25,909 bases of DNA from a virus, in IMG/VR virus record IMGVR_UViG_3300044730_001452, positions 1 through 25,909 of that record; one strand, 5' to 3'. The position numbers and the translations under genes were made by a program. Below, one piece after another: positions 1 through 25,909 of this stretch; position 1 is the stretch's first letter; every line of letters starts with the position of its first letter. A model generated the notes under the pieces. That model was given only the letters and a program-made list of their open reading frames with translations. It was not told the DNA's origin and made no database searches.

Positions 1-1
1 G

Positions 2-235
2 CATAAACACGAAATCGAAATATTAGCGATTAATGGACGAATAAAAGACTATGAAGAAGTCGCTAAAACGGTTGCTAGGTTAGACAAAAACGTTTCCGCC
101 TATGTGTTGCTAGCCGTTGTTGGGGGGGGCATACTGGGAGCTTTGTTTGCTGGACTTCCTGCTTGGCTGGATCGCATGAAGCATTCTAAAACAGGCACCA
201 TGACCCCCCCAGCACTGGTGAGGTGGAGGGGGTGA
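2..235 (+). CDS. Partial small coiled-coil/membrane protein (XhlA- or holin-like)
   Basis: The gene enters from the left edge, so its start is missing; 77 residues are visible before a TGA stop. The first part is charged and helical (EIEILAINGRIKDYEEVAKT then ARLDKN), followed by one hydrophobic segment rich in Val, Leu and Gly (about residues 35-55), then a Trp/Arg-containing tail. A short amphipathic helix followed by one membrane span resembles phage XhlA/holin-accessory proteins, but no specific motif proves it. Its stop overlaps the next start by GTGA, so the two are translationally coupled. A lysis or superinfection role is inference only. Confidence 0.6.
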   Translation, partial: HKHEIEILAINGRIKDYEEVAKTVARLDKNVSAYVLLAVVGGGILGALFAGLPAWLDRMKHSKTGTMTPPALVRWRG

Positions 236-441
236 CACGCTACGTAAGCTGGTGCCTTGGGTTTGCCGGCTTCTGCCTTCTGGCTGGCGCAGGAATTGGC
301 GTGATTGACTGGTGGAATTGCACCAAACACGCTGGCGGCAGGGCCTGCGCTGAAAGCCGCACCGTTGCAATCGTTGCCCTTACCGGTGCAGCCACCACAG
401 CGCTAGGCATTGCAGTGCCAAACCGTACCCCCGGTCCGTAA
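232..441 (+). CDS. Small protein with two predicted membrane spans
   Basis: A 69-residue protein starting with GTG at 232, which overlaps the previous stop (GTGA) and has a purine-rich AGGTGGAGG just upstream; an in-frame GTG at 223 is the alternative. Two hydrophobic segments are visible: about residues 6-26 (Leu/Phe/Gly/Ala rich, ending in VIDWW) and about 45-62 (VAIVALTGAATTALGIAV), separated by a loop with two Cys. Two spans in a short protein next to a coiled-coil/one-span protein fits a holin pair, but the family is not recognised. The gene ends in TAA, about 10 bp before the end of the converging leftward genes. Confidence 0.6.
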   Translation: MTRYVSWCLGFAGFCLLAGAGIGVIDWWNCTKHAGGRACAESRTVAIVALTGAATTALGIAVPNRTPGP

Positions 442-449
442 AGATGATC

Positions 450-740
450 CTAGGCGGGCTGAAGCTGAAACGACCGTAGCAACTCTTCCTGCCATGGCAC
501 AAGGTCTTTGGGCGACGTGTCTTCCCTAGTCATAATCACCGGCTCAGAATTGATAATTTGCGCCTTGGTGTCGCTGAGCATCTTTACCGTCACCCCAACA
601 ACCCCGCGATGGATGCAGGCGGCGTTGATCATCGTGCCACCTGGCAGGAGGTCAAAGGCACGGCCCATGATGCCAACATCAGACCTCCCTGGCACGGGAA
701 ACACCCGCTGAACATCCCAGGAGAAAGCGGCGGTAGGCAC
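450..740 (-). CDS. Hypothetical protein at the distal end of the leftward operon
   Basis: A 96-residue reading frame on the minus strand starting at GTG 740, with an in-frame ATG at 668 (72 residues) as an equally possible start preceded by GGGAGG. The sequence looks protein-like (GRAFDLLPGGTMINAACIHR, later PKDLVPWQEELLRSF) but no family is recognised. It would be the last gene of the leftward operon and converges on the rightward gene ending at 441. The same frame stays open upstream to 764, where a TGA separates it from a low-complexity Pro/Arg/Gln frame. It could therefore be the surviving tail of a larger decayed gene. Confidence 0.45.
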   Translation of the reverse strand: MPTAAFSWDVQRVFPVPGRSDVGIMGRAFDLLPGGTMINAACIHRGVVGVTVKMLSDTKAQIINSEPVIMTREDTSPKDLVPWQEELLRSFQLQPA

Positions 741-797
741 TATTGCCGTCTGGCGTCTGGCTCAGTTTACCGGGAAAGCTGCGCCAGGTGCTAGGCA

Positions 798-953
798 ATG
801 ATGACGTGCGGTTTGATTCGCCTGATCTGCGAAGAGCCGCAGGATCCCCCGACGCGGGCGCGGTTTGTTGACGTGCCGCCGTGGCGGGCTGGCATTGCGA
901 TGTTGCTGCTGCGAATCCGGGGCTGGCGTGTTGTGTCTCGGTGGCCGCTGTGA
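798..953 (+). CDS. Possible 51-residue hypothetical protein
   Basis: A short rightward frame starts at ATG ATG (798/801) after an in-frame TAG and ends with TGA. The product has a tidy composition: an acidic/proline start (CEEPQDPPTRARFVDVPPW), then a hydrophobic/basic end with three Trp. The opposite strand here reads only as a Pro/Arg/Gln-rich low-complexity frame, which makes this orientation the better candidate. It would be isolated among leftward genes and has no obvious ribosome site. I do not recognise the family; it may be spurious. Confidence 0.3.
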   Translation: MMTCGLIRLICEEPQDPPTRARFVDVPPWRAGIAMLLLRIRGWRVVSRWPL

Positions 954-971
954 AGGCACCTGTCTGGCCGC

Positions 972-1190
972 CTATACCCCTGGGTCGGGCAGCAGAGGGG
1001 GTCCTACGGCTGACTCGGTAACACCAGTGGTCGCCAGAGTGATCCCGTGCTCTCGGCATAGGCGCCGCATCTTGTGCCAGGCGTCGGCTCCAGAGTACGC
1101 CTCAACGCAGTGGACACCAGCGCAGATACGCCAGACCAATCGACCGCCTATTGTGATGACCTCCTGGACTGGAACCACTGGAGCAATCAT
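972..1190 (-). CDS. Hypothetical protein, probably truncated at its 5' end by an amber codon
   Basis: A 72-residue protein (ATG at 1190) with good protein character: VITIGGRLVWRICAGV, then EAYSGADAWHKMRRLCREHG. Family not recognised. The upstream gene ends in an ATGA overlap at 1271-1268 whose ATG is in this same frame. Nine codons later (1244-1242) the frame meets TAG, after which it stays open through to this gene. The original gene therefore probably started at 1271 and encoded about 99 residues; the present product would need reinitiation at 1190 or amber read-through. The gene itself also stops with TAG, and TAG is used as a normal stop elsewhere in the window (15709, 18109), so global recoding is unlikely. 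Confidence 0.5.
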   Translation of the reverse strand: MIAPVVPVQEVITIGGRLVWRICAGVHCVEAYSGADAWHKMRRLCREHGITLATTGVTESAVGPPLLPDPGV

Positions 1191-1267
1191 CTGGGGCGCC
1201 GCTGCTGTGCTCCAGGTTTCCAGGATGGCGGGATGGGGTCGCTATGGCATCGCAGGGGATGGAATGA

Positions 1268-1438
1268 TCATGGGTCCAGCTCGTCAGCGATGCGGAATAG
1301 CCGATCTGGCGTCAATGGTTCGTCCGACTTGAGCAGCGCCAGGGCCCTGAAGGCTTGAGCGACGGCCTCGTTCAGGGTTGGGCTGTCCTTAAACGCGGCC
1401 AGGATTGCCAGGGTGTCGGGGCTCTTGGGGGTGCTCAT
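1268..1438 (-). CDS. Small acidic helical hypothetical protein
   Basis: A 56-residue protein missed by length cut-offs but supported by context: its ATG overlaps the stop of the upstream gene (ATGA at 1438-1435) and its own TGA overlaps a downstream ATG (1271-1268). The sequence is soluble and helical (TLAILAAFKDSPTLNEAVAQ, then LTPDRLFRIADELDP) with no Cys or membrane span. No family is recognised. Translational coupling on both sides suggests it is expressed as part of the leftward operon that includes the variable-repeat protein. Confidence 0.65.
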   Translation of the reverse strand: MSTPKSPDTLAILAAFKDSPTLNEAVAQAFRALALLKSDEPLTPDRLFRIADELDP

Positions 1439-1623
1439 GGTTTCCTGTATTCAGAGAGCGATCTGGTCAGCTCCATGGATGCACGTCGAACAGCACCAGA
1501 CGGGGCCGTGCCGGTGAAGGGTGAGCCGCCTGCTTCCCAATAGGCCAACAAAAGCTCGCTCCGGTTGATAAATTCACGGGCTGCTTTCATTGCGGCCCTG
1601 AGTTTTTGCTCCTTGGTTTTCAC
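1435..1623 (-). CDS. Small basic helical hypothetical protein
   Basis: A 62-residue protein starting with GTG at 1623, chosen because it forms a GTGA overlap with the stop of the 350-residue gene upstream and has GGAGGTGGAGG immediately before it. The N-terminus is strongly helical and basic (KTKEQKLRAAMKAAREFINR), then LLLAYWEAGG and a Ser/Arg tail. The stop overlaps the next ATG. Longer upstream in-frame starts would only extend into the end of the previous gene. Function unknown; the basic amphipathic helix could bind nucleic acid, which is inference. Confidence 0.7.
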   Translation of the reverse strand: MKTKEQKLRAAMKAAREFINRSELLLAYWEAGGSPFTGTAPSGAVRRASMELTRSLSEYRKP

Positions 1624-2672
1624 GCCTCCACCTCCCCAGCCTGGGGCGCCTGACCGAAACCGCCCGCAATTGCAGTGACGTAAGTGGCCCACGCCCAAGA
1701 TGCACCTGAGGTAAAAGCATCGAATTCGGCGTCCTGACAGGTTAGTCCGTAACGGGAGCTTGCTTCTTCCGTTAGACGAGATCTAAAGTCATGAATAGCT
1801 GATTGCCGTGTCAAGCCCGATCCCGCCTGTGCCGGGGATGGCGGGGTGGCCAGGTTTTCCCCAGGCGCTGGAGCTGCTGCAGCAGTGCGAATGTCGGGCG
1901 TGGTCATGGGGTCCTGACGGGTGATTTGGATTCGATTGGGCATCATCGGTCGATCTCCTCCCGGAGCAGAGCAGGCATGCTGCCCACGGGTGTCCAGCCA
2001 GGCGGCTATCCCATGGATCGCGGCGTGGGTGCGAGCTTCGTCAACTCTCCCGTCTGGCAGCAACGGGAGTTCATTGCCGACGACTTCCACCAGCGCAGTA
2101 GGCGGGGGCGTTGGGGTTGCCGGTGTCGGTGCTAGGGCTGCCGGCGGGAACTCCGATGTCTGGATCCCGTGCTCCTTCATCACCGGGCGGATGGCGGCAA
2201 GGGCCTCGGTGCAGCGTGCCTCAGCCCAGTGCAGACAGCCAACGGCGTGGGGCGAGACCGCATCCCCCTCGGCAACATCCGCCAGGGCGGATTCGGCCAC
2301 CAGCAGGGCATTAACAACCGGGCCGGCATCCACCGGGGCGGCGTTAAACGCTTTGGCCCAGTCCTGGACCGTCAGACCAGCCTTAGACGCGTAGTCGGTG
2401 ATGTGCTGCGCGACGTCAGCAATTGAGTCGGATTCCGTGGCCTCGGCATCCTCGTCCCGCTGGCGCAGGTTGGCCCCACGTTCCAGGGCCGCCAGGCGCC
2501 GGCAGAGCGCGGCGATGGTTTTGGAGTAGCTGTCCACGAATACTGCAACATCTTGATCGCGCTTATCGGCGCGGTCGATCAGGTGCAGCAAAACCTGAGC
2601 GTCACGCTGGCCGGCATCGGCGGCATGGTTGAGCCAGGCTAGGGTTTGGGAAGGAAGGGGAAGGGGGGTCAT
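1620..2672 (-). CDS. Large hypothetical protein downstream of the variable-repeat gene
   Basis: A 350-residue protein whose ATG at 2672 follows the FGE-fold gene by 46 bp. Earlier in-frame starts run antisense through the variable repeats and are rejected. Regions: a helical N-terminus (about 1-70, TLAWLNHAADAGQRDAQVLL; ALCRRLAALERG), a helical middle rich in Ala and Asp, a Pro/Ala/Thr linker (about 180-200), a short second block, another Pro/Ala linker (about 255-285), and a C-terminal block with Trp and aromatics. It has no membrane span and no recognised enzyme motif. A second ATG in the linker (MTTPDIR) could be an internal start. The position directly after a diversified protein suggests a partner or accessory role, but that is inference only. 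Confidence 0.75.
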   Translation of the reverse strand: MTPLPLPSQTLAWLNHAADAGQRDAQVLLHLIDRADKRDQDVAVFVDSYSKTIAALCRRLAALERGANLRQRDEDAEATESDSIADVAQHITDYASKAGLTVQDWAKAFNAAPVDAGPVVNALLVAESALADVAEGDAVSPHAVGCLHWAEARCTEALAAIRPVMKEHGIQTSEFPPAALAPTPATPTPPPTALVEVVGNELPLLPDGRVDEARTHAAIHGIAAWLDTRGQHACSAPGGDRPMMPNRIQITRQDPMTTPDIRTAAAAPAPGENLATPPSPAQAGSGLTRQSAIHDFRSRLTEEASSRYGLTCQDAEFDAFTSGASWAWATYVTAIAGGFGQAPQAGEVEA

Positions 2673-2718
2673 AATCAACAGCCAAGGGTAAAGAATTAAA
2701 GAGTAAAAGGGTAAAGGA
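2673..2718 (-). other. Pyrimidine-rich direct repeats after the variable repeats
   Basis: Read on the minus strand, the gap after the FGE-fold stop codon holds a T/C tract with repeated elements: CCTTTACCC, TTTTACTC, TTTAATTC, TTTACCCTT. It is A/T-rich and unlike the surrounding high-GC DNA. It lies just 3' of the last variable repeat, where DGR loci keep cis signals for retrohoming, but I see no classical GC-rich IMH plus hairpin. It may also serve as a non-SD leader for the next gene. Confidence 0.45.
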
Positions 2719-3762
2719 TTAGTCCTGGGGGAGGCAACAGACGCGGAAACCGACGTTGACGTTGCGGTTGTCCGGGTGGTCGTTGCCGCGGCAAGCCGAG
2801 CGGCAGTTCCTCGGGACGTCGTACCACGACCCGCCGCGCAGCAGGCGGTTGGCATCAGAGGCAACAGACGCGGAAACCACTGCAGCCGAGGCGGGTGCCC
2901 GGGTGGTTGTAGTCGCGGTAAGCCGAGCGGCAGTTCCTGGCGAAGCTGAGCCACGACCCGCCGCGCAGCAGGCGGCGGCTGGGCACTCCCCCAGGCTGTC
3001 GCCCTCCATCCAGGCATTGCCATCCGTCGGGGCCCACTCGTAGCCGTCGTGCCATTGATCGAGGCACCACTCCCAGACATTGCCGTGCATGTCATGCAGG
3101 CCCCAGGCATTGGGCGGGAAGCTGGCTACATCGATGGTCTGCTGGCGGTAGATGCCTTTCGAGCCCTGGCCATAGATGTAATTACCGTCGTAATTTGCCA
3201 CGTCCGTGCTGATCGTGGGCTCAAAATGAAACGGCGTGGTAGTGCCAGCGCGGCAGGCGTACTCCCACTGGGCTTCGCTGGGCAGGGTGTAATTCTTGCC
3301 GGTGCGTTGGCTGAGGCGATGGCAAAATTCCATTGCATCTAGCCAGCTCACCTGCTCCACTGGGCGATTGTCGCCCTTGAATCTCGAGGGATCGGGCTTC
3401 AGGTCGAGATTGATTTTTGGCCAACTCGCAACCTCCCGCCACTGTGCCTGGGTTATCGGTGTCCGGGCCATCCAGAAGGCGGCCAGTGTTACTTCGTGCT
3501 GGGGGCCTTCGGTTTTTGATCGGTGAGGCTCGTGCTCGGGAGAACCCATCAAGAAGCTGCCAGCAGGAATAAACGCCAGCGGGATTAGGTCTGCTACTGA
3601 GGGCTTGGCTGCTGCAGTTGCTGGGGGCTGATAATCGGCGTCAATTTTCACCAGCTCGGCCAGTGCGTCGGTAGCGCTAGCAAATAGGGCCCGATCGTTT
3701 TGGGCTCGGATAAACCGCACAGCAAACTCAAAGCCGGCGCGGCTGGAATTAATGGTGGTCAT
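2719..3762 (-). CDS. FGE/sulfatase-modifying-factor fold protein with DGR-type variable C-terminus
   Basis: A 347-residue protein. After about 55 helical residues comes an FGE-sulfatase domain: FIPAGSFLMGSPEHE (about 64-78), HEVTLAAFWMARTPITQAQW (about 88-107), a PVEQVSWLDAMEFCHRLS block, LPSEAQWEYACRAGT, and MHGNVWEWCLDQW. This C-lectin-like fold is used by known DGR target proteins. The C-terminus is RLLRGGSW, then variable residues, NCRSA, variable residues, GFRVCC. Human FGE places its active-site Cys pair in the GGSYMC...YC region; here the first is missing, so catalysis is unlikely and ligand binding more probable. A second copy of the same C-terminal module lies inside the gene (2975-2858) but is read out of frame, giving an Ala/Thr/Ser-rich insert of about 42 residues. 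The ATG at 3762 overlaps the previous stop (ATGA). Confidence 0.85.
   Translation of the reverse strand: MTTINSSRAGFEFAVRFIRAQNDRALFASATDALAELVKIDADYQPPATAAAKPSVADLIPLAFIPAGSFLMGSPEHEPHRSKTEGPQHEVTLAAFWMARTPITQAQWREVASWPKINLDLKPDPSRFKGDNRPVEQVSWLDAMEFCHRLSQRTGKNYTLPSEAQWEYACRAGTTTPFHFEPTISTDVANYDGNYIYGQGSKGIYRQQTIDVASFPPNAWGLHDMHGNVWEWCLDQWHDGYEWAPTDGNAWMEGDSLGECPAAACCAAGRGSASPGTAARLTATTTTRAPASAAVVSASVASDANRLLRGGSWYDVPRNCRSACRGNDHPDNRNVNVGFRVCCLPQD
2731..2848 (-). repeat. DGR-type variable repeat A (distal, in frame)
   Basis: A 118-bp module encoding RLLRGGSW-xxxx-RNCRSA-x-R-xxxHP-xx-R-xxxx-GFRVCCL in the frame of the FGE-fold protein. Compared with copy B it has the same length with no indels and differs at 21 bases. 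All 21 fall in 14 codons and all are amino-acid changing; 19 are at codon positions 1 or 2. Most variable codons end in C (TAC, GAC, GTC, AAC, GGC), as expected if they derive from AAC codons of a template repeat by adenine-specific mutagenesis. No template with AAC at these sites is in the window. Confidence 0.85.
2858..2975 (-). repeat. DGR-type variable repeat B (proximal, out of frame)
   Basis: The second 118-bp copy, starting 127 bp from copy A. Because 127 is 3n+1, it is read in a different frame from the FGE domain and from copy A. In its own frame it encodes RLLRGGSW-LSFA-RNCRSA-Y-R-DYNHP-GT-R-LGCS-GFRVCCL followed directly by TGA. Variable codons again mostly end in C. One extra G in the G5 run just upstream (plus-strand C5 at 2988-2992) would fuse it to the FGE domain. 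Neither copy is A-rich at the differing sites, so neither is a template repeat. Confidence 0.8.
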
Positions 3763-4196
3763 GGTTGGTCCTCAGTGGTGGGTTGGTAGTTGACCATGTG
3801 ATCGGGCAAGGGTGGCAGGGGGCCGGCCATGCCGCCGCGATACCAGCGATAAACGCCCACAAAGGTGATGTCATCAAACCTCAACATCAAGTGAGTCATC
3901 AGCCGCCGCATCGCCTCCCTAGCTGTCGCCAGTTCCCCCCGCAGTTCCCGCACGCACTCCGGGCAGCCCCAGGCGTTAGGTGGTTGCTGCCCATGTGTGG
4001 GGCATTTCCGGAGGCGATACGCGGGACTAGCCAATTCTTCAATTTTTAACCGCCTTGATTCCGCCAGAATCGACAGCTCTTGATTGATCGCGGCCCTTAG
4101 AACGGCCTGCTCTCGCAGTCGCTGATTCTCCGCCTCCAGCCTGCGGATCGTCCGCCAGGGGGTCAGCCAGCGGGTGAGGGCCTGGAAGGTGTTCAT
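3759..4196 (-). CDS. Coiled-coil protein with possible zinc-binding Cys cluster
   Basis: A 145-residue protein starting at ATG 4196, which overlaps the previous stop (ATGA); the longer in-frame start at 4235 is rejected because it lies inside the previous gene. Residues about 15-60 form a heptad-rich coiled coil (TIRRLEAENQRLREQAVLRA). Around 65-85 sits a Cys/His cluster, KCPTHG...WGCPECVREL, that could hold a zinc ion. A second helix follows (LATAREAMRRLMTHLMLRFD), then an aromatic, Pro-rich tail. Its stop overlaps the start of the FGE-fold gene, so the two are probably co-translated. I do not recognise a named family. Confidence 0.75.
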   Translation of the reverse strand: MNTFQALTRWLTPWRTIRRLEAENQRLREQAVLRAAINQELSILAESRRLKIEELASPAYRLRKCPTHGQQPPNAWGCPECVRELRGELATAREAMRRLMTHLMLRFDDITFVGVYRWYRGGMAGPLPPLPDHMVNYQPTTEDQP

Positions 4197-4390
4197 GGTT
4201 GAAGCCTCGCGTGATGAATAGTCAGAGCAACGCAAATGCAGGTCAAAATACCAAACACAAATGTAATTACATTGGCATCAAGAATAAAAGCAGTTCCAGC
4301 AATCAAACTGGCAGCGCTCATGGCGTTTAGATAGGGGTTGCGCTTGCCTGGTGGCCTAGGTGGACGGGGGAAGTAGAAGGGGCCGGTCAT
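4193..4390 (-). CDS. Small membrane protein with two hydrophobic segments
   Basis: A 65-residue protein with a Pro/Arg-rich cytoplasmic-like start (FPRPPRPPGKRNPY) followed by two hydrophobic stretches: about residues 23-38 (AMSAASLIAGTAFIL) and about 40-58 (VITFVFGILTCICVALTI). Both ends overlap neighbouring genes by ATGA. The local DNA is more A/T-rich than the flanks. Function unknown; it is not identifiable as a holin or transporter from sequence alone. Confidence 0.7.
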   Translation of the reverse strand: MTGPFYFPRPPRPPGKRNPYLNAMSAASLIAGTAFILDANVITFVFGILTCICVALTIHHARLQP

Positions 4391-4767
4391 GGTTCGATTA
4401 AGGAGAACAACATTTGATACGATTGGATTGTTTGACCAGGCTTTACTAATCTACGGAACCAGTCATCCATTTTTTCTTGGCTGTCAAAGCCCTCGATCAC
4501 ATATAGGTCTGTAATCGCACGGCATAAATCATAGTCTGTCAAATGATAACTAATTGCGCCTGCCGCGTCACTGGCTATTGTTATCGGATCTGCACTGCGA
4601 ACAATTACAGCCGGGCCGTTTACATGTTTGCTCCGGTAGGGTAAACCTTCCCAGCGAAACAACTGGATAGGGACACCTACCGGCCATGGGTTTGGCCTGA
4701 TGGTGCTGATCTTGATGCCGTCCATCACCTTCTGATGGAACTGCTCAGCCAGGGGGCGTTTGATCAT
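4387..4767 (-). CDS. ASCH-domain protein
   Basis: A 126-residue protein starting at ATG 4767, overlapping the upstream stop (ATGA). The N-terminal half fits the ASCH (ASC-1 homology) fold: FHQKVMDGIKISTIRP is the conserved TIR-type motif, then PVGVPIQLFRWEG and a strand with AVIVRSADPITI. The second half is helical (DDWFRRLVKPGQTIQSYQML). ASCH proteins have a PUA-like barrel and are thought to bind RNA or modified nucleotides; some cleave RNA or deacetylate N4-acetylcytidine. Small phage versions are usually uncharacterised, and no catalytic set can be confirmed here. Confidence 0.7.
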   Translation of the reverse strand: MIKRPLAEQFHQKVMDGIKISTIRPNPWPVGVPIQLFRWEGLPYRSKHVNGPAVIVRSADPITIASDAAGAISYHLTDYDLCRAITDLYVIEGFDSQEKMDDWFRRLVKPGQTIQSYQMLFSLIEP

Positions 4768-5417
4768 GGCTGCACCCCCAGCGCCCGCAGGATCGCGGTG
4801 CGCTCGTCTGCGCGGCCACGGTTGTAGAGGGCGCGGCGTGCCTCGCCATCCGTGCAGGGACGGATCCACACATAGGACAGCTCCTCATCGGTCGCCACCG
4901 GATCGGCGCCAGGCGGCGGGATCTGGAGGGATTGGGCCTGCTGCTGCCGGGCCCAGGCGATGGCCAATCGAGCCATGGTGGTGGAAGCGTTTATGTGATA
5001 GCCGCTGGCGGTGTGCACGCGACAGGATTTCTCCACCCATTGCTCCATCAGCTCGTCGCTCGGCATCTCAGCCGGGGCCGGGGCCGCTGCAGCGGCGTCC
5101 AATATCTCCGCTGGCATTACCGGCAGATCAGCCAGGTCATCTGGTAGGACGGGTGGGACTGGGCCAGGATCGCGGTCGCTATAGATCAGTCGCCCACCAG
5201 TGGGCTGGGGTTTGGCGGGGGGGACAGCCGGGGCCGCCGGCTTGCTACCTGGCACGGGAGGATTGGAACCACGGCGGCGAGCGATCTCGCGGTCAAGATG
5301 CCGGTTGATTGCGGCAGCAGTTTTTGGCGGTGGGGTAGTCAGCCACTCATCGAATGACAGCGGGGTGTTGGAACCACGGCGGCCCAGCCCCTTGATCAAC
5401 CGTTGCAACCAGTTCAC
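4764..5417 (-). CDS. Hypothetical protein with Pro/Ala-rich linker
   Basis: A 217-residue protein starting with GTG at 5417 in a GTGA overlap with the upstream stop. The basic N-terminus (WLQRLIKGLGRRG) is followed by a short block with FDEWLTTPPPKTAAAI, a Pro/Ala linker (about 55-120), and a better-ordered C-terminal block (about 122-217) with MEQWVEKSCRVH, a helix MARLAIAWARQQQAQ, and a basic end DERTAILRALG. No known domain is recognised. The order suggests two small domains joined by a flexible linker. Confidence 0.7.
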   Translation of the reverse strand: MNWLQRLIKGLGRRGSNTPLSFDEWLTTPPPKTAAAINRHLDREIARRRGSNPPVPGSKPAAPAVPPAKPQPTGGRLIYSDRDPGPVPPVLPDDLADLPVMPAEILDAAAAAPAPAEMPSDELMEQWVEKSCRVHTASGYHINASTTMARLAIAWARQQQAQSLQIPPPGADPVATDEELSYVWIRPCTDGEARRALYNRGRADERTAILRALGVQP

Positions 5418-5698
5418 GCTGCCACCCCCAGGCCCCGTGTGCGGGCGAAATGGATCGTCCAGTCCACCATGGTGGCGCCGGGGTTGACGCGCTGCCAGGC
5501 GTCTATCTCGGCCTGTAGAACCGCGTGGCTGAGCTGGTCGGCGGTGGGCTGGTCGTCAGGGGCGAGTAGGCGGTCCTCCAAGGCGCTGACGCGGTTCAGG
5601 AGGTGGTCCCATGCCTGGGCGGCGGGAGGCTGCTCTAGGAGCGCCTGCTCAAGGTCTGTGATGCGTCCTATAATGGTTGCTGCCATCAGGGTGGCCAT
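5414..5698 (-). CDS. Small hypothetical helical protein
   Basis: A 94-residue protein starting at ATG 5698. Its leader on the minus strand reads GACCACCACCGCAG and carries no Shine-Dalgarno, like many non-overlapping genes in this window. The N-terminal half is helical (IIGRITDLEQALLEQ; LLNRVSALEDRLL), probably coiled coil, and the C-terminal half contains LQAEIDAWQRVNPGATMVDW. The stop overlaps the next GTG. No family recognised. Confidence 0.7.
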   Translation of the reverse strand: MATLMAATIIGRITDLEQALLEQPPAAQAWDHLLNRVSALEDRLLAPDDQPTADQLSHAVLQAEIDAWQRVNPGATMVDWTIHFARTRGLGVAA

Positions 5699-5791
5699 CG
5701 GAATTTGCTGCGGTGGTGGTCGGCTGCTGCCGTCTCTAAATCGTAAGCCATGGATGCCGCTTTTGTAAAGCCGTGGGGCGGTTGCGCAGGG

Positions 5792-6535
5792 TCAGCGGCT
5801 GCCCACAAACTCGGCCACCACCCGATCGGGCGCCACCGGCTTGAGTTCACCGCCACGGGCCAGCGCGATCAGTTCATCTGCCCATGCGGGATTTCTCAGC
5901 ACCCAAGCGGCGGCGATTGCGGATCCATCCTGATCCATCGACCAATAGCCCTGCAAAGCCTTCTCGAACCACCACCGACCCAGTTTGAGCTGAGCAGGTG
6001 TCCACTCACGATCGTCCACGCCATGGGCGCGTAGCCTTTCGACCGCCTGCACTATTCCCTGCACATGGGCCTGGCGCTGCTGTAAGGGGCGTTGCGATGG
6101 CTGCCATGGCTGACCGTGGTCTGACGCCGCAACCAGCGGCAGAGCATCTGCTGGGGTGTGCTCCGGCAGTGTTCTGACCAGTTCGTGAAACTGCTCAGGG
6201 TTCGCCATGCGGTGGGCAAGGTCATGCCGCAGGCCGCGTTCGTAGAGCGGCAGAAGGGTAACCACCTCCTGCCCTCGCTCGGTGCGGGTGGACCGTCTCA
6301 CCGGGTACAGATACCGCATTATTGCTACATGTAACTCAATGTCCCTGGGACGGTCAGGGTCAAGTGTGAGTTGTTGAGCCGCGTAAAGCAGCATTTCGCT
6401 GTCAAGGTCTAGCTTTGCGCGAGACGGAAACAATCCCCAGGCTGTAACGAGCGCTGACGCGGTGAGCGTCTTTGCCATGGGGTTTAGCTGTTGCATCCCA
6501 GACATGAATGCCTGAAATTCTTCAACCTCGATCAT
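5792..6535 (-). CDS. Hypothetical protein coupled to the replication-initiator-like gene
   Basis: A 247-residue protein. I chose ATG 6535 over the in-frame ATG 6550 because it forms an ATGA overlap with the upstream stop. The sequence is mostly helical, with MAKTLTASALVTAWGLFPS, MLLYAAQQLTLDP, and a middle segment rich in Gln (SQRPLQQRQAHVQGIVQAVE). The C-terminal part has DDREWTPAQLKLGRWWFEKA. It follows the wHTH initiator-like gene the way helicase loaders or primosome accessory proteins often do, and the N-terminus loosely resembles loader-type helical domains. No Walker motif is seen, so a lambda P-like role is speculative. Confidence 0.7.
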   Translation of the reverse strand: MIEVEEFQAFMSGMQQLNPMAKTLTASALVTAWGLFPSRAKLDLDSEMLLYAAQQLTLDPDRPRDIELHVAIMRYLYPVRRSTRTERGQEVVTLLPLYERGLRHDLAHRMANPEQFHELVRTLPEHTPADALPLVAASDHGQPWQPSQRPLQQRQAHVQGIVQAVERLRAHGVDDREWTPAQLKLGRWWFEKALQGYWSMDQDGSAIAAAWVLRNPAWADELIALARGGELKPVAPDRVVAEFVGSR

Positions 6536-7584
6536 CGGATAACCTCGCATAGCACGGTTTGCTGAGATGCAATGCCGGCTGCGTCGGCGGCCTTGCGGGC
6601 TTCACGGGCCTTGATGTAGGCCACGGCCTGCGCAGCGGCTTCGTCCTGGTTAAAACGGCGGCTTGCGGCCGGTGATGCTTTCACCAGCCCGCCGGCTTTG
6701 GTTCCAAACTGCTCCCAATTTTTGAACTTCAACGACTGCCAGCGCTTGCCGTCGATTCCGGCGTCAATGCCCTCCTGCAGTTGACCGCGCAGGATTTCAA
6801 TGCCCCCGCGAGGGTCTTCCAGGATTTTGCGGGCCTCCCCCATCATGCGATCCCATGCCGCAGGGGTCATCTGGCCTGATCGTGCTGGCCAGAATGCCAA
6901 CAGGTCAGCGGTTGCAGGGGCTAGGTCTAGAGGCACGTCATCGGCTGACGGCTGGAACTTTGGCTTGCGGGGCTTCACGGGCTTGGGTTTGGGCGGTGGT
7001 GGTGGCTCGGCAACGATACCGCCTTCCTGGGTGCTGGGAACCGCAGCGATCTGGGTCAAGGGCTCAGCCGGGATCGTTTCCTGGTGGTCCTCCCGTGCGC
7101 TCCCCCCGCTGGGGGGTAAGGGGGGTTCTAACTCTTGTTCAGTTCCTCTTGTTAAATCCCTCTTGTTAGGGTCCCCCTTTTGGGGGAGGGGGGGGATCCC
7201 CCTTTTGGGGGAGGGGTGGGGTCCCCTTTTTGGGGGGTCCCCCTTTTGGGGGAGGAGTCCCCCTTTTGGGGGAGGGGCCTGCTCGTATCTCACATGAAAA
7301 AGCGCCGTATGCCCCACTCGGTCAACACGACTGATCCAGCCGTTTTCCACAAGCCACCGCAGGCTTAATCGAACGTGGTCCTCCTTCATGCGGCACTCCA
7401 TGGCCAGCCGAGCGATTGATGGGAACGCCTGGTCGTTCTGGCCGGCGTAGTGCCACAGCCAGGAGTAAACGAAGAGGGTGCCCTTACGATCTGCGCAGGC
7501 TTCGAGTAATGCGATCGGCACCTGGGCAAAGCGCGGCCGCGTGATCCGTGCTGCCGTCTCAGCAGCGCCTGAGGCTTGTGTCAT
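6532..7584 (-). CDS. Winged-helix replication-initiator-like protein
   Basis: A 350-residue protein and the first gene of the leftward operon. Residues about 15-100 form a winged helix-turn-helix of the phage initiator/DnaD-like type: FAQVPIALLEACADRKGTLF, VYSWLWHYAGQNDQAFPSIA, RLAMECRMKEDHVRLSLRWL, then NGWISRV. A long low-complexity Pro/Lys/Gly linker follows (about 105-210), with repeated PxKGD/PxKRG units encoded by a C5T4G5 hairpin array. The C-terminal domain (about 215-350) has LLAFWPARSGQMTPAAW, a helix ARKILEDPRGGIEILRG and a basic tail. The domain order, the operon position and repeats inside the gene recall lambda O, whose gene contains the origin. Initiator function is inferred. 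Confidence 0.7.
   Translation of the reverse strand: MTQASGAAETAARITRPRFAQVPIALLEACADRKGTLFVYSWLWHYAGQNDQAFPSIARLAMECRMKEDHVRLSLRWLVENGWISRVDRVGHTALFHVRYEQAPPPKGGLLPQKGDPPKRGPHPSPKRGIPPLPQKGDPNKRDLTRGTEQELEPPLPPSGGSAREDHQETIPAEPLTQIAAVPSTQEGGIVAEPPPPPKPKPVKPRKPKFQPSADDVPLDLAPATADLLAFWPARSGQMTPAAWDRMMGEARKILEDPRGGIEILRGQLQEGIDAGIDGKRWQSLKFKNWEQFGTKAGGLVKASPAASRRFNQDEAAAQAVAYIKAREARKAADAAGIASQQTVLCEVIR
7172..7275. repeat. Array of C5T4G5 hairpin repeats inside the initiator-like gene
   Basis: Five units of the form CCCCCTTTTGGGGG occur on the plus strand at 7173-7186, 7198-7211, 7223-7237 (variant C4T5G6), 7239-7252 and 7259-7272, with start spacings of 25, 25, 16 and 20 bp. Each is a self-complementary stem with a T4 loop. 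All lie within the linker-coding part of the wHTH gene, where they encode Pro-Lys/Gln-Lys-Gly units. They may be initiator binding sites (iterons), or simply sequence drift in a disordered linker. Confidence 0.75.
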
Positions 7585-7612
7585 GTAGAATTTTTCCGAA
7601 GTGGTTCAACCA

Positions 7613-7649
7613 AAGCCCTCCGCGCCTGGATCGCTCGGGGGGCTTTTTT
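7613..7649 (+). terminator. Intrinsic terminator-like hairpin in the divergent control region
   Basis: The plus strand reads AAGCCCTCCG, a 13-nt loop, CGGGGGGCTT, then four more T. The ten base pairs include one T:G wobble and end in a U-run typical of a rho-independent terminator acting rightward. No rightward gene lies just upstream, so it may block antisense transcription into the rightward operon. On the minus strand the same hairpin would sit in the 5' leader of the wHTH gene. Confidence 0.6.
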
Positions 7650-7687
7650 GTGCCTGGCGCTAGGGCGAACCCAGCCAGCACCGGCCC

Positions 7688-7693
7688 ATCATA
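7688..7693 (-). promoter_or_regulatory. Candidate -10 element for the leftward operon
   Basis: On the minus strand this reads TATGAT, one base from the TATAAT consensus, and would place the start of transcription about 90 nt before the ATG at 7584. I see no good -35 hexamer at 17-18 bp, so the call rests on the -10 and on its position. The same TATGAT hexamer appears at three rightward candidate promoters (10776, 16966, 23414). Confidence 0.35.
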
Positions 7694-7736
7694 GAGTCAC
7701 CGCAGCGATCCGCCTCCGCAGCCCCAGCCGCCAGGG

Positions 7737-7793
7737 TTCCCAAACGGCTTAGGGAGATGGTAGAATTGCAAAGCCAGGGGAAGCCCCACGGCT
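7737..7793 (+). promoter_or_regulatory. Candidate rightward early promoter with downstream inverted repeat
   Basis: TTCCCA (7737-7742) and TAGAAT (7761-7766) are separated by 18 bp, a sigma-70-type arrangement 59 bp before the start of the first rightward gene. At the expected start of transcription lies an inverted repeat, AGCC-A-GGGG-AAG-CCCC-AC-GGCT (7772-7793). It could be an operator or a hairpin at the very 5' end of the mRNA. Confidence 0.45.
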
Positions 7794-7824
7794 GTCACCC
7801 TGGCATCACCACCACTGGAGCCCT

Positions 7825-8193
7825 ATGGCACACGAAGATTTTCCACCGCTGACGCACGAGGCCAAGTGCGTTTTGATGAATACCATGAAGGGTATTGATG
7901 TTTCCAAGCCTTATTGGGATCGCCGCTTTGCCGCTGCCGTGATCCGTGAGGCGAAGACGCAAGCTGGCTTCTGGAGCATTAGCAAAGAATTAACAAAGGT
8001 GGTACGCGCCACAGACCTGGAGGCCATCGCCGACAACCTGCACGCCCTGCCCCCGCCGACGCGGGAGCAGATGGAAGAAGCGCTGCAACACTTGATTGAT
8101 ATGTATGGCGACAGGGTGGCCGGAGAATCAACTGATGAGCACCTGCAAACCCTGCGGGCCGGCATTGCTCACCACTGCAAGGTGCAGCCATGA
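7825..8193 (+). CDS. Hypothetical protein, first gene of the rightward early operon
   Basis: A 122-residue protein starting at ATG 7825. The leader is GGCATCACCACCACTGGAG, which contains a CACCACCAC motif rather than a well-placed Shine-Dalgarno. The protein is soluble and mostly helical: THEAKCVLMNTMKGIDVSKP, RRFAAAVIREAKTQAGFWSI, REQMEEALQHLIDMYGDRVA. Its stop overlaps the start of the Rad52-type gene (ATGA), suggesting a linked role in recombination or early takeover. No family recognised. Confidence 0.75.
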   Translation: MAHEDFPPLTHEAKCVLMNTMKGIDVSKPYWDRRFAAAVIREAKTQAGFWSISKELTKVVRATDLEAIADNLHALPPPTREQMEEALQHLIDMYGDRVAGESTDEHLQTLRAGIAHHCKVQP

Positions 8194-9137
8194 GTGACAC
8201 AACACCCGCCCACCGTGCCGGTTTTTCGCTAGAGCAGATTGCAGCCCTGGCGGCACCGCTTGATCGCGCCAACGTCAAGCAACGCGAGCAGTCTGGCCAG
8301 AAACTCAGCTACATTGAAGGCTGGGTCGTAATTGCAGAAGCCAATCGCATCTTTGGCTTTGATGGCTGGCAGCGTGAAACCGTCACCCTTAAGTGTGTCT
8401 CTCAGTTAGAGCGACCAGTCGGCAAACAACAAAGACCCGGCTGGGGTGTCACCTACAGCGCCCGCGTGCGCATCACCGTCACCGCTGGCGGGCTGCTGCC
8501 AATCATCCGCGAAGGCAGCGGCGCTGGCCACGGTATCGACGTGGACCTAGGACAAGCCCATGAATCGGCGCTAAAGGAAGCGGAGACGGATGCCATGAAA
8601 CGGGCCCTGATGACCTTCGGCAACCCGTTTGGCCTGGCTCTTTACGACAAGCTGCAGCGGGAGGTAGAGGGTGATGCCCCACCTGCGCCAGGCTCGCAAC
8701 GATCGTCTTCGCAGCGAACCCAACAACCAGGATCTTCTGCTCCGCGCCAGTCAGCGGCTGCCGTTGTTCGACGGGGGGCCCCTGCTGGCCAGCCAGCCCC
8801 CGCCACCCAGTCGTCCAGCACCACCGCGCCACCCAGCACCACCACCCAGCCCCTTAGCGGCCCTGCGGCCACCACGGCGGCGGCTATCAAGGCGTGCCAG
8901 GAGGCGGGGCTTACCGCGCTCGGCATTGCTGCCATGTGCATCGAATTGAGCGCCGGGGAATGTGGGGCTGTTGCAGGCTTGCCACTGAAAACTCAGGAGA
9001 AGCTGATCAAAAACGGGGTATCTGGGGCGTCTGCTGCTAAGTGGAACGCCGCTGGGGCCAATGCCGCAGACTCTACCGCCGAAGCCGAAGATTCTGATCC
9101 TCCGATGATCTGGGCGCTCCCGTCGCCGCTTGATTAA
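8190..9137 (+). CDS. Rad52/Rad22-type single-strand annealing protein
   Basis: A 315-residue protein. Residues about 13-155 match the Rad52 annealing core: LDRANVKQREQSGQKLSYIE, GWVVIAEANRIFGFDGWQRE, then GSGAGHGIDVDLGQAHESAL and KEAETDAMKRALMTFGNPFG. This core binds ssDNA as a ring and anneals complementary strands; phage versions act in recombination-dependent replication. A Pro/Ser/Thr/Gln-rich linker (about 160-235) follows, then a small C-terminal helical segment. The gene overlaps its upstream neighbour by ATGA, and SSB and a RusA-type resolvase follow, giving a complete annealing and resolution set. No partner exonuclease is visible in the window. Confidence 0.9.
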   Translation: MSDTTPAHRAGFSLEQIAALAAPLDRANVKQREQSGQKLSYIEGWVVIAEANRIFGFDGWQRETVTLKCVSQLERPVGKQQRPGWGVTYSARVRITVTAGGLLPIIREGSGAGHGIDVDLGQAHESALKEAETDAMKRALMTFGNPFGLALYDKLQREVEGDAPPAPGSQRSSSQRTQQPGSSAPRQSAAAVVRRGAPAGQPAPATQSSSTTAPPSTTTQPLSGPAATTAAAIKACQEAGLTALGIAAMCIELSAGECGAVAGLPLKTQEKLIKNGVSGASAAKWNAAGANAADSTAEAEDSDPPMIWALPSPLD

Positions 9138-9167
9138 TCCTTCCTCTACACCTCCGTAACGAATGAC

Positions 9168-9548
9168 ATGGCAATGACTAAGAAAGAGCAGGCAGAAATG
9201 AAGGCAGCGATTGACCGCGCCGACACGCTTGCCGCTTTGCGATGGACAAATCCTGTTCCACGCGATGTGGGCATACCAGAAACTGGCTATAGTCAGGGTT
9301 GGGATTACAACCCTCACTCAACGAATGTTTACCCAGGGTGGAGCTGCCGTGTTTCGCACGGAACGGGCCCCGCGCCTGAAGCTGGAAAGCACAGAAGCGG
9401 ATCCCAACAGCCTCGACGCATGTATTCGACCGAAGCGCTGGCCCTAGCCGCGATGCGGCACGAAATCGAACAAAAGGCAGCGGCTGATCTGCTCAAGATC
9501 GACCGACGGATTGCCGCCCTGCAAAAAAGCAGCACCGAGTCCGCCTGA
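9168..9548 (+). CDS. Hypothetical protein between Rad52 and SSB
   Basis: A 126-residue protein starting at ATG 9168 (second ATG at 9174). The N-terminal helix is charged (KKEQAEMKAAIDRADTLAAL), the middle is aromatic and Gly/Pro-rich with few helices (YSQGWDYNPHSTNVYPGWSC), and the C-terminus is a helix (ALALAAMRHEIEQKAAADLL). A C-rich leader (CCTTCCTCTACACCTCC) precedes it without a Shine-Dalgarno. No family recognised; position suggests a DNA-metabolism accessory role. Confidence 0.7.
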   Translation: MAMTKKEQAEMKAAIDRADTLAALRWTNPVPRDVGIPETGYSQGWDYNPHSTNVYPGWSCRVSHGTGPAPEAGKHRSGSQQPRRMYSTEALALAAMRHEIEQKAAADLLKIDRRIAALQKSSTESA

Positions 9549-9558
9549 CCACCGGCCC

Positions 9559-9575
9559 GCCGGGGCCAACCCGGC
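9559..9575 (+). other. Leader hairpin before SSB
   Basis: GCCGGG-GCCAA-CCCGGC forms a perfect 6-bp stem with a 5-nt loop 23 bp before the SSB start. A near-identical hairpin, ACCGGG-GCGAA-CCCGGT, occurs at 16978-16994 before another gene. It could be an operator, a processing site or a 5' stabilising structure. Confidence 0.5.
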
Positions 9576-9598
9576 AACCTTCGTTAACTCCAATCACC

Positions 9599-9982
9599 AT
9601 GGCATCTCTTAACGTCTGCAGCTTCACCGGTCGCGCTGGTAAAGATCCTCAAGTCCGTTACTTCGAGTCCGGCAAAATGGTTGCTGAGTTCAGCATCGCC
9701 GTTGACGGCTGGAAGCGCGATGAAAAACCCCTTTGGCTCGACCTCAAAATCTGGGGCAAGATCGCCGACGTGGCAGCCAACTACGTGCGCAAGGGCAGCA
9801 TGATTGCCGTCTCTGGCCAGCTTGAAAAGGAAACCTGGACAGACAAAGGGTCGGGAGAGGAAAGAAGTAAGATTGTCCTTAACGTCAAGGATCTCACCTT
9901 GCTGGATAGCAAGAAAGACTCAGATGCCAGCGGCTTCGGCGGGACCGCCCCCGATGATGACGAAGACGATTTACCATTCTGA
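9599..9982 (+). CDS. ssb: Single-stranded DNA-binding protein
   Basis: A 127-residue SSB with a typical OB fold: SLNVCSFTGRAGKDPQVRYF, ESGKMVAEFSIAVDGWKRDE, WLDLKIWGKIADVAANYVRK, GSMIAVSGQLEKETW. It ends in the acidic tip DDDEDDLPF that recruits partner proteins in bacterial SSBs. It is shorter than most host SSBs because the glycine-rich linker is nearly absent, as is usual for phages. The start at ATG 9599 is preceded by CCAATCACC without a Shine-Dalgarno. The stop overlaps the resolvase start (TGATG). Confidence 0.95.
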   Translation: MASLNVCSFTGRAGKDPQVRYFESGKMVAEFSIAVDGWKRDEKPLWLDLKIWGKIADVAANYVRKGSMIAVSGQLEKETWTDKGSGEERSKIVLNVKDLTLLDSKKDSDASGFGGTAPDDDEDDLPF

Positions 9983-10635
9983 TGGAGCCCATCACCTTCC
10001 TAGTTGAGGACATGGCGCCCGCACCCCAGGGCAGCAAACGTCATGTTGGTAAGGGGGTGATGGTCGAATCTTGCAAGAACGTCAAGCCATGGCGGTTGTT
10101 GGTGGCCAAGACCGCCATAACCTTGTGCCAGCCTGCCTGTAACGCCTGGGCGGACTGGCGGTGGGCCGCCTGGCTGGCGTTGCGCCAAGCTCCCGATCTC
10201 ACGGCAGCCGAACTGCTCAAGGTGGTTGGCCCGCGCCGGTATCAGATCACCCTGGCGGACGTGAGCGGGTTTCTACCAGACCTCAGATCCTGCATGGCCC
10301 GACAAGATGCCTACGTGCTCCAAGGCCCAGTGCGTATGTCTGCGGTCTTTCGGTTCCAGCGGCCCGCCAATCACTACCGCAGGGATGGCACCCTAAAGCC
10401 ATTGAATGAGGCCCTAAGCAGTGCAACCAGCCAGGAGGCGCCGCTGTGTCACTGCGTTCAGCCTGACTGGAGCAAGCTACAGCGCTCTACTGAAGACGCC
10501 CTTACCGGCTTGCTGTACCAAGATGACGCCAGGATCGTTGGCGGTAGTTGCGAAAAACGCTGGTGTGTTGGTGACGAACGGCCAGGAGCGCTGATCACAT
10601 TGATCCCCCTTAGCCGCCAACAGCGAAGCCCCTAA
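9982..10635 (+). CDS. RusA-family Holliday-junction resolvase-like protein
   Basis: A 217-residue protein whose ATG overlaps the SSB stop. The N-terminus has AP-QGSKRHVGKG, the beginning typical of RusA. Conserved parts further on are VRMSAVFRFQRPANHYR (about 112-128), then the active-site region PDWSKLQRSTEDALTGLLYQ-DDARIVGG (about 158-185), matching the RusA pattern PD.DKL.R...DALTG..Y.DD with its metal-binding aspartates. An internal segment of about 60 residues (about 40-105) makes it longer than the usual 120-140. The role is to cut Holliday junctions or branched replication products. The neighbours Rad52 and SSB support this. Confidence 0.85.
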   Translation: MEPITFLVEDMAPAPQGSKRHVGKGVMVESCKNVKPWRLLVAKTAITLCQPACNAWADWRWAAWLALRQAPDLTAAELLKVVGPRRYQITLADVSGFLPDLRSCMARQDAYVLQGPVRMSAVFRFQRPANHYRRDGTLKPLNEALSSATSQEAPLCHCVQPDWSKLQRSTEDALTGLLYQDDARIVGGSCEKRWCVGDERPGALITLIPLSRQQRSP

Positions 10636-10882
10636 CGATCAACGCCAGGGGCCCCGCCTACCACCACCGAGCTGCCTCGGTGCGCAACAGGAACCACCCC
10701 GCTGCTCCGCCATTGTAGCAGCAGTGAAGACTACGGATTGTTACGGATCTGTAAGCAGGTGCGGAGTTCAGGGGTTATGATCTGGGGGTGAGGGCCGGAG
10801 CAATTCGACCCTCGGAAACTTTCACCACCACCCGGCGAGGACCCTGAGCGGCCCCGGATGGTCACCACCACCCCCAAGAACA
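10636..10882 (+). promoter_or_regulatory. Intergenic region with candidate -10 and hairpins
   Basis: A 247-bp gap without a gene. It contains ACCGAG-CTGC-CTCGGT (10667-10682), a small stem-loop that could end the upstream unit though no U-run follows. It also has a TATGAT hexamer (10776-10781) with only a weak -35, and GAGGG/CCCTC arms (10790-10813) beyond it. The end carries GGTCACCACCACC upstream of the next ATG. It probably starts a new short rightward transcript. Confidence 0.4.
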
Positions 10883-11374
10883 ATGACCACCTTCAAGGCT
10901 GCGCTTAAAGCCGACTGGGCCCCTGTAATCGAATCCACTGCACGTTTCGTTGGCGTCGTTATCGCCTGCGTGATCGTCGCCGCCGACTGGCTGCGGTTCA
11001 CCTGGCAGCACCCATGGGCAGGGTTGCGAGCGCTGGAGTTTCCCGGCGCCGCCAGCTCCCCGAACTTGACTACCAGCTCCCCGAATTTGACCACCAGCTC
11101 CCCGAATTTGGCGGTTAGCTCCCCGAATTTGGACGCTGCTATAGCAGCTGCTGAGCGCTGTGCGTTGGCATGTGGCGGGAACAGTTCTGAAGTTGTGGAT
11201 TGGCTGTTGCGGCGCCAATCTGAAGCCGCGATGCAGAACGCGATGAGCAAGCTGGCAATGCTCCCCGTCACGCCGGAGCCACTTCTGCTGCCCCCCGCAC
11301 CGGAGCCGATCGCCCCGGCCACAGCACCCCGCAAACGCGGCCGTCGCGCCACCCGGCAACCGAAGGTGGCGTAA
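10883..11374 (+). CDS. Single-span membrane protein with four SSPNL repeats
   Basis: A 163-residue protein starting at ATG 10883 after the leader CACCACCACCCCC. One membrane span lies at about residues 21-38 (ARFVGVVIACVIVAADWL). Next comes a sevenfold-spaced repeat, SSPNLTT-SSPNLTT-SSPNLAV-SSPNLDA (about 58-85), encoded by four exact-length 21-bp DNA repeats. The rest is a helical Cys-containing part (AAAERCALACGG), a Pro/Leu-rich stretch and a basic tail (RKRGRRATRQPK). No family recognised. The opposite strand reads the repeats as KFGELVV heptads, but the start context and membrane span favour this strand. Confidence 0.65.
   Translation: MTTFKAALKADWAPVIESTARFVGVVIACVIVAADWLRFTWQHPWAGLRALEFPGAASSPNLTTSSPNLTTSSPNLAVSSPNLDAAIAAAERCALACGGNSSEVVDWLLRRQSEAAMQNAMSKLAMLPVTPEPLLLPPAPEPIAPATAPRKRGRRATRQPKVA
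11054..11137. repeat. Four tandem 21-bp direct repeats
   Basis: Units start at 11054, 11075, 11096 and 11117 with an exact 21-bp period. The core AGCTCCCCGAATTTG is identical in units 2-4 and differs by one base in unit 1; the remaining 6 bp vary. The core is conserved including synonymous positions, and the period equals two helical turns, which is typical of iterons. They are also in frame with the 7-residue SSPNL protein repeat, so protein-level expansion is the alternative. Confidence 0.8.
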
Positions 11375-11378
11375 AGCC

Positions 11379-11410
11379 AAAAAAAGAGGGGCCCATCCCG
11401 GCCCCCTTCC
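11379..11410 (-). terminator. Intrinsic terminator of the leftward gene ending at 11428
   Basis: On the minus strand the gene's stop is followed by AGGGGGCC-GGGAT-GGGCCCCT and then C plus seven T. The stem has seven of eight pairs and a strong U-run, a classical rho-independent terminator. It sits a few bases beyond the convergent rightward gene's stop at 11374. Confidence 0.75.
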
Positions 11411-11427
11411 AATCCTCTTGAGTATTC

Positions 11428-11985
11428 TTACCCAACCGGTTCGACTTGGCGATCCCATGTGCTCGCAAGCTGACCATTGGTCAGCGCTTCCCGAGCCTCT
11501 TGCAACATCTCAAGCGCAACGCCAAGGGCCATCATGCTGCGGCGATCACCTGCCCGCTGGGTTCGCAGCTTCAGTTGCTCAACCTTGCGGCTGGCCTCCA
11601 CCACCGACCCCACCGCTTCCTGCACTTCACGGGTCATCGGGTCATAGTGCTCAACGACTGGCGCTATCGCCTGCGTCACCGGCCGCACCGATGCCACCCG
11701 CGTCTCCGGTTGGGCGCTTGGCACCACCCTCACCACTTTGATCAGCTTGCTGGCCTGGTGCTCTCGCCATTGCTCAGCAGCTACCGGGTCACGCCATTCA
11801 AACGCCGGGTGCAGTGGCGCCTCTTCGGGGCGGGCTTCATCGACTACCGCCGCAGGCTTGATCGTGCCATCACGGCGGCGAATGCGGTCTAGTTCGCTGC
11901 CAGCCGTCTGGGCATCAATGCCTAGTACCTCATCGCCATCTTCGATCTTGAAAGTGAATTCGGGTTGAGCTTTGGTGAAATTCAT
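11428..11985 (-). CDS. Conserved phage protein of unknown function
   Basis: A 185-residue protein starting at ATG 11985; longer in-frame starts would run into the non-coding repeat tract and are rejected. The N-terminus MNFTKAQPEFTFKIEDGDEV is followed by AGSELDRIRRRDGTIKPAAV, VDEARPEEAPLHPAFEWRDP, and VAAEQWREHQASKLIKVVRV. This DEAR...PLH..FEW pattern is one I recall from a widespread, unnamed family of phage proteins in which a short acidic domain precedes a helix ending in the QAR-L-I motif. The C-terminal helix (VEQLKLRTQRAGDRRSMMAL) is basic. The gene follows the repeat tract and ends at a terminator. Confidence 0.75.
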   Translation of the reverse strand: MNFTKAQPEFTFKIEDGDEVLGIDAQTAGSELDRIRRRDGTIKPAAVVDEARPEEAPLHPAFEWRDPVAAEQWREHQASKLIKVVRVVPSAQPETRVASVRPVTQAIAPVVEHYDPMTREVQEAVGSVVEASRKVEQLKLRTQRAGDRRSMMALGVALEMLQEAREALTNGQLASTWDRQVEPVG

Positions 11986-12057
11986 TTGATCAGTGGATAA
12001 AGGGAATGAGGGGGCCCATTCAAGCCCCCATTCTGCTGCCATTTGGCATCTGCAACA

Positions 12058-12785
12058 ACGCCGGCAATGCCTTGCGGTGCCTTGCGCCGTCAATCCAGGC
12101 CACGCCTGCCGAGCAATGCCGTGCAACACCGTGGGCCGTCAAGCCAGGCCACGCCTGCCCTTCCTTTCCTTGCCATGCCTTACAAACCAGTCCTAGCCAT
12201 GCCCGCAATGCCGTGCCTCTCCAGTCCACGCCGTGCCTTGCCGGTCCTGCGGAGCCAATCCCGGCCTACCGAGCCATACCTGCCTTGCGTTACCAATCGC
12301 TGCCTTGCCTAACCATGCCTGCCGTGCCATGCCGTTCCTCGAACGCGCCTGGCCTCGCCACACCGTGCCTGCAATACCACGCGGAGCCATACCGGTCCAC
12401 ACCACGCCTGCCAATCTGATCCTGGCCCATCCATCGCTGCCTCACCTGCCACGCCTGACCTGGCAATGCCCAGCCTCGCCTGCAATGCAAGTCCAGTCCT
12501 GGCCACGCTCCTACACGCCTAGCCTGCCGCGCCTGTTCATGGCTCTCCGTGCCTTGCCTTGCCTGCATCGCCGTACCTTGCACTATCCCGACCACGCCTA
12601 GCCAGCCATACCTGAACAGGTCGTGACTTGCGAAGCCATGCCTGCCCTTCCGGGCCAACCTGACCGTGCCACGCCTGCCAATCCATACCACGCCCTTTCG
12701 TGCGGAGCCTTGCCTAACCGGCCATGCCAGCAAAACCTTGGGACGCCGCGCCTTGCCTATCCGGCCATGCCAGGCCCTGGTAGCC
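12058..12785 (-). repeat. Long non-coding tract of degenerate GGNNN repeats
   Basis: About 730 bp are made almost entirely of TGCC/CGCC-type units on the plus strand, which read on the minus strand as GG runs spaced mostly 5 nt apart (AGGCAAGGC, GGCAGGCGTGGC, GGTATGGAT). Frequent words on the plus strand are CCATGCC, GCCTTGCC, CCGTGCC and CCACGCCTGCC. A 25-bp segment recurs with one mismatch at 12086-12110 and 12135-12159. Open frames on both strands are only low-complexity readings of the repeat. It lies between two leftward genes, so it is probably transcribed as a G-rich RNA, with (GGN3)4 runs such as GGCAAGGCAAGGCACGG. Confidence 0.8.
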
Positions 12786-12790
12786 GTAAA

Positions 12791-12798
12791 GCGATCGC
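12791..12798. repeat. HIP1 octamer
   Basis: GCGATCGC, the highly iterated palindrome of many cyanobacterial chromosomes. Two more copies are at 20297-20304 and 24335-24342. The low density suits a phage or recently acquired segment rather than a typical HIP1-rich chromosome. Confidence 0.6.
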
Positions 12799-12816
12799 CA
12801 GGGCCATGATCAATCA

Positions 12817-13464
12817 TCAGACGATCTCGAACAGGCCGAAGCCCAGACCCGCGCTGTTTTTGCTGTCCGGTCGCCCCTCGCCGATACCAACCTGAAGACC
12901 TACTCGACTGATCAGGTTAACCAAATCGGCCGAGGTAAACATCCCGGCGTCGTACCGGATTCTTAAGTTTGCCGCCCACTCTCGATACATCGGACGGCAG
13001 CGTAGATCAATTACACCCGTGGCGTTCCGAGTAGGGGCTGTCCATTCCTCTGCTTTCCCCTCCGTCAGCCGGACCAAAGGGGCACCGTCAACCCGATCGA
13101 AGCCATCGGCGTACACACTGAACGCCAATTTGGCGTGGGTCATTTTGACCCCGACGGTGCGACAGGCAGAAATGGCGCCGTTCCTGAATGCGGCGGCATG
13201 GATGCCCTCCCATCCTTCCCCCGCGACGTGTTTGGCGCTTTCAAAAAGAGCGGCAAAATCCTTTGCCTCGCGCACCTTCTTGCCTCTGGCGGTGCTGCCC
13301 GCTTCCTGCGTGGCTCGCATCTGCTCCATGGCTTTTGCGCTGAAGCGATTGATCACCAATGGGCTGGTGCCTCTAATCTTGATCTCAATGAGCCTGAAGT
13401 CCGGGGCCTTGATGGTGATTGCCTCTTCTGGTGCCTGGGTTTTAGCCTTGGTGGTGGTTGCCAT
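12817..13464 (-). CDS. Conserved phage protein of the SPLVINRFS...GVGExRP type
   Basis: A 215-residue protein starting at ATG 13464, preceded by GAACGCCACC; a longer in-frame start at 13803 only reads antisense to the divergent gene. After a basic tail and IKAPDFRLIEIKIRGTSPLV comes INRFSAKAMEQM, a middle with HVAGEGWEGIHAAAFRNGAI, and the end has MYREWAANLRIRYDAGMFT, LVNLISRVGLQVGIGEGRPD and GLGFGLFEI. I recall this pattern from a broad family of phage proteins of unknown function found near recombination genes. The layout of strands and the Gly-rich end could suit a Cas7/RAMP-like fold, but that is speculation. Confidence 0.75.
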   Translation of the reverse strand: MATTTKAKTQAPEEAITIKAPDFRLIEIKIRGTSPLVINRFSAKAMEQMRATQEAGSTARGKKVREAKDFAALFESAKHVAGEGWEGIHAAAFRNGAISACRTVGVKMTHAKLAFSVYADGFDRVDGAPLVRLTEGKAEEWTAPTRNATGVIDLRCRPMYREWAANLRIRYDAGMFTSADLVNLISRVGLQVGIGEGRPDSKNSAGLGFGLFEIV

Positions 13465-13576
13465 GGTGGCGTTCTCAATGATGAAGTTTGGAGATTTGTG
13501 CCGTGCCTGCCGCTGGCCGTAAGCCGTTGCGGTCTTGAAATGGTATCGTACGTAGGGCAATACGAAACCACCACCG
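13465..13576. promoter_or_regulatory. Divergent intergenic region
   Basis: These 112 bp separate a leftward gene (start 13464) and a rightward gene (start 13577), so both need a promoter here. I see TACGAT-like hexamers near 13545 but no convincing -35/-10 pair on either strand. The rightward gene has the leader CGAAACCACCACCG directly before its ATG. Confidence 0.35.
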
Positions 13577-14773
13577 ATGACCACCGCCAAGGCCACGGCA
13601 AAAGCCAGGACCAAGACTGCCGCAACCGCCGAGCTTCCCCTAGCCGTCACAACTGAGGCCGTCCCCCAGGAAACCGACGCCACCGCCACCGCCCCAGACG
13701 GCGCCATTGTCCCAGCCGGTGAAACCACCGCGATCTCCCGGTGGGAAGCCCTGGCTTTCAGGATCGCAGAAGCCGAAGAGAAGGCGCCCGCTAAGAAGTT
13801 CAACTACCGGGACGAATGGGACAACAAGGCGGCCCGTTCCTGGGTGCATGAATTGCGGGGCATCAAGGGTTCGATAGAGCGCTGCAGGAAGGAGGCTAAG
13901 GCCGTTCACCTAGAGCGTGGTAGGGCTGTAGACGACAACGCCAAGCTGCTGGAGTCCGCCGTTCAAGGGCTGATTGAGCCCCACGAAACGGCGATCAAGG
14001 CCATTGAAGCTGAAGAGCAAGCCCGCATCGACGCCCACCGCGCCGTGCTCGACCGCATCGCCGTCTTGGCTGATGCCGCTGGGGCAGAAGGGGGAGACGG
14101 CATCATTGATGTTGACGCCAGGCTGGCAGAACTGGCAGCGATCGATACCAGCACCCTCGAAGAGTTTGCACAGGCCGGCCTGAACCGCCAGGCCGAAGCC
14201 ATTGAGCAACTGGGGCTGCTGCGGGACAAACTGGAAGCCCAGGAGGCCCAACGCATCGAGCTAGAAGCCCTGCGGGCGCAGGCCGCCGCCCGCGAGGATG
14301 CCGACCGCATTGCGCGACTGCAGCAGGAAGCGGTAGAGGCCGACCGGCTGGCCCGTGAGGTGGAAGCGGTAGCCCGTGTTGCCGAAGCCGAAGAGCGGGC
14401 ACGCAAGGAACGGGAGGATGCCGCTACCAGGGAGGCCCAGGTCCTGGCCCAGGTGGAAGCAGCACGCATTGCACAAGAGGCTGCCGAGCGCCGACTTGCG
14501 GAAGAGGTTGAAGCCAGGAAAGCGCAGGCTGCCGCAGAAGCTGAACGGTTGGAACGTGAGGCTAAAGAGGCCAGGGATGCCGCTGCCCTGCGAGACGCTG
14601 CCATTGCCAAGCAGCGCGAGCTACGCGCAAGCCTCGTGGTCGAGCTGGCCGAGGCGCTGGCCACCATGATTTCCGAAACCGCTGCTACTGCCATTGTCGA
14701 TGGCACGCTGCACCCAGCGGTTCAAATTGATTGGGCACTGGTTTTTCCATCAGATGACTTCTGTCCGTTTTGA
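13577..14773 (+). CDS. Long coiled-coil phage protein
   Basis: A 398-residue protein starting at ATG 13577. The Ala/Thr/Lys-rich N-terminus (about 1-50) is disordered. Residues about 65-130 form a distinct part: KKFNYRDEWDNKAARSWVHE, LRGIKGSIERCRKEAKAVHL. The rest, to about 360, is a continuous charged coiled coil full of Ala, Glu and Arg (AREDADRIARLQQEAVEADR). A short hydrophobic/acidic end (WALVFPSDDFCPF) closes it. It resembles the DUF1351-like coiled-coil proteins that accompany annealing proteins in phage genomes, but I cannot assign it firmly. Confidence 0.75.
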   Translation: MTTAKATAKARTKTAATAELPLAVTTEAVPQETDATATAPDGAIVPAGETTAISRWEALAFRIAEAEEKAPAKKFNYRDEWDNKAARSWVHELRGIKGSIERCRKEAKAVHLERGRAVDDNAKLLESAVQGLIEPHETAIKAIEAEEQARIDAHRAVLDRIAVLADAAGAEGGDGIIDVDARLAELAAIDTSTLEEFAQAGLNRQAEAIEQLGLLRDKLEAQEAQRIELEALRAQAAAREDADRIARLQQEAVEADRLAREVEAVARVAEAEERARKEREDAATREAQVLAQVEAARIAQEAAERRLAEEVEARKAQAAAEAERLEREAKEARDAAALRDAAIAKQRELRASLVVELAEALATMISETAATAIVDGTLHPAVQIDWALVFPSDDFCPF

Positions 14774-14807
14774 CCCAGGCACCCAAGTATCACCACCACC
14801 GCCCGTC

Positions 14808-15188
14808 ATGCTCACCTGTCCCCATTGCGGCGTCGCAATCCGCGATCAACCGCCCACCAGTCCCGACGACCAACCACTGGACAACGAATCCGCTCGCCAG
14901 TTGCAGCGCATTGAGGCCGAACTGGCGCGGGTGTGGGCTGCGATACAACCGCAGCCTGCCCCGGTGCCAATCGAAGACCTGAAGCTATCAACGCGGGCTA
15001 ACAACGCTCTGAAGCGCAAAGGGGTTAACACTCTGGCCACGTTGCTCACCTACAGCAGCTTCGATTTGCTGGATATTCGCAACTTTGGCGGCATCTCACT
15101 AGGCGAAGTGCATCTGGCCTTGCATCTGCGAGGCTTGGAGTTGCGGAAGGAGCGACTGCTGCCACGGACTGGACGGGCTCGCAGTTGA
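14808..15188 (+). CDS. RNA polymerase alpha-CTD-like protein with N-terminal Cys knuckle (copy 1)
   Basis: A 126-residue protein starting at ATG 14808 after the leader CACCACCACCGCCC; an in-frame ATG at 14754 would add 18 residues. It begins MLTCPHCGVA, a single zinc-knuckle half-site, then a helical linker (ARQLQRIEAELARVWAAI). Residues about 58-112 match the alpha-subunit C-terminal domain: IEDLKLSTRANNALKRKGVN, LATLLTYSSFDLLDIRNFGG, ISLGEVHLALHLRGLEL. The Arg equivalent to E. coli R265 (TRANNAL), the Asn of N268 and the Ser of S299 are kept; K298 is replaced. The fold normally binds UP-element DNA and activators. The host alpha NTD is absent, so this is a free-standing regulator or mimic. 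Confidence 0.8.
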   Translation: MLTCPHCGVAIRDQPPTSPDDQPLDNESARQLQRIEAELARVWAAIQPQPAPVPIEDLKLSTRANNALKRKGVNTLATLLTYSSFDLLDIRNFGGISLGEVHLALHLRGLELRKERLLPRTGRARS

Positions 15189-15219
15189 TTACTTAACCAG
15201 ATAGCCACCACCGATTGCT

Positions 15220-15711
15220 ATGTTCCCCTGCCCTAACCCCAACTGCAAAGGCTTTGAGCGGCAAGTGCTGGAGACTCGTTATGAGCCTAGTCGCGCTGCT
15301 ATCCGCCGCCGCTGCATCTGCAAAACTTGCAGATTTACCTTCACCACGGAGGAGAAAGTTCGGATCGCCAAGAAAGAGCAACGGCCAATTACGGGCGCAT
15401 CAGATCAGCCGTTGGTGCCCATCACACTGGAAGCCCGACTGGATGGCATCGAAACGGAGCTGGCAGCAGTCCGGATGGAAATAGCCCAGGCACCACCACC
15501 AGTCCCTGTGCCTATCCAAGAGCTTGAACTTGGCGCGTACGCCTACGGCTCGCTGAAGCGGCAAGGGATCACCACTGTTGACGACCTGGTCAAACTCTCA
15601 GACGCGGACCTGTTGAGCTTGCGCAACTTTGGCCATCAATCGTTGAACGACGTTCGTGTGGCCTTGGCGTTGCGGGGACTGGCCCTGCGCCGGGAGCGGG
15701 CTAGCCCATAG
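15220..15711 (+). CDS. NrdR-type zinc ribbon fused to an RNA polymerase alpha-CTD-like domain (copy 2)
   Basis: A 163-residue protein starting at ATG 15220, preceded by GCCACCACCGATTGC. The N-terminus follows the NrdR zinc-ribbon pattern: FPCPNPNCKGFERQVLETRY, then AAIRRRCICKTCRFTFTTEE, with paired Cys (CPNPNC and CKTC). The ATP-cone that normally follows in NrdR is missing. After a helical linker (LDGIETELAAVRMEIAQ) comes an alpha-CTD domain (about 100-155): IQELELGAYAYGSLKRQGIT, VDDLVKLSDADLLSLRNFGH, QSLNDVRVALALRGLAL. The position of E. coli R265 is Tyr here, so classical UP-element contact is unlikely, while S299 is kept. It looks like a paralogue of the preceding gene. The stop is TAG. 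Confidence 0.85.
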   Translation: MFPCPNPNCKGFERQVLETRYEPSRAAIRRRCICKTCRFTFTTEEKVRIAKKEQRPITGASDQPLVPITLEARLDGIETELAAVRMEIAQAPPPVPVPIQELELGAYAYGSLKRQGITTVDDLVKLSDADLLSLRNFGHQSLNDVRVALALRGLALRRERASP

Positions 15712-15775
15712 TCAAGTACCCAAGGACTGCATTTCTTGCGCTTCAACTCCACTTACCCAATCAATCAATTTAGTC

Positions 15776-16039
15776 ATGGCATTACCTGACAGCGTTTTTG
15801 AAGCCCAGTACGAAGTTCACGACGGATACGTTTGCGGCAGTCGTCCGCAGTCGTTTGAGATTGACGCCGAAGACTTGGAGGATGATATGGACGATGAAGC
15901 CCTTAAAAGTTTTTACGACAGTGAAGTAATTGCAGATTTTCAAGACAGTGGCAAGATTTATCCTGAGCCCCAAAGGGTTGACCAATTTATTGCATGGGCA
16001 AGGGGTCAGCTTGCCAATCGCGAAATGGAGAAACTTTGA
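15776..16039 (+). CDS. Small acidic hypothetical protein
   Basis: An 87-residue protein starting at ATG 15776. It has several acidic stretches (DAEDLEDDMDDEALKSFYDS) and an end resembling a helix that could bind a partner (RVDQFIAWARGQLANREME). The leader is C/A-rich (CTCCACTTACCCAATCAATC) with no Shine-Dalgarno. DNA is less G/C-rich than its neighbours. It might act as a DNA mimic or inhibitor given the charge, but there is no evidence beyond composition. Confidence 0.7.
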   Translation: MALPDSVFEAQYEVHDGYVCGSRPQSFEIDAEDLEDDMDDEALKSFYDSEVIADFQDSGKIYPEPQRVDQFIAWARGQLANREMEKL

Positions 16040-16078
16040 CGCTCTGCGCTCTTGATTCAATTCCCATCCGCTACCACC

Positions 16079-16387
16079 ATGGAAATCACTGACGACTCAA
16101 AAGCAATGGAAGCCATTGCATTCCTGCAAGAAAATGGCTACGAGATTGAGCAGGTTTTACTTGCAAGGGCCGCTAAGCGGGTAGCAGAAGTGAATGCCGA
16201 GGATCTTCCACCGTGGCCCGTCGGAACGGTGGTCAGAGACATGAAAACCAAGTACAGGATCGTTTTGAGGCATCCTCTTGTACGCAGTGATGCCTACGAA
16301 TTTGTATGCGAAAAGGCGCATGGAGAAAAGCCGGATCCTGACTATTCTTATATCTGCAACGAGCCCTGGTGCCGATGTCGGAGCTGA
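16079..16387 (+). CDS. Hypothetical protein
   Basis: A 102-residue protein starting at ATG 16079, directly preceded by CCGCTACCACC; the in-frame upstream start (16052) is rejected. The N-terminal helix is EITDDSKAMEAIAFLQENGY, then EQVLLARAAKRVAEV, and the C-terminal half contains VGTVVRDMKTKYRIVLRHPL and EPWCRCRS with two Cys at the end. No family recognised. It forms part of a run of short rightward genes of unknown function. Confidence 0.7.
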   Translation: MEITDDSKAMEAIAFLQENGYEIEQVLLARAAKRVAEVNAEDLPPWPVGTVVRDMKTKYRIVLRHPLVRSDAYEFVCEKAHGEKPDPDYSYICNEPWCRCRS

Positions 16388-16454
16388 TCGACGGCGAGCA
16401 GCCGGTAGCCTGTAGCTGCCGAGTCCATCCACTACCACCCTTTCACCACCAGCC

Positions 16455-16883
16455 ATGTTTGATCCAAACAGCATCACGCCATCGGAAGAGTTACTGGAAG
16501 AGTGTATTTCAAGTCCAGGAAGCATTGGGAGAGACTGCACCCTTGCCGCCCGATGGGGCGCCGCGCAGGCCGTCGAGGCGCTGCGGCATCAGTGGCCTGA
16601 GCCGATTACGGATAGGCCTCCGACTGAGGCGGATGGGAATGAAAGTGGGTTCGTGCAATTCCTGGGTTCTAGTGGATGGCAACTTACGCACTGGCATGAT
16701 GCTCACCGGACAAAGAGGGGGTGGCTCCACATCCCCGACTGGCGCCCAAGGCCCGAGCCCACGCGGAAGCAGAAGGCGCGGGCTCTACTGGACGCAGTCA
16801 GCATTCACTCTGAGCCTTTCACAACGGAGCAAGTCGAGCTGCTCCGTCAGGTTGTGGAGTCGGCGCCGGAAGCCACGCCATGA
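16455..16883 (+). CDS. Hypothetical protein with GWLHIP motif
   Basis: A 142-residue protein starting at ATG 16455 after the double leader ACTACCACCCTTTCACCACC. The N-terminal half is helical (ITPSEELLEECISSPGSIGR; ARWGAAQAVEALRHQW). The centre has DGNESGFVQFLGSSGWQLTH followed by WHDAHRTKRGWLHIPDWRPR. The last 40 residues form a helix pair (RKQKARALLDAVSIHSEPFT). Many short cyanobacterial and cyanophage ORFs share the GWLHIP/DWRP-type tail in my recollection, but no function is known. Confidence 0.7.
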   Translation: MFDPNSITPSEELLEECISSPGSIGRDCTLAARWGAAQAVEALRHQWPEPITDRPPTEADGNESGFVQFLGSSGWQLTHWHDAHRTKRGWLHIPDWRPRPEPTRKQKARALLDAVSIHSEPFTTEQVELLRQVVESAPEATP

Positions 16884-16941
16884 CCGCCCAATCCACTGAG
16901 CCCCGATTGTGACGGTTCGCTAAGTGCTTTGCCTTTTTGGC

Positions 16942-16994
16942 TTTACGAAAGCGGGGGATGCGGCTTATGATTTGTGGACCGGGGCGAACCCGGT
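16942..16994 (+). promoter_or_regulatory. Candidate promoter with hairpin at the transcript start
   Basis: TTTACG (16942-16947) and TATGAT (16966-16971) are separated by 18 bp. Seven bases beyond the -10 lies the perfect hairpin ACCGGG-GCGAA-CCCGGT (16978-16994), which would be at the very 5' end of the mRNA. The same hairpin type stands before the SSB gene. Confidence 0.45.
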
Positions 16995-17016
16995 AGCCAC
17001 CATCGCTGACCAGCCC

Positions 17017-17307
17017 GTGACCCAAGCCTTAATCGACGCCCTGACCACCATCGAGCGCCATCCCCTCTGCACTGATGCGCAGATCGAGCAAGGTGACACC
17101 GACGACCTGCACTTCTTCATTGAAAACGACAAGGTCGGCGACCCCTCATGGCCCGCTGACCTTGAGGCTGACCTAGCCAGCTACGACCAAGACGGTCGCC
17201 CCTACCGGATCACCGTCTACATGCCCCAGGATCAGGACGACAGCGAGCCCGACGATCAGGGCCCTACTGCTGCTGAGCGCAATCCCAGCATGTTGGCCCG
17301 CGTTTGA
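17017..17307 (+). CDS. Small acidic hypothetical protein
   Basis: The frame is open from 16924, but the candidate promoter and hairpin at 16942-16994 lie inside that stretch, so I place the start at GTG 17017 (96 residues). The context GTAGCCACCATCGCTGAC suggests an ancestral ATG at 16999, now ATC. The protein begins TQALIDALTTIERHPLCTDA and is acidic throughout (QIEQGDTDDLHFFIENDKVG; DLEADLASYDQDGRPYR), with a disordered acidic tail. No family recognised; the start is uncertain. Confidence 0.55.
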   Translation: MTQALIDALTTIERHPLCTDAQIEQGDTDDLHFFIENDKVGDPSWPADLEADLASYDQDGRPYRITVYMPQDQDDSEPDDQGPTAAERNPSMLARV

Positions 17308-17353
17308 TTGTTGCCCCTTTCCCAATCCACACCATTCTTCTACTTTAACCCCC

Positions 17354-17803
17354 ATGCGCTTCCAACTTTCCGACCCAGCCAAAACTGAACAGCTTGCACT
17401 TGTCTTCATGTTTACTGCCTACGACCGCTGCGGGACCGAGTTGGGTATGGGCTTCTTGCAAGCCATCAACAACATGAGCCCTTTGAATATCCGCAAGTAT
17501 TTGGTTGTGCGACCAAGCTACACGAACAAAAAATACACTAGCTTTAGCGGCGACTATATTGCTGGTAGAATGGTAAAAACTGGCATTGAATTTGAGCCAG
17601 TTGCCGGCCTTGTAGAAATAAGCGACAACAAGCCAAGACCCGACTATCAAGGCTGGTCTACCGGAATGCCGTCAGATCCTGGCGCAAAATGCCAGAGTCT
17701 GACGGCATCACCAGAAAAACTTAACTCCTATTATGACTTGCTGTTGACTGCCGCTAAATTTGTAGGTGTTGAGCTTACGCAAGTGGAAGTGATCGCCGTT
17801 TAA
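17354..17803 (+). CDS. Hypothetical protein with lower GC and an internal long hairpin
   Basis: A 149-residue protein starting at ATG 17354. The sequence is evenly hydrophobic and polar without low complexity: PAKTEQLALVFMFTAYDRCG, NNMSPLNIRKYLVVRPSY, a basic/aromatic centre (TNKKYTSFSGDYIAGRMVKT), then KLNSYYDLLLTAAKFVGVEL. DNA is clearly more A/T-rich than its neighbours, suggesting separate ancestry. A strong inverted repeat at 17666-17708 lies in the coding region. No known family. Confidence 0.65.
   Translation: MRFQLSDPAKTEQLALVFMFTAYDRCGTELGMGFLQAINNMSPLNIRKYLVVRPSYTNKKYTSFSGDYIAGRMVKTGIEFEPVAGLVEISDNKPRPDYQGWSTGMPSDPGAKCQSLTASPEKLNSYYDLLLTAAKFVGVELTQVEVIAV
17666..17708. repeat. Long inverted repeat (stem-loop) inside a coding region
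   Basis: Arms ATGCCGTCAGA (17666-17676) and its exact complement (17698-17708) enclose a second perfect 5-bp stem CTGGC/GCCAG. Two bases per side between the stems give one wobble and one mismatch, and the loop is 7 nt. A nearly perfect 18-bp stem is unusual in coding DNA. No U-run follows on either strand. Confidence 0.8.
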
Positions 17804-17850
17804 AACGTTAAAGCCTGCTTTTTCTCCCAAGTTTCACCGCCCCATTGCCA

Positions 17851-18111
17851 ATGCCAATCACCCACACCCCACGCCAAGCCCCGGTCGCCGCCGTTATGGC
17901 TTACCTACTGGATCAGGCAGAGGTAACCGCCCGCGCCATTGAGAACAACGCCTGCGAAGACGGCGAGTCTCTGGATGACGCAGCGGCTCGCACCTGGGTC
18001 AACCGTCTGGACATGATCGCTGGCGTGCTGACTCGCGCTTCCAAAACGCAGCGGCGACAGTCCTCTTATTTGCCAACCTTCCCGTCGTTCACCGGCAAAG
18101 AGTTGCAATAG
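17851..18111 (+). CDS. Small hypothetical protein
   Basis: An 86-residue protein with ATG at 17851 preferred over an in-frame TTG six bases earlier; the leader contains TTTCACCGCCCC. The middle is helical and acidic (AAVMAYLLDQAEVTARAIEN; EDGESLDDAAARTWVNRLDM), then a basic Ser-rich end. It ends in TAG, four bases before the next ATG. No family recognised. Confidence 0.65.
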   Translation: MPITHTPRQAPVAAVMAYLLDQAEVTARAIENNACEDGESLDDAAARTWVNRLDMIAGVLTRASKTQRRQSSYLPTFPSFTGKELQ

Positions 18112-18114
18112 TCC

Positions 18115-18315
18115 ATGGCCTACCTCATCACCTACCACCCCTGCCGCCATGACCATCTCACCACCAGCCAGCCGCCCAGTCAAACAGAATGGATCACCCC
18201 AAAAGGGTGGTCGGCCGAGCGGGCAAAAACCACCTTCGAACTACGGCACCCTGGAGTTACCGTCCTTCGGTGCGACCCGATCCCGCAGGACGCCAACGCC
18301 CTGCCGGCAACTTGA
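18115..18315 (+). CDS. Small hypothetical protein
   Basis: A 66-residue protein starting at ATG 18115, three bases after the previous stop. The sequence is mixed: AYLITYHPCRHDHL at the start, then EWITPKGWSAERAKTTFE and a short strand-like VTVLRCDPIP. Possibly a small single domain. No family recognised. Confidence 0.55.
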   Translation: MAYLITYHPCRHDHLTTSQPPSQTEWITPKGWSAERAKTTFELRHPGVTVLRCDPIPQDANALPAT

Positions 18316-18325
18316 CAACAGCAAG

Positions 18326-18490
18326 ATGGATTCCACCATTGTTGCCGTCCTGCTCTTTGGCAATCACCTGTTGCTGTGGCTTTTAGTCGCAGGGGGAGCG
18401 CTGCTGTTCTCGCAAGTAATGATGATGCGCGATGCTGTGCAGATCCTGCAGTATCAACGGGAAGTTGCTCCGGTGCTGCTCAATGACTGA
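18326..18490 (+). CDS. Small single-span membrane protein
   Basis: A 54-residue protein starting at ATG 18326. Residues about 4-30 are a strongly hydrophobic helix (VAVLLFGNHLLLWLLVAGGA then LLF), followed by a polar helix (MMMRDAVQILQYQREVA). The stop overlaps the next gene by 8 bp. Size and topology fit a phage inner-membrane protein of unknown role. Confidence 0.6.
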   Translation: MDSTIVAVLLFGNHLLLWLLVAGGALLFSQVMMMRDAVQILQYQREVAPVLLND

Positions 18491-18854
18491 AGCCACCGCA
18501 TCGGCGCCGTGCTGCGGAAACTGCCACTACAGCATGGTAAATCAAGTCGAACATCGGCTGACCTGCAACCGCTACGCACCTAAGGCTGAATCTTGCTACG
18601 GCACGGGACCAAGAGATACCGTCGGCGGCTTTTGGGCTTACTGGCCTTCTGTCTCTAGCGCCGACTGGTGCGGGGAGTGGGCATTGCCTCCTGAAGTTGA
18701 CTTGGCGTCGCCAACCCTGCAAGAAGTACAGGCTTTTGCCGACCTTATGGCCATGACCGGCCCCCCGTTCCATGGCGATACCACACCGTTTCCTGCCATC
18801 GACCAGCAGGAAGTTCCGACCACCTACGACCAATTCGAGGACCCCCTTGCATGA
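18483..18854 (+). CDS. Cys-rich small protein with WCGEW motif
   Basis: A 123-residue protein starting at ATG 18483, overlapping the previous gene. The N-terminal Cys cluster (APCCGNCHYSMVNQVEHRL, TCNRYAP) and WCGEW (about 60-65) match a common phage pattern CxxC...CxRxP...WCGEW that probably binds a metal. After it come EVDLASPTLQEVQAFADLM and a Pro/Gln-rich acidic tail. Function unknown. The stop overlaps the next ATG (ATGA). Confidence 0.65.
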   Translation: MTEATASAPCCGNCHYSMVNQVEHRLTCNRYAPKAESCYGTGPRDTVGGFWAYWPSVSSADWCGEWALPPEVDLASPTLQEVQAFADLMAMTGPPFHGDTTPFPAIDQQEVPTTYDQFEDPLA

Positions 18855-19033
18855 CCGACCAAGCCACCACTTATCAGCTCGGCTGGTATCTCAAGCGCAC
18901 GCCAGGCCCTGGCCGGAGAGCCCTCGTTGGCTCCGAAATGTTTGACAGTATCACCGATGCCTTTAGCAAGGCTGAGACCCTGCTGGGCGAGGGGTTCGAG
19001 GTGCGGATCCTGCCGATTCGGGGGAAGATATGA
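18851..19033 (+). CDS. Small hypothetical protein upstream of the methyltransferase
   Basis: A 60-residue protein in ATGA overlaps on both sides. It shows a short strand-helix pattern: TTYQLGWYLKRTPGPGRRAL, DSITDAFSKAETLLGEGFEV, RILPIRGKI, which would fit a small alpha/beta domain. Co-translation with the downstream methyltransferase is likely. No family recognised. Confidence 0.65.
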   Translation: MTDQATTYQLGWYLKRTPGPGRRALVGSEMFDSITDAFSKAETLLGEGFEVRILPIRGKI

Positions 19034-20514
19034 GCGGCATATTCAACGCCGACTTCTACCCCACGCCTCCCGAAGTGGCGGCATTGATGCTCGATCCACT
19101 TGACCTGAAGGACAAGACCATCCTGGAGCCGTCCGCAGGTAGCGGCAACCTCATCGGTGAATGCCTAACACGCGGCGCCGCCGAGGTTATGTGGTGCGAA
19201 GCAGAGGCCAAGCTGCAAGGCATCCTGACAGGCATCCGCAACGCTACGCCAGCACATAGCTACACCGATTTCCTGCAGGTGCATCCTGCCGACGTGTCGC
19301 ACATCGACATGATCGTGATGAACCCGCCATTCTCGGCGGACGAGCGACACATCCTGCATGCCTGGGAGATCGCTCCTGCAGGCTGCGAGATCGTGAGCCT
19401 GTGCAACTGGAACACCGTCAGCGACTGGCGGGGAAACAGCCTCACCAGCAAGCCAGGCCCGCGCCCACAGCAGCAGATCAGATACCTCACTGAGGCCTAC
19501 GGCAGCACAGAAAACCTAGGCGAATGTTTCGCCACCGCCGAACGCCCCACCCGCGTCAGCGTCGGCATGGTGCGGCTTACCAAGCCTGGTCAACGTGTAA
19601 GCGCCGCTGATGAGTTCGACGGGTTTTTCCTGGGCCCTGACGACATCGAAGCCCAGGGCGAAGGTTTGATTCCCTACCGCCGATCCCGCGATATCGTGAA
19701 CCGCTACGTGGAAGCCTGTCGTATTTACGATGAGCAGGTTGAGGCCGGCGTGCGTCTGCGCAACGTGCTTGACGGGTTCTTCGGCGGGGATCTGGGCCTG
19801 CAAGTCACGATTGAAGGCCAGGCCGTCACCCGCAACCGATTCCGCAAGGATCTACAGAAGGAGGCATGGAAGCATGTCTTCGCCGAGTTCCTGCCCGCGC
19901 AGATGGCCACCAGCCAGTTAGCGAAGGATATCAACCGGTTTGTGGAGGATCAATCTAAAATTCCATTCACTGAGCGGAATATCTACCGGATGCTTCAGAT
20001 AGTCGCCGGCACTCAGGATCAGCGGGTGGATCGTGCGGTAGAGGAGGCGATCGACAGCCTCACCAAGCACACCAGGGAAAACCGCTGGGGTGTCGAAGGC
20101 TGGGTCACGAACAGCGGCTACATGCTCAACCGCCGCTTTATCCGCGCTTACATGGCTGAGCGCAGCTGGGATGGTCGTGGCGTCAAGGTCAAGACCTACG
20201 GCACACAGAGCGATGAGATCCGCGACCTGATCAAAGCGCTGTGCTTTATCACGGGTCGCGCCTACGGAGAAGTGGCGCAACCTGCCAAGCCGGCCGGCGA
20301 TCGCCCTTTCTGGCCTGGGGAGTGGTACGACTGGGGGTTCTTCAAGTTCAAGGCGCACCTCAAGGGCACGGTGCATTTTGAGTTCCTGGACGAGGAGGTC
20401 TGGGCCGCCGTCAATGCCCGTTACGCTCGCATCAAGGGCCAGGTACTGCCCGAGCAGCTGGCCAAGAAGCGCCCCAAGCGCAAGACCGCTGAGCCCGCGA
20501 CTACTGCAGCATGA
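19030..20514 (+). CDS. Phage DNA adenine-N6 methyltransferase with DUF4942 domain
   Basis: A 494-residue protein starting at ATG 19030. The methyltransferase part includes FYPTPPEVAALML (about 9-21), EPSAGSGNL (motif I, SAM binding) and MIVMNPPFS (motif IV, NPPF). The C-terminal half (about 200-475) fits DUF4942: SRDIVNRYVEACRIYDEQVE, RFRKDLQKEAWKHVFAEF, ERNIYRMLQIVAGTQDQRVD, GFFKFKAHLKGTVHFEFLDE, EVWAAVNARYARIKG. Such proteins are encoded by many phages and plasmids and methylate adenine to evade restriction. Target unknown. The basic tail (KKRPKRKTAEP) may bind DNA. Confidence 0.85.
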   Translation: MSGIFNADFYPTPPEVAALMLDPLDLKDKTILEPSAGSGNLIGECLTRGAAEVMWCEAEAKLQGILTGIRNATPAHSYTDFLQVHPADVSHIDMIVMNPPFSADERHILHAWEIAPAGCEIVSLCNWNTVSDWRGNSLTSKPGPRPQQQIRYLTEAYGSTENLGECFATAERPTRVSVGMVRLTKPGQRVSAADEFDGFFLGPDDIEAQGEGLIPYRRSRDIVNRYVEACRIYDEQVEAGVRLRNVLDGFFGGDLGLQVTIEGQAVTRNRFRKDLQKEAWKHVFAEFLPAQMATSQLAKDINRFVEDQSKIPFTERNIYRMLQIVAGTQDQRVDRAVEEAIDSLTKHTRENRWGVEGWVTNSGYMLNRRFIRAYMAERSWDGRGVKVKTYGTQSDEIRDLIKALCFITGRAYGEVAQPAKPAGDRPFWPGEWYDWGFFKFKAHLKGTVHFEFLDEEVWAAVNARYARIKGQVLPEQLAKKRPKRKTAEPATTAA

Positions 20515-20539
20515 GCATCTTCTACACTCACCTTTCGCC

Positions 20540-20806
20540 ATGACCACCCAAACCGCCTACGACGGCCTCACCGACGACGATTGGCATTTGGTCATCACCG
20601 CCCGCCCCGCACTGGGTCGATGGGCCCTCAGGTTCGCATTCTCAACCCTTGGCGGTCGCGCCAAGGAACGACATGCTGCATGGAATCGCCGTGGATGGGT
20701 TGAGGGGTTGTGGCGCCCACTGCCCGACAGCCGGACCCACGCCATTGCGGTGGCCTGGCTAAAGGCCAATCCCGTGCCAGTGCCTAGGGCGGGGGTGAAG
20801 CTATGA
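20540..20806 (+). CDS. Small Trp-rich hypothetical protein (possible paralogue of the next gene)
   Basis: An 88-residue protein starting at ATG 20540 (leader CTACACTCACCTTTCGCC). It contains DDWHLVITARPALGRWALRF, ERHAAWNRRGWVEGLWRPL and ends AIAVAWLKANPVPVPRAGVK. The next gene is the same length and ends in a similar AWLAEQVPALGVK, and the two gene ends share GGGGGTGAAGC followed by ATGAGCAC. A duplication is possible. No family recognised. Confidence 0.6.
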   Translation: MTTQTAYDGLTDDDWHLVITARPALGRWALRFAFSTLGGRAKERHAAWNRRGWVEGLWRPLPDSRTHAIAVAWLKANPVPVPRAGVKL

Positions 20807-21069
20807 GCACACTTGAGCAAACCATCTATGTCGATCCGTCTATCAGCCTTGCCGTCACCGCTTGGCAGCACGAAATGACACGCTGCTGGTCAGTCCGCTT
20901 CTTGCGCCGCAACACGGACCTCAATCAAATCAGCCACTGGATTCCCGGCTCTGGCTGGAACTGTTCACGATTGCACCCCTCCGCCCTACCCTTAATCCCC
21001 CCGGCTGCACTGGCCGCCGTGGAGGCGTGGCTAGCTGAGCAGGTGCCTGCGTTGGGGGTGAAGCCATGA
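20803..21069 (+). CDS. Small hypothetical protein
   Basis: An 88-residue protein starting at ATG 20803 in an ATGA overlap, with GGGGGTGAAG in the previous gene as ribosome site. Features: TIYVDPSISLAVTAWQHEMT, RCWSVRFLRRNTDLNQISHW and a C-terminal helix AALAAVEAWLAEQVP. Similar length and C-terminus to the preceding protein. Function unknown. Confidence 0.6.
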   Translation: MSTLEQTIYVDPSISLAVTAWQHEMTRCWSVRFLRRNTDLNQISHWIPGSGWNCSRLHPSALPLIPPAALAAVEAWLAEQVPALGVKP

Positions 21070-21590
21070 GCACCGGCTCCCGCATCCCCCTGGCCGAAGC
21101 CCTGGATATTGCCGCCAACACGCTGGCCATCCTGCGGCCCCACTGCCACAAAGCCGACCTTGCCGGCAGTGGTCGCCGGCAGCGCCCAACGATCGGCGAC
21201 CTGGAGATCGTCTGCCTGCCCAATCGCGACCCTCTTGAATCGACGCCGCTGTTTGCCGGTGGCTTTGCAATGGCTGTGGAGCAGTGGCCCAAGATTATTG
21301 GCGGTCCCGACGGCCGCTACACCAAACGAATGCTCCCCTGCGGGCTAAAGTTGGATTTGTTCATGCCGCATCCCGATGGCTACGGCCTGATTCTGGCCAT
21401 TCGAACAGGATCTGAAGACTGGTCGCACAAGGTTTTGGCCACCAGCTGGAAGCGAGCCGGCTTCCATTCAGACAAGGGGTTGCTGCGCCGCGAGGACGGC
21501 TCGGTTGTCCCCTGCCGCACTGAGCGGGAACTGTTCGATGTGATCGGACTGCGCTGGGTTGAGCCGGTGGACCGGGAGGTTAGGCCATGA
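21066..21590 (+). CDS. PolX-like nucleotidyltransferase
   Basis: A 174-residue protein starting at ATG 21066. Residues about 28-50 carry ADLAGSGRRQRPTIGDLEIV, matching the DNA polymerase X palm motif GSxRRxxxxxGDxDxx, with DLE in place of DID. A third acidic site is probably LKLDLFMPHPDGYGL (about 94-108), followed by AIRTGSEDWSHKVLATSWKR and a C-terminal TERELFDVIGLRWVEP, typical of the phage branch. The usual 8-kDa lyase and fingers domains are missing apart from a short N-terminal helix pair, so template-dependent synthesis is uncertain. It may add nucleotides to DNA ends or modify another substrate. Confidence 0.75.
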   Translation: MSTGSRIPLAEALDIAANTLAILRPHCHKADLAGSGRRQRPTIGDLEIVCLPNRDPLESTPLFAGGFAMAVEQWPKIIGGPDGRYTKRMLPCGLKLDLFMPHPDGYGLILAIRTGSEDWSHKVLATSWKRAGFHSDKGLLRREDGSVVPCRTERELFDVIGLRWVEPVDREVRP

Positions 21591-21943
21591 GCGTTCTTGC
21601 CTCCCTGCTACACCCGGCCTACGAACTCGCCACGGATTCTGGTGAGGAAATTGCAGATGGCGCCCAGCTGGTTGACTGCCAGTGGTGGCAGCCTCGGTTT
21701 GGTTGCGACTCGCTCCAGTTCGTGGTGGACAACGCCCGCCAGGCGCTGGCCCCAGAGGTCGCCATCCCTGCCGAGCAGTACCACGAGGATGACGGCCCGG
21801 TGCTCTGGTGGCGGTTCCCGGTTGTTGAGCCCCCATATGCCGGAACCCCCAATGACTGCGACTGGCCTGGTTGCCACACCCACTACACCCCGCTGCCGCC
21901 TGCGCCGGTGGCGCCGACCCAATCACCCAACGAAGCCCCATGA
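21587..21943 (+). CDS. Hypothetical protein
   Basis: A 118-residue protein in ATGA overlaps with both neighbours. It is acidic with many aromatics (GAQLVDCQWWQPRFGCDSLQ; EQYHEDDGPVLWWRFPVVEP) and a Cys/His pair, CDWPGCHTHY, that might bind metal. The tail is Pro-rich and probably disordered. No family recognised. Confidence 0.65.
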   Translation: MSVLASLLHPAYELATDSGEEIADGAQLVDCQWWQPRFGCDSLQFVVDNARQALAPEVAIPAEQYHEDDGPVLWWRFPVVEPPYAGTPNDCDWPGCHTHYTPLPPAPVAPTQSPNEAP

Positions 21944-22137
21944 GCAACCCCAAGCCACTGAGCCCCGCCGCGCAGGCGGTAATGGATGCCGTCTTGAACG
22001 AAACGGCACCTTTGAGTGAGCAGCGCCAGCAGAGAACAGATGCCGCCGCCGCCCTCTACGCCGCTGCCCATTACCTCAGCCACGGTCGCCGCCAATTGGC
22101 AGCCATCGCCACCGAGCTGGAAAAGCACCATGGCTGA
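21940..22137 (+). CDS. Small hypothetical helical protein
   Basis: A 65-residue protein starting at ATG 21940 (ATGA overlap) and overlapping the next gene by 8 bp. It is almost entirely helical (LSPAAQAVMDAVLNETAPLS; TDAAAALYAAAHYLSHGRRQ). Function unknown. Confidence 0.65.
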   Translation: MSNPKPLSPAAQAVMDAVLNETAPLSEQRQQRTDAAAALYAAAHYLSHGRRQLAAIATELEKHHG

Positions 22138-22516
22138 CCCCACCCTCTCGGATCGGCTCGCCCTGGCGCTATGCGTCAGTATCAATGGCGCAGCCGGCTG
22201 TCCAATTGGCCCATGCGGCGAGTGCCGCCGTCGATCCGCTGGTGTTGCCCACGAAATTGCCAACTGGCTGCGCGAACGCCACGGGGGAGCCAGCGCCACT
22301 GCCGATCTGCTTGATGGGGTTGGGTGTCATCCGCGTGGGGGGTCGCAGCCCGTTCAGCAGCCATCTCAGATCATTGATGGCACCACGCCTCGGCAACGGC
22401 TTGCTATGGCTCGCTACAAGCGCCAATTTAACCTGCGAATAATGCGCGGGGCGTGGCGATTGACTGGTTGCAGGCTGGTTACTTGGATCACTGCACTCAG
22501 GGGCCCCCAGCCATGA
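22130..22516 (+). CDS. Hypothetical protein
   Basis: A 128-residue protein starting at ATG 22130, overlapping the previous stop. The N-terminal part is helical with a Cys group (CVSINGAAGCPIGPCGECRR) that could bind metal. The C-terminal half is basic (RQRLAMARYKRQFNLRIMRG). It shares an ATGA overlap with the next gene. No family recognised; the C-terminal reading could be an extension of a shorter original gene. Confidence 0.55.
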   Translation: MADPTLSDRLALALCVSINGAAGCPIGPCGECRRRSAGVAHEIANWLRERHGGASATADLLDGVGCHPRGGSQPVQQPSQIIDGTTPRQRLAMARYKRQFNLRIMRGAWRLTGCRLVTWITALRGPQP

Positions 22517-22695
22517 CCACCCCCAAGCGACCCGGCTGGGGCCTGCGCATCCTCAAGGTGCGCAACACCACCGGCATCCCCGAGGCGTTGATTCTGCCCC
22601 CAGACCACGAAGCGCCCTTCTGGACGGACCTCCGCCAGATCGCCCGGCACCAAGCCCGCACCATCTACGAACCCATCACCCCCAGCACCAAATGA
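22513..22695 (+). CDS. Small hypothetical protein upstream of dCTP deaminase
   Basis: A 60-residue protein starting at ATG 22513; the longer in-frame start (22453) lies within the previous gene. Sequence parts: WGLRILKVRNTTGIPEALIL, then APFWTDLRQIARHQARTIYE. It overlaps both neighbours by ATGA. No family recognised. Confidence 0.6.
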   Translation: MTTPKRPGWGLRILKVRNTTGIPEALILPPDHEAPFWTDLRQIARHQARTIYEPITPSTK

Positions 22696-23378
22696 GCGCC
22701 ACACCCGAGCAACAAGAAACCCTCCTGCCAAACCACGGCCCGACCTACATTCCCAGCCCAGCCGGCCCGATCCCTGATTGGCGCATCCGCCAGCTTGCGG
22801 AGCAGGGCATGATCAGCCCGTTTGAGCCGGGGAAGATCCGGCAGGTGGAAAACCCGCTTCCCGGCAGCGCCCCCTACGGCCACTTCCAGCGCCCGGTCAT
22901 CAGCTACGGCACCAGCTCCTACGGCTACGATCTCACGCTCTCGCCTAAGGACTTCCGCATCTTCCGGCACGTCCCTGGCCTGATCGTTGACCCCAAGAAC
23001 TTTGATGACCGCTGCCTGGCTCACGCAGACCTGTACCACGATGAGCGGGCTGGCGACTACTTCATCCTCCCTGGGCACACCTACAGCCTTGGGGCAGTAA
23101 TCCCCTACCTCAAGCTCCCGCCCAACGTCACCGCCCAGTTCATCGGCAAGAGCACCTACGCCCGTTGTGGGATCATCGTGAACCTCACCCCAGGAGAGGC
23201 TGGTTGGGAAGGTTACCTGACCCTGGAAATCAGCAACTCATCCGGGGCCGACTGCCGCATTTATGCCAACGAGGGCATCTGCCAGGCGCTGTTCTACGAA
23301 GGGCTGCCATGTGACAACGCTTACGGCGAGGGCAAGTATCAAAAGCAGCCGGCTGGCGTGACATTGGCGAAGGTCTGA
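22692..23378 (+). CDS. dcd: dCTP deaminase
   Basis: A 228-residue protein starting at ATG 22692. It has the dCTP deaminase/dUTPase core: ISYGTSSYGYDLTLSPKDF (about 71-89), ILPGHTYSLGAVIPYLKLPP (about 124-143), FIGKSTYARCGIIVNLTPGE, AGWEGYLTLEISN, and IYANEGICQALFYEG. The KSTYARCG block and the Glu in TLEISN match the nucleotide-binding and catalytic residues of Dcd. It converts dCTP to dUTP, feeding dTTP synthesis; with the thymidylate kinase further on it supports phage DNA synthesis. It ends the operon before a new candidate promoter. Confidence 0.93.
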   Translation: MSATPEQQETLLPNHGPTYIPSPAGPIPDWRIRQLAEQGMISPFEPGKIRQVENPLPGSAPYGHFQRPVISYGTSSYGYDLTLSPKDFRIFRHVPGLIVDPKNFDDRCLAHADLYHDERAGDYFILPGHTYSLGAVIPYLKLPPNVTAQFIGKSTYARCGIIVNLTPGEAGWEGYLTLEISNSSGADCRIYANEGICQALFYEGLPCDNAYGEGKYQKQPAGVTLAKV

Positions 23379-23390
23379 CGGTTTGCTGCC

Positions 23391-23452
23391 TTTCCAAAAC
23401 TGCAGCAATGGCTTATGATATGGGAGCCGGGATCTTCTATCGGGCCCGATAG
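23391..23452 (+). promoter_or_regulatory. Candidate promoter with 16-bp perfect palindrome
   Basis: TTTCCA (23391-23396) and TATGAT (23414-23419) are 17 bp apart. The perfect palindrome CTATCGGGCCCGATAG lies at 23437-23452, just after the expected transcription start. It is well placed as a repressor operator, or would form a stem at the mRNA 5' end. Confidence 0.5.
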
Positions 23453-23479
23453 CTGAATCGGCAGGCGGGGTAACCCGAC

Positions 23480-24022
23480 TTGTCCCCCGGCAACCATTTG
23501 CCACCGCTACAACCCGTGCCCGCTGGTCGCCCAAGCAAGCTCACCACCGACCTGGTAACAAAAGCCAGGCAGGAAGCGGCGCATGGGCTCCCTTTGGCAT
23601 TGATCGCTGACCGGCTTGGGATCGGCCGAAGGACGGCCCAGACCTGGATTCGTGATGCTGAAGTTAAAGGCGAAGAAAGCCTTGAATACCAATTTCGGCG
23701 TGCCATCTTTATAGCTGACGCTGAAGAGTGCAAAAACCTTGTTACTTGCTTGCGCGATGCAGCATTGCCGCCTAAGCCAGCGGAAGGGGAGGAAAAGAAA
23801 TCTCCGAACCTCTGGGCAGCAACCTGGCTGCTGACCCATCACCCCAGGCTGCGTGATCACTTCAGCGATGCCGCCGCCGAACGCCGCACCGAGCGCAAGA
23901 CCATCGCCGCAGTGGTTGACGCCATCGCCGCCGCTGGCCTGACGCCGGAGGATGAAAGCAGAGTGCTGCTGCAGATCAATGCCCGTGGACTGGAGACACC
24001 TGAGGGCGAGGGGGAGGGATGA
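23480..24022 (+). CDS. Helix-turn-helix protein (small-terminase-like)
   Basis: A 180-residue protein with a TTG start at 23480; no ATG is available near the N-terminal domain. After a Pro-rich start it has GRPSKLTTDLVTKARQEAAH (about 16-35), GLPLALIADRLGIGRRTAQT, WIRDAEVKGEESLEYQFRRA, the helix-turn-helix pattern of many phage small-terminase and DNA-binding proteins. The centre has NLWAATWLLTHHPRLRDHFS (about 110-129), as in that family, where A.W.LE..P is common. The C-terminus is helical and acidic. It could bind the palindrome upstream (autoregulation) or packaging sites; both are inferences. A terminase large subunit is not in the window. Confidence 0.6.
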   Translation: MSPGNHLPPLQPVPAGRPSKLTTDLVTKARQEAAHGLPLALIADRLGIGRRTAQTWIRDAEVKGEESLEYQFRRAIFIADAEECKNLVTCLRDAALPPKPAEGEEKKSPNLWAATWLLTHHPRLRDHFSDAAAERRTERKTIAAVVDAIAAAGLTPEDESRVLLQINARGLETPEGEGEG

Positions 24023-24675
24023 CCAACCCAACCCCACCCCGTGGCCGTTTCATCGTTCTGGAGGGCATCGACGGCTGCGGCAAGACCACGCAGCTGGAGG
24101 CCCTGCGCCAGTGGCTGCCCACCAGCGGCCTGATGCCCACTGGCGCCCAGTTGGTTGTGAGCCGTGAGCCTGGCGGCACGGCCCTGGGCCAGGCCTTGCG
24201 GGAGCTGCTGCTGCACCCTCCCGACGGAACAGCCCCGGTGCCCCGTGCCGAGCTGCTGCTGTATGCCGCCGACCGTGCCCAGCATGTTGAGACGGTTCTG
24301 CGGCCGGCGCTGGAGCGGGGGGATTGGGTGCTGTGCGATCGCTTCACCGGATCGACCGCCGCCTATCAGGGCTATGGCAGGGGCTTGGACCTGGGGCTGA
24401 TTGGAGCACTCGAATACTTGGCTACAAGGGGTCTCCAAGCCGATCTGACCCTATGGCTGGATCTGCGCCTGGTCGAGTCGATCCGCCGCCGTGGCAGGCA
24501 ACCGGCCGACCGCATCGAGGGGGAAAACAAGGACTTCTTAGGCCGCGTGAGCCGGGGGTTTGCCGTCATGGCTGGTCAGCAGGGCTGGACCCGGATCAAT
24601 GCAAACCAGCCCGTAGCTGCCGTGACGGGGGCCTGTTGCTTCGCCATGGTCCGCCACTTTGGGGGAAGGGCGTGA
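24019..24675 (+). CDS. tmk: Thymidylate kinase
   Basis: A 218-residue protein in an ATGA overlap with the HTH gene. It carries the P-loop VLEGIDGCGKTTQLEAL (about 13-29), the DRX-type REPGGTALGQALRELLL (about 49-65), LLLYAADRAQHVE and VLCDRFTGSTAAYQGYGRGL (about 104-123), and DLTLWLDLRL. This is the Tmk pattern; the enzyme phosphorylates dTMP to dTDP. Length is typical. Together with dCTP deaminase it raises the dTTP supply; no thymidylate synthase is visible in the window. Confidence 0.93.
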   Translation: MTNPTPPRGRFIVLEGIDGCGKTTQLEALRQWLPTSGLMPTGAQLVVSREPGGTALGQALRELLLHPPDGTAPVPRAELLLYAADRAQHVETVLRPALERGDWVLCDRFTGSTAAYQGYGRGLDLGLIGALEYLATRGLQADLTLWLDLRLVESIRRRGRQPADRIEGENKDFLGRVSRGFAVMAGQQGWTRINANQPVAAVTGACCFAMVRHFGGRA

Positions 24676-25628
24676 CCCTGGCCGCACCCTTCCCTTACTT
24701 TGGCGGCAAGCGCCGCGCCGCTCTCCGCGTCTGGCAGGCTCTGGGTGATCCCGCCGGCTATGTCGAGCCCTTTGCCGGGTCGGCTGCGGTCCTGTTGGCT
24801 CGGCCTGATTTTGCCGGCCGCCGGGTTGAAACCCTCAATGATGCAGACGGCTGGCTAGTGAACACCTGGCGAGCAATTCAGCTCAGCCCTGCCGAGGTAG
24901 CCCATCACGCCTGGGGCCCCGTGGCTGAGATCGATTACCACGCTCGCTTGGCATGGCTGCAACAGCGCCGCACGCCTGACCTGGTGGCATGGCTTGAGGG
25001 CGATCCGGAGGCCCATGACGCCAAGGCTGCCGGGTGGTGGCTCTATGTGGTTGCCTGCGGCATCGGTGATCCGTTTGGCCCTGGGCCGTGGCGGGTGGTG
25101 GATGGCCATCTCCGCAAGCTGCCGCACCTGGGGGATGCAGGGAAGGGCGTGAATCGTGAGCTGCCGCACCTGGGGAATGCAGGGCGGGGCCAGCTTGAGA
25201 GCTACATGGGGCAGCTTGCTGATCGCCTACGCCGGGTCCGCATCACCTGCGGATCGTGGGAGCGGGTGGTTAAGCCATCGGTTACCCGCAGCGGCACCGG
25301 TGGCGATGGCAGCCGAGCAATCTTCCTGGATCCGCCCTACGCCACATCAGGTGATCTCTACGCCCATGTTGATGTTGACGTGGCCCTGGCCGTACGCCAA
25401 TGGTGCATCACCGCTCCACGTGAGCAGCGAATCATCCTGTGTGGTTACGACGCCGAGCACGATGACCTGTTGACCCATGGCTGGACTATTACCGAGGGCA
25501 AGGCCGGCGGAGGGGCTGGCTACAGCACCAATGGCCTGAACGGCCGCCGCGAGCGGCTGTGGTTGTCACCCGCCTGCATTGGCAGTGAGCAACCCGACCT
25601 ATTCGCCTCAGTGGGGCCCAATGAATGA
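24672..25628 (+). CDS. Dam-like DNA adenine methyltransferase (class D12)
   Basis: A 318-residue protein starting with GTG at 24672 (GTGA overlap). Motif X: FPYFGGKRRA (about 7-16); motif I: YVEPFAGSAAVLL (about 30-42); motif IV: IFLDPPYATSG (about 216-226, DPPY). The specificity region carries a tandem 14-residue repeat, LPHLGDAGKGVNRE/LPHLGNAGRGQLES (about 150-177), encoded by 42-bp units. The family methylates N6 of adenine, often in GATC-like sites. A phage copy would protect its DNA from restriction or adjust gene expression. Confidence 0.9.
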   Translation: MTLAAPFPYFGGKRRAALRVWQALGDPAGYVEPFAGSAAVLLARPDFAGRRVETLNDADGWLVNTWRAIQLSPAEVAHHAWGPVAEIDYHARLAWLQQRRTPDLVAWLEGDPEAHDAKAAGWWLYVVACGIGDPFGPGPWRVVDGHLRKLPHLGDAGKGVNRELPHLGNAGRGQLESYMGQLADRLRRVRITCGSWERVVKPSVTRSGTGGDGSRAIFLDPPYATSGDLYAHVDVDVALAVRQWCITAPREQRIILCGYDAEHDDLLTHGWTITEGKAGGGAGYSTNGLNGRRERLWLSPACIGSEQPDLFASVGPNE

Positions 25629-25909
25629 GTTGGCACTTTTCGCAGGCCATGGAGGCGGCATTCTCGGAGGCCTCCTGTTGGGATGGCGAACCATCTGCGC
25701 CGTCGAAATTGACGGGGCAGCCAGACGACGACTCATTGCCCGCCAAGACGACGGCACTCTGCAACCCTTCCCCATCTGGGACGACATCCGCACCTTTGAC
25801 GGCAAACCCTGGGCTGGCCTCGTGGATGTCATCTCTGGCGGCTTCCCGTGCCAGGACATCAGCATTGCCGGAAAGGGGGCAGGGATTACCGGCGAGCGAT
25901 CAGGGCTCT
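25621..25909 (+). CDS. DNA cytosine-C5 methyltransferase, partial
   Basis: The gene starts at ATG 25621, overlapping the Dam-type stop, and runs off the right end; 96 residues are visible. Motif I: LALFAGHGGGILGG (about 4-17); a following acidic residue in CAVEIDGAA (SAM binding); motif IV: GGFPCQDISIAGKG with the catalytic Cys in PCQ. This is the N-terminus of a Dcm-type enzyme; the target-recognition domain is outside the window. It extends the methyltransferase set of the operon to three. Confidence 0.9.
   Translation, partial: MNELALFAGHGGGILGGLLLGWRTICAVEIDGAARRRLIARQDDGTLQPFPIWDDIRTFDGKPWAGLVDVISGGFPCQDISIAGKGAGITGERSGL

Follow-up and report, generated by a model that had tools for sequence, protein, structure and literature searches.

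The question raised by this locus is why a phage would carry two consecutive genes for small proteins ending in the C-terminal domain of the RNA polymerase alpha subunit (alpha-CTD), and what such domains might do apart from the polymerase. Both genes lie on the plus strand of the window, the 25,909-nucleotide stretch of the IMG/VR virus record IMGVR_UViG_3300044730_001452 analysed here. P1 (14808..15188, 126 aa) is composed, from N- to C-terminus, of a CPHCG N-terminus, a heptad helix, a Pro-rich linker, and an alpha-CTD; P2 (15220..15711, 163 aa), which follows after a spacing of 31 nt, has an NrdR-type zinc ribbon followed by the same series of helix, Pro-rich linker, and alpha-CTD. P1 is present in eight IMG/VR contigs and P2 in six, at ~87-94% identity, with seven distinct P1 proteins sharing a conserved start and five distinct P2 proteins. 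Both are considered genuine genes because the pooled dN/dS (0.28 for P1, 0.21 for P2) indicates purifying selection, the constraint being strongest at the Cys-rich N-termini (0.09 for P1 residues 1-25, 0.15 for the P2 ribbon) and in the P2 alpha-CTD (0.13). A search near the pair revealed no sigma-70-like promoter. The pair shares its region of the window with genes for Rad52, an SSB-like protein, and RusA. The RusA gene is separated from a gene at 12817-13803 by a GC-rich, internally repetitive stretch (11400-12820) that has low-complexity ORFs on both strands and may not be normal coding sequence.

The earlier note had described both genes as ending in an alpha-CTD, and had named other helix-hairpin-helix (HhH) families as the fold that a structural comparison might reveal in its place. 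The comparisons support the alpha-CTD. The Pfam profile PF03118 (RNA_pol_A_CTD) matches P1 with an E-value of 4.7e-15 and P2 with 1.1e-15 (55.5 and 57.6 bits, against a curated cut-off of 23.8) and nothing else in the window, and phmmer searches with both proteins against PDB sequences return solely RNA polymerase alpha subunits below E 0.01. In AF2 models, built on shallow alignments of 12 sequences, the alpha-CTD blocks reach a pLDDT of 91-96 in P1 and 89-95 in P2, and their best structural matches are solved alpha-CTDs, with an rmsd of 0.4-1.4 A over ~60 residues (Foldseek, VIA-align). The P1 domain (residues 52-113; 14961..15146) superimposes on these at 0.4-0.9 A over 60-62 columns in Foldseek, sharing 54% identity with the alpha-CTD of Synechococcus elongatus (9dvt), and the P2 domain (residues 96-158; 15505..15693) superimposes on the E. 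coli alpha-CTD with a Z of 12.9 and 1.2 A over 64 residues in a VIA-align table that covers the alpha-CTD only. Judged by sequence and predicted structure, both C-termini are true RNA polymerase alpha-CTDs and not members of another HhH family. The alpha-NTD is absent from both proteins, and NCBIfam rpoA models match their C-terminal part only, far under the cut-off.

Within this shared fold, the two proteins differ in the face with which an alpha-CTD grips DNA. The contrast that the earlier note drew between R265 in the first copy and Tyr in the second is fixed among the relatives: the R265 position (E. coli numbering) is Arg in 7/7 distinct P1 proteins (R63 in the window, 14994-14996) and Tyr in 5/5 P2 proteins (Y107, 15538-15540). 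The N268 position is Asn or Gly among the P1 copies and Gly in all P2 copies (G110). P2 keeps the hairpin residues N294, G296, and S299 as well as the acidic 259/261 face, K298 is altered in both proteins, and E261 is altered in P1. Going by these residues, P1 could bind DNA via its alpha-CTD, while the alpha-CTD of P2 probably does not, though P2 alone carries the NrdR-type DNA-binding ribbon. This difference between the DNA faces of the two domains is the strongest functional clue at the locus.

Two further features, absent from the earlier note, connect the proteins to each other. Each contains a predicted coiled-coil helix, at residues 26-48 in P1 (14883..14951; core L32, I35, L39, V42, I46) and at residues 69-90 in P2 (15424..15489; core L70, L74, I77, L81, V84, I88), with AF2 placing the helices at 26-45 and 70-90, respectively. 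The 3-4 hydrophobic register beats that of shuffled sequences (p 0.003 for P1, p 0.002 for P2), L32, I35, L39, and V42 of P1 are invariant across the P1 and P2 proteins, and a Pro-rich linker follows the helix in both. Moreover, P1 and P2 share 46% identity across 115 aa, a homology that extends beyond the alpha-CTD and, because it spans the heptad helix, identifies them as duplicates rather than independent fusions.

The N-termini of the duplicates have diverged. The CPHCG motif of P1 (C4, H6, C7; 14817..14831) is identical in all P1 proteins, and P1 has no Cys beyond C4 and C7, nor does it fit the zinc-knuckle pattern CX2CX4HX4C. With a single CPHC and no other Cys pair, P1 is therefore not the zinc knuckle that had been suggested for it, and it is not a full ribbon either; its CxxC could contribute to a four-Cys zinc site only if two chains came together. 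The companion suggestion for P2, an NrdR-type ribbon without the ATP-cone, has held up. The ribbon occupies residues 4-45 (15229..15354), with C4, C9, C34, and C37 as candidate zinc ligands. PF22811 (Zn_ribbon_NrdR) scores 28.8 bits in a six-frame search, above its cut-off of 27.2, and 26.6 bits (5.8e-6, residues 7-45) against the whole protein, just under it. The NrdR model TIGR00244 matches residues 7-49 only (4e-4), and P2 7-48 aligns without gaps to solved NrdR chains. In the NrdR of S. coelicolor, D15 and R17 are found at the bases, with R12, R26-29, and R37 on the backbone (PMC9110341). With an offset of 3, E18/R20 and R29-R31 of P2 align to D15/R17 and R26-R28 of NrdR, C32 stands at the fourth NrdR Arg, and T40 at R37; at position 15, four of the five P2 proteins have Arg, the exception being the window copy with Gln. 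By this alignment, most of the NrdR DNA-contact residues are kept in P2, namely the base-reading acid/Arg pair and the first three arginines of the cluster of four. NrdR and P2 are thus alike in having an N-terminal zinc ribbon with an acid/Arg reading pair and an Arg cluster, but both Cys pairs of NrdR are CX2C where P2 has CX4C and then CX2C, and the ATP-cone that follows the ribbon in NrdR is replaced in P2 by the coil and the alpha-CTD. The AF2 model of P2 residues 1-50 is of low confidence (block pLDDT 52-72), and the phage contigs contain no NrdR-box-like sites above chance.

The context of the pair is provided by its relatives. One of them, G005 (66,886 bp), is regarded as a nearly whole permuted or circular genome because its collinear match to the window runs over its own contig ends. 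G005 encodes the terminase, portal, and capsid of a tailed phage, and its top-ranked terminase matches are those of the cyanophages S-CRES3, S-CBS2, S-CRES2, PSS2, and S-CRES1. A sigma factor gene is present in each of the five longer relatives (G001-G005), the window ending ahead of that gene; in G005, it lies directly downstream of terL, the order also seen in S-CRES3, S-CBS2, and PSS2. Owing to the terminase matches and this position of the sigma gene, the phage is placed by sequence among the cyanosiphoviruses related to S-CBS2, S-CRES, and PSS2. In the view of those who described the PSS2 genome, its sigma factors modulate the host polymerase (PMC2784084). The sigma gene of G005 (26740-27828) encodes 363 aa with a long extra N-terminal region, against ~205-245 aa for the sigma proteins of S-CBS2, S-CRES, and PSS2, and is recognised by PHROGs, not by Pfam. 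In S-CBS2, S-CRES1, S-CRES3, and PSS2, a search for alpha-CTDs found none.

Elsewhere in the window, on the minus strand, an FGE-sulfatase-like gene (2719-3762; PF03781) has a duplicated C-terminal coding region (2731-2848 and 2858-2975, 118 nt each, 82% identical). The differences between the copies are clustered inside while the ends are constant, which recalls the variable regions of diversity-generating retroelements; there is no clear restriction of the differences to adenines, and searches of the window and the relatives yielded no reverse transcriptase.

The observed domain make-up, the homology of the two genes, the purifying selection, the residue pattern, the cyanophage setting, and the sigma gene in the relatives can be brought together in one explanation, which is held tentatively and, as a whole, with somewhat less than even confidence: P1 and P2 would be dimeric, portable pairs of alpha-CTDs that steer the host polymerase by tethering or mimicking it at promoters of the phage or the host. 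A tandem duplication would have given rise to two phage transcription regulators, in which the short coiled coil takes the dimeriser role of the alpha-NTD and the Pro-rich linker holds two alpha-CTDs the way RNA polymerase does. The putative zinc-binding ribbon of P2 would carry its alpha-CTD pair to specific DNA, where the domain, lacking the R265/N268 grip on the minor groove while keeping its hairpin and acidic 259/261 face, would contact a protein partner at the promoter, candidates being sigma region 4 or an activator that binds the alpha-CTD. P1, with R265, would itself bind the AT-rich minor groove as a surrogate for, or competitor of, the UP-element contact. The outcome would be that the host polymerase, probably carrying the phage sigma factor, is steered to phage genes or off host genes. 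Counting against this explanation, P2 is missing from G004 and from G005, which is near-complete and has P1, so that P2 is dispensable within the clade, and alpha-CTD-like domains are also found in proteins such as PglW that have no known action on polymerase. The low confidence of the ribbon model and the negative searches for a sigma-70-like promoter near the genes and for NrdR-box-like sites above chance weigh on the same side. A bolder version, rather improbable as it stands, would see in the pair a miniature, in two parts, of the apparatus by which the polymerase grips promoters. P2 would be a dimeric zinc-ribbon factor whose alpha-CTD no longer binds DNA and contacts proteins, and P1 a dimeric alpha-CTD with its grip on DNA retained; as homo- or heterodimers, the two would provide alpha-CTDs in trans to host polymerase with phage sigma.

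The same residue pattern would also fit a decoy role, with free alpha-CTDs acting as dominant negatives, with P1 occupying UP-element DNA and P2 sequestering host activators such as RpaA so that host promoters are shut. The R265/N268 face, kept in P1 (N268 in some copies) and lost in P2, suits such a division of labour, as does the solved complex of RpaA with the S. elongatus alpha-CTD (9dvt) with which P1 shares 54% identity. Yet a ribbon with conserved NrdR DNA-contact residues would be needless in a decoy, and with K298 and E261 changed, the partner faces of P1 are not plain copies of those of the host. Both models fit, and the portable alpha-CTD pairs are preferred to decoys, which we consider unlikely, because the ribbon is conserved.

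The ribbon itself invites another reading, that P2 replaces the host NrdR by binding NrdR boxes at the host reductase promoters, displacing the repressor and recruiting polymerase via its alpha-CTD, so that more dNTP is made available to a phage lacking a reductase of its own. The matching contact residues (E18/R20 and R29-31) are in its favour, and the distribution of ribonucleotide reductase makes it attractive, since S-CBS2, S-CRES1, S-CRES3, and PSS2 each encode the enzyme and none is seen in near-complete G005 or in the rest of the clade's contigs. The search behind this comparison was repeated with the annotated class II reductase of S-CBS2 as query, as PF02867 misses that protein. The association is not established, however, as G005 is without both P2 and a reductase and the contigs bearing P2 are partial, and with the fourth Arg changed to Cys and R37 to Thr in P2, an NrdR replacement is the least probable of the readings considered. 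The alpha-CTD could, finally, serve phage DNA metabolism solely as a generic HhH module for binding nucleic acid or protein, independently of RNA polymerase, which would agree with the CTD-like domain in PglW of BREX systems and with the Rad52, SSB-like, and RusA genes of the region. Sequence and fold are nonetheless nearest to true alpha-CTDs (up to the 54% identity noted above) rather than to generic HhH families, and the polymerase-type hairpin is retained, making a role unconnected with the polymerase improbable. The analysis suggests that the two genes may be a compact phage route to redirect host gene expression.

The statement that no described system has this form needs qualifying. A description of an NrdR-type ribbon/alpha-CTD fusion was not found in the open-access literature, P2 has no match among INPHARED phages, and no relatives of P2 were found among 84,980 species (one genome each), a weak kind of evidence because such pattern-based scans catch close relatives only; phage alpha-CTDs, when aligned broadly, diverge too much for the alignment to serve as a scan query. 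Stand-alone alpha-CTD proteins and NrdR-like ribbons of phages, by contrast, already exist in the databases, and what appears to be new is their fusion. Annotated examples are c00050 of Bacillus phage Goe8 (210 aa) and gp26 of Microbacterium phage Mazun (141 aa), which, like P1 and P2, are small phage proteins ending in an alpha-CTD without an alpha-NTD, but which, unlike them, have no zinc ribbon at the N-terminus and no diverged tandem partner adjoining. BFVD holds alpha-CTD entries from uncultured Caudovirales phages, Mycobacterium phage Mithril, and Rhodococcus phage Finch, and as some entries of 130-140 aa align beyond the alpha-CTD, a similar architecture may already be there, unnoticed. 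The IMG/VR phage L033 encodes a 112-aa coiled-coil and alpha-CTD protein (4860-5198) with no cysteines and no zinc part. Most phage matches of P1 and of an alpha-CTD consensus (unannotated, with Listeria, Staphylococcus, Enterococcus, or faecal names) are likely bacterial rpoA contamination, and two plasmid matches that were inspected are full alpha subunits, not stand-alone alpha-CTDs. For the ribbon, S-CRES1 (OQ587939.1) has an unannotated 68-aa NrdR-type ribbon without an ATP-cone (1501-1707; 54.6 bits), whose LESR motif resembles LETR of P2 in a protein without an alpha-CTD, and BFVD includes an NrdR-like zinc-ribbon protein of Achromobacter phage Motura.

If portable alpha-CTD pairs are the correct explanation, transcription could be redirected by an alpha-CTD supplied in trans, and the uncharacterised stand-alone alpha-CTD proteins of phages would gain a first testable function. 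Several known systems offer points of comparison. An analogy in action is offered by Ogr/Delta of P2-like phages, zinc proteins that activate phage transcription through the alpha-CTD, Ogr binding that of the host; P1 and P2 have no Ogr_Delta Pfam match at E up to 1, and the likeness would be one of working principle, the alpha-CTD here belonging to the phage protein itself. With the RNA polymerase alpha subunit, the two share sequence, fold, and the RNFG hairpin of PF03118, with R265 in P1, but they have a predicted coiled-coil dimeriser where the polymerase subunit has the alpha-NTD. Phages are otherwise known to modify, cleave, or bind the host alpha subunit, whereas this phage encodes alpha-CTDs of its own, probably dimerisable and in one case fused to an NrdR-type ribbon.
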